From the NCBI GenBank assembly GCA_023954155.1, contig JAMLIO010000002.1, positions 1 through 64,000 of the forward strand: a stretch of DNA of 64,000 nucleotides, given 5' to 3'. Below, piece after piece: positions 1-64,000 of the stretch (positions are counted from its first letter, which is position 1; each line of letters opens with the position of its first letter). The notes beneath the pieces were generated by a model that was not told the origin of the DNA, did not search any database, and was given only the letters and a program-made list of their open reading frames with translations. Both the position numbers and the translations under genes were made by a program. The stretch is from Pseudobdellovibrionaceae bacterium (lineage in GTDB: Bacteria; Bdellovibrionota; Bdellovibrionia; Bdellovibrionales; UBA1609).

Positions 1-92
1 ATATATGGTCGAAATGCGAGTTCGGCTTGGCATTCTTTTGCGAACGCAAAAGCATGCCAAACGTCACTGTCTGAGCATTTTGAGTATATATA
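1..92. repeat. Hairpin repeat core, copy 1
   Basis: First of four copies of a roughly 92-bp imperfect palindrome with TATATA ends. The tip is a TTTTGCG/CGCAAAA stem, flanked by TTGGCAT/ATGCCAA and by an outer stem that needs one G-U pair. In this copy the base pair below the T4 run is C-G. The left flank is outside the window. On the right, a coding stop codon at 109 leaves no room for the long arm seen in copies 2 and 3. It lies just 3' of the minus-strand L,D-transpeptidase-like gene, so it may sit in that gene's 3' untranslated region. Confidence 0.85.
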
Positions 93-108
93 TCAATAGA
101 TAAGAATC

Positions 109-813
109 TTAAGGCTGGGTGCCGTCGTAGTTATAGGCACACGAGTCTCTCAGACTCTCTGACCATAAATAGAATTTATCTTTAGGAATACCTGTACAAC
201 CTTTTGTTGTGGGCCCAGTGTTATAGGTGATAGGATGAAACGCCACACCTCTGGCTGAAGCATTTCTGTTTTTAGGCTCTAAGCCTGAGGTTTGAATATA
301 ATTAAATTTATTTCCGCGGGTATCTCTAAATATAGGCCATGTGTACCAAGCCCCATTTTCGCGGCGTCCATCGTACATGCCAAATCCGTTTAAACGCAAA
401 AGACCTGAAGGAGACATATTAGATCCAGATTGATTACTAACACCTTTTCCTTGTCCCGTTTGAAACTGATCCACCTTAGTGTACTCACCGTTAGCACCTC
501 TGCGTAGAATGTAAGTCATATTATTATCTGTTCCCGCACTGAGATCCGTAATTAAAATATAAGGTTTATTTAAACAGTCTTTAGAATACTTTGTAGCTGC
601 TGCTTTAAAAGCCTTTGTGGCAGCCGCTAAGCCTCTTCCGCCACCTGAACCTGCGCTTCCAAGATCAATCTCGCCTACACCAGAGCGACCACAGAATAAA
701 CAAAATCCTGCTTCGGTTCCTGTGTTGCCAGGGTTTCTTCCTGCTCGTCCCCACGCCTCTGAGCCTAATACCATACAGCCCATCAATAAGAATAAAATAG
801 ATATACGAGTCAT
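109..813 (-). CDS. Secreted L,D-transpeptidase-like protein
   Basis: Probable periplasmic enzyme acting on peptidoglycan cross-links. The C-terminal half resembles the YkuD_2 type (murein L,D-transpeptidase catalytic domain family): a conserved His in GVAFHPITY and a Cys in the TKGCTGIP motif about 13 residues later (H193 and C206 when counted from this start). The second family member at 59915-60694 has the same His...GC layout. The start was chosen at ATG 813 because it opens a clear signal peptide (MTRISILFLLMGCMVLGSEA). The frame is open further to a GTG at 879, which would bury the signal 22 residues in; neither start has a strong ribosome site. A Gly/Ala-rich stretch follows the signal. 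The GCTG motif differs from the usual GCP, so activity is likely but not certain. Confidence 0.7.
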   Translation of the reverse strand: MTRISILFLLMGCMVLGSEAWGRAGRNPGNTGTEAGFCLFCGRSGVGEIDLGSAGSGGGRGLAAATKAFKAAATKYSKDCLNKPYILITDLSAGTDNNMTYILRRGANGEYTKVDQFQTGQGKGVSNQSGSNMSPSGLLRLNGFGMYDGRRENGAWYTWPIFRDTRGNKFNYIQTSGLEPKNRNASARGVAFHPITYNTGPTTKGCTGIPKDKFYLWSESLRDSCAYNYDGTQP

Positions 814-953
814 CTTAAGTCTTATATCGGGACGTTTTACTTGAATCTTAACTTTTAAGTGCGTCTCAGATTGAGACACTCTAAAAACTAGCCTCTAGTT
901 GGTGTACCCTATTCGGTTTAACTTAAGTCAAAATCACAACGGGCTTTCCTAGC

Positions 954-1017
954 ATCCTAATGCTGATGGGTATTATGTGGTGAGACACATGAATGGCAAT
1001 ACTCCTGGACGCGTGCT
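954..1017. repeat. Inverted copy of internal gene segment
   Basis: This stretch is the reverse complement of about 1426-1489, which lies inside the coding region of the neighbouring minus-strand gene and encodes part of NADGYYVVRHMNGNTPGRV. I count two mismatches in about 63 positions. The two segments form an inverted repeat with a spacer of about 410 bp. The copy has no start, ribosome site or plausible product of its own, so it is a non-coding local inverted duplication. Confidence 0.9.
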
Positions 1018-1033
1018 ACAGTGGGTGTGGGCG

Positions 1034-1077
1034 CAAAAAAACACAAAAGGCCCATCAACACACGATGGCCTCATTGG
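1034..1077 (-). terminator. Rho-independent terminator
   Basis: On the minus strand GGCCATC, a short loop and GATGGGCC form a stem followed by TTTTGTGTTTTTTTG. It lies about 25-70 nt past the stop codon of the 1102-3132 gene and so ends that transcript before the inverted copy at 954-1017. Confidence 0.8.
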
Positions 1078-1101
1078 GAAAGGGATTAGACACTTAAAAT
1101 T

Positions 1102-3132
1102 TTATTCTACGCCTGAGCTGTCAGAAGGTCTATCCGAAGCAGGCACACTCATCAGAGGGTTATAGTCCTCTCTCTTACAAGAGATATTATAGAAAGAGAA
1201 ATCTTTGTTCAAAGAAGCAATCTGTTCAAAAGGTTTTTTAGGGTTCACTTCAAAAGTTTTGGTTTGTTTATCCCCTGTGGCATCCCCTAATTGAGCATAC
1301 AAAACCATTTTATTTCTATTGGCCTTAGCTTTATCTGCTTCACTGAGTTGGATATTGGCAAAGTCTGAAGTGTGCTTATCCATCATACGGATCGCTTCTT
1401 CGATCTTTTGGCGACCCTCAACAAGCAGCACACGCCCAGGAGTATTGCCATTCATGTGTCTCACCACATAATACCCATCAGCATTAGGACCGTAGATTTG
1501 AATTTGCAGATCAGTGGCCACATTAGACTCTAGTCTTACTGGCATGGTTATAGTTTTCACATGAGGCATACGCTGAGCCGATTCAAAACCAAATCCAAGA
1601 CTGCACACTTTAGTTCGGTCATGACAGCTGATCGTATAACGATTCACTGCAGGTGCGGACTGAGAGACAAATCCAAGATGACCGTTTTGTAAAAATCTTG
1701 AGATGGCCTCATAACTGTCTTTTCTATCTTTTGTGACTTTTTCAATCACTTTATTTAAGGCATCATCATCCGAATAAGTCACCTGTCCCACAGAAAGCTT
1801 ATAACATTTTTTATCATTTTTACTCATGGCCAGTACGGCATCACCTTGGTTAAGGCCAGAGCGCACTAGTCGTTCTATTGGAAGCAACTTACAATTTGGA
1901 TTTTGATTCGTCAGATAGCTGAGATATTCAGGATTAGTACATGTAGACACAGGCACTTCTGCAGGAGCTGCTTCTGGCGCAGCCACAACTGCTGCGGCAT
2001 CTTCAGGTTTAGCCTCATCCTCTTTAATCTCTTCAGCCGCTGGGCCTTGAGCCGTGCCATTGACTTTTACAGGTGTACTCGCCGTTAAAGTTTCACCACT
2101 TGTTGTCAGGAGCTTACTTTGAGGTACCATCAGTCGACGACGATCAAAACCATGAAGGAATTCAACCTCTCTCCATGTTTCACCATTGATAACTTCTGTT
2201 TTACCATCAGGAATGATTTTCACTCTTGCACCCTTAATCAAATCATAATTACCCGATTGAGAGGCTCCATTATTAGAAAGTATTTCCGCTTGTAAATTAT
2301 CTTTTACCGCTAGAGTGATTCCTTCTAAAGCTTCTGTTGAATACTCTGCAAGCGCAGGACGAGGTTTAGGAATAGGAATTGGGGACGTAGCACCATCTGG
2401 AGTTTCTGGTTGCTCTCCAGCAGAGCTATCACCTGCTAAATCGACACTGATGTCATTACCAATATCTGAGGTGGCAGGAGGTGTAACGGTTTGACCTGTG
2501 GTGTCTGCAGGAGTCGCACCCGCTCCTTGTCCTTCTTCCACAACACCTTGAGCTTCAGACCCAGGCGCAGGCTTATAACCGTCTCCAAGATATCCTGCAG
2601 GCGAACTTACAGCCGCCCGATATAGATCTCTGTTCACATGATAAGGAGCCGCTTCACTACTAGGAGGAATGCCTTGAAGTGGTGTAGACAGATAGAGCCT
2701 TCTATAGGCATCAAAATTCTTTTCATAAAGAGACTGACTTGAACCCTCTTCATAAATATATCTAGCATCCGTGTAATAGGTCACACCGTTAATGACAATC
2801 GCCACTCCTGGCGTGTAGTACTTCACATCCGCATATTTATTTTCTAATATTGCAGGGCTTAGATTTTTAATTTCAACACTTTGATTATGACTTAAGAAAG
2901 TCGCATTTTCACTAAGCCCACCAGCTTTATCCCCTTGTTTCTCAGCATAGGGCTGATATTTAAAGGCAAGCAAAATATTATCTTGGTTTGTTACAGGTGG
3001 CAGAATGATTCTGTATTTAGGAGTGGTGTTAGACCAAGCACTCCAAGAGGAGAAGAATAACGTCAGCAGACAGACCACTCCTAAGAGTCTCTGATGCTGT
3101 TTTTTGAAATTCCACTGTATGCGTTTCATCAT
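1102..3132 (-). CDS. Large secreted protein, unknown function
   Basis: I do not recognise the family. The 676-residue product starts with basic residues and a hydrophobic signal (LLGVVCLLTLFFSSWSAWS), so it is exported. Three parts are visible. An N-terminal region of about 170 residues is rich in Tyr and beta-type sequence. A low-complexity linker rich in Pro, Ala, Glu, Thr and Gly spans about residues 195-270. After a possible SH3-like segment (KGARVKIIPDGKTEVINGETWREVEF) comes a second Ala/Pro/Glu linker, then a Cys-containing C-terminal domain. The start was set at ATG 3132, preceded by GGGGAAAAG, rather than GTG 3144. It stands alone, with its own terminator and an AT-rich 5' region. Part of its C-terminal coding sequence is duplicated in inverted form downstream. 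Confidence 0.75.
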   Translation of the reverse strand: MMKRIQWNFKKQHQRLLGVVCLLTLFFSSWSAWSNTTPKYRIILPPVTNQDNILLAFKYQPYAEKQGDKAGGLSENATFLSHNQSVEIKNLSPAILENKYADVKYYTPGVAIVINGVTYYTDARYIYEEGSSQSLYEKNFDAYRRLYLSTPLQGIPPSSEAAPYHVNRDLYRAAVSSPAGYLGDGYKPAPGSEAQGVVEEGQGAGATPADTTGQTVTPPATSDIGNDISVDLAGDSSAGEQPETPDGATSPIPIPKPRPALAEYSTEALEGITLAVKDNLQAEILSNNGASQSGNYDLIKGARVKIIPDGKTEVINGETWREVEFLHGFDRRRLMVPQSKLLTTSGETLTASTPVKVNGTAQGPAAEEIKEDEAKPEDAAAVVAAPEAAPAEVPVSTCTNPEYLSYLTNQNPNCKLLPIERLVRSGLNQGDAVLAMSKNDKKCYKLSVGQVTYSDDDALNKVIEKVTKDRKDSYEAISRFLQNGHLGFVSQSAPAVNRYTISCHDRTKVCSLGFGFESAQRMPHVKTITMPVRLESNVATDLQIQIYGPNADGYYVVRHMNGNTPGRVLLVEGRQKIEEAIRMMDKHTSDFANIQLSEADKAKANRNKMVLYAQLGDATGDKQTKTFEVNPKKPFEQIASLNKDFSFYNISCKREDYNPLMSVPASDRPSDSSGVE

Positions 3133-3401
3133 ACTTTTCCCCACTTAATAACTATCCTACAAAAAAATTGGGGCTTCTGAAATACTTAGAAGTTCTACAC
3201 GAGTAAAACTTCTGGACAAAATTTAAATGTGTAAGCACTTAAAACGCATTTAAAAGCACATAGGGTGATTTGTACTGTTTTGTCGCAACAAAAAAAATAT
3301 TTTTTATGAAAAAAATGTTTCATTTTGAGACGTTTGAGATAAAAAACTTGAAAACGCTTTCACAATGTAGGCTTCGCACCCGCCCATTTTGCAGTTTTAG
3401 C

Positions 3402-4499
3402 CTAATTACGCTTCGTCCACCCACCTAAAGGTTGATTTTTTCTCGTCAATGAGAACCACATCAACAGAGCCGCAGCAGCCACCATGGCCACACTCAGCCA
3501 CTGTCCTCGTGTCAGACCAAGAAGTTGAAATCCAATGTTAGAGTCTGGCATCCTGAACTGTTCCCCAGCAATACGAGCGAAGGCATATAAAAAGCCAAAA
3601 CTTGCTGCAATCACACCTGGCTTACGGGGCACCCACCAGATAAGATTTAAAATCACAAATACCAAAAGCCCCTCTAAAATAGCTTGATAAAGCTGCGAAG
3701 GATGACGTGCTGTAAGTATATGCTGTAAGGCTTCAAGCACTTGAGCATTGCCCTTCATCGCTTCCATCTGAACATGATCAACAAATTGATTCACACTCCA
3801 GTTTGCATGCAGATTGATACGATAGTTGTTCACCCACTCCGTCCACTGTTCAGGAGTCGCTAACATAGTTTGCTCTCCATTTTCACCACGAATTTTTAAA
3901 GGGGACAACTTAGTGACCAAATCCCCTAAAGACAAAAGACTTTGAGGTGAGTAATACGTCCACTCTTTGAGCTCTTGAGGGAACTTCACCGCCCACTTCA
4001 CCGCAGACTCAACGGGGCGACCATATAATTCCCCGTTAATAAAGTTAGCAATACGACCAAAGAAAAAACCTAAAGATCCCCCAAGGACTGTGATATCTAA
4101 ACAATGCAAAACATTTAATTTATGTTTACGTGCAAACAAAAAGCAGGCCACAGACACACCAATGATTCCCCCATGGCTAGCCATGCCTCCTTTATGCACC
4201 TCTAAGACCCCCCAAAAAGGAAATCCTGAATGAAACTCTAGGAACAAATGAGGAGCATAGAACAGGCAATACCCTAATCTTCCACCAATAAAAATCCCAA
4301 AGGCCATCCAGGTGGCAAAATCTGCTAAAACCTCAGCCTTGATCTCCATCCTGCCTAATTTGATCATCTTCATGATGATAAAATACCCCAGAATGATCCC
4401 TGCCAAATAAGCTAGGCCATACCAGCGGATTCCCATAGTTTCAGTAAATTGTAAGGCAAACGGATTTATATGATGTACATAAGCATTGAAGTTTTCCAT
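3402..4499 (-). CDS. lgt: Prolipoprotein diacylglyceryl transferase
   Basis: Inner-membrane enzyme that moves diacylglycerol from phosphatidylglycerol to the lipobox cysteine of prolipoproteins, the first step of lipoprotein maturation. Family signatures are plain: GGMASHGG near residue 104 (conserved His109), GRIANFINGELYGR from residue 148 (the Lgt signature with its Arg and Asn), and RHPSQLYQA from 265. Several membrane helices surround them. At 365 residues it is longer than the usual 260-300. The excess is an insertion at about 172-263, between the signature loop and RHPSQLYQ, in what should be the periplasmic head region. The many lipoproteins in this window are its likely substrates. 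It is transcribed away from maf. Confidence 0.97.
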   Translation of the reverse strand: MENFNAYVHHINPFALQFTETMGIRWYGLAYLAGIILGYFIIMKMIKLGRMEIKAEVLADFATWMAFGIFIGGRLGYCLFYAPHLFLEFHSGFPFWGVLEVHKGGMASHGGIIGVSVACFLFARKHKLNVLHCLDITVLGGSLGFFFGRIANFINGELYGRPVESAVKWAVKFPQELKEWTYYSPQSLLSLGDLVTKLSPLKIRGENGEQTMLATPEQWTEWVNNYRINLHANWSVNQFVDHVQMEAMKGNAQVLEALQHILTARHPSQLYQAILEGLLVFVILNLIWWVPRKPGVIAASFGFLYAFARIAGEQFRMPDSNIGFQLLGLTRGQWLSVAMVAAAALLMWFSLTRKNQPLGGWTKRN

Positions 4500-4545
4500 A
4501 CCAATAATATTGACCTAACAAAGGCTCACTGGCAACTTGTGACTC

Positions 4546-5136
4546 ATGAAAGTCATCTTAGCCAGCCAATCTCCCTATCGTCGTGCCCTCCTAGAGGCTT
4601 ATGGCCTTGCCATCACTTGCATCTCACCTCTTGCTGACGAAGAGGTCCTTAAAAATGAGCTACTGAGAGTCTCTACACCACCTCAAGAGATAGGACTCAG
4701 ACTAGCAGAAGCCAAAGCCTTATCGGTTCTAGAAACACAGTCTACCAACTGTGTGGTGATTGGCGGAGACCAACTGTGTGTCTTTAAAGATGAGATTTTA
4801 AATAAACCAGGAACTTTTTTGAAAAATGTAGAGCATCTGCGAAAGCTTCAGGGGCAGTCCCATCAACTGATCACGTGTGTATGTATAGCAAGCTCCACAC
4901 ATAAAGTGACCTTTGCGGACATCACCACACTCACAATGAAAGCCTTAACAGATGAAGAGATCAAAGACTATGTCACCAAAGATCAACCCATGGACTGTGC
5001 GGGAGGATATAGATACGAGCTTGATGGACACCTTTTGTTTGAAAGTGTGGTCAGCCAAGATCTTACAGCCATCCAAGGCCTGCCCTTACAACAGACCCTA
5101 GAAACCCTGCGCTCAGAATTTCAACTTCACATTTAG
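4546..5136 (+). CDS. maf: Maf-family nucleotide pyrophosphatase
   Basis: Cytoplasmic pyrophosphatase of the Maf/YceF/YhdE family, which hydrolyses non-canonical or methylated nucleoside triphosphates and thereby cleans the nucleotide pool. Visible motifs in order: the N-terminal ILASQSPYRRALL loop, IGGDQ with the catalytic-type Asp near residue 75, NKPGT, and DCAGGY near residue 147. Length (196) is normal. The GDQ and NKPG pattern is closer to YceF (7-methyl-GTP) than to dTTP/UTP-type Maf, but substrate cannot be fixed from motifs. It is divergent from lgt with a gap of under 50 bp and convergent with the HD-GYP gene, ending 10 bp from it. Confidence 0.93.
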   Translation: MKVILASQSPYRRALLEAYGLAITCISPLADEEVLKNELLRVSTPPQEIGLRLAEAKALSVLETQSTNCVVIGGDQLCVFKDEILNKPGTFLKNVEHLRKLQGQSHQLITCVCIASSTHKVTFADITTLTMKALTDEEIKDYVTKDQPMDCAGGYRYELDGHLLFESVVSQDLTAIQGLPLQQTLETLRSEFQLHI

Positions 5137-5146
5137 TGATTTATGA

Positions 5147-5803
5147 CTAAGAGGCGACCTTAAGCAGGCTATGTGCGATCTGCTCGCCCTCTTTAATATT
5201 TTTAATCTCTTGGTTCCAAGATTGATAAGATTCAATATAGACCTTAACTAAAGTTTCATCAAACTGAGTGCCCACACATCTTTTGATCTCTTCTAACACA
5301 CGATCCATAGACATGCCTTTTCTATAGGGGCGCGTGCTCACCATGGCATCAATAGCGTCCACTAAAGTGATCACTCTGACTTCCATACTGATGTCTTTAG
5401 ATTTAAGACCATAGGGGTAGCCTAGACCATCTAGACGTTCGTGATGCAGTTCCACACCAGGAGCTACATCTTGAAAAAACGGATCATCCAATAGAGGTTT
5501 AATGATTTGCAAACTTTTTACAGGATGCATCTTCATCATGTGAATCTCTTCAGCACTAAGTTTAGCAGGTTTAAATAAAATTTGATCAGGAATACCCACT
5601 TTACCTACATCATGCAGTAGGCCCGAATACTCCAGAATATTTTGAGTGTACTCATCCATACCTGCTGACTTGCCAAGTAGTCTTGCATTTCTCCCCACAC
5701 GACAACAGTGATAAAATGTATGCGGATCTTTTGCTTTTAAAGTTTCCAGAATGGCTCTGACTGCATTAAATGCCCAGCTTGGAATCTCTTTCCCACTACT
5801 CAC
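5147..5803 (-). CDS. HD-GYP domain phosphodiesterase
   Basis: Probable cyclic-di-GMP phosphodiesterase or a related signalling hydrolase. The protein is nearly all HD-GYP domain: the HD pair in LLHDVGKVGIPD (residues 64-65), the HHE triad near 120-122 and DGLGYP near 126-130, all with canonical metal-binding residues. No receiver, PAS or membrane segment precedes it, so control would have to come from partners or expression. The open frame extends to a TTG at 5818, but GTG 5803 has GGGGAG at the right distance and is preferred. It stands alone, convergent with maf; the 300 bp upstream are AT-rich and hold its promoter, which I could not pin down. Confidence 0.92.
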   Translation of the reverse strand: MSSGKEIPSWAFNAVRAILETLKAKDPHTFYHCCRVGRNARLLGKSAGMDEYTQNILEYSGLLHDVGKVGIPDQILFKPAKLSAEEIHMMKMHPVKSLQIIKPLLDDPFFQDVAPGVELHHERLDGLGYPYGLKSKDISMEVRVITLVDAIDAMVSTRPYRKGMSMDRVLEEIKRCVGTQFDETLVKVYIESYQSWNQEIKNIKEGEQIAHSLLKVAS

Positions 5804-6105
5804 AACGTTTCTCCCCAATCTAGGCTTATCTTTTTATTTATTATGTTCATATACCTAGTTTTTAGCGCTTGATAAGACCTTGGTATGACTGTCTATCACC
5901 CTGATGTCTTATGTAAACCTATCGGGTTTTTACGAAGAATTACTTTAAATAAAAATCACAATCTTTAGCGTAGAATTTCAATTTTTCTCAAAATTAGACA
6001 CTTTTATTTACTGGCGTTTTCATCTTATTTGCAACTCGAGTTGGGGCGCAAATTTTGGGGAAAGAACAACCCAATAAACACCAACTGTTATAAAAGTGCT
6101 TTTGT

Positions 6106-8706
6106 TTAAAGTAGCTGTTTTAAGAATTGGGCTGTCACACTGTTTTTAGAAAGAAGCATGTCTTCTGGTGTACCTTGAAATAAAAGCTCTCCCCCACTTT
6201 CACCACCTTCGGGGCCAAGCTCGATCAAAGTGTCGCAATTTTTAAGAAGGTCTAAATTGTGCTCAATGACCACCACAGTATTTCCTTGATCTGTCAGACG
6301 ATGCAATAGCTCCACAAGCTTTTTGATGTCCTCAAAATGCAAACCTGTTGTGGGCTCGTCTAAGATATAAAATGTTTTACCCGTGGCACGTTTTGAGAGT
6401 TCTTTACTGAGCTTCACTCTTTGCGCCTCACCCCCTGAAAGGGTCAAAGAGCTTTGTCCTAAACGCAAATAACCCAAACCTACTTCGTCAAGGGTTTTCA
6501 GTTTTTCATAAATCTTAGTGTGGTTCTGAAAAAAGTCTGCCGCATCTTTGACAGACATCTCTAACACATCACCAATGCTTACACCTTTGTACTTCACACT
6601 TAGAACGCTACTGTTATAACGTTTGCCATAGCAACTTTCACAGGGCACATACACATCACTTAAGAAGTGCATCTCCACTTTGACCTGTCCATGTCCCATA
6701 CAGGTTTCGCAACGGCCCCCTTTGACATTAAAACTAAAATGTCCAGGCTTAAAACCACGAATCTTAGCTTCAGGAAGTCTAGCGTATAAATCCCTCACCA
6801 AAGGAAAAACACCCACATAGGTGGCAGGTGTAGAACGTGGAGTACGACCAATAGGTTTTTGATTGATCTGAATGACCTTATCTAAAGCCTCATAGCCTTC
6901 AATACTTGCAAAGGGTTGAGCACTCTTTTTAAATCCATACACTTTTTCTGACAAAGCAGGGTAAAGCGTATCAATGATCAAGGTGCTTTTTCCACTTCCA
7001 GAAATTCCAGCCACACCAATCAGATGCCCTAACGGAAATTCCACATCTATATTTTTTAAGTTATGTCCATGCGCCTTGGTGATTTTAATTTGTCCTTTGC
7101 CTATTGCGCGTCTTTGCTCAGGCACTTCAATTTTTTTAGACCCTGATAGATATTGTCCTGTAAGACTCTCTTGATGTTTAGCAATCTCTTGCAAAGTCCC
7201 TTGGGCCATCACTTGCCCGCCATACTCTCCAGCACCTGGTCCTAAATCGACAATATGATCGGCAGAGCGCATGGTGTCCTCATCATGCTCGACGACAATC
7301 ACGGTGTTTCCGTGTTCTTTGATGTCATTGAGAAGCTTGAGTAATTTGTGATGATCTCTAGGGTGCAGTCCAATCGAAGGTTCGTCTAGAACATAAAGCA
7401 CACCCACCATCGAAGATCCCAGTTGTGTTGCCAGACGGATTCTTTGGCTTTCACCACCTGATAAAGTGGCAGACCTTCTGGCCAAAGAAAGATATCCTGT
7501 CCCAATTTGACTTAAGTAATTTAATCTCCCCAAAAGCTCTTCAATGATCTTTTCCGCCACCACTTCCGAGCGGCCTTGCAGTTTGAGATTTTTAAAAAAT
7601 TCAAGCAAGCGATTGATAGAAATACTTGAAAGATCAGCAATGTTTTTATCACCGATAAAGACACTCCGAGCACGCTCATTTAAACGTGTCCCTTCACAAC
7701 TTGGACAAGCTTCAAACTCCCATGACAGCTCATCCTCTTCGTCCTCAAATTCTTCTTGAGTTTGTTTTTTTGTTTTTACACGATATCTTGTGATTTGGCT
7801 TTTTTGGCCATCTTGGGAGTCCACCACATAGGTGTCCTCTTCGATCTCTTTGGTACCAAGACCTCGGCAGTCCTCACACGCTCCTCTGGGATTATTAAAA
7901 CTAAAATGGTTAGGATCTAATTCTGGAAAACTGTAACCACATTCAGGACACGAGGATTGCAAAGAGAATAGTTCTTTTTTATTTTCGTCTATAAACTCTA
8001 TGGAAACCACACCATTTGTCAGATCAAAGGCTCTTGCAAGACTGCTTTTGATTCTTAAGCGGTATTTTTCTTCTACTTTTAATTGGTCTGCCAAAACATC
8101 AATATTATGAGGTTTAGTTTTAGCTAGCTTGGTCACATCGGCAATCTCTTGCCATTCACCATCAATAAAAGCTCTGACAAAACCTTTGGACTCCCAGTAT
8201 CTGAGTTCTTTTTGAAACTCTCCTTTTTTTTGCTGGGCCACGGGAGCCATCACACGAATCTTTTTGCCCGCATGTTGAGTCAACAGTTGTCCAATGATCT
8301 CTTCTTCATTTGAAGCCTTCACTTCAATATGATGCACAGGACATTTTGGAACTCCTACACGCGCAAATAAAAGTCTTAAGAAGTCATACACTTCCGTGAT
8401 GGTTCCCACTGTCGATCTGGGGCTTGCCCCAATGGTCTTTTGATCAATGGCAATCGCAGGTGAAAGGCCATAAATGGATTCCACCTCAGGTTTTTTAAAT
8501 TGCATCATGTACTGTCTAGAGTAGCTAGAAAGCCCCTCTAAAAAACGACGCTGGCCTTCGGCATAGATGGTGTCAAACGCCAAAGAGGACTTTCCACTGC
8601 CACTCAGTCCTGTGATCACAACAAGACTGTTTTTAGGAATACTTAAACTTATATCTTTAAGATTGTGCTCTCTAGCGCCATTGATGGAAATTGTATTTTT
8701 AGACAA
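6106..8706 (-). CDS. uvrA: Excinuclease ABC subunit A
   Basis: Damage-recognition ATPase of nucleotide excision repair; works with UvrB in the cytoplasm. Two ABC cassettes are present: Walker A GLSGSGKSSLAFDT near residue 33 and GISGSGKSTL in the second half; signatures LSGGESQRIRLA and LSGGEAQRVKLS; Walker B VLDEPSIGLH and ILDEPTTGLH. The zinc modules are intact (CPECG...CEDC and CETC...CESC). At 866 residues it is shorter than the 940 of E. coli UvrA, but nothing essential is missing. An acidic Glu/Asp run (EEFEDEEDELSWEFE) sits after the first zinc module. The next gene upstream is the Fur-family regulator, 80 bp away in the same direction. Confidence 0.98.
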   Translation of the reverse strand: MSKNTISINGAREHNLKDISLSIPKNSLVVITGLSGSGKSSLAFDTIYAEGQRRFLEGLSSYSRQYMMQFKKPEVESIYGLSPAIAIDQKTIGASPRSTVGTITEVYDFLRLLFARVGVPKCPVHHIEVKASNEEEIIGQLLTQHAGKKIRVMAPVAQQKKGEFQKELRYWESKGFVRAFIDGEWQEIADVTKLAKTKPHNIDVLADQLKVEEKYRLRIKSSLARAFDLTNGVVSIEFIDENKKELFSLQSSCPECGYSFPELDPNHFSFNNPRGACEDCRGLGTKEIEEDTYVVDSQDGQKSQITRYRVKTKKQTQEEFEDEEDELSWEFEACPSCEGTRLNERARSVFIGDKNIADLSSISINRLLEFFKNLKLQGRSEVVAEKIIEELLGRLNYLSQIGTGYLSLARRSATLSGGESQRIRLATQLGSSMVGVLYVLDEPSIGLHPRDHHKLLKLLNDIKEHGNTVIVVEHDEDTMRSADHIVDLGPGAGEYGGQVMAQGTLQEIAKHQESLTGQYLSGSKKIEVPEQRRAIGKGQIKITKAHGHNLKNIDVEFPLGHLIGVAGISGSGKSTLIIDTLYPALSEKVYGFKKSAQPFASIEGYEALDKVIQINQKPIGRTPRSTPATYVGVFPLVRDLYARLPEAKIRGFKPGHFSFNVKGGRCETCMGHGQVKVEMHFLSDVYVPCESCYGKRYNSSVLSVKYKGVSIGDVLEMSVKDAADFFQNHTKIYEKLKTLDEVGLGYLRLGQSSLTLSGGEAQRVKLSKELSKRATGKTFYILDEPTTGLHFEDIKKLVELLHRLTDQGNTVVVIEHNLDLLKNCDTLIELGPEGGESGGELLFQGTPEDMLLSKNSVTAQFLKQLL

Positions 8707-8785
8707 CGAATGCTCCCTTAATCAAAGACATAAAACTCTCTGACTCTCACATTCTCATTTAAATTCTTAAAGTTCAAACAAAGGC

Positions 8786-9355
8786 TTAGTAACCTTGATC
8801 CTCTTGATGCTGTTTACGACACTCTGGGCTGTTGCAGACACCATAAAGTTCTAACACGTGGCTGGTTAAAATGAAGTTGTTCTTTTTAGCTGTTTCTTCT
8901 TGCAAACGCTCAATTTCAGCGTTTTCAAACTCCACAATTTTGCTGCAATACACACAAGTTAAGTGATCATGGTGACTCTTCGGAGTCAATTCGTAACGAG
9001 CAGGCAAACCACCCATTCTGACTTCAGTCACATAGTTATTTTCTGTCAATTTTCTTAAAAAACGATAGACTGTGGCAAAACCAATTTCGGGATACTTCTC
9101 GTTTACGATCTCATACACTTCTTGGGCCGTAACGTGGGCTTGTCCCATATTTAAAGCCTCAAGAATGGCCATTCTTTGCTTGGTCACTTTTAGGCTCATC
9201 TCGCGAATGATGCGTTTAACTCCTGCACCATCAAGTCTTTCTCTTGAAACCAACTCTTCTTTCGGGTTTTGCTCACCACGAATTAAAGAGGGTAAACTGT
9301 CTACCGTACTTACATACTGTTCTTGTTCGTGAAAACCTTTATATACATTGGCCAT
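8786..9355 (-). CDS. Fur-family metal/peroxide regulator
   Basis: DNA-binding repressor of the Fur/PerR/Zur group. A winged helix (VTKQRMAILEALN, then IGFATVYRFLRKL as recognition helix) is followed by the metal-binding dimerisation domain: SHHDHLTCVYC and a later CNSPEC pair, giving the structural zinc site plus the regulatory His cluster. About 45 extra residues precede the first helix, including an acidic/polar stretch; this is longer than typical Fur (about 150). Which metal or signal it reads cannot be told from motifs. AAGGGACAAGAAT precedes the ATG. It is 20 bp downstream of folE2 and probably co-transcribed with it. FolE2-type enzymes are often under zinc (Zur) control, which makes a Zur role worth considering. 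Confidence 0.93.
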   Translation of the reverse strand: MANVYKGFHEQEQYVSTVDSLPSLIRGEQNPKEELVSRERLDGAGVKRIIREMSLKVTKQRMAILEALNMGQAHVTAQEVYEIVNEKYPEIGFATVYRFLRKLTENNYVTEVRMGGLPARYELTPKSHHDHLTCVYCSKIVEFENAEIERLQEETAKKNNFILTSHVLELYGVCNSPECRKQHQEDQGY

Positions 9356-9375
9356 ATTCTTGTCCCTTCAATAAA

Positions 9376-10311
9376 TTAAATTCTTACACCAAACTTTGAC
9401 ACTTCACTGACGGCATTGTGCGCATGCAGACTCTCTAAGTGTTCTACTCTTAGCCAGAAATCCTGAATTCCTTCAGCGGATGACAAGGCGGAATAGATCT
9501 TTCTGGCGGCATCTTCACAAAACATTAAGTTTTGTCCGTTAAGTCTTGCGAATTCTTGTTCATCTTCACGCTTCACGGCTGTCTGTACAGGAGTTTTGAG
9601 TGTGCCTTCAATTAAATCTACAAACGGCATGATCTGAAGATCTTGGCCATCTTGAATTTTTAATCTCAAATGCGCTACACTTCGTTGAGCATGAGGTGTG
9701 GCAGCAATAGATTTTTCTTCTGTCAGCCACTGAGCCACATCAGCCACTGAAACTGTTTCTCTGTCACTAAACTCAGATTCCCACTGCTTCTTGATCAATT
9801 GTCTGGCCAGAGCGGCAGAGCAAGGGCATGTGCTTGAGTACAACACTTTAAAATCTAACACTTGAGTGACTTCACCACTTTCGCTTAGCTCCCATTCCAT
9901 ACGAATGGGATAATGTCTTAGACCTGCCAGATCGCTCATCAAAGCCTTTCTTTTAGCAGGCAAACTGAACTCCAAAGAGATACGAGCCTTATCACTAACT
10001 CCACCCTGGCTTTCCACCATGTCCGCCAAAAGGGTTTTGATCTCTTTTAAAGTTAAAGTGTTCGACTCAAAGGCGCGAGTAGCTAGTAGGTACACTCGAG
10101 ACATGTGAATGCCTTTAGCACTTGGATTTTTAAGATTCACAAAGATATTGGCAATAGCGGGAAGTTGGTTGAACTTTTGAGACCCTTCAGAATGGTTTAA
10201 AAGGACTTCCACAGCACCCATGCCCACCCAGTCCAATGCAAGGCTTACGTTTGCCTTTTGGAGGTTAGTGACATCAGGCATGCTTTCTTTCGACACGGAT
10301 AAGATCCTCAC
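9376..10311 (-). CDS. folE2: GTP cyclohydrolase IB (FolE2)
   Basis: Converts GTP to 7,8-dihydroneopterin triphosphate, the first step of folate and queuosine-type pterin synthesis, using the metal-flexible type IB fold rather than the zinc enzyme FolE. Recognised from SAKGIHMSR near residue 80, the STCPCS active-site segment with the conserved Cys, the IAATPHAQRS segment and C-terminal WLRVEHLESLHAHNA. Length (311) fits. The start is taken as GTG 10311, which has AAAGGGA at good spacing; ATG 10281 is a weaker alternative. The next gene is the Fur-type regulator, a pairing that suggests metal-responsive expression. Confidence 0.95.
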   Translation of the reverse strand: MRILSVSKESMPDVTNLQKANVSLALDWVGMGAVEVLLNHSEGSQKFNQLPAIANIFVNLKNPSAKGIHMSRVYLLATRAFESNTLTLKEIKTLLADMVESQGGVSDKARISLEFSLPAKRKALMSDLAGLRHYPIRMEWELSESGEVTQVLDFKVLYSSTCPCSAALARQLIKKQWESEFSDRETVSVADVAQWLTEEKSIAATPHAQRSVAHLRLKIQDGQDLQIMPFVDLIEGTLKTPVQTAVKREDEQEFARLNGQNLMFCEDAARKIYSALSSAEGIQDFWLRVEHLESLHAHNAVSEVSKFGVRI

Positions 10312-10639
10312 TGTGTATCCCTTTACTAAACCTTAACGGTTTTAAACACAAGTTAAATACAAGTCATTGTAAGGTAGCTTTCATTAAGCTTTTAATTCTG
10401 GCTAAAACTGGTTTAAACCCCTTACTTTGTGACCTTCTAACCCTGATTTTAAGAATCGTCATCAAAAAAGCCTCATTAAAATCGTTTTTACGCACAGCTG
10501 TCTGTAATTTTGATCCTAATTCTCAATGTGTGTGCTCGAATAGCCACAGTCTTTGTAAAAGGGCACCCACAGCCCTTTCTTTGAACGTCTAAACTCTATA
10601 GCGCACTCTACTCCTACCCATGGAAGGACAAGAAATTAC

Positions 10640-10708
10640 AAAAAAAGAGGGCACAAGCAAGATAGGACGCTCACTCTAGGCGATCCACATCCTCCGGCTC
10701 TTCTGCTT
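10640..10708 (-). ncRNA. Candidate structured small RNA 3' hairpin
   Basis: On the minus strand AAGCAGAAGA pairs with UCUUGCUU, and inside it AGGAUG pairs with CGUCCU (one G-U). GUGCCCUC and a run of seven T follow. That is the layout of an RNA ending in an intrinsic terminator. It sits after the metzincin terminator and before folE2, so it would be an independent transcript or part of a folE2 leader. I could not match it to tmRNA, SRP RNA, RNase P RNA or 6S RNA by their conserved motifs. Confidence 0.3.
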
Positions 10709-10726
10709 CATGGGGGCACAAACCAA

Positions 10727-10768
10727 AAAAAAAAAGAGCCCCAACTTACGGTTGAGGCTTTTTATATT
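10727..10768. terminator. Bidirectional Rho-independent terminator
   Basis: GAGCCCCAAC-TTACG-GTTGAGGC is a strong stem with ten A on the left and TTTTT on the right. On the minus strand it ends the metzincin operon about 60 nt past the stop codon. Confidence 0.88.
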
Positions 10769-10830
10769 ATTCAATTTTTAAGACCATTTTACTCAAAATA
10801 GGTCTCCTACTCGAAACCTATCTTTTTATC

Positions 10831-13800
10831 TTAGTTGAGCTTTCTCATTCTTTCGTAGTAAGCACCACGAAGTTTAGAGTACTTTTCTGTGCCCATGATA
10901 CGATCCACATAAGCTTCTGCACTTAACTTTTCAGCATAAGTTCTAGGATCTTCATTCATGATTCTCACAAGGCCAGGGTTCACATCGGCGTTGTTTAAAG
11001 CAGCTAGCTCAAGGATTTGTCCTACATACTCAGACAAACCTGAATCGTACACTAGGATAGATCTTAATAAGTTCGCTTGAGAGATGTACTCTTCTTGGTT
11101 GGACTCAAAGTCTAACTTAGCAAGAGTTGCTGTCTCAATGATGTTTTTGATCTTAGCATCAATCTCTTTAGTGATACGAGCACCGATGGCTTTACTTGGA
11201 ATCACCGCCACATAGTTAGGATCGCCAAGAGCTTGCTTTAACGCACCTTCGGCTTGTTTAAAGAATCCTGCCATATCTTGATTCATCTGAGCAAGTAAGT
11301 TGTTCAGCTGAGTCTGGAACTCTGTCACATCTTCATTCGCTGCCACACCTGCCTCAATACGGTCAGTCAGTGGTTTAAGCGCAAGCAGATACACACCAAT
11401 CTCTGGAACTAAAAGCTCAAAAGCTAAGTTCACAAAGTATGGGTCTTCTTGAGCTTCAATGAACTTCATCACCGCATTACTGAATGCCAAGTAATCTTCT
11501 GCTGTAAGCGCTGAAGCATCCGCAGGAAGTTGGAAGACCAGAGGAGTAATACCACCTACGATTCCACCTTTAAGGGCCGCAGCGGTAGGCACAGGTAAAG
11601 CTCCTGTGTTGATCGTGTTTGCCACTTCATAGAATTTATTAACTAGGAACAAGGAAACAATGTTCTCTCTTCTGATGATCAACATCTGTCCTGAGTTCAG
11701 AGGTAAAACTTGTCCACCCTCTTTACGTACTTGCTCTAGCAAAGCAGGAGAACCTTGCTCCACAAAGCGTCCGTATCTTGTTGTACGTGAACTGTTGTTC
11801 ACATAAGGGTTGTTAGCTCCATTCTCAAGAAGAGACCAAAGCGTTAAAAGTACAGGTCTTTCCATTTCATAGTTCTGAGCAAAAAGAGCCGCGTCTTCTG
11901 GCAATTGGTGACCCAATTTACGAATGGCATCAGTAAGCTCAACACCGTTGACGATACGGTTTAAAACTAAGCCTTCAAATTCTAAGAATAAATCTGGCTC
12001 ATCAAGCATGTTCGGGAAGACTTTTTGTAAGAATCCTGGAACACCACCATCACGAGAGATGATGTTAAACATCGCTTGCACACGGTCCACAAACGTACCA
12101 ATCACATCAATAGGTTCGTTGATCGCTTCACGACCATCTAGCATGAACTTGTAGTTATTCAGAGCAAAACCTACGTCGCCCACATACTGTAAACGGCCAT
12201 CGCTTTCTATAAAGTCCTTAACAATGCCTTCTGCATCTTCACAGCTTGCAATTTTGGCTTTAGGGAAACGATGTCTTAATTGAGTTCTGATCTTTTCAAG
12301 CTCGATGGCTTTTAAAGAACCTAATTCTTTATCCAAAGCCACACAGTACTTGTTTTCAAGTAAGGTTACAGACTTAAAGAAATCAAAAATCTTACGTCTG
12401 ACTTTTAAGTAGTCTTTTCCTTCAAAGTTAGGATCGTTCTCTAACTTTGCAAGCAATTGAGCGTACTGTTCAGGAGTGTAGTTTTCTAAGTACTCTTTTC
12501 CTGAACCTAAATAGTCAGCAAGTTTGAAGCGCCATTCATTATAAAAACGGTGCAAACTTTGTAAACGCATAGCACGTGACATATAGCCAGTGGAAGCCGC
12601 TACGTAACGGTCGTAACGATTACCTGTTAAAACTAAAGACTCATAGAACTGGTTAATAATGTCATCCACTGACTCTTCTGGTGTTGTACCATAGTCATGC
12701 AGCTGACACATTGGATCTAGGTTCATGTGAGCATGTTCGTCCGTACAGAATCTGTAGTCACGAATCTTCCATCTGTTAGCCTGAGCATTTTCTTGGATAC
12801 TCCCTTGAGCACCTGGAGATGTATCAATCACTCCGTTATTCAACTCTACAAGAGTTCCAGAGTTTGCTGCACCTGTAGACTCAAGCTCTACTTTGTTAGC
12901 GTAACCATACCGGATGGCTGCGATGTCGTAGTGACCAGGATAGAAAAGTCTATCTTTGTCTGAAGGAACGTAATCCATCACAGATGAACTTTTTGGAAGA
13001 TCGTTATCAGAAGCCACGTCAATATTATATAACTGCTTAACTTCTGCTTTTGTGAAGAAGTTCTTTTTGTCTGAAGACGCAAAGAAGTTATGACGAAGAC
13101 CCAAGTTATGTCCCAATTCGTGAACGATGGTTGCCATCACCTTTTCAGGGATAAGTCTAGCCATACACTTACGAACCACAGGATACTCTTCAGCAGAAGT
13201 CACAGAAGGAACTTGTCCTTGTGCTGTGGCTGCTTTTTTCATTTGAACAAACTCTAAAACTTCAGGGCAACGAGTCTCAATGTCCTTAGTTAAGTTGTTC
13301 ATCGTAGCAAGAGCTGAATTCTCAGCAGAGAAATAACGGTTGAAGAACTCAGGTCTGTATTTTTGTACAAACTGTGCTCTGTCAAAAGCATCTTTATAGC
13401 TTTCAATAGGACCTACATTGATGCGGTCGCCAGAAACAAGTCTGTCGTTTGTCGCGATATGATCACTGACCAACTGCAACTTTTTCATCTCTAAAGAATT
13501 AGCATTAAAATTACCAGCTTCAAACATGTTCACAGGGTCTAATGGACCGTAACCATTTAAGGCCGCTAATTTTGGCAAGTTGTTCACATTTAGATCTTTC
13601 ATGAAGTGACCAAAGTGGTATTGACTTGCAATAAACTTTTTAAGTTTTTCTGGCAACAGGCGTCCCATTAAGTTATAGGGGTTACCAGCAGACACTGTTT
13701 CACCTAAGATCGTGCTGTTCGTCACAATGTTAGCATCTAAACGGTTAGAGCTGTCTGTGAACACACCCAATCTACTTTTGATAAAGGTACGCACTTCACT

Positions 13801-15615
13801 ACTGATGATACTTCTAAATGGTGCCAAGTGAACGTTCATCGTCGTGTTCACAACTTCACCACTGTAAGGGTCGATCAAAGAAGGTCCCACACCTAATAAG
13901 TTACTAGATTGAATTGAATCAATCAGGTTCAGCGTATGGAACTCAAGATCTCCCAGAGGGGCATCAAAACAGTCGCCATTGGCATCTACTTCTTTAAGAA
14001 CCACACGGCTCTTTGCACCAGCAGCTTGGAACGCGGCATCCCAGTATTGAACGGAACGACGACCGATCTCTCTGTAGTTGATGTTAAAATCAGTATCCAC
14101 CATATCTTTTAATGATAAGTCGCCAGTTTGACGGCATCGACCATTAAGATCTTTCGGGGTTAAACTTGAGAAATAAAACACAATGTCTTTCTCAGGGTTA
14201 TGTCTTTGAATAAGAACGTTCTTTTCAAAGTCTTCTTCTCTGTAATCTTGCTCTGGTCTTGGAATACGAGTTCTGTTGGCAGTAAAGAAACCAAACTGCT
14301 CACGATCACGCTTATAGTGACGACGAGGAGTATAACCTCTGTCATCTGCTCTTAAGAAAGAGTACTTCCATAAACGCCCAGAAGCCACATCTTCAAGAGT
14401 GAATGAAAAGCTATTGTTTGCAAATTTCACTTGCTTTAAGGCCCCTGTAGCTGTGTTTCCAAAGCCTACTAGAGGGTTAAACATAGATTCAAGTCTAGTT
14501 CTTAAAGTCGAAATATTCTCAAATGAAATATCAATGTACGGAGCACTCTCTAAATTCGTGTCATCAATAGTGATCTCTTGAAGCTGAGCCATGCTGCCCG
14601 TCTCAGCGATTTTATAATTTCTGCCCATTGCAGGAAAAGAGATCACAGGTGTTAAGTTCAATGTATTTTCTGTGCTTAACTCTTCATCAATAGCAATATT
14701 GTAACCTTTAAGTGTTCCCGCAGTTCTAAAAAATTTAATTTTAGAAGCAGGTCTGAAGTTTAAGTCATAGGCTCCATAGATTTGACCAATGGCCGTTTCC
14801 ATACCAGGTTGTGAGTCCACAACACTCTCAGAGAAGTACCATTCGCCATTAAAGTACTCAGAAGGATAAACGTCCTTTTTATTTTCAATTCTGTTAAACT
14901 TCACAAAGCTATCTGGATTTAATGTGATGTAGTCTGCACATGTGCGACAGTTGGTCTTTAAAGAACCATCTTCATTAAACTGCATCTCTGCGTCGACCAA
15001 ACGGAATTGGTTTGTAGGATCATTGTCGTTATTAAGAATCTTGGTCTTCTTTTGAGGATTGATCGCATATCCACCAAGTGGAACCGCATAGGTGTCATCA
15101 CCTAAGTAATCCGCATACGGCATCTCGTAGTGAGAGATTTCTTTTTTCGATACCAGCTTCATCACCACCAAACGGTTAGGAGTCAATTTGTATTTGATTT
15201 TATAAGTTTTATTAGGCTCACCCAAGAAGTCCACGACATCAGTGAATTTTGTCAATAAAGGCGCATCTGTATTGAACTGAACTTTGTTCAAGTAACGAAT
15301 CGCATCTAAATCCGAATCAATCACCACATCTCCCGCCAATGACATCCCCGCAGGAGTAGGCTCACCAAATGTTTGCGCATTGTACTGGCCGCCGTAATCG
15401 AAATGCTCTAGAACAGGTCGCTCTACACTTGTGGGACTGACGTTTCCAGCAGTGTTTGTGTTCACAACATACATGCCCTGAATGGACTTAACGTCGATGG
15501 CACGTCCTACTTTCACGCTTGCTCTAAGACCTTGTTCATCTTGGTTTGGGTGTTGTTTTACACAACCAGATAGAACCATAGCTACAATTGATAATGTGAG
15601 TGCTATATATTTCAT
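10831..15615 (-). CDS. Giant metzincin metalloprotease lipoprotein
   Basis: Exported zinc-dependent protease of 1594 residues. The N terminus is a lipoprotein signal ending VLSGC, so it should be anchored in a membrane facing the periplasm or outside. The active site is the full metzincin motif HELGHNLGLRH (H832, E833, H836, H842), followed about 45 residues later by SSVMDYVPS, a good Met-turn. The arrangement resembles the family with DUF5117/DUF4953-type zinc metalloprotease domains, though this protein is longer. Residues 1-500 are beta-rich and unassigned; residues after 1000 are mostly helical. It lies 49 bp after a probable outer-membrane protein gene and is probably in its operon. Substrate unknown. 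Confidence 0.88.
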   Translation of the reverse strand: MKYIALTLSIVAMVLSGCVKQHPNQDEQGLRASVKVGRAIDVKSIQGMYVVNTNTAGNVSPTSVERPVLEHFDYGGQYNAQTFGEPTPAGMSLAGDVVIDSDLDAIRYLNKVQFNTDAPLLTKFTDVVDFLGEPNKTYKIKYKLTPNRLVVMKLVSKKEISHYEMPYADYLGDDTYAVPLGGYAINPQKKTKILNNDNDPTNQFRLVDAEMQFNEDGSLKTNCRTCADYITLNPDSFVKFNRIENKKDVYPSEYFNGEWYFSESVVDSQPGMETAIGQIYGAYDLNFRPASKIKFFRTAGTLKGYNIAIDEELSTENTLNLTPVISFPAMGRNYKIAETGSMAQLQEITIDDTNLESAPYIDISFENISTLRTRLESMFNPLVGFGNTATGALKQVKFANNSFSFTLEDVASGRLWKYSFLRADDRGYTPRRHYKRDREQFGFFTANRTRIPRPEQDYREEDFEKNVLIQRHNPEKDIVFYFSSLTPKDLNGRCRQTGDLSLKDMVDTDFNINYREIGRRSVQYWDAAFQAAGAKSRVVLKEVDANGDCFDAPLGDLEFHTLNLIDSIQSSNLLGVGPSLIDPYSGEVVNTTMNVHLAPFRSIISSEVRTFIKSRLGVFTDSSNRLDANIVTNSTILGETVSAGNPYNLMGRLLPEKLKKFIASQYHFGHFMKDLNVNNLPKLAALNGYGPLDPVNMFEAGNFNANSLEMKKLQLVSDHIATNDRLVSGDRINVGPIESYKDAFDRAQFVQKYRPEFFNRYFSAENSALATMNNLTKDIETRCPEVLEFVQMKKAATAQGQVPSVTSAEEYPVVRKCMARLIPEKVMATIVHELGHNLGLRHNFFASSDKKNFFTKAEVKQLYNIDVASDNDLPKSSSVMDYVPSDKDRLFYPGHYDIAAIRYGYANKVELESTGAANSGTLVELNNGVIDTSPGAQGSIQENAQANRWKIRDYRFCTDEHAHMNLDPMCQLHDYGTTPEESVDDIINQFYESLVLTGNRYDRYVAASTGYMSRAMRLQSLHRFYNEWRFKLADYLGSGKEYLENYTPEQYAQLLAKLENDPNFEGKDYLKVRRKIFDFFKSVTLLENKYCVALDKELGSLKAIELEKIRTQLRHRFPKAKIASCEDAEGIVKDFIESDGRLQYVGDVGFALNNYKFMLDGREAINEPIDVIGTFVDRVQAMFNIISRDGGVPGFLQKVFPNMLDEPDLFLEFEGLVLNRIVNGVELTDAIRKLGHQLPEDAALFAQNYEMERPVLLTLWSLLENGANNPYVNNSSRTTRYGRFVEQGSPALLEQVRKEGGQVLPLNSGQMLIIRRENIVSLFLVNKFYEVANTINTGALPVPTAAALKGGIVGGITPLVFQLPADASALTAEDYLAFSNAVMKFIEAQEDPYFVNLAFELLVPEIGVYLLALKPLTDRIEAGVAANEDVTEFQTQLNNLLAQMNQDMAGFFKQAEGALKQALGDPNYVAVIPSKAIGARITKEIDAKIKNIIETATLAKLDFESNQEEYISQANLLRSILVYDSGLSEYVGQILELAALNNADVNPGLVRIMNEDPRTYAEKLSAEAYVDRIMGTEKYSKLRGAYYERMRKLN

Positions 15616-15664
15616 TCTTTCTTTTCCTCTTTTAAAATCCTTTTTCCTTTAAACCCTTAAAAAC

Positions 15665-16501
15665 CTAAAACATATAAATCGCGCCCAATCCTGTTTGAAC
15701 TGTGTCGTCATCAAACAAGGAGTTGGTGGTGATCACCCGATCACGCCAGCTAGCAAAAGCCAAAACACTGAACTGAGGATTGATTTGATAAATCACATTC
15801 GAAGATAGACCTTGCATCAGTCTTGCTGTCCCCGAATAGTCCCATGAGTTCATAACAAAACCTGATAAAGTGGCAGAAATCTCTTTCCACACTTGCGCTC
15901 TGACAGTCCCCATCAGTCTTAGAGACACGGGGTTGTTTCTGTTATACCCAAATACATCTGCGGTTTCATATCTGTGATAACTTAAAAATAAAGTAGGTGC
16001 GGCAATAAAGGTAAAACGCCCTTTGCTGGTCACCGCATTAAGTGTACCAGCGACCATCCCAAAAGAATTAGCGTTTCTAGATGCGCCCGATACTGGCGCA
16101 AGATAAGTCACACGAGACGACACATTGAACTTAGATTTACCCACAGTAAAATCAAAAAGAAGAGGTGATGTGTAAGTCAAAGAAGGGTCACCCAATTCCC
16201 ATGGATCTTTATTGGCAGTGTCTAAATCTAAAGGGTGGATGTAATCCGCACTAAAGGTCAACGAGCCTTTATCCAGCAAATACGTCGCAGAAGCAGCGTA
16301 GTACACATAAGTTTCAGAAAACTCTTGCATGGCTCGTCCTGCTTGAGTCATTACACTTAAAGACCATCTGTCTTTGACTACTTTTTCAATAGACTTACGA
16401 TAGTTGGGAGACGTCGGGTCATTGGGGTCACTCGCAAATGCCATGATCGACCACATGCCGACAATAAGAAGTAAAACTGTGTTTTTTATTAAATTCTTCA
16501 T
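15665..16501 (-). CDS. Probable outer-membrane beta-barrel protein
   Basis: I cannot name the family. After a signal peptide ending MAFA, the 278-residue product consists of alternating amphipathic strands rich in Tyr, Phe, Ser and Thr (for example FSETYVYYAASATYLL, LFDFTVGKSKFNVSSRVTYL) and ends in ...GAIYMF. A terminal Phe is the usual recognition signal for outer-membrane barrel assembly. Two other proteins in this window, at 19838-20773 (also ending in AFYMF) and 39829-40911, look alike in design. Start set at ATG 16501 rather than the TTG two codons earlier. It precedes the metzincin lipoprotein by 49 bp, suggesting that the two products work together at the outer membrane. Confidence 0.72.
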   Translation of the reverse strand: MKNLIKNTVLLLIVGMWSIMAFASDPNDPTSPNYRKSIEKVVKDRWSLSVMTQAGRAMQEFSETYVYYAASATYLLDKGSLTFSADYIHPLDLDTANKDPWELGDPSLTYTSPLLFDFTVGKSKFNVSSRVTYLAPVSGASRNANSFGMVAGTLNAVTSKGRFTFIAAPTLFLSYHRYETADVFGYNRNNPVSLRLMGTVRAQVWKEISATLSGFVMNSWDYSGTARLMQGLSSNVIYQINPQFSVLAFASWRDRVITTNSLFDDDTVQTGLGAIYMF

Positions 16502-16776
16502 CCCCAAATTTTCTTCGCCCCTCGGCTTCTAAAAAGTGCTGACTTTGTGCACTCTTGAAATTGATAAATCACTACAAACACACGCAACACCTAGACTTTC
16601 ATCGTGGTGCCAATTTAAGACCGAAAATTACAAGTTATTGATTCATTAGGCAAAGATTCATTTTCAGAAATTTGTATTTTTGTACTTTTTTTGTGGCGCA
16701 GCATAAGCAACGCTTATATAATCAATAATTAACACCATAGAAATACAGTATTTTTAAGACTCTACATAAGATTTTC

Positions 16777-17166
16777 TTACAGCTCAAAGGGATGGGGCAA
16801 AAAATCTGTCCATTTTTTATGCAAAATTATGCCCTGAGAATTGGCAATTAAAAGCGGTGCTTCTTTAGGCATAAACTCCGAAAGCACTTGCAAACACATA
16901 CCACAAGGCACATCCCCTTGTGGCGTAGAGGTGACTAAACACAAAGCTTCAATGTCTTGTGCTTTTTCTCCTTCAGATAAAGCCTTCCACACCGCCACAC
17001 GTTCAGCACACACCGTAGCTCCATAACTTGCATTTTCGATATTGCATCCAGAGTATACTTTTCCATTTTTAAATTTCACAGCTGCACCCACCTTAAATTT
17101 TGAATATTTAGCATAGGCCATCTGTTGCGCTTGAAGGGCAATTTCAAATAACTCTTGATACTCCAT
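16777..17166 (-). CDS. cdd: Cytidine deaminase
   Basis: Zinc enzyme that deaminates cytidine and deoxycytidine to uridine and deoxyuridine in pyrimidine salvage. The zinc and proton-shuttle motifs are complete: CAERVAVWKAL (Cys, Glu) and PCGMCLQVL (two Cys), and substrate-binding FKVGAAVKF and GCNIENASYG are present. This is the short (about 130-residue) tetrameric type. The start is ATG 17166, preceded by GGTGGAG; the open frame continues 12 codons upstream without a ribosome site. It is divergent from cysS. Confidence 0.95.
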   Translation of the reverse strand: MEYQELFEIALQAQQMAYAKYSKFKVGAAVKFKNGKVYSGCNIENASYGATVCAERVAVWKALSEGEKAQDIEALCLVTSTPQGDVPCGMCLQVLSEFMPKEAPLLIANSQGIILHKKWTDFLPHPFEL

Positions 17167-17333
17167 ATCTCCACCTTTACTGGGGTTTGCCCACTTGCAC
17201 ATCCGTTGTCTTTATAGTTTAGGTTCCTTATAAACTCTAAAGTTGATTTTATACACTTTAACTTTTCAAAGCCTTCAAACCATCTAGTTTTTATCTTACC
17301 TGAATGATAAACTAGAATTTTGTGGAGTAGTAC

Positions 17334-18827
17334 ATGTCTTTGATCATTCATAACACACTGACCAATCAACGAGAAACCTTTGTCCCTCACACCCCAGGAC
17401 AGGTGAAAATGTACTGCTGCGGCCCTACAGTTTACGACTATCTGCATGTGGGAAATTTTAGAGGGGCCGTGTTTTATAACTTCGTTAGAAACTGGCTGGA
17501 GCAACTGGGCTATCAGGTCACCTTTGCTTATAACTTCACTGACATTGATGACAAAATCATCAATCGAGCCAAACAAGAAGGTACAACACCTGAACAGATC
17601 GTAGAAACTTACATTCAAGCCTTTTGGGACGACTTTAAAAGTTTAAAGTTACGCCCTCACGATATCAATCCTCGCGTGACAGAAAGTTTGGATGCCATCT
17701 TTGATGTGATCCAAGGTCTTATCCGTAACGACAAGGCTTATGTTGTCGACGGAGAGGTCTTTTATGCCGTCACAAGCTTTAAAGATTACGGCAAACTGAG
17801 CAATCGTAAACTTGATGACCTAGAATCAGGCCACCGCATTGAAGCCGATCCCAAAAAACAAAACCCCTTAGACTTCACCTTGTGGAAGCCCGCCAAAGAG
17901 GGCGAAATCTCTTGGTCCTCACCTTGGGGAGAAGGTCGTCCTGGTTGGCACATTGAATGTACCGCTATGATTTTTAAACATTTAGGCGAAAGCATCGACA
18001 TTCATGGAGGCGGGTTAGACCTTGTGTTCCCTCATCACGAAAATGAAATCGCACAGGCAGAGGGCTGTACACATAAACCTTATGCCAAATATTGGATTCA
18101 CAATAATATGTTTACCTTTGATGGGGCAAAGATGTCTAAATCCTTAGGCAATATCCGCACCATGAAAAGTTTTTTGGAAGAATACCCAGGAGAAGTTTTT
18201 AAATTCTTAACCCTCTCTTCGCATTATCGTTCCCAAACTGAATTTTCACAAAAGACCATCGTCAATAGCATTACGGGCTTGTGTCGTATTTACGAAGCCC
18301 TTAAGTCAGCCGCTATTTTTGTCAACTCAAATAAAGGGGGCCAAAGTGGCGAGGAGTCTCAAAAGTTCATTACATCTCTGGAGCACACCCGACAAAGTAT
18401 CACTGAAAGTTTTAACGATGACTTTAACACTGCCAAAGCGGTCGCCTCTATTTTTGAGCTTGTAAGAACCTATAACAGTGCCTGCCCCGCAGGGTCCAAA
18501 ATGACACCTGAAAAAGTGCAAATCTCTAAGGACTTTATAGGCTTTATTCACGAAATGGGAACTCTACTTAGTCTCTTTCAGGAGCCTGCAGAAGAGTTTC
18601 TAAAAAACATGGACCTTATTTTAGCGCAAAAACTTAAACTTGATGTGCACGAAATCCAAGATTTACTTACCAAACGTGTGGAACTTAAAAAAGCAAAGAA
18701 CTTTACTGAAGCCGATAAATTGCGAGACGATTTAAATCAAAAAGGCATTCTGATCCGAGATGGTGTGGATGGCAGCACTTGGGAGATCAACAAACAGATG
18801 TTTCTAGAGCTTTATAATAAGTTATAA
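17334..18827 (+). CDS. cysS: Cysteinyl-tRNA synthetase
   Basis: Class I synthetase that charges tRNA-Cys. Seen in order: MYCCGPTVYD (first zinc Cys), the HIGH-type motif YLHVGNFRGAVF, NFTDIDDKII, WHIECTAM, HGGGLDLVFPHHENEIAQ with zinc-binding His and Glu residues, and KMSKSLGN near residue 265. The C-terminal helical tRNA-binding part is normal and the length (497) is typical. Its last six bases overlap the end of the convergent alpha/beta hydrolase gene, so the two share a 3' region without room for separate terminators. Confidence 0.98.
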   Translation: MSLIIHNTLTNQRETFVPHTPGQVKMYCCGPTVYDYLHVGNFRGAVFYNFVRNWLEQLGYQVTFAYNFTDIDDKIINRAKQEGTTPEQIVETYIQAFWDDFKSLKLRPHDINPRVTESLDAIFDVIQGLIRNDKAYVVDGEVFYAVTSFKDYGKLSNRKLDDLESGHRIEADPKKQNPLDFTLWKPAKEGEISWSSPWGEGRPGWHIECTAMIFKHLGESIDIHGGGLDLVFPHHENEIAQAEGCTHKPYAKYWIHNNMFTFDGAKMSKSLGNIRTMKSFLEEYPGEVFKFLTLSSHYRSQTEFSQKTIVNSITGLCRIYEALKSAAIFVNSNKGGQSGEESQKFITSLEHTRQSITESFNDDFNTAKAVASIFELVRTYNSACPAGSKMTPEKVQISKDFIGFIHEMGTLLSLFQEPAEEFLKNMDLILAQKLKLDVHEIQDLLTKRVELKKAKNFTEADKLRDDLNQKGILIRDGVDGSTWEINKQMFLELYNKL

Positions 18828-19739
18828 TAACGAGTTCAACACTTCAAAAACATTTTGTGAACAATGATCTTGAGGAACATGGGCGCAGTCTTTAAGTTCC
18901 GTAATGCCTTTAGCACCTATCAGGGATTGGTACTTTTGATAATGATTCATCCCCAAAAATTCGTCCTGCATGCCCCAGACTAAACGTGTCTTGTCTTTGA
19001 TTTTTTCTACAATGCCATCAATGAACTGATCCCCGATCAGTTGGGCTTTGATCATGGCCTCTACAGGAAAGTGGCGCAAACGCTCAGAAGCGTGCCTTGC
19101 GACAAACCAGGGTAAGGTCTGAGTTTTTTCTCCAATAGCATGAGAAAGCCTATAGGTCTCCATCACTGTTTCAGGCGAAGGAGACACTAACCCTTGTACG
19201 GCATGGTCATAAGGTAAATTTAATCCCGCAGGATTTAACAGAATATTTTGACTATAACGTTCTGGTTTTTGAGCCACCATCCAAGAGGTGATCCATCCAC
19301 CAAAACTATTGCCCACAAGCACCACCTTACGGTCGCCACAAGATTGATTCACAAATTCATGCAACCGCTTGGCAAGGTGACGAACTTGGTATCCAGCCGC
19401 ATCTTGAAGAGGCGGGCTGGCTCCTGCTCCTGGTAAATCTATCGCTACCATTTTTGACGGCACATGCAGCTTGGTTTGCATCGCCATGATCTTGTGCCAA
19501 GTGTAAGACTGATCCCCAAGCCCATGAACCATAAAGACGCACACACAAGGCTGTTGTCCTGAGCATGTGTCTCTTTCAAAATATCCTAGGTCATCAAGGG
19601 TTTTGTATCTGTAGCCATCAAACCACGTCAGCACAAAATAGTTCTTATAATCCACAAAAGCCAACGGCTGCCACACAAAGGCCGCAGCAAAAAGAAAGAA
19701 GGCACAAATAATAAAAAGGATTCCTACACGCGTTTTCAT
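18822..19739 (-). CDS. Membrane-anchored alpha/beta hydrolase
   Basis: Serine hydrolase of unknown substrate. An N-terminal hydrophobic helix (ILFIICAFFLFAAAFVW) gives a signal anchor or signal peptide, so the catalytic part is outside the cytoplasm. Fold markers: the oxyanion loop FMVHGLGDQSYTW, nucleophile elbow GNSFGG, an Asp in WGMQDEFLG and the final His in CAHVPQDH. Four cysteines, including the DTCSGQQPCVC cluster, would suit disulfides in the periplasm. It is convergent with and overlaps cysS by 6 bp, and follows the barrel protein at 19838-20773 in the same direction, but a terminator between them argues for separate transcripts. Confidence 0.85.
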   Translation of the reverse strand: MKTRVGILFIICAFFLFAAAFVWQPLAFVDYKNYFVLTWFDGYRYKTLDDLGYFERDTCSGQQPCVCVFMVHGLGDQSYTWHKIMAMQTKLHVPSKMVAIDLPGAGASPPLQDAAGYQVRHLAKRLHEFVNQSCGDRKVVLVGNSFGGWITSWMVAQKPERYSQNILLNPAGLNLPYDHAVQGLVSPSPETVMETYRLSHAIGEKTQTLPWFVARHASERLRHFPVEAMIKAQLIGDQFIDGIVEKIKDKTRLVWGMQDEFLGMNHYQKYQSLIGAKGITELKDCAHVPQDHCSQNVFEVLNSLL

Positions 19740-19787
19740 AGCTTACCGACCCCTGATATTGAAACACAAAGGCTTACAAATCAAGTG

Positions 19788-19816
19788 CTGAAAACAAAAC
19801 CAAGCCCTAAGCTTGG
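19788..19816 (-). terminator. Rho-independent terminator
   Basis: On the minus strand CCAAGC-TTAGG-GCTTGG is followed by TTTTGTTTTC, about 20-50 nt past the stop codon of the barrel protein gene. Confidence 0.75.
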
Positions 19817-19837
19817 ATTTGTGCTATAAATTACAAA

Positions 19838-20773
19838 CTAAAACATATAGAACGCAAGGGCCGTCACATTGATATTGTCACGATCCACTTTAAGCAGATC
19901 ACCAAAATCTTGTTTAGGCACACGGTGGCTGACAGAAAGAATCATATTCCCAATGTTACCTACACTAAATCGCATCTGTGGACCAATGGCATATTCAGTC
20001 TCTGTATCTTTAAAACGATTTTGCAAAGGTGCTTGATAATAAACATCACTTCTAGCATAGAACTGCATTCCTAAACCAAAATCGTAAGAAAATTTATACC
20101 AAAGATCTAAACGGTTATCTACGCGCCACTGTCTGGTATTGGTGAGCACGTTTAATCTCTCCCCGACTTCTTCGTTCAAAGGAACATCTGTATAATATGT
20201 CGTTTTAGACTGGATATAATAATTCACATTACTGACCCAATTCAGCTCTAACTTTTGAGTTAAGTTTTTAGAAAGAATAAAATCGTTTCGCAAACGCATG
20301 ATACGATTTTCCAAAAGACTTTGTTGGCCTACAGGAATATACACACGACCTTCCCAATACACTTGGATGTCACCAGGTAAAAGAATCAAGTTACTATCTA
20401 CTAAACTGACAATAGGATCTTCAAAAAAAGCGTCTGCTTTATGATAAGCGGGAGCTTTATCTTCGTATTGTGACCATCCTGCACTAGAAATGATAAATGG
20501 AATACGGAGTGTGATCTTTTGCCCTTGTCCCAGTCTATAGTTTAAATTTACAAAACTGTATGTCGAAACTTGGCCTCCACCTACGTCCCACATACGCATC
20601 TCGTAGTCGGCTCTGGTGAAACCTGAAAACCAATAAGGGCTATAAAGGTTTGTGACCTTCTCTTGAACAGAAAAGGACTGTCCCCAGGCTGAAAACCCAA
20701 AGGCTAAGGCATTCACACACAACACTAAATTCAAAAACATACGACGTAACATTAACGGACTAAACACGGACAC
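19838..20773 (-). CDS. Probable outer-membrane beta-barrel protein
   Basis: Family not recognised. The signal peptide (LVLCVNALAFGFSAWG) is followed by about 280 residues of amphipathic beta strands with many aromatic residues (YSFVNLNYRLGQGQKITLRIPFII, WVSNVNYYIQSKTTYYTD), and the chain ends ...NVTALAFYMF, an outer-membrane assembly signal. It resembles the 15665-16501 protein in size and ending, so the two may be distant paralogues. The start is a GTG preceded by a GAGGGG stretch; ATG codons at 20752 and 20740 would also keep the signal peptide. A terminator follows the gene. Confidence 0.72.
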   Translation of the reverse strand: MSVFSPLMLRRMFLNLVLCVNALAFGFSAWGQSFSVQEKVTNLYSPYWFSGFTRADYEMRMWDVGGGQVSTYSFVNLNYRLGQGQKITLRIPFIISSAGWSQYEDKAPAYHKADAFFEDPIVSLVDSNLILLPGDIQVYWEGRVYIPVGQQSLLENRIMRLRNDFILSKNLTQKLELNWVSNVNYYIQSKTTYYTDVPLNEEVGERLNVLTNTRQWRVDNRLDLWYKFSYDFGLGMQFYARSDVYYQAPLQNRFKDTETEYAIGPQMRFSVGNIGNMILSVSHRVPKQDFGDLLKVDRDNINVTALAFYMF

Positions 20774-20980
20774 CCCAATCCCCTCGCTAATAGACTTCCC
20801 CTAGCGGCTGAACATTTTGTGCAAGTTCAACGTAAGCATCATCCTCAAAAAAAAATGGGATTTCAAGACTTTGTTATGATTTTAACAAAAGTCTGAAAAA
20901 TCCCACGCCACAGCATTTTGAGGCTTTGTCTTGGATACAAAACGAGGTATAAGAACATACATAAAGGGTAAGGGGAACTC

Positions 20981-22366
20981 ATGAAAAATCATTCTATCTT
21001 AAAGCATCTTTTATTAGCATTCGCACTTGGTGTTTCGACTCAAGTCGCTGCCAAAAATACAGCCACACCAGCTAAGACTCAATCAGTTGAATCTGACAGC
21101 CATTCTACTGTGAGCAAAGAAAAAGCCACACCCAAGGCGTCTAAGTCTACGGTGACAGTGAAGGATAAAAAGGCAGCAGCTCTCGCTCCTGAGCGTCTTA
21201 GTATTATGAGCTTTAACGTGGAGAACCTCTTTGACACCATTGATGACCCCACCAAAGAAGATGAAACCTACTTGCCTAAAAAGCTGAAGAAAAATAACCC
21301 TGAAATTGCCATGCGTTGTCAACGTTTACGTCGCGACTACTGGCGTGAACAGTGTCTAAAAACAGATTGGACAGAGCGTCGCTTAAAACGCAAGATGCAC
21401 AGACTGGCCGATGTCATTCGCAAAGCTAACAACAAAAAAGGTCCCGATGTTTTAATTATGCCTGAGATTGAAAACCTTGGAATTTTAGAGCGTTTCCGTA
21501 AAGAGTATCTGAGCGATCTTTACCCCGAAAAGGCCATCTTAATTGAAGGTCCTGATACCAGAGGGATTGATGTTGGCATTTTAACCCGACTGAAACTTAA
21601 ATCTGAACCTACACTTCATCAAATGAAATTTGTTGCCAACGAAATCATTAAAGAAGAGGACATCCGACCCACGCGTGGAATTTTAGAAACAGAACTACTT
21701 CTACCCACTGGTGAATCCTTGTTTGTTTTTGGCGTGCACTTTCCTTCTCAAGGAGCACCCACAGAACATCGTCGTCAAGCTTTAGCCCAATTAGTGGAGC
21801 TGATGAAATCTAAACCTCAAGACAGCTACATCGTGGCTGGAGGAGACTTTAATATCACTCGTGAAGAGGACGCAGACCACAAGTACTTTGTAAATGTACA
21901 CGAAAGCGGAATGCAGGTTTCACATTTTGTGGGATGTAAAGGATGTCGCGGCACTCATTACTTCCACCCAAAAAGAAGTTGGTCTTTCTTGGATGCTTTA
22001 ATCTTTGCAGGACGCTTCACCGATGCCAGCTCACCATGGCAATTTGAAAAAGAGAGCGTGCAAGTGTTTAACAAAAGTATCTATCAGGTCAACCGCTTTG
22101 GTTCACCTGCCCGTTTTGGTTTGGGCAACACCAAAGAAGGCGTTTCAGATCACTGGCCTATTATGGCAGACATCACTTATAAAAAGCCTATTCCTAAACC
22201 TCAGCTCATTTTAGGTGACTCAAGTGCTGTGCAATTAAAAGAAATCACAAGCTCTTCAGCTCTAGATAAAAATAACTCTGTACTTACAGATAGCAAAAAG
22301 AAAGTGATTCCGTTAAATAAAGCCGCAAAGCCTGAGTCGTCACCATCTTTAAAAAAAGCACTCTAA
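20981..22366 (+). CDS. Secreted endonuclease/exonuclease/phosphatase-fold protein
   Basis: Exported metal-dependent phosphodiesterase of the EEP superfamily (DNase I, exonuclease III, sphingomyelinase fold). After a signal peptide ending VAA and a Lys/Ser/Thr-rich linker of about 45 residues come the signature pieces: LSIMSFNVENLFDT, DVLIMPEIEN (metal Glu), GIDVGILTR, FGVHFPSQG, VAGGDFNITRE (Asp, Asn) and GVSDHWPIM (Asp-His pair). The acid-base and metal residues are all present, so it should be active; the substrate could be nucleic acid, phosphoinositide or lipid. A loop with CKGCRGTHYF may bind metal. AAGGGGAACTC precedes the ATG. Its end overlaps the convergent 22363-23967 gene by 4 bp. 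Confidence 0.9.
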   Translation: MKNHSILKHLLLAFALGVSTQVAAKNTATPAKTQSVESDSHSTVSKEKATPKASKSTVTVKDKKAAALAPERLSIMSFNVENLFDTIDDPTKEDETYLPKKLKKNNPEIAMRCQRLRRDYWREQCLKTDWTERRLKRKMHRLADVIRKANNKKGPDVLIMPEIENLGILERFRKEYLSDLYPEKAILIEGPDTRGIDVGILTRLKLKSEPTLHQMKFVANEIIKEEDIRPTRGILETELLLPTGESLFVFGVHFPSQGAPTEHRRQALAQLVELMKSKPQDSYIVAGGDFNITREEDADHKYFVNVHESGMQVSHFVGCKGCRGTHYFHPKRSWSFLDALIFAGRFTDASSPWQFEKESVQVFNKSIYQVNRFGSPARFGLGNTKEGVSDHWPIMADITYKKPIPKPQLILGDSSAVQLKEITSSSALDKNNSVLTDSKKKVIPLNKAAKPESSPSLKKAL

Positions 22367-23967
22367 TCTACCGTATGAGCGTCGGACTTCTTCTGTGGTT
22401 TTTTTTGCGGGCTTGGTGAAGGAGCGGTGGTGGGAGATGTCGTCCCCGTGTGATGGACGGTCTGTGAAGCAGGACAGATCACCTCTGAGTCAGGTGTACG
22501 AGAACATCCCAAGGCTTCTGCCACAGTAGGATTATTTAAAATAAGGTCCACCCTTCGTCTGTCAGAAGGATGGTCAGAACCACTAATGGAAGGGGCTCCC
22601 GAAATCTCCTCAGCACAAGCCTCGTCTAAATTATAAATCAGATACTCGTAACCTGGAGGGGCAGCGACTACACCTTCAGGCAAAGGCCTGTCTGGACTGG
22701 GCCGAGGAGGCGGATCTTTTTTAATAGTCTGTTCTAAGACTTGAGCCGCAAACCAATCACAAAAGATTTCATTACCCTGGCTAAACTCACAGGCCTGCGA
22801 CTCACTTCTGACTGCACCATTTTGTGAAAGATACTCTCCTTGTCTGGTGTGAAAGTTTCCTAAACCTCGATTTAAAGGATGTCCTGTTCTTCCCTCACCT
22901 TGGTTGATTAAACAGTTATAGGTGTCACGAAAGGGATTTTGATCAATACTAAACGGGGCGCCCACAACTTCTGAACCCATCAATTGAGACTCTGAACCTG
23001 GCGGAAGCCTTATGCCAAAGAGATTGCCAGGATTATTTTGCCCTCGGTCTCTGGCTAACTGTGCAAACTCCTCTGAAGCCCTAAGCATTGTCGTGTTAGA
23101 ACGACAAGGGTCAAAAGCATGAGCAAATTCGTGAGCCAAAGTTCTCTGTACGGCACCCGCAGGAAAGTAATTCATCTTAGGTCCAAGTTCGATAAAACCT
23201 TGTGCCGTGTTATTACGCCCTCCTTGGCCACGACCAGGACCACATAAAGAACCAGGTTGTCCGCTTGAGTTTTGAGATAAATAGTAAGCATTGACTCTTC
23301 CGATCACGGACTGCATTTCTGGGCTTAACTGTGAATCACTTTGTCCTTGCCTTAAGACCTCCAAAGCATTGGTCTTGACTTGATTAAATATAGCTTGGGT
23401 CTGCTGAGGTGTTCTTAGATACTCTGATCTTTGATCTGTATCCATAGACAAAGCCACGTGACGGTTTTGATTCTGATCTGAGGCTCGTAACAGTCGTAAA
23501 AGCCGATCTTTATCTATGCCCTCTTGCGATTCCATATAGTTAATAATCTGTGTCACAGAAACAGACTTAGCCTTTGCCCCTTCTTTATTCGGCGGCCAGG
23601 GTACAGACACCTTAGCTTCATTAGGATAAGTCAGATCACCCAAATTATTAAGCCCTAGTTCTGCCAGTCTTTGCTTAAAACTTGTAGACATCGCAGAACT
23701 GGGCAAGGAAGAAAGATAATCTCTTAACTCGACTTGTGACTCTTCTACTTTACCCATCGCCTCTTCGGCTTGCGCTGAAAACACTGCCGATAAGGTGCAC
23801 GCAGGGACCTTTTCTCCATTAGCGAGTTGAATGATGTCTGTGGGTTTTAAGTTTTTAAAAAATTCACATTGATGGGTCACAGATTTAAAATCACATTTGG
23901 CTTGGACTTCAAAAACAAATCCTAAACCTATAACACCGATGAATACCAAATCTTTAAAGGAGATCAT
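22363..23967 (-). CDS. Secreted HEFAH putative metallopeptidase
   Basis: Family not identified. The 534-residue protein has a signal peptide (VFIGVIGLGFVFEVQA) and an HExxH motif, LAHEFAHAFDPC (H279, E280, H283), which suggests a zinc peptidase. A candidate third ligand is Glu in LRASEEFAQLARD about 17 residues later. A later CDWFAAQVLEQ segment also resembles helices that pack on gluzincin sites. The C terminus is a Pro/Ser/Thr/Lys-rich tail that may be a surface linker. Its start lies inside the end of the upstream gene (14-bp overlap), so the two are translationally coupled. Confidence 0.7.
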   Translation of the reverse strand: MISFKDLVFIGVIGLGFVFEVQAKCDFKSVTHQCEFFKNLKPTDIIQLANGEKVPACTLSAVFSAQAEEAMGKVEESQVELRDYLSSLPSSAMSTSFKQRLAELGLNNLGDLTYPNEAKVSVPWPPNKEGAKAKSVSVTQIINYMESQEGIDKDRLLRLLRASDQNQNRHVALSMDTDQRSEYLRTPQQTQAIFNQVKTNALEVLRQGQSDSQLSPEMQSVIGRVNAYYLSQNSSGQPGSLCGPGRGQGGRNNTAQGFIELGPKMNYFPAGAVQRTLAHEFAHAFDPCRSNTTMLRASEEFAQLARDRGQNNPGNLFGIRLPPGSESQLMGSEVVGAPFSIDQNPFRDTYNCLINQGEGRTGHPLNRGLGNFHTRQGEYLSQNGAVRSESQACEFSQGNEIFCDWFAAQVLEQTIKKDPPPRPSPDRPLPEGVVAAPPGYEYLIYNLDEACAEEISGAPSISGSDHPSDRRRVDLILNNPTVAEALGCSRTPDSEVICPASQTVHHTGTTSPTTAPSPSPQKKPQKKSDAHTVD

Positions 23968-24472
23968 GGCGAGTCACTCCATAAAGTTTTTTATTCATTC
24001 CCGAAACAAGACCTCGTAGATTTTTTTGTGAGGCCGCAGACAAATGCGACCAACACACTGGTTTAGGGCTCAGTTCCGAAGATCTTTGGTAGGCCATCTG
24101 CTGGTGACAAGCGTCTTCGCTGGCTGTTCCTCGTTTTTTAGATTTAGAGACCAAAAAATTTTTATCCAAAGCTTTTTTATATTGTTCATATTGTTTTTTT
24201 GAAATGAGTACAGAACCATAAGTCTGCTTACCACGAACAAAAGATAAAAAGTATTCAGGTTTATTTTTAATTGTTCTTTCTTTAAGGACAAAGGCCTGCT
24301 CGCCTTGAACATCAAAATACAAAGCGATTCGATTTTTGGAATTTGGTATTTCAGTATTTTTTTGGCTCTTAGAGGCACCACTAACTTGAGCCTCCACCCC
24401 ATGGGCTTGGGCCATCACCAAAATAACAACGAGTGAAGTTATAAAAAAAGAGAGTGGTTTAAAAACGCTCAC
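23954..24472 (-). CDS. Small secreted protein, unknown
   Basis: Not recognised. The 172-residue protein has a signal peptide (FFITSLVVILVMAQAHGVEA), then a basic, mostly beta-type domain (RIALYFDVQGEQAFVLKE, YFLSFVRGKQTYGSVLIS) and two Cys. It overlaps the start of the HEFAH protein gene by 14 bp, so the two are made together; it could be a chaperone, inhibitor or partner of that putative peptidase, but the sequence does not show which. It lies about 50 bp downstream of the ASCH-like-repeat lipoprotein gene on the opposite-numbered side, same strand. Confidence 0.65.
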   Translation of the reverse strand: MSVFKPLSFFITSLVVILVMAQAHGVEAQVSGASKSQKNTEIPNSKNRIALYFDVQGEQAFVLKERTIKNKPEYFLSFVRGKQTYGSVLISKKQYEQYKKALDKNFLVSKSKKRGTASEDACHQQMAYQRSSELSPKPVCWSHLSAASQKNLRGLVSGMNKKLYGVTRHDLL

Positions 24473-24524
24473 TCTCTAAATATAACTCAATTCTTAGTTG
24501 TGCGCCCCAGACCTAGGTCGCAAC

Positions 24525-26669
24525 TTAATTTCTAATAAAAATAACCGTAACAAGCTGATCCATAGTCACAGTTTTGCCCCAAAGCTGTGATAAAGCTGTG
24601 GCAAGTGTTGTGATATCTGCATAGCCCAGTTGTTTTAAGTCTTCGGCTGTCATTTCAGCAAGGGTCTTTTGCTCTACACGGGTCAGTCTGACTCTTTGAT
24701 CTAAAACGGTCACGCCCGTTTCAATATGTGTCAGGGTCACAACAGAACCCACGGCCCAACAAGGAGTTTGCGATAACACATAAGCCTTCTTGTAAGATGA
24801 CGTTGCAAAGGCCGCTTCATCTTGGGCGTTTACAAATAGCATGGGATTTACACTTTGCTGACATGAACTTAAAACATGCCCAGGACGCGAAGCCACGGCC
24901 CCTTCTACAACCACAGGAACATCTAAATTGTTTTCATCTACCACTTCACTGGCAAGAGCTGCGTTGTAAGGGACATACTCAAATACAGTCACGTGCACCC
25001 ACTCTTCTGAACCAATATATGTCACCACATCTGATTGAGATTGGGCAGTGGCAGCAATGATCTCTGGTGTGAGGTCAGAAGCTCGCATCACAAAGACTTC
25101 CTTGATCAGAACTTGGCCCTCGTAAACCGTGCCATCACTAGAATGAATGTTTAAAATGTCTGTCGGCTGGTAGCAGTTGTTTTTACCTTTAGTGATCGCC
25201 ATGGTTCTTTTTCCAGCGATCATTTCTGAATCCAGTTTTCTAAAACTTCTAAAGTCCGTCCAAGCTCTGTTCGACGTGCAAGTGCTTAAAAGCGCTTTGC
25301 GATTCACATACTCTGCCACTTGAATGTCGGCGTTCACACTTTCTACTCTTTGTATAAATGTGGAGTGTGTTGCTGGGTTAGTATTACTGACTGCTGGTCC
25401 TGGAGTGACACTAGGAGGTGTCGTCCCCTCGGCAGGCTCCTCACCTTCTGGTCCTGCAGGTATAACACTTGGAGGAACTGTCACCACAGCGGGATTAGGC
25501 TCCGCACCCTCTTCTGGCGCTACAGGAGTCGCTGCATTTAAGAATTGCGCTTCTTGAGTTGCCGTACCTCTTAAGTACTTAAACACTAGGTAGCTCAATT
25601 GCGTCTCTCCTGGCTTTAAGTATCTTTGTAAGCCTTCACGATCAAACCCTGCTTGTGCTAAAAGTTCGTCTGTTAAATCCTCAACATTAAAAATATAAAT
25701 TCCTGTAACAACGGCTTCACCAAAGTGACTTCCATCACCCGCTTGCAGACTGCCAATAAGAATGCGCATGCCTACTGTATGACAGTTACGGGCGCGGTTG
25801 ATGTCGGCAACACGCTCTCCAGTATAAATGTTTGAATACAGTGCTTTGTAGTCTTGGTCAGAAAGATTTCTGTCATACACACGAATGTCAGTCCAACCCC
25901 CTCTAGAGCATGTGGATAGACTTGCACCGATCTTTTCTACAGCCTCTACACTGTTCTCAACGATTAAGTCTTTGGATGGAGAATCAAGCCCTTCAAGGGA
26001 AGTCACTAAACTTCCTACCTGTCCTTCAGGCACACCGTTAGGCACCACCACATCAGCACTTAAAAATCGCTCTTCTGCAGGGGCAGAACCTTCTACATAC
26101 TTAAACACAAGAATGCTCGCCGTCTGTGACTCTCTTAAAATAGAATCTAACGCAAAGTCATTGATATCCAAAGCGGCTTTCATCTCTTCTGTGATTTCAC
26201 TACGGTCAATAAGCATTAACTTCGTCACCACAGCATGGCCATAGTTACTGCCCGTACCATCACTCACACTGGAAATCAGTACACGTCGGCCCACTTTATG
26301 GCAGTTGTTCGCAGCCCCTATCGCAGCCACTCTTTGGCCAGAGTAAATAGATTTATACACCACATCTTTTTTGGAACGGTCATGCACTCGGATGTCATCC
26401 CATACACCACCAGAACATGTAGAGAGCTGGGCTCCGACCTGATCTTTTACTTCTATATAATTCACTTTGAAATCAAAATTTTTAGAAGGCGATTTTACAG
26501 ATCTGATGTTGGCCACCATAGATCCGACTTTACCTGCTTCGACGGTGCCATAACGAGGATCCACATCTCGCGGTTGACATCCAGCTAAACCCCACAGAAC
26601 CAGAAAAATGGCTCCAAGAATGTGTGTGTGTGATCGCTGTGTTTTAATGATTTGTGTTGATGCCCCCAC
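24525..26669 (-). CDS. Lipoprotein with four ASCH-like repeats
   Basis: Exported lipoprotein (lipobox LAGC, Cys31) of 714 residues made of four similar units at about 80-195, 250-370, 460-570 and 598-714, with a Pro-rich linker at 380-435. Each unit has STC (or SSC), a WxDxR segment, a Y(S/T)GxRVA or AGKRTMAI turn, NCH/NCY/PCW, a G-x-GxAVVT strand and a conserved acidic helix (EITEEMKAALDI, DLTDELLAQAGF, DLTPEIIAAT, EMTAEDLKQLGY) before a final beta strand (ILVFKY, YLVFKY, VTVFEY, VTVIFI). The G+KT-like turn, acidic helix and closing strand resemble ASCH (PUA-fold) domains. The two conserved Cys per unit would suit a disulfide outside the cytoplasm. Start GTG has AAGGGGGC upstream. The ASCH match is by eye and needs a profile search. 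Confidence 0.6.
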   Translation of the reverse strand: MGASTQIIKTQRSHTHILGAIFLVLWGLAGCQPRDVDPRYGTVEAGKVGSMVANIRSVKSPSKNFDFKVNYIEVKDQVGAQLSTCSGGVWDDIRVHDRSKKDVVYKSIYSGQRVAAIGAANNCHKVGRRVLISSVSDGTGSNYGHAVVTKLMLIDRSEITEEMKAALDINDFALDSILRESQTASILVFKYVEGSAPAEERFLSADVVVPNGVPEGQVGSLVTSLEGLDSPSKDLIVENSVEAVEKIGASLSTCSRGGWTDIRVYDRNLSDQDYKALYSNIYTGERVADINRARNCHTVGMRILIGSLQAGDGSHFGEAVVTGIYIFNVEDLTDELLAQAGFDREGLQRYLKPGETQLSYLVFKYLRGTATQEAQFLNAATPVAPEEGAEPNPAVVTVPPSVIPAGPEGEEPAEGTTPPSVTPGPAVSNTNPATHSTFIQRVESVNADIQVAEYVNRKALLSTCTSNRAWTDFRSFRKLDSEMIAGKRTMAITKGKNNCYQPTDILNIHSSDGTVYEGQVLIKEVFVMRASDLTPEIIAATAQSQSDVVTYIGSEEWVHVTVFEYVPYNAALASEVVDENNLDVPVVVEGAVASRPGHVLSSCQQSVNPMLFVNAQDEAAFATSSYKKAYVLSQTPCWAVGSVVTLTHIETGVTVLDQRVRLTRVEQKTLAEMTAEDLKQLGYADITTLATALSQLWGKTVTMDQLVTVIFIRN

Positions 26670-26864
26670 TTATGCCCCCTTAGCTTTTCATGGTCTAGGT
26701 TTTTGATCTGACCCCAAGAGCGTCTTAAGTTTTTCACCTAAGATCAAGCTTTGTCTAAGTGCTCAACCAAATCTTAATATTATCTCTGAACTCAGGCTTT
26801 AAAATGCGTAGAACTAGGGCTTTATGGGCTTTAAAAGTCACAAATGACCAAGCGCGCCACCTCA

Positions 26865-29228
26865 CTATGACCCAAAGTCAGAGCGCACACCCGATCTCAA
26901 AAACGCCTCTTTGTTAAAAGGGATTTGAAGATACTCACCCTTAAGCCACAAAGGTGTTTGGTCGTTAGTGTTGGGACTGCTCAGCCAACCATCTTGCCCA
27001 CCTAAAAGGATAAAATAATTTTCGTCTTCAGAAGACAAATCCGTCATCCATCTGGCCTGGGCACCATAACTGACAGGAGCTTTGGTTGCACTAAGGGGGT
27101 GGGCCGATTTCATCAAAGTTTCATTCCCACCACTATAGGGGCCTTCATAAAATTTAAATTTTTTCCCAATCAGAGGAACACGACTCATGGGATGCGCGAG
27201 TGTTAAAGGGTGAAAGTTTCCCCAGCTTTGATATTCATGCAAACGAACTTGTGTCACATTTAAATGCGTGAGCCACGCTTGGGCCTTCACAAACTCCTGA
27301 TCCTGAGCCAAAGCCTTACCTAAATCTTCACGCCACTTTGTAGACCGAGTATAAAATTGGTAGAGCTCCTTCTCGGCTTCTGGTGAAGCTTGTAAATGTT
27401 TTTTAATCTTATCCCAGTAAGCCTCCATAAGCCTTGCGCTGAGAACTTCAAACACTAAGGCTCCTTGAGATTCTTGTTCATAGTAGCCATTCCACTCTTT
27501 AAGAGTCTTATACACAGGGTGAAGTAAAATCGCTTCCTCTTGATCCTCTAGTACTTTTAACAGCACTTCCGTTAGATCTTTTGCAGATGGGGAAAATGTG
27601 TCTAGCTGCACCTCGCGCACTTGGGACAAATTCACTTTAGGTGTTTGTGACAACACCTGAGTCATCCGAGACACTCTGTCATTCGGAGCGTGAAACAAAG
27701 ATATGGGCAGCGAACCTTGATGCTTAAGAGCCTCGTTAGCACTGACCACAAAGCCTGATGAAGGGTTATAAACCTGCGGCAAGCTTGTGACGTTTTTAAA
27801 TGTTTTATGCTTTATAGACTCAGGTAATGGGATTTTAAATTCTTGTTCTAACTGCAACTGCCTAAACGCCGACAGTCGCCCTACATTTCCCTTCTTATCG
27901 GCATACACAAAGTTTTGCCCTGAAGCGGCGTAAGTGACAAAGGCCTGCTCAAACTCTTTCCAGTTTGTGGCTTGATTGATTTTAAAAAATGACAGCACTT
28001 CATCAGAATCTTCCATGCCTACCCAGTACAAAGATAAAGCTTTGGGATAAGAAAACAGTGGAACATCGGTCACAATGGGTAGGCCCTTCACCTCTCGAAG
28101 AGTGACCTTTTGATCTCGGCCCCAACGCACTTTAATATGTTCTTCTCTGTGGGTGGCGGTCTTTAAATCGTCTTCAGACACTTCACTTAAGTGTGAACTG
28201 ATCCCCCACATATTGGTTCCACCCCAGGCGATGTGAGCATTCCGACCGACTGCGGGTAAAGGAAATGTAGGCATCATAAATCCCATAGTTTTAAAACTCG
28301 GGGATTCAAGCACCATAAAGAGCCACATATTGGGAATCATGATCCCAAGATGAGGATCGTTAGATAAAATGGCCGCATCTCCAGTTTTTGATTTTCCTAC
28401 AGCAAAGGCGTTACTTCCTGATCGAGTGTAGGCCTCGGTCAAAGTTTGCAATAAGAGCCTATCTTGATCCACACCAGAAGACTGAGTGGCTTGAGTTTTA
28501 TTTTTGAAATCAAAAGGCGGCGATGAGTCCATCTCTTCTGAACCCAAAGACTTTGAAGGGACCACTGCCGCGCTTGAACTTTTGGACTTTAAATCTTGCA
28601 AGAGCAACTGGATGAAGGAGTCTTCACCTCTCCAAGAGTCCCAGAGCTTTTGATAGTAAGGCCTTTGTGCAAAATTCAGCACTTGCGCGAACATGATCCA
28701 GTTGACATCAATAGAGATAAATTTATGTATGGTGGCGAGATCACTGGCGGTCCATGAAGTAGGTGCAATGCCTGATAATTTTAAGTCTATGGCTCTTTGT
28801 GGATTTTGTTCCACGTAGTCATTCATCCCTCGCGCCATTTGTTCTAAAGCATTTTTAGTCTCTTCAGACACATGCTCCCAATTTTTTTGAGCGATCTTGG
28901 GAAAGTTAAGTGCACGTAAAAAGTAATCTATATTTTTGGTGGACCCACCCAACATTTCAGAGACTCGGCCTTGCGAGATCATTCTTAAAAACTCAAGTTG
29001 TGAGCGGCGCAAGTGCATTTGCAAAACACCGACTGTGTAAAACAAATCCGCATCTGTTTGGGCTGCCACTCGTGGTACACCGTAAGAGTTCCACACTACG
29101 TCCACAGGCTGCTGTGTATTGAGCCGCGTATTTTGAAATTGCGCTCTTCTATGCTCTAAAGATGTGTCCTTCGGACCAAGCGCGCAGCCTGACACCCACA
29201 AAGACAGCACAAGTAATTTTTTAATCAT
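26865..29228 (-). CDS. Penicillin-acylase-family lipoprotein
   Basis: N-terminal-nucleophile amidohydrolase, self-processed into alpha and beta chains, that would cleave acyl-amides such as N-acyl-homoserine lactones or acylated amino acids. Markers: VVWNSYGVPRVAAQTDADLFYTVG at the alpha start, SGSNAFAVG where Ser272 would become the beta-chain nucleophile, then ILSNDPHLG and PAVGRNAHIAWGGTNM, which carry oxyanion and catalytic Asn-type residues. The N terminus carries a lipobox (WVSGC, Cys15), unusual for a family that is often periplasmic and soluble, so it is probably membrane-bound. The start overlaps the upstream hydrolase gene by 4 bp (ATGA type), showing translational coupling. Confidence 0.92.
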   Translation of the reverse strand: MIKKLLVLSLWVSGCALGPKDTSLEHRRAQFQNTRLNTQQPVDVVWNSYGVPRVAAQTDADLFYTVGVLQMHLRRSQLEFLRMISQGRVSEMLGGSTKNIDYFLRALNFPKIAQKNWEHVSEETKNALEQMARGMNDYVEQNPQRAIDLKLSGIAPTSWTASDLATIHKFISIDVNWIMFAQVLNFAQRPYYQKLWDSWRGEDSFIQLLLQDLKSKSSSAAVVPSKSLGSEEMDSSPPFDFKNKTQATQSSGVDQDRLLLQTLTEAYTRSGSNAFAVGKSKTGDAAILSNDPHLGIMIPNMWLFMVLESPSFKTMGFMMPTFPLPAVGRNAHIAWGGTNMWGISSHLSEVSEDDLKTATHREEHIKVRWGRDQKVTLREVKGLPIVTDVPLFSYPKALSLYWVGMEDSDEVLSFFKINQATNWKEFEQAFVTYAASGQNFVYADKKGNVGRLSAFRQLQLEQEFKIPLPESIKHKTFKNVTSLPQVYNPSSGFVVSANEALKHQGSLPISLFHAPNDRVSRMTQVLSQTPKVNLSQVREVQLDTFSPSAKDLTEVLLKVLEDQEEAILLHPVYKTLKEWNGYYEQESQGALVFEVLSARLMEAYWDKIKKHLQASPEAEKELYQFYTRSTKWREDLGKALAQDQEFVKAQAWLTHLNVTQVRLHEYQSWGNFHPLTLAHPMSRVPLIGKKFKFYEGPYSGGNETLMKSAHPLSATKAPVSYGAQARWMTDLSSEDENYFILLGGQDGWLSSPNTNDQTPLWLKGEYLQIPFNKEAFLRSGVRSDFGS

Positions 29229-30166
29229 AAGTTCTTATTTACAAAATCTGTCACATAAAATCTAAGGGCTTTGTTCCCCTTAGGGTTTACAATATCTCCT
29301 GCCAACACGTGACGATCCCATTCAGGCTCAGAGATCAGAAGTTTCACTTTAGGTTTGATTTTATTGTAAAAGCTTTTGATCTGAGACACATCTAGGACCT
29401 CATCATCAGGAGAATACGCGATAAGCGTGGGAGTGTGCAACTGGGAGTAGTCTTGTTTTTTTAATGCCAATGTGACACGCATGAACTCTTGCAATGCGAT
29501 AGCAGGATGTTTGGTGGTCCAGAAATAACCATGCGCTTTATTTTCTGCGGGGAATTCTCTATATGTGCCAAACATCATCTTGATGATAAATTTCCCCAAG
29601 CCCCCAGCAAGTAAAAATGCGGCTTTGTCTTTAATTCCAAAATTCGGTGACACCAAAACCAAAGCATCTGGAGGTTTCGGTGCATTGAGAGTCACAAGTG
29701 TTGCTAGAGTTCCGCCAAAACTTGTTCCCATCAATATGGTTTTGTTCCCCATCATTTGCGCCACAGTGAGGCACTCCATGGCATCATCAATCCAGTTTTG
29801 ACCTTGCACTCGTTCCATAAAGTTGGGGTCTCTTAAGCCATGACCTGAAAGTCGTGTGACAAAAAGATTGGCCCGTAAGTCTTTGGCAATATTTGTAACC
29901 ACAGGCTGAAGTTCCATGGGGCTTGCCGTAAAACCATGAATGTAACAGATCGACCATTCCGTCACCTTCTTAGAGCGTAGAAGTTGCTTTTCATTTCGTT
30001 TTTTAACTAAGTTCAACATGGCTGGATTTTCCCGCGCCATCTCGTTCATCTGTTTTTCTACGGGGGGCAAATAGATATAATCTGAACCCAAAAAAGGAGT
30101 CACAACACCGTAGGTCCCAACAAGGACTAGCACTGCAAAAACAGCAAGACTCAGCTTTCTACGCAC
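29225..30166 (-). CDS. Exported alpha/beta hydrolase
   Basis: Serine hydrolase with an N-terminal hydrophobic anchor (LAVFAVLVLVGTYGVV). Motifs: CYIHGFTASPMELQP (oxyanion region), nucleophile elbow GTSFGG, an Asp in YSPDDEVLD and the final His in WDRHVL. The set resembles carboxylesterase and monoglyceride-lipase types; substrate unknown. The frame opens at a TTG (30178) but GTG 30166 has GGAGGGG at proper spacing and gives a clean signal anchor. It is coupled by a 4-bp overlap to the penicillin-acylase gene, so the pair may act in sequence on an acylated compound. Confidence 0.88.
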   Translation of the reverse strand: MRRKLSLAVFAVLVLVGTYGVVTPFLGSDYIYLPPVEKQMNEMARENPAMLNLVKKRNEKQLLRSKKVTEWSICYIHGFTASPMELQPVVTNIAKDLRANLFVTRLSGHGLRDPNFMERVQGQNWIDDAMECLTVAQMMGNKTILMGTSFGGTLATLVTLNAPKPPDALVLVSPNFGIKDKAAFLLAGGLGKFIIKMMFGTYREFPAENKAHGYFWTTKHPAIALQEFMRVTLALKKQDYSQLHTPTLIAYSPDDEVLDVSQIKSFYNKIKPKVKLLISEPEWDRHVLAGDIVNPKGNKALRFYVTDFVNKNL

Positions 30167-30419
30167 AGACCCCTCCAAAATATCGCTGACATCGCAGCAT
30201 CTATCACGAACCTCTAAGATGCGCTGTCATGGACCCATCAAAGTCCTAAAAACACTCAAATTTAAAAATGATTTTTGTGTTCCCTTTAAGACAATTAGAC
30301 CTGATGCAAATGCTAACGTCTATCATTTTTTTATGCGTGCAATTTAAGCATGCACACAGAACTGATTGATGAGTTTTCTTGCATATTTAGGCGTTTTAGA
30401 AGGATTTTAAAATATTTTC

Positions 30420-30448
30420 TTTACACCACTTCATTTTATAGCTATCAC
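30420..30448 (+). promoter_or_regulatory. Possible tRNA promoter
   Basis: TTTACA, a 17-bp spacer and TATCAC lie about 18 bp before the tRNA-Asp gene. The -35 box is good, the -10 box weak. Confidence 0.35.
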
Positions 30449-30465
30449 TAATGCTTCAATGAGCT

Positions 30466-30542
30466 GGGGCGGTAGTTTAGTTGGTTAGAATGCTGGCCTG
30501 TCACGCCGGAGGTCGCGGGTTCGAGTCCCGTCCGCCCCGCCA
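30466..30542 (+). tRNA. tRNA-Asp (GTC)
   Basis: Complete cloverleaf: acceptor stem GGGGCGG/CCGCCCC, D-arm with AGTTTAGTTGGTTAGA, anticodon arm with GTC between GGCCT and ACGCC, extra loop AGGTC, and T-arm GCGGG-TTCGAGT-CCCGT. The discriminator is G and CCA is encoded in the DNA. It is followed by a xylanase remnant and an isolated map gene, which fits tRNA loci as insertion points. Confidence 0.97.
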
Positions 30543-30659
30543 GTTCTTTAATTAGTTGTACTCAATTTACATTTTCGCTGAGTTCTGAACTGCTAATATC
30601 GGTTCGCCTTCGGCAAGGCTATTATAGATAATAGATGTGAGTATGAATTTATATTTAAC

Positions 30660-30963
30660 TCACTCTAAGCTCTCTAATAGCTTAGGGTAAATATGTGGTT
30701 TAGGATTATAATTTTTATCCCAAATATGGGCTGAACCAAAACCTGGGAAGTGTTTAGGAATCCAACTCACATGATCAGTAAATCCCCATGTTACAAATGA
30801 AGTGCAGTTTTCAGAAGCCACACACGCAGAAATATAATCTGAATATACTTTTTCTTGCTGTTGCAATTGAGTCGTTGTGGGATTAGCTCCATTAAGTAAA
30901 AGCGACATATCAAATTCAGATATACTCGATATTTGGCCAAAGTGAAAGGCTCTAAACTCCTCC
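30660..30963 (-). pseudogene. 5'-truncated GH10 xylanase remnant
   Basis: The frame encodes the C-terminal third of a glycoside hydrolase family 10 endo-xylanase: the nucleophile strand ISEFDMSLLLNGA (the glutamate of the usual ITELDV motif), YSDYISACVAS-ENCTSF, VTWGFTDHVSWIP and NYNPKPHIYPKLLESL, then stop. The match continues upstream of the first ATG (30908) to the stop codon of map without a start or ribosome site, and the N-terminal barrel with the acid/base Glu is absent. So this is a broken gene abutting map. An 82-residue ORF from 30908 exists but would encode an incomplete, inactive fragment. Confidence 0.85.
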
Positions 30964-31713
30964 CTAAGCTGGCAAGGTCATTATCAGAGGCTTACCCTTA
31001 GTAATGACAAGTGTATGCTCATACTGCGCCGTAAAAATTCCAGGATTTGTCATAAGAGTCCATCCATCACCGCTATCAAAAACTTCTCGCGCCCCAGAGG
31101 AAACGAACGGCTCAATAGTGATAACTTGGTTTTCTCTTAATACTCTCTTGTCTTTTCTATCATAATAACCCGCAATAAAATCAGGCTCCTCATGGAGAGC
31201 TCGTCCTACTCCATGACTTCCAATGTTTTCTATGACTGTAAAGCCATTTCTAATGGCTTCGGTTTCTATTGCAAGTCCTATACGATTTAACTTAGCACCA
31301 GCTCGCGCTTCTAACATGGCTTTCTCAAGAGCGCTCTTTGCAACGGCACATATTTGTAAATGTAATTTAGATTCTGGAGGAATGATGGATGAACCCCCTG
31401 TATCTGCAAAATAACCATCTAACTCTGCCGATACATCAATGTTTACAAGATCACCCGCTTTGAGAACTTTTGAACCTGGGATACCATGAGCAGCCTCTTC
31501 GTTCACACTTATACAGGTATAGCCAGGAAAGTTATAAGTGATCTTCGGGGCCGATCTTGCACCATGTGCGGCAAGAAACTCTCCCCCGATAGAATCTAAT
31601 TCTGCTGTAGTTATTCCTGGCTCAAGTTTAGCTTGCATATGCTGTAGACAGCGGGCCACAACTCGACCCACCGTACGTAGCCCTATTAAATCTTTTTCTG
31701 AATTGATCGACAT
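30964..31713 (-). CDS. map: Methionine aminopeptidase, type I
   Basis: Removes the initiator methionine from new proteins; cytoplasmic, two-metal enzyme. Ligands and substrate residues are complete: His in AAHGIPG, Asp in VNIDVSAELDGYFADTG (two), His in GSHGVGRALHEEP, Glu in ITIEPF and Glu in QYEHTL. Length (249) is that of type Ia. It is not in the usual ribosomal-protein/secY context but beside a tRNA and a xylanase remnant whose sequence begins right after its stop codon. It may therefore be an extra or acquired copy; a second map elsewhere on the chromosome would support that. Confidence 0.95.
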   Translation of the reverse strand: MSINSEKDLIGLRTVGRVVARCLQHMQAKLEPGITTAELDSIGGEFLAAHGARSAPKITYNFPGYTCISVNEEAAHGIPGSKVLKAGDLVNIDVSAELDGYFADTGGSSIIPPESKLHLQICAVAKSALEKAMLEARAGAKLNRIGLAIETEAIRNGFTVIENIGSHGVGRALHEEPDFIAGYYDRKDKRVLRENQVITIEPFVSSGAREVFDSGDGWTLMTNPGIFTAQYEHTLVITKGKPLIMTLPA

Positions 31714-31790
31714 AATTTTAATATACTACAATGACCACTCACCGTCATCTGTAAACCGTGGACGTGGGTAACTTAGACAATATAAAAGAA

Positions 31791-32018
31791 CTAAAACCCG
31801 CAGGTCTGAATGGCGTACTCTAGAGTGGCTTCTTCTTCGGTGAGGCCGTCGTCCATCACTTTTCCATTGAAAGCTAAAACGATCACTGCATCACCATCAA
31901 CCCAAGAGTCCACGTAGGATTCGGTGTCGAAGTCAAAAAGCAGGTCTTGATCGTAGAAGTTTAAAATCTCTTGGTGAGCAGTTTTGGCGTCTACGTGTTT
32001 GTAACACAGTTCATACAA
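31791..32018 (-). CDS. Small acidic protein, unknown
   Basis: I do not recognise this 75-residue protein. It is acidic (many Asp and Glu), mostly polar, without signal peptide or membrane helix, and reads as a compact alpha/beta domain: EILNFYDQDLLFDFDTESYVDS, then strand VIVLAFNGKVM and the helix TEEEATLEYAIQTC. Codon use and frame look genuine. It stands between map and the deaminase gene, pointing away from the latter. Function cannot be inferred. Confidence 0.5.
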   Translation of the reverse strand: MYELCYKHVDAKTAHQEILNFYDQDLLFDFDTESYVDSWVDGDAVIVLAFNGKVMDDGLTEEEATLEYAIQTCGF

Positions 32019-32177
32019 ATACGTGCTTCTTTCCCGGATTTTTAATTTTGATCAATGAGCCCCCAAAATATGCACTGAGCATGAGGGCTCATTCCTCCAA
32101 CTTCATATTGTCTAGCGGCAAATATTTCTTTATTTCAGCAAGGATGTCACACTGCTAGACCTACCACAGAGGCTCTA

Positions 32178-32639
32178 ATGGAAACCACAAAGAACACCCC
32201 CAAAACTGAACGTCCCAGCTTTGAAGAGATTTATATGCAACTGGCTTTAACCTTGGCTAGACGCTCCACGTGTAAACGACTGAACGTGGGCACAGTCATC
32301 ACCTCTACGGATTACCGCAAGGTTCTTGCTGTAGGTTATAATGGCAATGCGGCGGGCCTACCCAACACCTGTGATCGCGACGAGACAGGCAACTGTGGCT
32401 GCTTACACTCTGAAGAGAACGCCGTGATCAACTGTGATTCTCCTCGATTTGTGGAAAAGTATGTTTTTGTCACCCACCTTCCTTGCGTGGCATGCGCTAA
32501 ACGTCTGATCAATCTAGGTGGGGTAAAAAAGGTCTTCTTCCGCCATGAGTACCGCTGTAGCGAATCTGTAGAGCTTCTTAAGTCTGTCAATATCGAAATC
32601 GTACAGCTTAACATAGAACCACCTGCGCCCAAGTCCTGA
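32178..32639 (+). CDS. dCMP/cytidine deaminase family protein
   Basis: Zinc deaminase of the ComEB/dCMP deaminase type, which would supply dUMP for thymidylate synthesis. Motifs: NVGTVI near residue 38, the catalytic CLHSEENAVINC (Cys/His and Glu; here H-S-E rather than H-A-E) and PCVACAKRLINLG (zinc Cys pair). A second cluster (CDRDETGNCGC) matches the extra zinc site of dCMP deaminases. Length 153 is normal. It is followed 68 bp later by a secreted protein gene in the same direction. Confidence 0.9.
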   Translation: METTKNTPKTERPSFEEIYMQLALTLARRSTCKRLNVGTVITSTDYRKVLAVGYNGNAAGLPNTCDRDETGNCGCLHSEENAVINCDSPRFVEKYVFVTHLPCVACAKRLINLGGVKKVFFRHEYRCSESVELLKSVNIEIVQLNIEPPAPKS

Positions 32640-32707
32640 ACTCATTCCAAAGAATTGTTTTGTCATTTTTAGCATGGCAAAATGACTCTATATACGGGAG
32701 CTTAAAT

Positions 32708-33256
32708 ATGAGAAATTTACTTGTGATCACAGTGTCCTTTTTATTTGCGGCAACTGCTCATGCAGGATTTTTAGATAAAGTGAACAACACACTTAAAACC
32801 ATTGAATCTGCTAACGACACTGCCGACCGGGCAGAACGCGAAACCAAAAGAATCGACCGCTTACCTAAAACTAAAAGAGGCAAGGGCGATAAGGAGCTTT
32901 TTTCTGAATGGAAAGAGGATTTAAAAGTGGCTGAAAAAGGCGCCCAAAAATCTTGTAAAAAGAAGATTCGTTTTGAATTTGAACCCATTCGATTTAAAGG
33001 GTTTCTAGGAGCTTCACAAAGTCCTGGCGCTATGTGCGGAGACATTGCTAAAGCTTTAGAGTTTGACTTGTGCACTGAAAATCAATTTGCAAGCAAAATC
33101 AAAGGTAAACTAGATTCTGTAAAATGTTACTACACTTCAGCTTCAAGTGATGAAATCAAAATGCGCTTTAACGATAAAGAACTCATGGTGGGTTTTAGCG
33201 AAAACTCTAAAGACCTCTATGAAGAAAGTTTATCTTGGTTACAAAAGAACCTCTAA
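32708..33256 (+). CDS. Secreted basic protein, unknown
   Basis: Not recognised. The start was moved to ATG 32708, where GGAG and a signal peptide (LLVITVSFLFAATAHA) agree; the frame is open 16 codons upstream. The mature protein of about 163 residues starts with a charged helical stretch (DKVNNTLKTIESANDTADRAERET) and continues as a Lys-rich domain with four Cys (KSCKK, MCGDI, DLCTE, VKCYY), probably forming two disulfides in the periplasm. It ends 10 bp from the convergent CapA-like gene. Confidence 0.65.
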   Translation: MRNLLVITVSFLFAATAHAGFLDKVNNTLKTIESANDTADRAERETKRIDRLPKTKRGKGDKELFSEWKEDLKVAEKGAQKSCKKKIRFEFEPIRFKGFLGASQSPGAMCGDIAKALEFDLCTENQFASKIKGKLDSVKCYYTSASSDEIKMRFNDKELMVGFSENSKDLYEESLSWLQKNL

Positions 33257-33265
33257 TAACTAAAA

Positions 33266-34393
33266 CTAATGACATTGGGGTCTGGCGGTTAATCGCTCTG
33301 AAGACCCCATCAAGGCTTCAGAATTTCGCATCACTTGGTTGACGGTCTTCCAAGAGTCATTTCGACCTTTTAATCGATCCAAAAAATCTACGCTTAAATA
33401 CGACGCTGTCATATAAAGTGGCAAATACCTAGCTCCGTTCACCCACACCTTATTGCCTCTTTTAGATAAACCGACTACGGCCATCAGACCAATCTTATTC
33501 ACTCCTGGTTGAGAGCTGACAAAGTTTCCTGTTCCGTAATAAATAGGAACTTCACGTCCGTCTCGAGTGTTATACTTTTCCATAGGTTGAATGCGATGGG
33601 CATGAGTCCCAATAATGACATCTGCTCCAGCTTCAGCAATCTGTGCTCCTAGATTGATCTGGTCTCTGGTAGGCTGAAAAGAATCTTCGTTGCCCCAATG
33701 AGGGGTCACCACTACGGCATCAGCATGGCGTTTGGCTACAGCAATTTCAGAGAACAAAAGATCACGCTGGGAGTAACAGTGTAACACTTGGCTTGCGGTT
33801 TTAGCTCCACCATTGACTCCGTAAGTGCAAGCAATAAACGCCACCTTCCAGCCTTTTTTATTTACAATAGTAATGTAAGAGTCTCTTGAACCTTTGCGAC
33901 GAGTTCCAGTGTAAGGCAGTCCTGCCTCTTCCAAAGCATCGATGGTGGCATCAATACCAATAAGTCCTCTGTCTGCGGCATGATTGTTAGCTGTGGACAC
34001 AACATCAAATCCACCTGCTTTTAAATTTTGTGCTAAAACTGGATGAGTGTTAAATGCAGGGTAACCCGAATAAATGTATTCCTTTTCATCCCAATACACA
34101 CCTGGGTCCTTACGCTGAGTCAAATCCCTAGCTACACCTCTGGCAAGTGGAGTTTCCAAATTCGCATACATAATATCCATGCCACGCACATGCTCGCCGA
34201 TGTTTTGCCATAAATACGAATAGTGACTTCTTTGTTTTTGTGCTGCCATGTGGATGTACTTATGAATCAACAAGTCACCCACACCTCCAATAATCAAAGT
34301 GTCATCACTCTTTGCACACGCATCCTTAAACTCAAACGCCAAAGCAGACGTTGAGAACCCTAAAACCACAAATATAAAGGCTAATGTTTTCAT
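33266..34393 (-). CDS. CapA/PgsA-like exported phosphoesterase
   Basis: Exported protein of the PGA_cap family, a calcineurin-like metallophosphatase fold first known from poly-gamma-glutamate capsule synthesis. Metal-site motifs are present in order: GVGDLLIH, NLETPLA, STANNHAADRG, VVVTPHWGNE and GTHAHRIQP, then a conserved GTGNFV. The signal peptide ends ALA (residue 19). No capsule or poly-glutamate synthesis genes lie beside it, so the true substrate is open; cell-wall or storage polymer is possible. Upstream lies the long inverted repeat at 34472-34724, which may affect its transcription. Confidence 0.9.
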   Translation of the reverse strand: MKTLAFIFVVLGFSTSALAFEFKDACAKSDDTLIIGGVGDLLIHKYIHMAAQKQRSHYSYLWQNIGEHVRGMDIMYANLETPLARGVARDLTQRKDPGVYWDEKEYIYSGYPAFNTHPVLAQNLKAGGFDVVSTANNHAADRGLIGIDATIDALEEAGLPYTGTRRKGSRDSYITIVNKKGWKVAFIACTYGVNGGAKTASQVLHCYSQRDLLFSEIAVAKRHADAVVVTPHWGNEDSFQPTRDQINLGAQIAEAGADVIIGTHAHRIQPMEKYNTRDGREVPIYYGTGNFVSSQPGVNKIGLMAVVGLSKRGNKVWVNGARYLPLYMTASYLSVDFLDRLKGRNDSWKTVNQVMRNSEALMGSSERLTARPQCH

Positions 34394-34471
34394 ACCCTAG
34401 CAAAGTGCAAAACTAAGTCCCACCCAACTAAAATATACCCCAGCCCTCTGTTCAAAACTTATACAAGTCGC

Positions 34472-34724
34472 CTTTTTTGTCTCTTCCCAGTAAGTTCAAT
34501 TTTAAATTCAGTTTGATTTTAGATTGAGTTCTACCTTAGATTTCAACCTCAGAAGTGAGCAATGCGTATCCGACACGCGTTGGCCTGTGGGGCCGAGGGC
34601 CCCAGAGGGTAACGCGTGCCGAAGACGCTTTGCACCCGTCTCTGCTGCGTTGGAATCTAAGGTAGAACTCAATCTAAAATCAAACTGAATTTAAAATTGA
34701 ACTTACTGGGAAGGGACAAAAAAG
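34472..34724. repeat. Long inverted repeat, element 5
   Basis: Left arm 34472-34542 and right arm 34654-34724 are reverse complements over 71 bp with one mismatch. Between them a 111-bp GC-rich core folds back on itself: GCAATGCGTATCCGACACG pairs with the segment at 34612-34634 and GGGGCC/GGGCCCC closes the tip, about 19 of 23 middle pairs matching without gaps. So the whole 253 bp can form one hairpin with perfect base and imperfect top. The core sequence is unlike the repeats at 1, 56.2, 58.5 and 58.9 kb, but the layout is the same. It lies between the rhodanese gene and the CapA-like gene, both minus strand. Confidence 0.95.
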
Positions 34725-34733
34725 TGGGTGGTG

Positions 34734-35078
34734 TTAGTATTGGACGGGGTAGCCTAGGCGGTTCCATTCGATCATACCGCCTAACATGTTATACACTTTA
34801 TTAAATCCTAAGGTTTGCGCATAACCTGTGGCGTGGGCAGATCTGGCTCCGCTTCTGCATATAAAAATATAGCTTTGAGTTTGATCTAGGCGCCCTAATT
34901 CCTCTTCGAGCTCGGGGCCTAGAGTGATGAGCTTTGAGTTTTCGATATGGCCAAGCTCACCTGTGAATTCGTCAGGTTGCCTGACATCAATCAAAATGAA
35001 ATCTTGTGTGTCTTTAGTTTCAAAAAGGGTCTGGCAACTGATCTCTTGAATGCCTAAGGTGTCGTTGGTGATAAACAT
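34734..35078 (-). CDS. Rhodanese-like sulfurtransferase
   Basis: Single-domain rhodanese of 114 residues that would carry sulfur on a cysteine persulfide. The active loop is CRSGARS near residue 79 with the catalytic Cys, and the family motifs IDVRQPDEFTGELGHIENS and the C-terminal NMLGGMIEWNRLGYPV are clear. There is no signal peptide, so it is cytoplasmic. It lies 15 bp downstream of the HMA-like gene and is probably in its operon. The metal-linked pairing might mean a role in thiol or metal homeostasis, but the substrate is unknown. Confidence 0.92.
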   Translation of the reverse strand: MFITNDTLGIQEISCQTLFETKDTQDFILIDVRQPDEFTGELGHIENSKLITLGPELEEELGRLDQTQSYIFICRSGARSAHATGYAQTLGFNKVYNMLGGMIEWNRLGYPVQY

Positions 35079-35093
35079 AAATACTCTTAACTT

Positions 35094-35585
35094 TTATTTT
35101 TTCTCAGCCGTGGCTGGGGCTTTGTTATTATTTTTTGCATCTGAAGTGGCCATGGTTTTACTGCCAGACGTAGAGGGTTTAATTTGCACCACTCTATATC
35201 CTGCAACACTGACAAGCTCTTGAATTTTGGCATCACTTAAAGACTTGCCTTTATTAAAGTAAATATAGAGGTCTTTTAAACCTTCATGGTTCACCTTAAA
35301 AACCTCAGGGCTTTCTTGCAATACGGATTTGATCTTGTAAATGCAGGCATCACACACCGCTCCCTCAATCACCACCTCTTTACTTGCAAGCTGAGAAAGG
35401 TCGGCATTTTGACGATCCACAAAATCATCATCCTCTTCATCGGCCTGAGAGACGGCTTGTGCTTGCTTTTGAGTTTTAGATTTTGGCGTCGCTTTTTTAG
35501 CGTAAGCCGCAGAAGTCCATCCAGACAGAACACCCAGAGCCAGCACTAAAAGCATCACACTTAATGAATCCCAAATTACTCTCAT
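35094..35585 (-). CDS. Exported HMA-like metal-binding protein
   Basis: A signal peptide (LLVLALGVLSGWTSAAYA) leads a 163-residue protein. After a Lys/Gln/Ala linker with an acidic DEEDDDFVD stretch comes one domain resembling the heavy-metal-associated fold: EGAVCDACIYKIKSVL (CxxC, compare GMxCxxC) and a final strand AGYRVVQI. It may carry copper or another soft metal in the periplasm. The tail is Lys/Ala-rich. The next gene in the operon (15 bp) is the rhodanese. The HMA assignment rests on the CxxC position and strand/helix order only. Confidence 0.68.
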   Translation of the reverse strand: MRVIWDSLSVMLLVLALGVLSGWTSAAYAKKATPKSKTQKQAQAVSQADEEDDDFVDRQNADLSQLASKEVVIEGAVCDACIYKIKSVLQESPEVFKVNHEGLKDLYIYFNKGKSLSDAKIQELVSVAGYRVVQIKPSTSGSKTMATSDAKNNNKAPATAEKK

Positions 35586-35725
35586 AAAAAGCCCTTACTT
35601 TTCACTCGTTATATCCTCAATTCACAAACTAGTACAGGTCAAAAAACTGTATTAGCAACACCTTAGCAGCCTATGTAAAAACCCACAAATACGCAGCACA
35701 AATGAGAAGACTTCAAAACTAAAAC

Positions 35726-37063
35726 TTAGCCACAAGACCAGTCTACGCGCATCAGCTTTAGGTCAATCTGCCCCACACCCTCACCCTTATGAATTCCACC
35801 AAAGTGTCCTTCAAGTTCTAAATAATACGGGCTGAGTCGCATTGGCGAGAGCAAAGCGCCCATAGTGCCACCTAAATGCGTCTTTCCTGCCCATCTGTCC
35901 AACCCTAGAGTGATCCCCTTAGAGCTAAACATAGGCACATACGACTTCACCTGACTTTCACTTGGAGGTAACCCCACGTTAGGATCAGCATCACGCTCTA
36001 GCACTTCTATTGGAAATGCCATCCCCATCACATCGGTATCTAAATATTTAAGCGGTAGACCGTTTTTATCAAAAAAGTAGAGTGACTTAAAATATGACTG
36101 TGAGTTTAACTTTAACCAACTTGGTGCAGAAACGCCTAGCAACAGTGTTTCGTTCTCTAAATGAGGCGGATCATAAAGCGGCCCCATAAACTCAGATTCC
36201 GTGCGCCACAACAAGACATACTCTCGGCCATTAAGGTCAGACACTCTAAAACTATGAGGGTGCTTGACTAAAGCGTGCTGCCATAAAAACTGATACTGCG
36301 CCTCTGGCACTTTATCCTTTTCAAAAGCAGTGACGATCTGAGCAAGGTCCACCAAAGAGCTAGGAGCCACGTACTCCCCGTGATCTTCCACAAACAGGCT
36401 TAAAGCCACATGCTCTGCACTGTACACACGATACGCTTGGGGAAGCTTTAAGGTGAACGCATGTCTTAGAGGATAGCCCGTTTTATAACTTAGAGGCCAC
36501 TGAGCTGATGGCAAACCTGGGGGACGTCCTAACAACCAACCATTTTGCCATTGTCTTCCTGAGTGTTCTTTTAAGACCTGAGCAGGAAGAGCCGCAAGAT
36601 CGTAAGCCGTCTTGAGTTTGGTCTCATGTGTAAACACATCGGGATACTCAGCTTCTTTATCTCTTAAACAAAACATATCTACTTGATCTTTAAAAAAGAT
36701 GATTTCAAGTTCAAAACCCGAAGGCAGAAATGCGGAGTACCGAGTGCGGCTTAATACACCCTGTTCCTTTTCCACTTGAAATTGCATATGAGAAAACTGA
36801 TCTTGCACTTCATAAAGAGGCATTCCAATATGAATCCCTTCAACTGCAATATGATATGGAAATTTATTGTGAAAATGCAGCTCACCGATACGAGCGTTTT
36901 TATCCAGCCTCACCCCAAAACCATATTCTGGAATCAGGGAAAAGAATCGACCTTCTAGGTCCTTATCTGGTTCTGTCCAAAAGTCTCCTAGGGCATGTTT
37001 TAGATCCCCAGTGCTCATATTTGGGCGCAGTGAGCTTAAGTCTTCAAAGTTGACTGTTCTCAT
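35726..37063 (-). CDS. Unknown 445-residue cytoplasmic protein
   Basis: Family not recognised. No signal peptide or membrane helix is seen. The N-terminal 150 residues form an alpha/beta domain with a repeated pattern of short motifs (IGELHFHNKFPYHIAVEGIHIG, LSRTRYSAFLPSGFELEIIFFK). The rest is beta-rich with many aromatic residues (SYFKSLYFFDKNGLPLKYL). The start was taken at ATG 37063, 9 nt after GGAGG, with a GTG three codons earlier as alternative. It follows infC by about 45 bp, in the place where rpmI and rplT usually stand, but it shows no similarity to ribosomal proteins. Confidence 0.6.
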   Translation of the reverse strand: MRTVNFEDLSSLRPNMSTGDLKHALGDFWTEPDKDLEGRFFSLIPEYGFGVRLDKNARIGELHFHNKFPYHIAVEGIHIGMPLYEVQDQFSHMQFQVEKEQGVLSRTRYSAFLPSGFELEIIFFKDQVDMFCLRDKEAEYPDVFTHETKLKTAYDLAALPAQVLKEHSGRQWQNGWLLGRPPGLPSAQWPLSYKTGYPLRHAFTLKLPQAYRVYSAEHVALSLFVEDHGEYVAPSSLVDLAQIVTAFEKDKVPEAQYQFLWQHALVKHPHSFRVSDLNGREYVLLWRTESEFMGPLYDPPHLENETLLLGVSAPSWLKLNSQSYFKSLYFFDKNGLPLKYLDTDVMGMAFPIEVLERDADPNVGLPPSESQVKSYVPMFSSKGITLGLDRWAGKTHLGGTMGALLSPMRLSPYYLELEGHFGGIHKGEGVGQIDLKLMRVDWSCG

Positions 37064-37107
37064 TCGCTGCACCCTCCTAGTGTTTTTGGAACATATACCT
37101 CGTGCGT

Positions 37108-37701
37108 TTACCCTTCAGCAGGTTTTGCCGCAGCCTCTTCGGCCTTCTTCTTTTTATAGTCTTTAATTTTATTTGCATCAGGAGCAACAATGGCAAACAG
37201 CTGACGCCCTTCTTTTTTAGGAGGGACTTCCACCATGGCAATCTCATCGAGTCTGGATGTGAATTTATTCACAAGATCATAACCTAACTCTTGGTGAGCC
37301 ATCTCTCTTCCAGAAAAACGCAGATTGATCTTCACCTTATCGCCATCTAATAAAAAACGAGTGGCGTGTTTAAGCTTAGTCTCTAGATCGTGCTCTTCCG
37401 TGCGAGGTCTTAATTGCACTTCTTTAATAGAAACTACAACTTGGTTTTTTCTGGCTTCGGCTTGTTTCTTTTTATTCTCATACTTCCACTTGCCATAATC
37501 CATGATTTTACATGTGGGGGGACTTGCTTGGGGCGCAATTTCGATCAGGTCCAAACCTTTTTCTTCTGCAAGTCTTACAGCTTCAGGCACTGTATAAACC
37601 CCTAACATTTCGCCGTCTTCGCCGATCACACGAACTTGAGGTGCTCTGATTTGTAGATTCATTCGGTGACCTAGGTCTTTTTGTGTCTTACGTCCTTTAA
37701 T
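37108..37701 (-). CDS. infC: Translation initiation factor IF-3, AUU start
   Basis: Binds the 30S subunit, keeps it apart from 50S and checks the initiator codon. The core is clear: IRAPQVRVIGEDGEMLGVYT, CKIMDYGKWKYENKKK, then VNLRFSGREMAHQELG and IAMVEVPPKKEGRQLFAIVAP. The first ATG (37662) gives a truncated N terminus with no ribosome site. In frame upstream an ATT at 37701-37699 has GGAGG six nucleotides before it and reads IKGRKTQKDLGHRMNLQIRA, which aligns with the N terminus of E. coli IF-3 (MKGGKRVQT...INGEIRA). So the start is most likely AUU, as in E. coli infC, where it allows autoregulation. It follows thrS by 18 bp, the classic order. Confidence 0.9.
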   Translation of the reverse strand: MKGRKTQKDLGHRMNLQIRAPQVRVIGEDGEMLGVYTVPEAVRLAEEKGLDLIEIAPQASPPTCKIMDYGKWKYENKKKQAEARKNQVVVSIKEVQLRPRTEEHDLETKLKHATRFLLDGDKVKINLRFSGREMAHQELGYDLVNKFTSRLDEIAMVEVPPKKEGRQLFAIVAPDANKIKDYKKKKAEEAAAKPAEG

Positions 37702-37719
37702 AACATTCCTCCAGGTTAT

Positions 37720-39675
37720 TTAGTTATTCTCTTCTAGGTTTTCTAAAATGGTACTTTGAAACACTTTGTTTTCGATATCACTGGTGAGCATAGCAATCCA
37801 TTTGATCAAAGAGATACCAGAACTCATTTTACCTTCGCGATTACGCACTGAAATGGTTGAGCTTTCTACTTCCTGATCTCCAATGATGAGCATATAAGGA
37901 ACTTTTTCCAGTTGCGCTTCACGAATTTTAAAACCTAATTTTTCATTTCTATCATCAAAATGCACACGAACACCTGACTTAAATAAAGCTTGTTCGATGT
38001 TCTTGCAGTATTCTGTCTGCGCTTCAGACACATTCAAAATACGAATCTGCGTAGGGGTCATCCACAAAGGCAGACGTCCTGCTGTGTGCTCCAGATACAC
38101 ACCAATGAATCGCTCTAAGGAACCCAAGATGGCTCTATGAAGCATCACAGGACGCTCTTCAGAGTTTTGTGCTCCCACAAACGTCAAATTAAAAGCCTCG
38201 GGCATATTGAAGTCGCATTGAATGGTCCCCAACTGCCAAGGCCGCTTTAAGGCGTCCACAAACATAATATCTAGTTTAGGACCATAGAACGCGCCGTCGC
38301 CTTCGTTGATCACATAGGGTAAGTCCATGGCTTTAAGAGCGGCTTCTAAAGCCCCTTCGGCTCTGTCCCACACTTCATCTGATCCCATTCTCTGTTCAGG
38401 ACGAGTGGATAAGTAAATTCGATATTCACTCATTCCCAGCTCGTTATACACTTCATCTAAAAAGCTCATAAAAGATTTAATTTCTGCCGCAAGGTCTTTG
38501 ATATCACAAAAGATATGAGCGTCATCTTGGCAGAAGGTACGCACACGAGTCAGTCCGTGCATCACCCCACTTCTTTCATAACGATGCAGTCGCCCAAAAT
38601 CGGCAATTCGATAAGGAAGATCACGATAGGATTTTTTATCAGAAGCGTAAAGCAAACAATGCCCAGGACAATTCATAGGTTTTACTGAAAATTCACGTTT
38701 GTCGATTTCAGTAAAGTACATGTTGTCTTTATAGTTATTGTAGTGACCACTACAGTGGTAAAGGTCCACATCATAAATTTGAGGCGTGATCACTTCCTGA
38801 TAACCATACTTCACATACTTTTCACGCATATAGTTTTGCAATTGATTATAAATGATCGTCCCTTTGGGAGTAAAAAACGGAGACCCAGGCGCCAAATCAT
38901 TAAAAGTAAATAAATTTAATTCTTTGCCTAGTTTTCTGTGATCTCTTTTTTTAGCTTCTTCTAATAGCTCCAAATGTTCTTTTAGGGCTTTCTTGTCCTC
39001 AAAGGCCGTTGCATAAATTCTTTGTAGACGTTCACGCTTTTCATCCCCACGCCAGTAAGCTCCAGCAATGGACATCAGCTTAATGGCTTTGATCTGCCCA
39101 CTTCGTTGAACATGAGGACCACGACATAGATCGTACCAATTGTCCTGATGATAAATGCTGATCTCTGTGCCTTCGGGCAAGTCTTCGATCAGTTCAATCT
39201 TATACTTTTCCCCATGATCTTTAAATCGAGCCAGGGCGTCTTCCTTGGTCACCACTTCTTTAGTGATAGGAAAATCCTTTTTAATAAACTCTTCCATCTT
39301 CTTTTCGATTTTTGGAAGGTCATCAGGTGTAAACGCATGAGGGGAATCAAAATCATAGTAAAAGCCATTGTCAATCACAGGACCAATGGTGACCTTCACT
39401 TCAGGCCAAAGACTTTGCACTGCTTGTGCCATCACGTGAGCCGCTGAGTGGCGCAATACCTCTCGGCCTCGCTCGCTGTTATCCGTTACAATCTCAAGAC
39501 GGGTTCCGTCCTTTAAGGTCATACGAAGATCTATGATCTCTTTTTCGCCATTGAGCAGACCACCGACAGTCGCCTTAGCCAGACGAGGACTAATGCTTTC
39601 TGCCACCTGCAAAATCGTAGGTTCACTATCAAAAACTTTTTCTGAATGATCAGGTAATATTATACGAACTGACAT
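37720..39675 (-). CDS. thrS: Threonyl-tRNA synthetase
   Basis: Class II synthetase for tRNA-Thr. The 651 residues carry the N-terminal TGS domain, the editing domain with HSAAHVMAQA and YDLCRGPHV (residues that clear mischarged Ser-tRNA), and the catalytic domain with zinc-binding Cys in MNCPGHCLLY and the motif 2-like RYERSGVMHGLTRVRTF, then HRAILGSLERFIG motif 3. The C-terminal anticodon-binding domain is complete. It is first in the thrS-infC unit, with infC starting 18 bp after its stop codon. No T-box leader was recognised upstream. Confidence 0.98.
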   Translation of the reverse strand: MSVRIILPDHSEKVFDSEPTILQVAESISPRLAKATVGGLLNGEKEIIDLRMTLKDGTRLEIVTDNSERGREVLRHSAAHVMAQAVQSLWPEVKVTIGPVIDNGFYYDFDSPHAFTPDDLPKIEKKMEEFIKKDFPITKEVVTKEDALARFKDHGEKYKIELIEDLPEGTEISIYHQDNWYDLCRGPHVQRSGQIKAIKLMSIAGAYWRGDEKRERLQRIYATAFEDKKALKEHLELLEEAKKRDHRKLGKELNLFTFNDLAPGSPFFTPKGTIIYNQLQNYMREKYVKYGYQEVITPQIYDVDLYHCSGHYNNYKDNMYFTEIDKREFSVKPMNCPGHCLLYASDKKSYRDLPYRIADFGRLHRYERSGVMHGLTRVRTFCQDDAHIFCDIKDLAAEIKSFMSFLDEVYNELGMSEYRIYLSTRPEQRMGSDEVWDRAEGALEAALKAMDLPYVINEGDGAFYGPKLDIMFVDALKRPWQLGTIQCDFNMPEAFNLTFVGAQNSEERPVMLHRAILGSLERFIGVYLEHTAGRLPLWMTPTQIRILNVSEAQTEYCKNIEQALFKSGVRVHFDDRNEKLGFKIREAQLEKVPYMLIIGDQEVESSTISVRNREGKMSSGISLIKWIAMLTSDIENKVFQSTILENLEENN

Positions 39676-39828
39676 CGATTATAACGTGGTGGTAGAGGTG
39701 ATATTAGATTGTAAAAATAAAGACTGGGCTTTTTTATGATACATACCTATAGAAAACGAGAAAAGCACTCAACTGTCAAGCAAAGTCTTGAAATCCTTAA
39801 TAATTGGGCCCTGTGGCGGGGCCTCAAA

Positions 39829-40911
39829 CTATTGCATTTGGTACCTAAGCCCCACTTGTCCATACCATTTCATGTCCACTTCGACGTTATCAATGTTATC
39901 AAATCCCTGCCAAAGTGGAGCCGCCACCAAAAGTTGCAGACTTGTAGACGCACTTAAAGGCACAGAAGAGGTCAGAGATAAAGTAAAATCCCAGTACTTG
40001 CGGTTATGATGATAAAACTCAGTAAACATATTGCGCCCAAAAGTCTCATCTTCGCCCTGGATGGCTTCGGTATTTTTTAAACTCCACTTGGCCATGGCCA
40101 CTAGGTAAGAGCTAAAAATATACGAATACCACAGGCTATACATTTGCTCATGACCTAAGCGGTAGCCATTTTCATTCCTACCTGTACGCACTTTGGCTAA
40201 AGCCAAAGCCCCCAGTTGGTGTTTAGACCATAACGTCTTAAGAACAAGGGCTGAAAGTGTCGGGTCCCACGTCCCTGAACCCAACTGCATATTGTAGGGA
40301 TAGTTAAGGCTTGTGTTATTCGCGTTTTTCTTATTCACAGACCCTGTTGGTGTAGAAAGTCCAACATCTATCAGTGCCAATGTTGAGGGATTAAAAATAT
40401 GAGTATGACTGAGTGTTAGAAGCGTGTCTCCCCATCCCTTTGCACGGTCTTTATAGAGTGATCCCATAAAATAGGTTTCAGCATAATTTGTAATATAACT
40501 TCCCACTAACTTTATCGAAGTGAAAGCACTAAGGTCTAACTTGTAGGTCAACATCTGCATGTCCAAACTGACATCATCAAAACTATAAATGTCGCCATCT
40601 GCAGGTCTGACACCTGTAAATCTGTAACTGAGCTGATCTACACCTACGGACCAATTTTTATTAAAAGGCTTCCACGCCGAAGAGGAAGTGCCCCCAGCCA
40701 TAGAGGTAGACTCGGCAGAAGTTGAGACTCCACCAGCAGCAGGAGCGACTTCGAGAGAGGTCAAATCCCCATCAGAGGTAGAGCGACTTTCAACAGGAGT
40801 TGATGCGACTTCCTCTGTAGGCGTGGGCGTGGCTCCCACTGTCCCTACTCCTAAGAACATGATAGCTGCTACACCCATAAAGACTTTCATCATTTGACAG
40901 ACTTGTGTCAT
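39829..40911 (-). CDS. Probable outer-membrane barrel protein
   Basis: Family not firmly identified. Signal peptide (MKVFMGVAAIMFLGVGTVGA), then a 45-residue low-complexity linker of Ser, Thr, Val and Ala, then about 285 residues of amphipathic strands with aromatic residues, for example SVGVDQLSYRFTG and TLLTLSHTHIF, ending KWYGQVGLRYQMQ. This is compatible with an outer-membrane pore of the Phenol_MetA_deg or transporter type, though its last residue is Gln. GAGGAAGG precedes the ATG. It is last in the gene row of ketosynthase-like, acyl-CoA ligase and hydrolase, so it may take part in export or uptake of their product. Confidence 0.62.
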   Translation of the reverse strand: MTQVCQMMKVFMGVAAIMFLGVGTVGATPTPTEEVASTPVESRSTSDGDLTSLEVAPAAGGVSTSAESTSMAGGTSSSAWKPFNKNWSVGVDQLSYRFTGVRPADGDIYSFDDVSLDMQMLTYKLDLSAFTSIKLVGSYITNYAETYFMGSLYKDRAKGWGDTLLTLSHTHIFNPSTLALIDVGLSTPTGSVNKKNANNTSLNYPYNMQLGSGTWDPTLSALVLKTLWSKHQLGALALAKVRTGRNENGYRLGHEQMYSLWYSYIFSSYLVAMAKWSLKNTEAIQGEDETFGRNMFTEFYHHNRKYWDFTLSLTSSVPLSASTSLQLLVAAPLWQGFDNIDNVEVDMKWYGQVGLRYQMQ

Positions 40912-40932
40912 AAACCTTCCTCTACGGTTTTC

Positions 40933-42030
40933 TTATTTGGAACTGCTTGCAGAACTACTGCCAGACGAACTCCCCACAAACTGTTCACAAGCTTGACCTT
41001 TAGAGTTCACACACCCTTCCCACCACTGAGCAGAGTCAATACTGAAAGTGCTTTCTGGCTTAGTCACTTGCGACTCCAGTATGGCATCAGTGATCATAGA
41101 CATCACTTTAGGGTAAGCTCCAGGAATGGCATGAGGCGCCCCATCTACAAAAATAAGTTGGCTGTTCTTTGCCGCTTGTTGTTTTAATTTCCAAAATTGC
41201 AATTGATCTTTTTGTAAGGGCGCATCCTCAATAGAGGCCATCACCAAAGTGGTCTTAGGCCACGCCTTATCGGCTTGATCTTTTAAGTCAAAGTACTTTG
41301 CAGATCGCGCCATCTGATAAACTCCATTAAAGAAGTTCTCAAACCCCACACCTTCTAAATCTAAAGTGGCAATCTGAGGTTGCATGATCAAACGCATAGA
41401 CTGATAAATTTCAGCATCATAAAAATAGTCAGGATCGTAAAAAGGATTCACATTCACTTTGTGCTGTAAAAGATAATGAGCATGTCTAGAAGCCCCGTAA
41501 GGGATATAACGATTAGAAGAGATCACAGCTGGTGCCACCAAAATCACAGACAGCACTCGGTCGGCGTGGTGGTTGGCAATGTGGCTGCCCACAATTGACC
41601 CATAGGATAAAGTTAAAAGATGAAACTTTTTAATCCCTAAAAAATCAGCTGTTTTTAAAATATCACTGGCTAGGTCTTTAGTTTCCAAACCCTGCATCGA
41701 AGGCCCTTGCAAAGTCATAATAAAACGGCTGAAGTAAGGGGCCTCCCCTTCCAAACCACGCAGAGATTCAGGCTGGGTGCTGTAAGCCACCTGCAAAACA
41801 CCATAACCTTTTTGTGTCATCTCCTGATAATACTGATCCCAATGTGAAATGGAGTAGATCAAACCATTAAGAAGCACGACTGTGGGTTTATCGGCCACGG
41901 GTTTAGTGTAACGGTAATACACAGTATGGTCTTTGGCCAATTCCAAAATCCCTTCCTCATCCACATTTAAAGCCCATGCTTGAGAGAGTCCCATACCCAT
42001 CATCAAAATCAAACTTAAAACAAATTTCAT
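40933..42030 (-). CDS. Exported alpha/beta hydrolase
   Basis: Serine hydrolase of 365 residues with a signal peptide (ILMMGMGLSQAWA). Markers: VVLLNGLIYSISHWDQ (oxyanion region), nucleophile elbow TLSYGS and the C-terminal His in DGAPHAIPG. The active-site elbow is S-Y-G-S, not the common G-x-S-x-G, but the Gly two before Ser is replaced by Leu, an unusual detail. A Ser-rich tail (GSSSGSSSASSSK) closes the chain. It lies 21 bp from the barrel protein gene and 14 bp after the acyl-CoA ligase gene, so it is the third member of that operon. Exported location argues against a cytoplasmic role in chain building. Confidence 0.82.
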   Translation of the reverse strand: MKFVLSLILMMGMGLSQAWALNVDEEGILELAKDHTVYYRYTKPVADKPTVVLLNGLIYSISHWDQYYQEMTQKGYGVLQVAYSTQPESLRGLEGEAPYFSRFIMTLQGPSMQGLETKDLASDILKTADFLGIKKFHLLTLSYGSIVGSHIANHHADRVLSVILVAPAVISSNRYIPYGASRHAHYLLQHKVNVNPFYDPDYFYDAEIYQSMRLIMQPQIATLDLEGVGFENFFNGVYQMARSAKYFDLKDQADKAWPKTTLVMASIEDAPLQKDQLQFWKLKQQAAKNSQLIFVDGAPHAIPGAYPKVMSMITDAILESQVTKPESTFSIDSAQWWEGCVNSKGQACEQFVGSSSGSSSASSSK

Positions 42031-42044
42031 ATTCCTCTCCCTTT

Positions 42045-43544
42045 TTATAAACTCATCTCTTTTAAAATACGTTTTTGAATTTTACCTGAATCTCCTTTAG
42101 GAAGTTCAGACAAAAACACAAAGTGCTTAGGCACCTTGTAACCCGCAAGCTCTGCACGACAAAAATCTTTTAAGCTCTGTTCATCCAAGGCGGACTCTTT
42201 ACACACAATAAAGGCTTTACCGACCTCACCCCATTTTTCGTCCGCAGTGCCTATCACAGCGGCCTCGGCAATGTGCGGATGACTTTGTAAGACTTTTTCC
42301 ACTTCAACGGGGTAAACGTTTTCTCCACCACTGATGAACATGTCTTTTTTTCGTCCTACAACATAAAAATAATCGTCTTCGTCTTTACGAACCAGATCTC
42401 CTGTTTTTAACCAGCCTGAGTCCATTGTCTCTTGGGTGGCCTTTTCATTATTCCAGTACCCTTTCATACAACTTGGGCCCTTTAACCACAGCTCACCCAC
42501 TTCTCCACAGGCGACCTCTTGTCCCCGATCATCCACCACTTGGGTTTGCACATAAAAATTAGGACGTCCAATAGAGCCCATTCTAGACTGCGCGTCTTTT
42601 TCACTTAAAGAAAAACAATTAGGTCCAAACTCTGTCAGACCATATCCTTGACGTACGGGAACACCCTTTTCATTCCAAGTTTGGATCAAGCCTAAGGGCA
42701 TAGGCTCGCCCCCCACGATGACGTATCGTAAGGAACTTAAATCTGTAGCTTGGAAGATTTCTGCCTCTGCCATCATTGCCAGCATCGTGGGCACACCAAA
42801 AAGCAAAGTGACTTTTTCTTGGGCGCAAATTTCTAAAATCTTTGTGGCTTCAAACTTTTCAAAGAAGATGACCGTAGCTCCTCTATGGAAAAATGGAGTC
42901 ATTAAAACATTCCATCCCCCTGTATGAAAAAGTGGGGCAAAGTTCACTGTTCTGTCATTGGATTCAATGTTTAAACTTAAAGAGGTGTTAATAGAATTCC
43001 AAAACATCATCTTCGGCGTTAAAACTGCACCTTTCGGAAAACCTGTTGTGCCTGAAGTGTATAAAATTAAACAGGGATCTTCAAAACCACAGGCAAAACC
43101 AGCATCTTTTTGCACCTCACAACTTTGAAGAATCAAAGAAGAAACACAAGTGCTATAATTTTCCCTCTCCCCTTCATACTTCAGGCTTTCAACCGTAGGC
43201 ATTAAAGCCTCATCATAAAATAAACACTGAGGGGCACAGTCTTGTAAAATATAATCTAACTCTGGAGGTGATAAACGAAAGTTTAAAGGCACTAAGATGG
43301 CCCCTAACCTTTGCAAAGCAAAAAACATCATGATGGTTTCTATACGATTGTGCGCGAGGACTGCGACACGATCTCCATGCCATATGCCCTTTGACTGCAA
43401 ATACGTTGCAAGCTCACAAGCCACGGAATACATCTGCGAGTAGGTGTAAGTCTTCCCCTCAGCATAATGAATCAGCGCAGGTTTATCAGGGGCATAGGTC
43501 TTCCACCGCTTAAGCCCATCTACTTCTATAGCCTCATGACTCAT
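42045..43544 (-). CDS. Acyl-CoA synthetase, AMP-binding
   Basis: ANL-superfamily adenylating enzyme that activates a carboxylic acid, probably a fatty acid, as acyl-AMP and then thioester. Motifs: LILYTSGTTGFPKGAVL (P-loop), GYGLTEFGP, WLKTGDLV, and the C-terminal hinge GRKKDMFISGGENVYPVEVE plus final PKGDSGKIQKR with the catalytic Lys. Length 499 is typical. The start overlaps the KASIII-like gene by 4 bp (coupled). Such ligases occur with KASIII enzymes in pathways making acyl derivatives or olefins; the product here is unknown. Confidence 0.93.
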   Translation of the reverse strand: MSHEAIEVDGLKRWKTYAPDKPALIHYAEGKTYTYSQMYSVACELATYLQSKGIWHGDRVAVLAHNRIETIMMFFALQRLGAILVPLNFRLSPPELDYILQDCAPQCLFYDEALMPTVESLKYEGERENYSTCVSSLILQSCEVQKDAGFACGFEDPCLILYTSGTTGFPKGAVLTPKMMFWNSINTSLSLNIESNDRTVNFAPLFHTGGWNVLMTPFFHRGATVIFFEKFEATKILEICAQEKVTLLFGVPTMLAMMAEAEIFQATDLSSLRYVIVGGEPMPLGLIQTWNEKGVPVRQGYGLTEFGPNCFSLSEKDAQSRMGSIGRPNFYVQTQVVDDRGQEVACGEVGELWLKGPSCMKGYWNNEKATQETMDSGWLKTGDLVRKDEDDYFYVVGRKKDMFISGGENVYPVEVEKVLQSHPHIAEAAVIGTADEKWGEVGKAFIVCKESALDEQSLKDFCRAELAGYKVPKHFVFLSELPKGDSGKIQKRILKEMSL

Positions 43545-44551
43545 GAATCAAAACCCCATTCCATAGCCAGTGCAGCCATAGACATGCCACCCCCTGAGCC
43601 TAACATAAACACCAAGTCCCCTTTTTTAAGTTTCTTTTGTTCCACAGCATCAGCAAGAGCCATGGGAATGCACGCGCTTCCTGTATACCCAAACTTATCC
43701 ATCACATTGTGGGACTTACTTCTGGCTACCCCTAGCTCATCTAGAGCGGCGTTGATGGTATCAATATTGAGTTGGGTTAAGAAAAAATGATCAATGTCTT
43801 GTGATGTCTTTTGAATTCTATCCAAAAGATTTCTACTCAGCCTTGGCCACTGAATAGCGTTAGTTTCTGTTGGAATTTTTTTGGCAAAATTAAGAAGGTG
43901 TTCTTTTTTTTCAATGGCATCGTGAGAGATAGGCATTGCTGTTCCTCCCGCATACACTCCCATATAGTCATAGTACTGCCCGTCAGCATAAAGCTCTGTG
44001 GCCATAATGCCCTGAGTGTCTTCCGCCGCACTGACAATCACCGCTCCTGCTCCATCAGCAAACATCGAAGCAATTTTGTAATCGTCCCAGTTTAAGTAGC
44101 GGCTCATACCATAAGCACCTACAACCAATATATTTTTATAAGAAACTTCTGTAGCAATATACTTTTGCGCTACATCTAAAGCCGTGACAAAACCTGCACA
44201 CGCCGTGTTTAAATCAAATACGCCCGCATTTTTTGCTCCTAACTTATGTTGAACCACAGCCGCTGTGCTGGGCGAAAGATAATCAGGAGTGTCTGTGGCA
44301 ACGATAATAAGATTTATGTCTTGAGCCGTAAGACCTGCACGCTTTAAAGCTTTTTCAGCCGCAGAGACAACCAGATCCGAAGTCGACTGTGTCTCATCCA
44401 TAAAGTAACGCTGGTGGATGTTTCTTTTTTCTCGTAAAAAAGTGGAAATGTCTTTTTGATACTTTTCATCAAAATAACTGTTCTCAATCAGACGTGCTCC
44501 CGTAGATAGCCCCGTTCCCACTATAGTGGCTCTTCGTAATCCTTCGGCCAT
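43541..44551 (-). CDS. KASIII-like synthase lacking His and Asn
   Basis: Thiolase-fold enzyme of the FabH family, 336 residues from ATG 44551 (AGGAGGGGG just upstream; the longer frame to 44620 lacks a ribosome site). The nucleophile Cys118 is present (DLNTACAGF) and the fold motifs FADGAGAV and the glycine-rich end MLGSGGGMSM are intact. In the sites where FabH has the catalytic His (PHQANLRI) and Asn (GNTSAAS), this protein has FLTQLNI (Thr259) and GYTGSACIP (Tyr289). So only the Cys of the triad remains. It may catalyse acyl transfer or another reaction rather than decarboxylating Claisen condensation, or recruit help from a partner. It heads the minus-strand operon. Confidence 0.85.
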   Translation of the reverse strand: MAEGLRRATIVGTGLSTGARLIENSYFDEKYQKDISTFLREKRNIHQRYFMDETQSTSDLVVSAAEKALKRAGLTAQDINLIIVATDTPDYLSPSTAAVVQHKLGAKNAGVFDLNTACAGFVTALDVAQKYIATEVSYKNILVVGAYGMSRYLNWDDYKIASMFADGAGAVIVSAAEDTQGIMATELYADGQYYDYMGVYAGGTAMPISHDAIEKKEHLLNFAKKIPTETNAIQWPRLSRNLLDRIQKTSQDIDHFFLTQLNIDTINAALDELGVARSKSHNVMDKFGYTGSACIPMALADAVEQKKLKKGDLVFMLGSGGGMSMAALAMEWGFDS

Positions 44552-44692
44552 AGTCCCCCTCCTAGAAAGTTCGACAGTAAGCTTAGTATTGCTCTTTATT
44601 ATTTGACAAGTATTTGACATTAAATTTGTCGCTCGATACTTTTCATCTGCAATCTATCTCTGCACTGAAGCAGAATTTCACTTGGGGGAAAT

Positions 44693-45442
44693 GTGTCTAT
44701 AAAATATAATTTTCAGAATAAAAAAGCGCTTGTTACTGGCGGAGCGCAAGGTATTGGTTTTGAGATCACAAAAAGCTTTTTGACATCAGGTGCTAACGTG
44801 GTGGTGTGGGATTATAATCCCCAAACCTTAGAAGTTATTAAAAAAGAACTGTCAGAGTACGCAGATCGTCTAGAGGTGGCCCCAGTGGATGTGACAGACT
44901 ATCAAAGCTGTTTAAATGCGATTTCACAAACTACAAGTCTTGATATTTTAGTAAATAACGCAGGTATCACACGAGATAAAAGTTTTGCTAAGATGACAGT
45001 TGAAGATTTCACACAGGTCATCAATACTAACCTCACAGGACTTTTTAATGTGACCAAAAGCATTTTAGAACAAAATAAGTTCAATGAAACGTCTTCACAT
45101 AAAAGAATCATCAATATGGCCAGTGTCGTTGCTCTTTACGGTAACTTTGGTCAAACCAACTATGCCGCAGCCAAAGCAGGCGTGATCGGTCTTACAAAAA
45201 CATGGGCGAAAGAACTGGGACGCAAAGGGTTCACTTCGAATGCCATTGCCCCAGGATTTATCAGCACTAAAATGACAGAGGCCATGCCCGCAGAGGTTTT
45301 AACTGCGCTTGTGGAGAAAGTGCCTGTGAAGCGTATGGGTTTAGTGCAAGACATTGCCAACGCCTGTTTATTTTTATCTTCTGAAGAGGCCTCGTACATC
45401 AATGGCACAGTCCTCAGCGTAGACGGCGGACTGACTCTTTAA
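44693..45442 (+). CDS. SDR-family oxidoreductase, FabG-like
   Basis: Classical short-chain dehydrogenase of 249 residues, most like 3-oxoacyl-ACP reductase. Features: GGAQGIGFEI (nucleotide-binding GxxxGxG), NNAGITRD, then the catalytic Ser in NMASVVAL, YAAAKAG (Tyr and Lys) and the C-terminal VDGGLTL. Start is GTG, preceded by GGGGG. It is divergent from the KASIII-like gene with a 141-bp shared promoter region, so it is probably regulated with that cluster and would reduce a keto group formed there. This role is an inference from context. Confidence 0.92.
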   Translation: MSIKYNFQNKKALVTGGAQGIGFEITKSFLTSGANVVVWDYNPQTLEVIKKELSEYADRLEVAPVDVTDYQSCLNAISQTTSLDILVNNAGITRDKSFAKMTVEDFTQVINTNLTGLFNVTKSILEQNKFNETSSHKRIINMASVVALYGNFGQTNYAAAKAGVIGLTKTWAKELGRKGFTSNAIAPGFISTKMTEAMPAEVLTALVEKVPVKRMGLVQDIANACLFLSSEEASYINGTVLSVDGGLTL

Positions 45443-45484
45443 GAGCATAGCACCCGTATCGGTTTTGTTTTTTAAAAGATAGAA

Positions 45485-45518
45485 TTTAGGTTTAGGTTTA
45501 GGTTTAGGTTTAGGTTTA
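45485..45518. repeat. (TTTAGG) tandem repeat
   Basis: Five perfect TTTAGG units followed by TTTA, between the SDR and the hydrolase genes, not in any frame used for coding. Similar TTTAGAA-type words recur in the arms of the long inverted repeats at 56-59 kb. Confidence 0.9.
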
Positions 45519-45575
45519 AAAAATAGGACTTAATTTTTTTCTGCACAAGAAGGATTTATTTCACAAGGACGTTTT

Positions 45576-46394
45576 ATGGCATATTTAGTTGTGAATGGAT
45601 TTAAAGTTTATTATGAGGTCTATGATGGACTGGTGGATAAAGACACTCTACTGATTCATGGCAATTTAGCCTGTAGCATCTGGTGGCATCCCGTTATTGA
45701 CGTACTCAAAGCTCAAGCGCTTCCTAAAAAGGGACGTTTGGTCTGTATGGATTGGAGAGGCTGCGGTCAATCCAAAGGGTTGACACAAAAATCAGAAATT
45801 AAGTTTGAAACCTTTGCGGAGGACGTTTTAAGTTTAATCAAGTACCTTGAATTAAAAGACGTGCAAGTGGTGGGACATTCCACGGGAGGCTTGATTGCCA
45901 TGCTTGCCATTTTAAAAGATGCTACACCATTTGCGTCCTTAGTGCTTTTAGATAGCATTGGTCCTAAAGGTATCGTGTCTCCTGTACCCCAAGATGTGTT
46001 ACTGGCACACTTTCATGCTCTGTCACAAGATGAAAATCTATCTAACACCACCATTGCCGCCACTATCGAAGGTGTAGATACATCCACAGACTATTTTAAA
46101 GCCTTGGCCAAAGCCACTTTTAATGTCGATGAACCTGTCTGGGTGGGTGTGCCTGAAGAGCTTTGCAACAATGTGGACATCACTCACCGCATGTCAGAGA
46201 TCACTCTACCCACTCTCATTTTACATGGAGAAAAAGACATGGTTCTTCCTCTAGAAGGATCTATAGAGATGCACGAACTTCTGCCTCAGTCTGAGCTTGT
46301 AGTGCTAAAAGACAATGGACATTCTTTAAGCGTGGAAGATCCAAAAAAATATGTTGAACTTCTACAAGATTTTAATTCTAAACTAGAACATTGA
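45576..46394 (+). CDS. Cytoplasmic alpha/beta hydrolase
   Basis: Serine hydrolase of 272 residues without signal peptide. Motifs are textbook: LLIHGNLACSIWWHP, GCGQSKG, nucleophile elbow GHSTGG, Asp in HGEKDMVLP and His in DNGHSLSVED. It belongs to the esterase/haloperoxidase/lactonase-type group; the substrate cannot be named. It follows the SDR gene by 133 bp on the plus strand, so it may belong with the KASIII-like cluster; if so, one hydrolase would be cytoplasmic and one exported. It is convergent with actF. Confidence 0.9.
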   Translation: MAYLVVNGFKVYYEVYDGLVDKDTLLIHGNLACSIWWHPVIDVLKAQALPKKGRLVCMDWRGCGQSKGLTQKSEIKFETFAEDVLSLIKYLELKDVQVVGHSTGGLIAMLAILKDATPFASLVLLDSIGPKGIVSPVPQDVLLAHFHALSQDENLSNTTIAATIEGVDTSTDYFKALAKATFNVDEPVWVGVPEELCNNVDITHRMSEITLPTLILHGEKDMVLPLEGSIEMHELLPQSELVVLKDNGHSLSVEDPKKYVELLQDFNSKLEH

Positions 46395-46509
46395 GTTTTA
46401 TCCCCATCGCAATGGGATCTCCCGATGGGATATCATTCCAGCAGGATACAATTTAAATCTCACTCTATCTTAGCAAGTAGACTAAAAAAATAAAATTTTT
46501 GCATAAATA

Positions 46510-46543
46510 AAAAAAGCCTAGAAAACTCTAGGCTTTTTATTTC
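46510..46543. terminator. Bidirectional terminator
   Basis: AGCCTAGA-AAAC-TCTAGGCT with A8 on the left and T5 on the right. It separates the convergent hydrolase gene and the act operon and can end both transcripts. Confidence 0.9.
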
Positions 46544-46577
46544 TACTAAGACGCAGTCTATGAAAAGGTCACTTCGT

Positions 46578-47780
46578 CTAGTGATAGACCACTTCGTGAG
46601 CCGCAGACTCTTCGATGTAAGGGTCATTCATAGGAATCAGTGAGTTTTTAGACAGATAGTTTGTAAATGTCAGTCCAAAAATTCCCAAGAACCCTAAAAA
46701 CACAGCCACATCAAAACCATTCAGCTGAACAGCGTGGTCATCAAAGTTAGGATAGATCAACCAATGAAGGTCTAAAAATTGTGTGATGATGATCAAACCA
46801 CAAATGATTCGGATGTAGTTCATATCACGCTTCGCCCATCTTGGTAGGAGTGCAAGAAAAGGGATCACAAATTTCAAGATAATCAAAGCCACAGACATCA
46901 CAGCCCAAGGACCTTCCATGCGGTGAACAAAGAAGATGGTCTCTTCAGGCAAGTTGGCATACCAGATCAACATAAACTGCGAGAACGCAATGTAGGCCCA
47001 GAACACGGTAAAGCCTAGCATGTACTTGGCCATGTCATGGATATGGTTCTCGTTCACCATTCCGTTATAGTACCCACGTTTGATCAGAAAGATCGTAGCG
47101 ATGATCATCATGGCAAAAAAGGTTTGAGATGCTCCACCAAAAAGGTAAATCCCAAAGATAGTACTAAACCAGTGAGGCTCTAAACTCATCAAAAAATCTA
47201 CCGCAAAAAAGGAGAAGCTTAAGGCAAAAAACATAATGTAACCCACGCTCTTAGGAACAATAGCTTTGACTAAAGACTTGTCCCCAGTTTGGTCTTGTTT
47301 ACGAGTGCCATTAACGATGAAGTGGTTAAATAAAATCCAACCGCCAAAGAACACAATAAATCTGATCCAAAAAAATGTAGGGTTCAGATAACCTTGTTTG
47401 TGCAACAAGAGTGAATCTTTAGCCACAACCTCAGGGTTTAACCAACTGAAAAGATAACCCACACCAAAAAGCATAAGGATCAAGGTCAATACCGCAGCCA
47501 CTGGGATATAGGCCGCTGTGGCTTCAAATAGACGTCTAACGTTCACACTCCAGCCTGATTGGGTTAAAAAGTGAATGGCAATAAAGAAAAGGCCTATAAG
47601 AGCCACAGAAACAAAATACACTGTACCCAAAAGATAAGACTGCCAAGCACGAGTCGGATCTTTAAATAATAAAAACACAAAGGCTAAAGCACCTAAAGCC
47701 GCTAGTGCTATGAAGGTCAGCTTTAGTTTTGTGGGAGTTTCAAATTTTTGAGGAGCTTTAATTTCAACGGTCTTATGCAT
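46578..47780 (-). CDS. actF: Alternative complex III membrane subunit ActF
   Basis: Integral membrane subunit of the alternative complex III, related to ActC but lacking its extra features; it helps form the quinol site. About ten hydrophobic helices are visible, with motifs typical of the subunit: NPTFFWIRFIVFFGGWILFNHF, DFLMSLEPHWFSTIFGIYL and YMLGFTVFWAYIAFSQFMLIW. Length 400 is normal. It begins 2 bp after actE. No ActG or cytochrome oxidase gene follows; a strong terminator lies directly past the stop codon. Confidence 0.93.
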   Translation of the reverse strand: MHKTVEIKAPQKFETPTKLKLTFIALAALGALAFVFLLFKDPTRAWQSYLLGTVYFVSVALIGLFFIAIHFLTQSGWSVNVRRLFEATAAYIPVAAVLTLILMLFGVGYLFSWLNPEVVAKDSLLLHKQGYLNPTFFWIRFIVFFGGWILFNHFIVNGTRKQDQTGDKSLVKAIVPKSVGYIMFFALSFSFFAVDFLMSLEPHWFSTIFGIYLFGGASQTFFAMMIIATIFLIKRGYYNGMVNENHIHDMAKYMLGFTVFWAYIAFSQFMLIWYANLPEETIFFVHRMEGPWAVMSVALIILKFVIPFLALLPRWAKRDMNYIRIICGLIIITQFLDLHWLIYPNFDDHAVQLNGFDVAVFLGFLGIFGLTFTNYLSKNSLIPMNDPYIEESAAHEVVYH

Positions 47781-47782
47781 GT

Positions 47783-48346
47783 CTATTCTCCTGACTCTTT
47801 CTTATTTTGTAGGCGTCTAAGATGATCCACCACAGCCCAACGTTCTTTCTCGTCATAGATTTGGTTACTGTAGTTGCCCATAAGTCCCCAACCATACGTG
47901 ACCACATAATAGAGTCGTCCATCGGTGTAATCTTTAATGCGATCTTGAAGTAAGTTAGGTGGAGGAATCACAAAGCTCTTTCTTGCCACTTCCATCATCT
48001 TGCTGTTGCCATCGGCTTTATCACCGTGGCAAACAGCGCAGTAAATTCTAAATTTCTCAGCACCTATGGAGTTATACTTTGCTAACTCTTCTGCGGACAC
48101 ACTTCGAAGTGGATTCTTAAGCTTTCCTGCTTCTTCAGTGCCCATCTCTGGAACATAACGTAAACGCGGAATCGCATGTTCTGGAGGAAGTTTGCTGGTG
48201 ATCTTACTGTCTTTATCACCTTCTTGGGCTTTAATATCTGGGCCTTCTAACATCGCAGTCCCTGGCAGATACTCTCTGTTAGGTTTAGTCTTGTCACAAC
48301 CTGCAAATACCAAAAAAGCTAAAACTAAAATGCATGACTTCTTCAT
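47783..48346 (-). CDS. actE: Monohaem cytochrome c lipoprotein ActE
   Basis: Membrane-anchored cytochrome c of alternative complex III that passes electrons on from the complex. The 187-residue protein starts with a lipobox (LVFAGC) and has one haem motif, YCAVCHGDKADG, with the axial Met probably in the following helix region (GNSKMMEVARK or WGLMGNYS). The longer open frame to 48439 lacks a ribosome site; ATG 48346 has GGTGGAG at good spacing and lies 1 nt after the actD stop codon. Confidence 0.93.
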   Translation of the reverse strand: MKKSCILVLAFLVFAGCDKTKPNREYLPGTAMLEGPDIKAQEGDKDSKITSKLPPEHAIPRLRYVPEMGTEEAGKLKNPLRSVSAEELAKYNSIGAEKFRIYCAVCHGDKADGNSKMMEVARKSFVIPPPNLLQDRIKDYTDGRLYYVVTYGWGLMGNYSNQIYDEKERWAVVDHLRRLQNKKESGE

Positions 48347-48347
48347 T

Positions 48348-48869
48348 CTAATACTCCACCACGTCGTGAACTGCATCTGCACCCAGCTCTTTAAATAAAT
48401 TCTGAATTTCTGAAGAATTGTACTTTTGATCTTGATCATAAATGATCAAACCAAACTTATGTGATGTTAAATCAGGATCAACAACAGGTGGGTTCACTTT
48501 AGGTAAACCACAAGCGATAATCATAGCTCCCACACTGGCCAAAGCCGCAAATAAGATGGTCAATTCAAAAATAACTGGAATGAACGCGGGTAAAGACCAC
48601 ATGGGCTTACCCCCAATATTAACGGGCCAGCTGACAGCAGAGGTCCACCAAGTAAACCAAAGACCAAATAGACAGCCAGTCACACCTGCAAAGAAAGTAA
48701 CCCATGGGATCCATGACCTGCTCAGGCCGCTGGCGTCTTCCATGCCGTGTACTGGATATGGTGTGATCGCGTCGAATTTTAAATACCCCTTGTTTTTAAC
48801 TGTTTCAGCTGCATGAAGAATGTCCTCTTCAGCCAACCAAATGCCCATGATCCCCTTTTGACTAGCCAT
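48348..48869 (-). CDS. actD: Alternative complex III subunit ActD
   Basis: Small membrane subunit (DUF3341 type) of alternative complex III. Two membrane helices ([20 protein letters not shown] and the [15 protein letters not shown] stretch) separate cytoplasmic ends; the N-terminal motif [18 protein letters not shown] is characteristic. The start is ATG 48869 with GGGAGG upstream, overlapping the end of actC by 8 bp. Upstream in-frame codons to 48896 have no ribosome site. Product 173 residues. Confidence 0.92.
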
Positions 48870-50229
48870 GGTGACCTCCCTTGCTGCTCTTTCCAAAGCC
48901 CAGCACAGGTTTGATCTCTGCTATGGCTACCGCAGGAATGGCACGGATGTAAAGTAAAAATAATGTAAAGAACATACCAAAACTTCCAATCAAGACCCCA
49001 AAATCATAGAAGGTCATGTCGTACATACCCCAGCTCGAAGGTAAGAAGTCCCTGTGCAGTGAAGTCACTGTGATCACATATCTTTCAAACCACATCCCAA
49101 TATTTACAAAAATCGAAACGATAAACATGGTTGGGATATGACGGCGGGCTTTTTTGAACCAGAAGATTTGAGGAATCAATACGTTACAAGTGATCATCGT
49201 CCAATAGGACCACCAGTAAGGCCCAAAGGCTCTATTGGTGAAGGCATACACTTCGTACACAGAGCCTGAGTACCAAGCGATAAAAAATTCAGACCCATAG
49301 GCATAACCCACAAGCATTCCTGTGGTCATGATCACCTTGTTCATCAGCTCCATGTGATCCAACGTGATGTAGTCTTTAAACTTAGGCACGGCAATGCGAA
49401 CCAAAGTCATTAAGGTCACCACCATCGCAAATCCAGAAAAGATCGCCCCTGCCACAAAGTAAGGAGGGAAAATGGTAGTGTGCCACCCTGGAAGCTGAGC
49501 CACTGCAAAGTCAAAAGATACGATACTGTGAACCGAAAGAACCAAGGGTGTAGAAAGGGCTGCAAGGATCAGATACACAATTTCAAAGTGTCCCCAGTCT
49601 CTCGCACGGCCTCTCCAACCTAAAGAAAATATTCCGTAAAGAGTCTTACGAATTTTGGTTTTAGCACGATCTCGAAGTGTGGCTAAGTCAGGCACCATCC
49701 CCACATACCAAAACACAATAGAAACTGTAGCATAAGTAGAGATCGCAAAAACGTCCCATAAAAGTGGAGATCTAAAGTTCACCCACAAAGGACCTCTTTG
49801 GTTCGGATAGGGAAAAAGCCAAAAGGCAAACCATGGTCGGCCTGTGTGAATGATAGGAAAAATTCCTGCTGTCATCACCGCAAAGACCGTCATAGCTTCC
49901 GCTGTTCTAGCGATGGAGGTTCTCCACTTTTGGCGGAAAAGATATAACACCGCAGAGATCAAGGTTCCCGCATGACCAATACCTACCCAAAATACGAAGG
50001 TGACGATGTCCATCCCCCAACCAATAGGGCTATTGACCCCCATCAGTCCCATCCCAATGCCTACGATCGCTGCGATCACCACAATATAGAATGCAAACAC
50101 AGAACTAGAGGCGGCAATCATGGCTAACCATCGACCACCAGGAGGGGTTTCAACTAAGGATGCTATGTCATCCGTCACGTCTTTTAATGACTTATTTCCT
50201 TGAACTAAAGGCTTTCTAAAAGATTCCAT
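48862..50229 (-). CDS. actC: Alternative complex III quinone subunit ActC
   Basis: NrfD/PsrC-like polytopic membrane subunit that carries the quinol oxidation site of alternative complex III. About ten helices; the family segments [61 protein letters not shown] and [16 protein letters not shown] are easy to recognise. Length 455 is normal. Its start overlaps the actB stop codon by one base (TGATG), so expression is coupled. Confidence 0.95.
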
Positions 50230-53200
50230 CAGTGATGCCCACCTTTTTTATTGCTTTGATCATGACTTGCTGTCTTAAGCTCATCTACGTTTCTGACTTT
50301 AGATAAAAACTTTACAGCAGGGTACACGGCCAACTCTTCTAGTAAAGAGTAAGAACGTAAATTTCTGTGCATTTTGCCCACTTCACTGTTGGGATCATTC
50401 AAGTCCCCAAATACAAGAGCCTTTGTAGGGCATGTTTGCTGACACGCGGTTTTGATATCACCGTCTTCGATCTTGCGATCAGCCAGCTTCACTTCTGTCT
50501 TTTTGGCGTGAATTCTTTGAACGCAGAAACTGCACTTCTCCATCACCCCTCTAGTTCTTACCGTCACTTCAGGGTTAAGAACCATCTTTAGTGGGTTTTC
50601 AACTTTAGAGTAGTTAAACCAGTTAAAACGACGAACTTTATAAGGACAGTTGTTGGCACAATATCTTGTTCCCACACAACGGTTATAAGCCATATCGTTT
50701 AAGCCCTCATCACTATGAGCTGTCGCAATAACAGGACACACTGTTTCGCAAGGGGCATTATCACAATGCATACACATAATAGGCTGGAAGACCACGTCTG
50801 GATTTTCAGGACTTCCCGTATAGTAACGGTCCACACGAATCCAACTCATTTCACGACCATTTAGAATATGTTTTTTACCTACAACAGGGATGTTGTTTTC
50901 AGCTTGGCAAGCCACGATACAAGAACCACAACCATTACAACGGCTCAAATCCACGGCCATTCCCCACTTGTGTCCTTTGTACTTGTGCTCAGACCAAAGT
51001 GAGAAGACCTTATGCTTATGACGTCCCGCTGTGGGGTCTTTCATGATGTCTTTAAGAGTGGCCTCAACTACAATCTGGCGGCCTTCCATACTATGATGGC
51101 CTTGTACGTTAGCTAGGTCATACATTTTACTTGTGGTTTTTACTGTCGCGTTTAAACCTGAGTAAATGACCTTATCATTTTTTAGTTTAGCTAAATTGTA
51201 AGCATTTACACCCACACCTGTTGCCACTTGTCCCGCATCTTTGCGCCCATAACCGATGGCTAGGGCAAGGACCTTGTCTTCTAATCCGACTTGAATGTGG
51301 GCAGGAACTTTTAAGGTTTTTCCATCTACAGACAGCTCAACAATTTGTCCTTCACGAACTTTAAGCTGTTCTGCGGTTTTGATACTCATAGATACATAGT
51401 TGTCCCAGCAGATTTTAGTCACTGGATCGGGGAACTCTTGCAGCCAAGATACGTTAGCCAAAGTTCCATCTTTGATCCCAACTGTAGGGTAAAGTACAAG
51501 TTCAAACTCAGGAGATTGATCAAGTTGGAAGCCTTTTTGCTCGGTGGCTTTGTAACTGCGCGAACCTGATGCAGAAAGGTCTTTTTTACCCACTACACCT
51601 TTTTGTAAGAAGTCCACCCAAGCCTGTTCAGTATTTCCGACTTTAGACTGCACTGATTTTTTAAGATAAGTGTACCAGTCAGAGTCATTTCCTAAAGCAC
51701 CAAGAAGAACATCCTCAAAAGCTTTTGTATCATAAAGAGGTTGAATCGTAGGCTGCTGAATGCTGTAAATGCCCTTCACCCCTTCAGCATCTGCCCATTT
51801 TTCAAGGTCATGATGGTCTGGGATGATGTAGTCACACACAGAGCCCGTTTCGTCATTGCGATCGCCAGTATAAAAAATAGTCTTTACTTTTGCTAAGGCC
51901 TCTCTGAATTCTTTCACATTAGGCAAATAGTAAAGAGGGTTAGTTTTATGAATGACAAGCGCATTGACCTTACCTGCTTCAATATCGGCCATCAATTCTG
52001 TAATCGCTGACACTGATCCTCGGTAAGATAAAGAGGGGCTAGAGTACTTGATCACTTTTCCATCATTACCCAAAATGCCATTTAAGTAGTTTACAACATC
52101 AAACAAAGTAGATTGGTTTTGAGTTAAAGAAGTCAGTCCTCCCGTCATCACTACTGAACGACCACGAGACGTCACTAAGCGTTCTGCCAACTGATCCAAT
52201 TGAGCATCAGAAACTTTAAGTTCGGCTAAAATGTCTTTAAAGGAAGTCAGTAAGTCTCTCCATACTTGAGGATAACTGAGACCTAATTTTTGGCAGACTT
52301 TATGAGTCAGCACCATAGCAAGAGGCACTTGTTGACTAGGACGAATAGGATATCTTTGATCCGCATTCATTCCTGTTACAGATAACATAGTTTCAAACTG
52401 CACAGAGTAGTTCATGTTGGCATCAGGGAATCTACGGTTAGCAAACTCGCGTTGATACTCCATAGAATGCGGGCCAACACCCAAATAATCCACATCAATA
52501 CCGACGATCACATCAGCTTTAGTGAAATCCGCATAAGGAACCCCTTCTGACTTATCGTGCACTCTTTTTTGTGAAGCGAGGTAGGAAGAGTAATCAATAG
52601 GTTCGTATTCAAAATACTTACCGCCACCTTTTTGTACAAATTCAGAAATCAATTTGCGAGAGGTCGGTGAAGCATTAGAGCCTGACAGCACATACACACC
52701 ACTTCCTGCCACCGCATCTTTAAGTGCAGTTTCAGCTTGAGCCCATGTTAAAGACAAAGTGTCTCTGTTCGTTCGGGCTTTATTGACCAAGTTATGCACT
52801 GGAGATGTTAAACGGTCAGGATCATAAAGACTTAACACAAAAGCTTGTCCACGCGTGGAGAGAGCTTCACCAATTCCAGGATAAAACTCATTCCCTTCTA
52901 GCTTAATGGGACGCCCTTCACGAGTCTTCACCACAAGACCTGTCACATCACCCCCATCTACAAATGTCGAAGCATAGTAGTTGGGAAGACCAGGAACGAT
53001 CTCTTTGGGACGTTTTGCAAAAGGAACAATCTTTTGAACAGGACGACGAACACAACCAAAAGATGTGAGCGCAATGCTTGCACCCATAAGCTTTAAAAAC
53101 TCACGACGTGCCCAACCGCCTTGCGCGGCCTCTTCTTGTTCAATCTCATCTGCCATAGGAGATGACATGAATTCACGCTGCGCTAGTTCTTGGAAGTCAG

Positions 53201-53279
53201 GATCGTTTCTCCATTGATCCAAACTGAGCCAATACTTAGGAGCTTTATTCTCTGTTTTTTCTGTGGTTTCATTTTTCAT
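50229..53279 (-). CDS. actB: Iron-sulfur/molybdopterin-like subunit ActB
   Basis: Periplasmic subunit of alternative complex III, 1016 residues, joining a molybdopterin-oxidoreductase-like part (cofactor usually absent in this family) and a ferredoxin-like part. Export is by the Tat route: after about 55 residues [19 protein letters not shown], a Tat signal with a lipoprotein-type Cys. The C-terminal part has four Cys clusters for Fe-S centres: [35 protein letters not shown] and CSFCVQRI with ACQQTCP. The N-terminal [15 protein letters not shown] segment is typical of ActB. It is 20 bp after actA. Confidence 0.96.
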
Positions 53280-53299
53280 GCGCTTTATACTCCTGAAAA

Positions 53300-53833
53300 T
53301 TAGTAGTGACAGGTTGAACAGTTGATAGGAGCAGGAGGCTCTTGCTCTCTATGACAGTTAATACACCAGCCCATGGATAGGTCTGAGGACTGAGACACCG
53401 TATCCATAGTTTCAATCGCTCCATGACACTCTTGACAGTCTTTGCCTGCCTTAATGTGTGGTGCGTGGTTAAATTTCACATGATCTGGCAACATATGAAC
53501 GCGATTCCATGCGATCGGCTCATCATTGTTAAAAGCATCTTTAAGTTGATCCAAAGCATCTGTTTTTGTTCCCACGTTTAAATGGCAATTCATGCAGATG
53601 TTCAGACTTGGAACAGAAGCATGGCGGGACTCAGAAGCAGCAACGTGACAGTATTTACAGTCAATTTCGAGGGTTCCTGCATGCCATTTGTGGGAGTAAG
53701 GCAAAGGCTGTTCTGGTGCATGACCTTGGTTGTAACCGATATTAAGCTTGTTATTTGTAAGGAGATAAAAAAATGCTCCCACGCCGAATAGAATGCCAAA
53801 TCCTACCGCGGCACCTACTAACTTTTTAATCAT
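53300..53833 (-). CDS. actA: Pentahaem cytochrome c subunit ActA
   Basis: Electron-transfer subunit of alternative complex III. Five CxxCH haem motifs are present (CKYCH, CMNCH, CQECH, CINCH, CSTCH), and the protein starts with a single membrane anchor (LVGAAVGFGILFGVGAFFYLL). The start was put at ATG 53833; the frame is open to 53920 without anchor-like sequence. Product 177 residues, normal for ActA. It is the first gene of the six-gene operon, with a candidate promoter 60-80 bp upstream. Confidence 0.95.
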   Translation of the reverse strand: MIKKLVGAAVGFGILFGVGAFFYLLTNNKLNIGYNQGHAPEQPLPYSHKWHAGTLEIDCKYCHVAASESRHASVPSLNICMNCHLNVGTKTDALDQLKDAFNNDEPIAWNRVHMLPDHVKFNHAPHIKAGKDCQECHGAIETMDTVSQSSDLSMGWCINCHREQEPPAPINCSTCHY

Positions 53834-54195
53834 AAGATGCGACCTGCTTGTTAACGTTTTACTCTGTCTAGTATTACTTTTCTTATTAGATATAAAGGAA
53901 ATATAGAAATTTTCAATCAATTTTCATTTAAAAAAATCTGCTTATATTTTGCGCACAAATTCATCTCTCACCATGATCACATGTGAACATGTGCAGGACT
54001 GCAACTTAAGGTTGCACATGCTGGGGTCTATCCTCATTTTTCAGGTGTAAATGTAATTGTAACTGATAGCTATAATCAAAAATTACGCCTACGTATTTGC
54101 CTCCTCACCTCTTTAGCTTAATACTAGAGCGGCTGCGGAAAATTTACACAAAGTAAATGTTCTAAAGCTTACTCAACATATTCACGGAGGTCTGG
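53834..54195. other. Divergent actA/pepF spacer
   Basis: A 360-bp region between two outward-facing transcripts. Besides the act promoter candidate it holds a perfect 10-bp palindrome TCACATGTGA (53977-53986), overlapped by a larger inverted pair CATGTGC...GCACATG (to about 54020) and a GCAAC-TTAAG-GTTGC stem. The AT-rich remainder has no open frame of note. The palindromes suit a dimeric regulator. Confidence 0.5.
53889..53916 (-). promoter_or_regulatory. Candidate act operon promoter
   Basis: On the minus strand TTGAAA, a 16-bp spacer and TATATC, giving a leader of about 45-50 nt before the actA ATG. The match is to the general sigma-70 form. Confidence 0.4.
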
Positions 54196-56079
54196 ATGTC
54201 GGTTCGATATTTTTTTATTGCTTTGTTCTTTTTTAACACAGCCCTTGGTCTAATGAGTGTCGCACACGCCTCTCCAAAAACTACTCCTGCCGCAGAATGG
54301 GACCTCACAGATTTAGTCAAAAATGAAAAGCAATGGACTGGGCAAGTGGAGCAGATCGAAAAACAGATTCCCACACTTGGAAAGTGCCAAGGCAAGCTCA
54401 CGACAAGTGCTAAGCAGCTCGCAACGTGTTTAGATTTACAATATGGTCTGTATCGCAAAACGGGTCGAACTTGCTCTTGGGCATTTTTAAAACAAAGCAC
54501 AAATCATCTGTTAAGTAAAAATACCGCTCACGCTCAAAGATGTCAGAATCTTTTTGCAAAGATCTTTGAAGAGAGTAGTTTTTTTGAACCTGAGATAGTT
54601 CAAGCAGGAACCACAAAGATTCAAGGTTTTGTACAAAACGAAAAAGCTCTTGAACCTTATTCGCAAATACTCAGACGAACATTAGATCAAGGAGCTCATG
54701 TGCTTTCTTCTTCTGAAGAGGCTCTTATTGGTGCTTTAAGTCCGTCGCTCAGTAAATCTCGCGAGACTTTTTCTTTTTTATTAAATACCGAAATGCCATG
54801 GTCCAAAGTGAAAATGAGTGACGGCGTTCAAGAGATCAATGTGGCGGGATACACCAAGTACAGAGGCTCTTCTCATCGTCCTGATCGACAAGCCGCCTTT
54901 CAAAGTTTTTACTCCACCCTCTCACAATTTGAACGCACTATGGGGTCTACATACGCTCAAACTGTGATCACCAGAAATACGTTAGCGCGATTAAAAAAAC
55001 ATAAGAATGCACTTTCTGCAGCGCTAAGTCCTCAGCAGATTCCCGAAGCCACTTATCGTAAAATGATTCAAGAGGTGAATAAAAGTCTTCCCACACTTCA
55101 TCGTTATCTTCAACTGCGCGGAAAAATGTTAGGGCTTAAAAAACAAGAGTACTTTGATGCTTATCCCACTGTGATCAAGAGTCCAAAGACGTTTCCTATT
55201 GCCGAAACTCAAAAGATGACTTTGGATGCTGTCAAACCCTTAGGCACAGATTATGTGACAAAAATCACTGAAGCCACTTCTAAAAACTGGATGAGCATTT
55301 ATCCTAGCAAAGGTAAAAGCAGTGGCGCGTTTATGTCTAGCAATGCTTATGATGTGCATCCTTATGTGTTTCTTAATCATCAAGATGACTACAGTTCTGC
55401 ATCCACCTACGCCCACGAATGGGGGCATGCTTTACACTCTATTCTTAGTAATGCCCACCAGCCTTACGCCAAATCTCGTTACTCGATCTTTATAGGAGAA
55501 ATCGCAGCCATCACTAATGAAGTCTTATTAAATGATCATGCTGTTAAGACAGCGCAGTCTGATGAAGAGCGACTCTATTACCTTAACGAAGCTTTAGAAT
55601 CTTTGCGTACTACTTACTTTCGACAAGCTCAATTTGCAGAGTTTGAACTCGCGGTACATGAAATTGCTGCCAAAGAAGGAGCCTTAACGGGGCAAAAGAT
55701 CAGCGAAGTGTACGGTGACATTCTCAGACGCTACTATGGTCACAACAAAAAAGTCATGAATGTCGATCCTCTTTATTTCAAAGAATGGATGTTCGTCCCC
55801 CATTTTTACGGCGGATTCTATGTGTATCAATACTCCACCTCTATGGCAGGAGCCTATTATTTTGCCGATCAAATCCTAGCAGGAAATAAAGACGTATTAA
55901 ATAAATATTTACAAGTACTAAAAGCTGGAGGATCCAAGTATCCCCACGAAATTTTATTAGACGCAGGCTTGGACTTGTCCAATTCAACTCCATATAAAAC
56001 ATTGGACAAAAGAGCCAACCAACTTATGGATGAAATGGAAGTCCTAATCAAAAAAGTAGAACTCAAAACCCGCACCTGA
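54196..56079 (+). CDS. M3-family oligoendopeptidase, exported
   Basis: Zinc oligopeptidase of the PepF/M3B type, 627 residues. The catalytic motif is TYAHEWGHALHS (H407, E408, H411) with the Glu ligand in the next helix (SIFIGEIAAITNEVLLND). The M3 N-terminal helical clam-shell is visible before it. Unlike cytoplasmic PepF, this one has a signal peptide (YFFIALFFFNTALGLMSVAHA), so it would cut peptides in the periplasm. GGAGGTCTGG precedes the ATG. It is convergent with the 56350 gene; the shared 3' region is the long inverted repeat at 56100-56332. Confidence 0.94.
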   Translation: MSVRYFFIALFFFNTALGLMSVAHASPKTTPAAEWDLTDLVKNEKQWTGQVEQIEKQIPTLGKCQGKLTTSAKQLATCLDLQYGLYRKTGRTCSWAFLKQSTNHLLSKNTAHAQRCQNLFAKIFEESSFFEPEIVQAGTTKIQGFVQNEKALEPYSQILRRTLDQGAHVLSSSEEALIGALSPSLSKSRETFSFLLNTEMPWSKVKMSDGVQEINVAGYTKYRGSSHRPDRQAAFQSFYSTLSQFERTMGSTYAQTVITRNTLARLKKHKNALSAALSPQQIPEATYRKMIQEVNKSLPTLHRYLQLRGKMLGLKKQEYFDAYPTVIKSPKTFPIAETQKMTLDAVKPLGTDYVTKITEATSKNWMSIYPSKGKSSGAFMSSNAYDVHPYVFLNHQDDYSSASTYAHEWGHALHSILSNAHQPYAKSRYSIFIGEIAAITNEVLLNDHAVKTAQSDEERLYYLNEALESLRTTYFRQAQFAEFELAVHEIAAKEGALTGQKISEVYGDILRRYYGHNKKVMNVDPLYFKEWMFVPHFYGGFYVYQYSTSMAGAYYFADQILAGNKDVLNKYLQVLKAGGSKYPHEILLDAGLDLSNSTPYKTLDKRANQLMDEMEVLIKKVELKTRT

Positions 56080-56099
56080 TCTCTACTAAAACGCTAAGA

Positions 56100-56332
56100 C
56101 TTGCTTTTTTGTGTCCGAAGTTTGGATTGATTTTCAATTTGGATTTGGAACTTAGAACTTGAATTTTCGTATATATACTCAAAATGCTCAGACAGTGACG
56201 TTTGGCATGATTTTGCGTTCGCAAAATAACGCCAAGCCGAACTCGCATTTCGACCATATATACGAAAATTCAAGTTCTAAGTTCCAAATCCAAATTGAAA
56301 ATCAATCCAAACTTCGGACACAAAAAAGCAAG
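56100..56332. repeat. Long inverted repeat with hairpin core, copy 2
   Basis: Left arm 56100-56177 and right arm 56257-56332 are reverse complements over about 76 bp without mismatch. The centre (about 56169-56264) is the shared 92-bp hairpin core, here with an A-T pair below the T4 run. The outermost bases of both arms are CTTGCTTTTTTGTG; on the right this belongs to the hairpin and T tract of the minus-strand terminator, on the left it is the same sequence inverted. The whole 233 bp can fold as one hairpin between two convergent genes. Confidence 0.97.
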
Positions 56333-56346
56333 CTTATGCTTGCCGT
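56318..56346 (-). terminator. Rho-independent terminator
   Basis: On the minus strand GGCAAGC-ATAA-GCTTGC is followed by TTTTTTGTG, directly after the stop codon of the 56350-57597 gene. Its 3' half lies within the right arm of the inverted repeat. Confidence 0.85.
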
Positions 56347-56349
56347 TTA

Positions 56350-57597
56350 TCAGTTGGGGTAGCCGTAAAATTCTGTGCAGCGAGTGCGTGCGGAATTTGA
56401 GAGGCCCCATCTTAGGCTTTCATTGTCATTCGGGTGGAAGGAGATTTTGCCTGCGAAGAGTCCTTGTTTGAAACTAGCTAAATTGACGTCTCCTGCTCCT
56501 GTTTTTACTGGGCAGGCTTTATAGACTTGTTGTGCCTGCGATCCTGAAATTGTGCCTTTGGCGAAAATTACGGAAGCGTTTTTAAATAAAGTGGCGTCTA
56601 CTTTTGCGCTTTGATTTTTTTGTACGATAGAAGCGTAATCTAATTCGAAGTTGCGATAGTTGTCTCTGATTCCGCTATCACGGCTTGGGGTGGAGTAGGT
56701 GTCATACTCTTGGTAGTTTAAACATCTACCTCCTACACCTCTGACAAACTTCACAGCATTAGTGACAATGCTCACTCTATCTTTGACTTCGTTGCAAATA
56801 GTATCAAAATTTCTTTTGGTCATCATATTTGGAGACTCAGTTACAGTTTGATGAATGCGTCTGACTTCTCTGAAAAACCCGATTTGACCTAATTTTTGGG
56901 CTAGGCTGTACTGGCTAAAATCCGCAAAATTTAAACTTTCTTGGGCAACACTAGCAAAACTTGGCAGTTTAGCGCGACGAAATCCCCAATGGTTTTTATC
57001 TACGCCTCCGTTGAGTGGCGCTTTAGTGAACATATAACTTTTATGACGGTTTAAAGGCAGACCCTTGTGCATGCGATCTTGTGTAGAGTAAAGCACATCA
57101 AAAGTTCCATCCACGTTAATGTTCTTCACGATATAAGTATGGCGAGTAAAATTCCCGTTTGTTCCCACTTTATACATAAATAAATCCCCAGGAGCGACTT
57201 CACGAACGGCTATCGGATAAGTGTCTTGATGAGCTAGACTTTCTGTCCCTAAACTTGAAGATAGAAAGTTAATAAACGCCGCGATCTTTTTGTCTCCACT
57301 AAGATGATTAAATCTGGTAGTGGCATTGGTGATCTTGCCCCCATTGACCGCAAAGTCTAAACCATTTTGATAAGAGAAATACACTTTTAAAGCGTAGTGG
57401 GCATCGGCACAGTCCATTTTTAACTTGGCGTACTCTCCACCCAGTTCTTTAAAAAACTGTGGCCCCACTTTGCTGGCAATCCACTGGGCATATCGATCTT
57501 GCCATACCGAGTTCCAAGATTTTTGCGCCACCCAAACTTGAGCTTGAGCAGAAAGTGTAAAGAATAATACGGTGAGAAAAAATATCACTTTTTTCAT
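56350..57597 (-). CDS. Secreted Cys/His hydrolase-like protein
   Basis: Family uncertain. Signal peptide (VIFFLTVLFFTLSAQA), then a domain that resembles papain-fold amidases such as NlpC/P60: KMDCADAHYALKVYF near residue 62 (possible nucleophile Cys), VAPGDLFMYKVG (a common strand) and FTRHTYIVKNI near residue 152 (possible His). The C-terminal 200 residues, with Cys pairs (TICNEV, GGRCLNY, KACPVK, TRCTEF), are helical and unassigned. If the Cys/His pair is real it could cut peptidoglycan peptides. It overlaps the upstream gene by 4 bp and ends with a strong terminator. Confidence 0.6.
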   Translation of the reverse strand: MKKVIFFLTVLFFTLSAQAQVWVAQKSWNSVWQDRYAQWIASKVGPQFFKELGGEYAKLKMDCADAHYALKVYFSYQNGLDFAVNGGKITNATTRFNHLSGDKKIAAFINFLSSSLGTESLAHQDTYPIAVREVAPGDLFMYKVGTNGNFTRHTYIVKNINVDGTFDVLYSTQDRMHKGLPLNRHKSYMFTKAPLNGGVDKNHWGFRRAKLPSFASVAQESLNFADFSQYSLAQKLGQIGFFREVRRIHQTVTESPNMMTKRNFDTICNEVKDRVSIVTNAVKFVRGVGGRCLNYQEYDTYSTPSRDSGIRDNYRNFELDYASIVQKNQSAKVDATLFKNASVIFAKGTISGSQAQQVYKACPVKTGAGDVNLASFKQGLFAGKISFHPNDNESLRWGLSNSARTRCTEFYGYPN

Positions 57598-58265
57598 TTG
57601 TCCCCCATCACTTGTATATAAATATTAAACGATCCTGATTTATCTGTTTGAGCCCGAAGCTCCATAGATTCTAATTTTGCAAAGGACTCTTCACTTCGAA
57701 TCCAGTCTTGAGCAAAGAGTTTTTGTTGTGCAGATAAGGTTTTAGACGCCTGATCATTGAACTTCATAGCTTCTAAATTCACTTCTCCGTCTTGTCCCAC
57801 TACAATGACTGAAACCACATCTTTAACCCCACGCAAAAAGTTCACTTGATAAACTGTAGGTGTCGAAGACACCTCAACACCCTCTGCCACTAACTTATAA
57901 CTTTTGCCAAAACGAGATTCCGCTTGCGACTCTGTTCTATCATTGAGCTGCTCAAAATCTACAAGAATACGCTCAACAGATGGTGACTCACTTACCGTAC
58001 CTTGTCCCTGAGCACTTTCACTGGCCAGAGACACTGTGTCGTCTAAAGTGTCTGAACGTAAAATAGAATCCTGATCTTGAGACACCAAAGAGCCCTCATT
58101 CACCACCGCTCCATCTTTATTTAAAGAAGATGGGTCATTATTTTCTATTTTTGAATGTAAGATGGGAGGACTATAAGTGCGACCAGAATCTAAACCACAA
58201 TATCTTTGAAACGCCACGAAGGCTATGATCGCAAGTCCTGCAATGACAAGTGTTCTGCCTAGCAC
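57594..58265 (-). CDS. Membrane-anchored protein, unknown
   Basis: Not recognised. The start is taken as GTG 58265 (GGGGGAAACA upstream) rather than TTG 58277. A single N-terminal helix (LVIAGLAIIAFVAF) is followed by a polar, Ser/Asp-rich linker of about 85 residues and then a small alpha/beta domain (SYKLVAEGVEVSSTPTVYQVNFLRG, KDVVSVIVVGQDGEVNLE). It probably sits in the inner membrane with the domain outside. It is translationally coupled (4-bp overlap) to the Cys/His protein gene, so the two may act together. Confidence 0.62.
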   Translation of the reverse strand: MLGRTLVIAGLAIIAFVAFQRYCGLDSGRTYSPPILHSKIENNDPSSLNKDGAVVNEGSLVSQDQDSILRSDTLDDTVSLASESAQGQGTVSESPSVERILVDFEQLNDRTESQAESRFGKSYKLVAEGVEVSSTPTVYQVNFLRGVKDVVSVIVVGQDGEVNLEAMKFNDQASKTLSAQQKLFAQDWIRSEESFAKLESMELRAQTDKSGSFNIYIQVMGDK

Positions 58266-58410
58266 TGTTTCCCCCAAAAACTACGTCCACGACTACCATC
58301 CTCCTAAATGAAGTCAACCGCCCCAAAGCCACTCATCATAGTTATAGAAAAAATTACCCACCCCTAACAGATTCTTAACCCACTTTGAACCGCTTTCACG
58401 TTCGGATGGC

Positions 58411-58633
58411 CTTTGTATTGTGTGTCTTTGTGAATTTGGTTTGGAATTTAGAATTTAGAATTAAAATTTGAAGATATATACTCAAAATGCTCAGACATGA
58501 CGTTTGGCATGATTTTGCGTTCGCAAAATAACGCCAAGCCGAACTCGCATTTCGACCATATATCTTCAAATTTTAATTCTAAATTCTAAATTCTAAATTC
58601 CAAACCAAATTCACAAAGACACACAATACAAAG
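58411..58633. repeat. Long inverted repeat with hairpin core, copy 3
   Basis: Left arm 58411-58478 and right arm 58562-58633 are reverse complements except that the right arm has one extra 7-bp unit in a (TAAATTC)n stretch. The centre is the shared 92-bp core, in the same orientation as copy 2 and with the same A-T pair, but missing two bases in the lower stem. The arm sequence differs clearly from copy 2. It lies about 145 bp upstream of the 58265 gene, in a region without other genes. Confidence 0.95.
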
Positions 58634-58886
58634 CCCTATCAACATTCAAGCACTCAAACGAGATACTTCACTAAAAAATAAATCTTCCTACAATAATGAA
58701 AGTAATGACCGAATACTAGATTTTCTTTTGATCAAAATACAAGGAAAGATCGGTAGCGCTTTTTTAATAAGTCATGATGATGAGTAAGCATCATTCCGCA
58801 CCAACAGATCAATAAACTTATTCCTAGCCTCATTTGTCTGGGGTTATTGAGTTTGAATTTGAGCTTAGATTTTAGAGTTAGAATTC
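58634..58886. other. Spacer between repeat copies
   Basis: No credible gene. A 23-codon minus-strand frame ends in this stretch (NEARNKFIDLLVRNDAYSSS) and could be a decayed protein end, but nothing else supports it. The last 40 bases (TTTGAATTTGAGCTTAGATTTTAG...) resemble the inner arms of copies 2 and 3. Confidence 0.5.
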
Positions 58887-58980
58887 ATATATATGGTCGA
58901 AATGCGAGTTCGGCTTGGCGTAGTTTTGCGAATGCAAAGCTATGCCAAACGTCACTGTCTGAGTATTTTGAGTATATATA
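58887..58980. repeat. Hairpin repeat core, copy 4
   Basis: Fourth copy of the 92-bp core. The tip stem carries compensatory changes (G-C below the T run where copy 2 has A-T and copy 1 C-G; A-T at the next pair where the others mismatch). A left flank similar to the arms of copies 2 and 3 is present, but the right flank has no complementary arm and passes directly into the 3' end of grxB. Confidence 0.93.
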
Positions 58981-58996
58981 AAACTAAATCCACAAC

Positions 58997-59020
58997 CCCA
59001 ACGGGCCACCCCCGCTTGGG
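58997..59020 (-). terminator. GC-rich hairpin after grxB
   Basis: On the minus strand CCCAAGCGGG-GGTGG-CCCGTTGGG (one bulge) starts right at the stop codon of grxB. The T tract after it is weak, so it may stabilise the 3' end as much as terminate. Confidence 0.55.
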
Positions 59021-59686
59021 CTATAAGGCTCTGTCGATATACAAATCGATTTTAGAGCGATCGGCCATTCTTTGTGTGTATTGGCTTACTTTTTTTGGGA
59101 AGTTTAAGTCGCTGACTGCGGTGAGGCTTCTTAAAGTGGAGAACACGTGGAAGTCGTCGATGTGAACTTGCTCACCAAGATTGTAAAGATTAGCGTTGTT
59201 ATCCATAAAGCTTTCAAGTTGGGTTAATGATTTTGTGGCGAGTTCGATATATGTGTTTGTGTTTTTTAGGGCTTCGGTAAAGGGGCCGATGCTTTGTTTT
59301 TCTTTTTTGGTTTGGAAGTATTGGCGTGCGGATTCGGTTTGAAATTCGGGTAAAGGCATTTGGGTCCAACGGGGCATAGCAAGGTGGTAGGTGTACTGGC
59401 GTGAGCCTTGGAGCCACTGTGCGATTTCGGGACGGGGGCTGTCGTAAGTGACGATTCTTTTTTCCCCATAGTTTTCATCAATAAATTTAATGATATCCAA
59501 ACTTTCTGGCATAGGGGTTTTATCCTCTTTGATCAGAATAGGAACCATCTTTTGACCAATAAGATCAATCGGTGTTTTTTCATCATCGTTGTCTAAAGCT
59601 TCAAGCTCCACAGGTACATTTTTAAGTCCAAAGATCATGCGAGCCTTAACGCAATAAGGGCAATGGTCATAATAATAAAGTTTCAT
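59021..59686 (-). CDS. grxB: Glutaredoxin 2
   Basis: Monothiol/dithiol disulfide reductant of the GST-like Grx2 type, 221 residues, cytoplasmic. The active site is YYDHCPYCVKARMIF (CPYC) at residues 9-12, with KMVPIL (cis-Pro) and the MPESLDIIKFID helix of the thioredoxin domain; the C-terminal half is the helical GST domain ending with VHIDDFHVFSTLRSLT. Nothing is missing. Its 3' end is followed by a GC hairpin and repeat copy 4. Confidence 0.95.
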   Translation of the reverse strand: MKLYYYDHCPYCVKARMIFGLKNVPVELEALDNDDEKTPIDLIGQKMVPILIKEDKTPMPESLDIIKFIDENYGEKRIVTYDSPRPEIAQWLQGSRQYTYHLAMPRWTQMPLPEFQTESARQYFQTKKEKQSIGPFTEALKNTNTYIELATKSLTQLESFMDNNANLYNLGEQVHIDDFHVFSTLRSLTAVSDLNFPKKVSQYTQRMADRSKIDLYIDRAL

Positions 59687-59914
59687 CTGTTTTCTCCCTC
59701 AAATTTTGAATGTCTCATTTTAACCCAGGACCGTCTGGGGGTAAATGCAAGAGCAATCAGTCGAAAATTTATACAGTTTCAAAATACTTCAGGTGAGGAT
59801 CAGACCTGTATCCCCAGAGATCAAAGTCTAGGTGTGTTTTATCCGCCAGAGACCTTGGTCTTGCTCCTCCTGCTACCGAACTAAGGTGTGGCAGCAAGAA
59901 AAGGGGAGCTAAGT
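59687..59914 (+). promoter_or_regulatory. Structured 5' region of transpeptidase gene
   Basis: The spacer shared by grxB and the plus-strand transpeptidase gene. Before the ATG several stems can form: CAGGT/ACCTG (near 59790), AGACC-TT-GGTCT (near 59850) and CTTGCT...AGCAAG around 59860-59898. GCTCCTC at 59863-59869 can pair with GGGGAGC at 59903-59909, the ribosome site of the gene, in seven pairs with one G-U. That would allow control of translation, though no riboswitch class is recognised. Confidence 0.35.
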
Positions 59915-60694
59915 ATGAAGAAGTTTTTAAAAATACTTATTGTATGTACGTCAATATCGCTTCTAGCAGCATGTGATTTGGATGATTCATTATCTGGTCG
60001 TATGGTGGGCGAAGACCAAACCGCAGAACGTGATTTAAGTTCTGAACAACCAGGTGAAGAGGATTCTAATACAGACGACAACTCTAATTCACAAAACGAA
60101 GAAGATCCAGATTTGGAAGATCACCTTAACGAAGATACCACAAACAACGAGCGTATGCGTTTGGTGGATAAAGTTTTGAAAAACTCAAATGTCAGTGCGG
60201 ATGCTCTAAATCGTGCAGTGGACTACTTTGATGCTAATAAATCTAAATTTTCTAATAAAAGATATATGGCGATTGTGGATTTCACACAGCATTCAGGCCG
60301 CAAAAGACTTTATATTATTGACCTAGTAGATGGAAGTGTGGAGCAGTTGCATGTGTCGCATGGTTCAGGTTCTGATAAAAATCATGATGGCTATGCGGAA
60401 AGTTTTTCTAATGTGAGTGGCTCGCATCAGTCTTCATTAGGTTTTGTGAAATCAGCAGAAACTTATTACGGTAAACGCGGCTACTCTTTGCGCTTGGATG
60501 GTTTGGAATCTAGAAACAGCCGTGTGCGCAGTCGTGCGATCGTGATCCACGGTGCAAGTTATGTTGACCCTTCCCTAGCTAAAATGGGACGCAGTCAAGG
60601 TTGTCCTGCAGTGACCATGTCGCGTAAAGATTCTGTGATCAATCGCTTAAAAAATGGCGCTTTGATTTACCTCTACCACGCCTCAAACCCCTAG
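59915..60694 (+). CDS. L,D-transpeptidase family lipoprotein
   Basis: Exported lipoprotein (lipobox LLAAC, Cys20) whose C-terminal half matches the murein L,D-transpeptidase catalytic domain (YkuD_2 type). The active site is AIVIHGASY (His212) and RSQGCPAV (Cys230), with substrate strand FTQHSGRKRLYIIDL and GSDKNHDGYAESFSNVSGSHQSSLG before it. Residues 20-80 are a very acidic, Asn/Asp/Glu-rich linker that could reach from the membrane to the wall. Start at ATG 59915 with GGGGAGC; the frame is open 9 codons further. It would form or trim 3-3 cross-links in peptidoglycan. A terminator follows. Confidence 0.92.
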   Translation: MKKFLKILIVCTSISLLAACDLDDSLSGRMVGEDQTAERDLSSEQPGEEDSNTDDNSNSQNEEDPDLEDHLNEDTTNNERMRLVDKVLKNSNVSADALNRAVDYFDANKSKFSNKRYMAIVDFTQHSGRKRLYIIDLVDGSVEQLHVSHGSGSDKNHDGYAESFSNVSGSHQSSLGFVKSAETYYGKRGYSLRLDGLESRNSRVRSRAIVIHGASYVDPSLAKMGRSQGCPAVTMSRKDSVINRLKNGALIYLYHASNP

Positions 60695-60796
60695 TAATAG
60701 GGGCTTAGACTATGATGACCAAAGTCATTTTATAAAAGAGTCATAAATTCTAGCCAACCCTAAAGAACTGTGGTCCGATGATGTCCGCAAAAAGAA

Positions 60797-60832
60797 AAAG
60801 AGAGAGGTCTTAAGGCTCTCTCTTTACGTTTT
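60797..60832 (+). terminator. Rho-independent terminator
   Basis: AGAGAGAG-GTCTTAAGG-CTCTCTCT followed by TTACGTTTT, about 100 nt past the transpeptidase gene and before recQ. The AG/CT stem is partly symmetrical, so it may work in the other direction as well. Confidence 0.75.
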
Positions 60833-60874
60833 GGGATGGGTGGCTCCTTGCAGAGATCGCAAAGAGCGGGGTTA

Positions 60875-62398
60875 ATGATGCATCAGATGTTGTCGTACTT
60901 TAATTTAAAAAAATTCAGGAAGGGTCAAGAGGAAATCTTGGCGTCCATTCTTAAAGGTCAGGACACGGTCGCTGTGATGCCTACTGGTGGTGGGAAGTCC
61001 TTGTGTTATCAGTTGCCTGCACTTCATTTGCAGGGCCTAGTGATTGTCGTAAGCCCTTTGATTGCGTTGATGAAAGATCAAGTTGAACAATTACAAAAGC
61101 TGGGGATACCTGCAGGATGTTTGTATTCGGGCCAGTCTTTTGAAGATAAAAAACAAGTGTTTCATGATATTGCAGCCTCTGACACCTATATTTTATATTT
61201 ATCACCTGAACGTGTTCAAAACCCTGGCTTTGGGCCATGGATTCAAGAGCAGAATGTAGTTTTATTTGCCATTGATGAAGCTCATTGTGTGTCGCAGTGG
61301 GGGCCTGATTTCCGTGAGGATTATCATAAGCTTAAAATTTTACGTCAACTCATGCCTGATGTCCCACTTTTAGCTTTAACAGCTACGGCCACGCCAGAAG
61401 TTCTAGAAGACATTTGTCAGCAACTGAAAATGCCTGATGCCAGTCGCCATGTGTACGGTTTTTATCGGTCTAATTTATATTATCAAGTGGAATTGTGCGA
61501 GGACGAAGATGATAAGCTTGCTTACTTGTTAGGGGCAGTAAAACAAACACCTGCGGGTAAAATTCTTATTTATTGTGGAACAAGAAAACAAACTGAACAG
61601 CTGGCAGATTGGCTAAGTGCACAGTTTGATCAAGTGTCCTATTACCATGCGGGGCTTGATACAGAGATGCGTAAAAGCACGCAAGATAAAATTGCCCGTA
61701 ATGAAATTCGTATTCTATGTTCGACCAACGCTTTTGGTATGGGGATAGATTATCCTGACGTCAGACTTGTAGTGCATTACCAGATGCCCGCAAATATAGA
61801 ATCCTTTTATCAAGAGATGGGACGGGCAGGGCGAGACGGTGAACCAGCAACCTGTCTTTTGCTTTACGCTAAAAAAGATAAAGGTTTGCAGTCCTTCTTT
61901 ATTCACTCTTCCAAGGCGGCACAAAGTGTTTTAAGCCGCAGATGGGAAGGGTTAAATGCGTTGACCCACTTTATTGAAGGGGGAGAGTGTCGTCATGCTG
62001 GCATTCTGACTTACTTCAAAGATACAGAAAGAAAAGACTTTTGTAATCACTGCGATGTGTGCGCTCCAGAGTCAGAGCTAAAAAAATATCCTGAAGCTTT
62101 ACCTCGAAAAAAACTAGTTAAAAAAGTCAGTAAAAAGAAAAAAGAAGAACTGCAAGGCATGGTTCTTAAAGATGCCGAAGCCAAAGCCCGTCACGATAAA
62201 CTTAAAGAGTGGCGCCGTGTGTTTGCAAAAAATCATGATATGCCTGCGTTTATTGTTTTTAGTAATAAGACACTTGTGGATATTTCTAATAAAAACCCTC
62301 AAGGTTTAGATGAATTAGAAACAGTATATGGTTTAGGCCAAACTAAGATTGAGCATTATGGGGCTCAGATTTTAAAGTGTTTAAGTGAAGCGCAATAG
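60875..62398 (+). CDS. recQ: RecQ-type DNA helicase
   Basis: ATP-dependent 3'-5' DNA helicase in recombination and repair. Motifs: Walker A PTGGGKSLCYQLPA, DEAHCVSQWG box, LTATATPEV, STNAFGMGIDYPDVR, and QEMGRAGRDG. A RecQ zinc cluster follows (CRHAG...CNHCDVC). The usual winged helix is not evident; after the zinc module comes a Lys-rich stretch (RKKLVKKVSKKKKEE) and then a C-terminal HRDC domain (LKEWRRVFAKNHDMPAFIVF...VYGLGQTKIEHYG). So it is shorter than E. coli RecQ (507 against 609). The start is put at ATG 60875; the frame is open to 60836 inside the upstream terminator. Confidence 0.93.
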   Translation: MMHQMLSYFNLKKFRKGQEEILASILKGQDTVAVMPTGGGKSLCYQLPALHLQGLVIVVSPLIALMKDQVEQLQKLGIPAGCLYSGQSFEDKKQVFHDIAASDTYILYLSPERVQNPGFGPWIQEQNVVLFAIDEAHCVSQWGPDFREDYHKLKILRQLMPDVPLLALTATATPEVLEDICQQLKMPDASRHVYGFYRSNLYYQVELCEDEDDKLAYLLGAVKQTPAGKILIYCGTRKQTEQLADWLSAQFDQVSYYHAGLDTEMRKSTQDKIARNEIRILCSTNAFGMGIDYPDVRLVVHYQMPANIESFYQEMGRAGRDGEPATCLLLYAKKDKGLQSFFIHSSKAAQSVLSRRWEGLNALTHFIEGGECRHAGILTYFKDTERKDFCNHCDVCAPESELKKYPEALPRKKLVKKVSKKKKEELQGMVLKDAEAKARHDKLKEWRRVFAKNHDMPAFIVFSNKTLVDISNKNPQGLDELETVYGLGQTKIEHYGAQILKCLSEAQ

Positions 62399-62406
62399 TT
62401 TTTGAC

Positions 62407-63195
62407 TTAATTATGATTATTTAAAAAGTTTTTAATAAAGTCTTCTTTGGCCAAATAGTCTATGCGGTGATGATTGCCGATGAATTTATAAAAATGCAAC
62501 TCACCAGTGGAAGTGCTAATAAGAATGATACGGCCTTCATTTCCCAGTTTTTTGAGCTCCATCAGTTTATATACGACTCCATTTATCTCTTTTTCTACAG
62601 CATGACCACCCGTGAAAGCTTTAATGCCATTTTGTCCTTGTTTTTTAACTAAACCACGAAAGATAAGAGGGAATACGCTCTTGCGGTATATGCTGTCGGT
62701 TTGGTTAAAAAGGTCAGCAACTTCTTTACTAAAGGTCACTCGCACTGGACCTAGTTCAGGAATAACAGAGTTGTAGGTCAATTGAGGGAAGAGGGGCTCG
62801 GTTGTAAAAAGATAGCGATGCAATTCTGTAACAGGAACCATATTGATGTCTACAAGCTCTGCAAACTTTTTTTCAAAGGCATCAATTTCAGTGGTGTACT
62901 TCATAAGGCGTTCCATATCTTTGTCATTCAGATCGCCTTTTTTGATAAATTCATTCACCAGCTCTTCAAGTCGATTCATCAATTTTTGCACTTGTCTTTG
63001 AGTTTGTGGGCCAGCGGTTTGTAAACCTTGTTCTATTTTTAAAAATCGAATTTGCATTTCCATGATTAAATTCTGTTGGGGAGATACAGCCTGTTCAGAG
63101 GATAAAAATGGGACACACAAGGGACTTGCCTGTACGTGGGATAAGAAGCTCAAACTGATTAGAAAAACACATAGGTTTATGACCCCAAAACGCAT
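62407..63195 (-). CDS. Secreted helical protein, unknown
   Basis: Not recognised. Start set at ATG 63195 with AAGGAGC upstream; the long frame to 63270 has no ribosome site. Signal peptide (LCVFLISLSFLSHVQA), then an amphipathic helical region (LIMEMQIRFLKIEQGLQTAGPQTQRQVQKLMNRLEELV pattern; probable coiled coil), then a compact alpha/beta end domain with repeated Gly turns (FTGGHAVEKEINGVVYKLM, EGRIILISTSTGELHFYKFIG), which looks like a toxin-like or pleckstrin-like fold but is unassigned. Convergent with recQ with 8 bp between them. Confidence 0.6.
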   Translation of the reverse strand: MRFGVINLCVFLISLSFLSHVQASPLCVPFLSSEQAVSPQQNLIMEMQIRFLKIEQGLQTAGPQTQRQVQKLMNRLEELVNEFIKKGDLNDKDMERLMKYTTEIDAFEKKFAELVDINMVPVTELHRYLFTTEPLFPQLTYNSVIPELGPVRVTFSKEVADLFNQTDSIYRKSVFPLIFRGLVKKQGQNGIKAFTGGHAVEKEINGVVYKLMELKKLGNEGRIILISTSTGELHFYKFIGNHHRIDYLAKEDFIKNFLNNHN

Positions 63196-63311
63196 TAAAG
63201 CTCCTTCATCTGGCCTTGTCTTCAAAACTAGTGCCACATCCCCCGCTTTATAAGGGGAGAGACGTGGCAAAAATGGGCTTTTATAGCGTTTTTATTTGAT
63301 TTGGCAAGGTT

Positions 63312-63557
63312 TTATTTACCTCTATGTTGAAAGTTAATGGTGTGCCTAAACCACCAGATGGTGATGAAGAAGCAGCACACGCCAGCACCAATGAAAAACA
63401 CACTGGTAGGTACAAATAGCATCTCTGCCCAGCTGACGTTGTTTTCGTGAGTCCTATAGAAGTAATAAAGCGAAAAAAATGTCAAAACAGGGAGTATCAC
63501 CAGTGCTATGGGCATGATGAATTTTGCAAGGACATGGGTTTGTTCTTTTTCGTTCAT
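63312..63557 (-). CDS. Small two-helix membrane protein
   Basis: The 81-residue product has two clear membrane helices (FIMPIALVILPVLTFFSLYYF and FVPTSVFFIGAGVCCFFITIWW) with a charged N terminus and a basic end. AAAGGAGGCCC precedes the ATG. It is a genuine small gene by ribosome site and composition; family unknown. It could be an accessory of a membrane complex. It is 116 bp upstream of, and on the same strand as, the secreted helical protein gene. Confidence 0.6.
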   Translation of the reverse strand: MNEKEQTHVLAKFIMPIALVILPVLTFFSLYYFYRTHENNVSWAEMLFVPTSVFFIGAGVCCFFITIWWFRHTINFQHRGK

Positions 63558-63842
63558 TTTGGGCCTCCTTTTTTAGATGGCCCCACACGAATCTTACTTA
63601 GGTGTATATAAAGTTGGCTTTAATGGGGCCACTCCTATCTACATTACTATTGTGCTCCAGATGGCTTTAAAAGACTTGATGATAATGTGATGAAAAAAAG
63701 TTGTTTTTAACAAATTTCCTGAAGTCTACTTTTGGGCCTTTAAGGGGCAATATATGGCATCTAAACCCAAATTGTTGGCTAAAGTTTTGCACAGGATCGC
63801 GGGTCATCTTTAAATTAAAAAGAACCCAAAAGGAGTCTCAAT

Positions 63843-64000
63843 ATGTTGAGTTTAAGAGTTTTACTTGTAACGATTTTTGTCCCTCAATTGGCTTTTGCCT
63901 TTTCTTCTGCATTCGCATCGCAATTTTGTGATGAAAATCCAAACAATGATTATATTACCCCTAGAACTGTCAATGAAAAGAACCTCAAAGAGATCTGCGA
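63843..64000 (+). CDS. Secreted protein, 5' part only
   Basis: The frame starts at ATG 63843 with AAAAGGAG seven nucleotides before it, and opens a signal peptide (LRVLLVTIFVPQLAFAFSSAFA). The mature part begins with SQFCDENPNNDYITPRT and runs out of the window, so size and function cannot be given. The 285-bp spacer before it holds only AT-rich sequence and an inverted ATGGCCCCA/TGGGGCCA pair. Confidence 0.7.
   Translation, partial: MLSLRVLLVTIFVPQLAFAFSSAFASQFCDENPNNDYITPRTVNEKNLKEIC

Follow-up and report, generated by a model that had tools for sequence, protein, structure and literature searches.

Dispersed palindromic repeats are found in many genomes, and several kinds have been described. 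REP/BIME/REPIN repeats, which are associated with RAYT (Y1) transposases, are many short palindromic intergenic copies, often near gene ends and some in inverted pairs. MITEs (miniature inverted-repeat transposable elements) are likewise dispersed, have inverted repeats and lack coding capacity. Integron attC sites are imperfect hairpins with conserved boxes and variable parts, and numerous long perfect inverted repeats have been described as coding palindromes in the mitochondria of Nematomorpha (PMC6649704). Furthermore, quasipalindromes are corrected by replication template switching (PMC7202029, PMC8604942, PMC8794818), a process that leaves homogenised arms, mirrored changes and inverted spacers; homogenisation of arms and spacer inversion have been described in yeast (PMC8604942), and the creation and repair of stems in RNA genes (PMC8794818).

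Here we analysed a hairpin element in a window of 64,000 nucleotides from a Pseudobdellovibrionaceae bacterium (assembly GCA_023954155.1, contig JAMLIO010000002.1, positions 1 to 64,000). An earlier note had proposed that two copies in this window, numbered 2 and 3, carry a common core inside nearly perfect arms that are private to each copy, and had offered as alternatives either selection for a long hairpin or conversion of one arm by the other. We confirmed the observation. The arms of copy 2 (56100-56187 / 56245-56332) are 88 nt long and 97% complementary around a 57-nt centre, and the sequence folded as RNA gives -154 kcal/mol with z = -24. The arms of copy 3 (58408-58472 / 58572-58636) are 92% complementary, with one extra 7-nt unit (AATTTAG) on the right arm, and its fold gives z = -19. 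The cores of the two copies are 99% identical, and two further copies lie in the window. The features are as follows.

1..90 (-): copy 1, core at the very start of the contig, 97% identical to the core of copy 2; the outer arm beyond position 1 is missing
54196..56079 (+): neighbour gene, oligopeptidase F-like (Peptidase_M3), ending about 20 bp before copy 2
56100..56171 (+): copy 2, left private arm, pairing with 56263-56332 without mismatch over its length
56172..56262 (+): copy 2, shared core (TATATA...TATATA)
56186..56200 (+): box A of copy 2 (GCTCAGACAGTGACG), 5' side of the conserved internal loop, conserved across genera and found in the genome only inside elements
56201..56233 (+): inner stem and tip of copy 2, variable with paired (two-sided) changes between copies
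56234..56246 (+): box B of copy 2 (AAGCCGAACTCGC), 3' side of the conserved internal loop
56263..56332 (+): copy 2, right private arm
56327..56344 (-): terminator-like stem of the minus-strand neighbour, whose 3' half and T-run form the outer end of copy 2's right arm
56350..57597 (-): convergent neighbour gene (415 aa; weak Amidase_6 match below cut-off)
58408..58474 (+): copy 3, left private arm
58475..58563 (+): copy 3, core
58564..58636 (+): copy 3, right private arm, one AATTTAG unit longer than the left
58888..58978 (-): copy 4, core; its two flanks do not pair with each other

Two points require correction. The earlier note had described the arms of copies 2 and 3 as sharing only isolated words, but they give a 31-column alignment with a few differences, and arms of different copies are weakly but significantly alike in general (24 pairs at score >=22 against 3.5 in dinucleotide shuffles, with a maximum of 10 in 60 shuffles). 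In addition, the left arm of copy 4 matches the right arm at the start of another contig of the assembly, C10, so that the contig is probably misjoined there, or two elements recombined at their cores. Copies 2 and 3 are not such misjoins, because their own arms match each other. At least eight contig ends of the assembly fall in or within 1 kb of an element (C2:1, C5:756-839, C7:6, C7:145962, C8:15, C9:236, C10:1 and C13:114), as expected if the hairpins break short-read assembly. One of these, at C5:756-839, is a core that has become a near-perfect palindrome of its box B half, with box A lost, which is either a template-switch product or an assembly error near a contig end.

The 91-bp core has about 40 copies in the 2.44-Mb genome of the window (G000 hereafter), each with its own arms. 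In 33 copies with complete flanks, left and right flanks are about 80% or more complementary at nearly every offset from 6 to 37 bp from the core, and below 50% beyond about 46 bp. Median arm length outside the core is 39 bp, with a range of 27-92. Mean identity between copies is 0.94-0.98 in the boxes, 0.79 in the inner stem and 0.44 in the arms. The 5' arm of the hairpin is T- and G-rich in G000 (T 0.42, G 0.23, A 0.20, C 0.16), so that strand composition switches at the centre of each element. Boxes without hairpins were not seen in the genome, apart from contig-end halves, so that there was no sign of a parent element with separated ends.

A covariance model of the element matched 39 of 141 genomes of the Bdellovibrio order, in 26 of 66 genera, and in 192 genomes drawn from the phylum all matches were inside the order. 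These matches include low-scoring hits: of 40 regions read, 37 had a palindrome and 3 did not by an ungapped test, so that the genus count is approximate. A pattern scan of a 257-Gb genome collection listed Bdellovibrionales, Bdellovibrionaceae, Bdellovibrionia and Oligoflexia records. No sister species was found by searching for the exact core in collections of genome and viral contigs, from which records of the window's own genome may be left out. What is conserved between families is an asymmetric pair of unpaired boxes (TCAGACATGCG / CCGAACTCG), whereas the inner stem and outer arms are free to change; the common design is box A, TC(A/G)(A/G)ACATGCG, facing box B, CCGAACTCG. The smallest cores are about 27-30 nt, and arms reach up to about 130 bp. 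Four loci have two concentric elements, all in opposite orientation, and elements often come in inverted pairs about 250-450 bp apart, plus strand then minus strand, as at 58475 (+) and 58888 (-) of the window and in other genomes (G075, contigs C44, C56 and C178; G089, C131; G007, C73). In one locus (G027, C39) an element is followed by a second copy of its right half only, arm included, and in another (G133, C260) the tip of the hairpin carries a second palindromic repeat, GTCATTCCGGCGTAGGCCGGAATC.

The element was then compared with each of the described systems. Unlike in REP/REPIN repeats, here the centre is conserved and the arms are private. No Y1 transposase (PF01797) was detected in G000 or in eight other copy-rich genomes (G123, G125, G013, G133, G134, G001, G017 and G075), and the feet of the hairpins are private sequences instead of the GTAG-type tetranucleotide that REP palindromes would be expected to carry; membership of REP/RAYT is not supported. 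With MITEs the element shares insertion, since the tRNA locus of genome G052 and the rpoD locus of genome G031 lack the element in relatives. In the relative G124 an outer inverted repeat bounds the unit, whereas in G000 the arms are private and only weakly related between copies. However, the arms are not a fixed family sequence but evolve in step within each copy, and no parent transposon was identified, although of transposases only Y1 was searched. In contrast to attC sites, the conserved boxes, GAGTTCGG and TGTCTGAG, are at the centre, the outer ends are private, and the probable R-box consensus GTTRRRY is not matched. The palindromes of Nematomorpha are mitochondrial and inside genes, and do not appear to be a dispersed family with a conserved core. 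Template-switch correction has been described for scattered sites or RNA genes; here it appears to act along a whole dispersed family. Rfam gave only sub-threshold microRNA-type hairpins and chance hits, and we found no paper describing this element, in agreement with the earlier note, which knew of no described element with this design.

To distinguish between selection and conversion we used close paralogues, since no close strain was available; G123 and G124 have only about 70% nucleotide identity, too far for an arm-by-arm test. Genome G124, of the same family, is a fragmented draft with over 100 copies, in which the hairpin lies in a larger unit with outer inverted repeats and two unlike spacers. 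In 26 type-I copies, arms differ between copies by 0.16 per site and spacers by 0.13 and 0.22, but the two arms of one copy differ by only 0.011. Copy-private states present on both arms number 11 (7 transitions, 4 transversions), against 9 one-arm mismatches, whereas shuffling right arms among copies gives 0.43 on average, with a maximum of 4. The 16 type-II copies give 5 against 0.31, with a maximum of 4, and six of the 16 changes in the two sets are transversions. Furthermore, five copies have the core inverted relative to the spacers. In G000, arm mismatches are 17 G-U-like on one strand, 16 on the other and 22 transversion-type, so that no strand is favoured. Two-sided pair changes number 198, with few one-sided ones. 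Taken together, this is hard to reach by compensatory mutation and fits arm-to-arm copying.

Some arms run into host sequence. In one locus (L022) the arm covers the last 28 bp of a sodium:neurotransmitter symporter gene (PF00209), and the mirror image ends just short of the neighbouring gene; three other loci (L013, L017 and L037) show overlaps of 36 (decayed), 22 and 19 bp. Elements at tRNA ends have the CCA end in one arm and its inverted copy in the other (loci L366, L119 and L129), with element-free orthologues in the genus Bdellovibrio for L366. In the rpoD-tRNA spacer, G031 has the element between the stop codon and a terminator, while its congener G083 has a similar terminator and no element. 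The extensions into coding sequence and tRNA ends rest on short stretches, but they are expected from palindrome growth at a resident site. Against this, in G124 and G013 arms are recognisably shared between copies, so that arms also travel with the element. The palindrome nuclease subunit SbcD (TIGR00619) was not detected in any of 37 genomes of the order, with or without elements, while 13 of 14 control genomes gave a match. This could allow long palindromes, but does not explain which genomes have them.

The explanation that we consider more likely than not is that these are copies of a dispersed intergenic hairpin element whose arms stay matched because, during replication, the nascent strand of one arm folds back, or crosses to the sister, and copies the other arm. 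This would erase one-arm mutations or mirror them, lengthen the palindrome into neighbouring genes and tRNA ends, and occasionally invert the core. Long palindromes may be tolerated because SbcCD, which cuts such hairpins in other bacteria, was not detected in this order, as judged from the SbcD subunit. Of the two alternatives in the earlier note the results favour conversion, although selection is not excluded as the reason the boxes persist. Elements elsewhere keep their arms. Conversion in place is nevertheless inferred from paralogues rather than strains, and homogenisation at each transposition would leave a similar pattern. A weaker inference is that box-carrying units spread as a non-autonomous mobile element that settles next to gene ends and in the tips of other hairpins. 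A tentative and more radical possibility is a class of mobile element whose only inherited information is an unpaired two-box internal loop, which spreads by placing that loop at hairpin tips and gene ends, and whose arms are built and continually rebuilt from local DNA by template switching: a self-perfecting palindrome in a bacterial order that appears to lack SbcCD.

Other explanations appear less likely. Arms might be made fresh at each transposition, if the mobile form is a hairpin with one arm as template and the two arms later drift apart. The core and, in G124, the spacers and outer inverted repeats are multi-copy, within-copy mismatches are few and element-free orthologous sites exist. 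However, this reading, which we regard as doubtful, needs nearly all of the ~40 G000 copies, including ones with diverged cores (L036 and L040), to be recent; arm ends that match neighbouring CDS and tRNA ends point to copying at the resident site, and there is no transposase candidate, Y1 having been the only one searched. A structured RNA, transcribed in 3' untranslated regions, with boxes that bind a protein and arms kept paired by compensatory mutation under selection, seems about as unlikely. It would agree with the strong covariation, with the conservation of the boxes across families and with the preference for gene 3' ends in G000 (12 copies between convergent genes, 15 mixed, 3 divergent). 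Furthermore, outside G000 the arm mismatches lean to G-U on one strand (22 against 9, with the same lean in the arm comparison of G124), so that an RNA role is not excluded. On the other hand, G-U pairs are no commoner on one strand in G000, transversions are present both among mismatches and among copy-private changes on both arms, arms evolve as fast as spacers, the adjacent genes in G000 lie on either side of the core with no evident strand bias, and a crude count in G124 showed no preference for 3' ends.

Bidirectional transcription terminators or a chromosome-organising protein site, selected to be perfect palindromes because both strands are read, would account for the position after stop codons and tRNA ends in G000, G031 and G103. 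We consider this improbable, since in G031 the rpoD gene has a separate terminator beyond the element, copy 2 abuts a separate terminator-like stem, many orthologous sites lack the element, and G124 copies also lie between divergent genes by a crude ORF count. Finally, an artefact of assembly or whole-genome amplification producing inverted duplicates is suggested by the contig ends that fall in elements and by the apparent misjoin at copy 4. It is rejected for the family, although not for copy 4, because the same design occurs in a single-contig 2.66-Mb genome (G031) and in a 3.26-Mb contig (G076), with conserved boxes across families; several genomes besides G124 are, however, fragmented drafts.

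The mechanism invoked here is known, whereas no description was found of the family on which it appears to act. These elements give many natural, parallel records of palindrome maintenance per genome, in which one-arm, two-arm and flipped states can be read side by side, so that the rate and direction of template switching relative to point mutation can be measured without reporters. If mismatches arise at rate 2u and are removed or mirrored at rate c, a standing level of 0.011 gives c of the order of 100-200 u, and we infer that arm copying occurs at roughly 100-200 times the per-site mutation rate. The apparent absence of SbcD from the order makes the role of that nuclease directly testable. 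The elements also warn that paired changes in a stem, usually taken as proof of RNA function, can arise without it.
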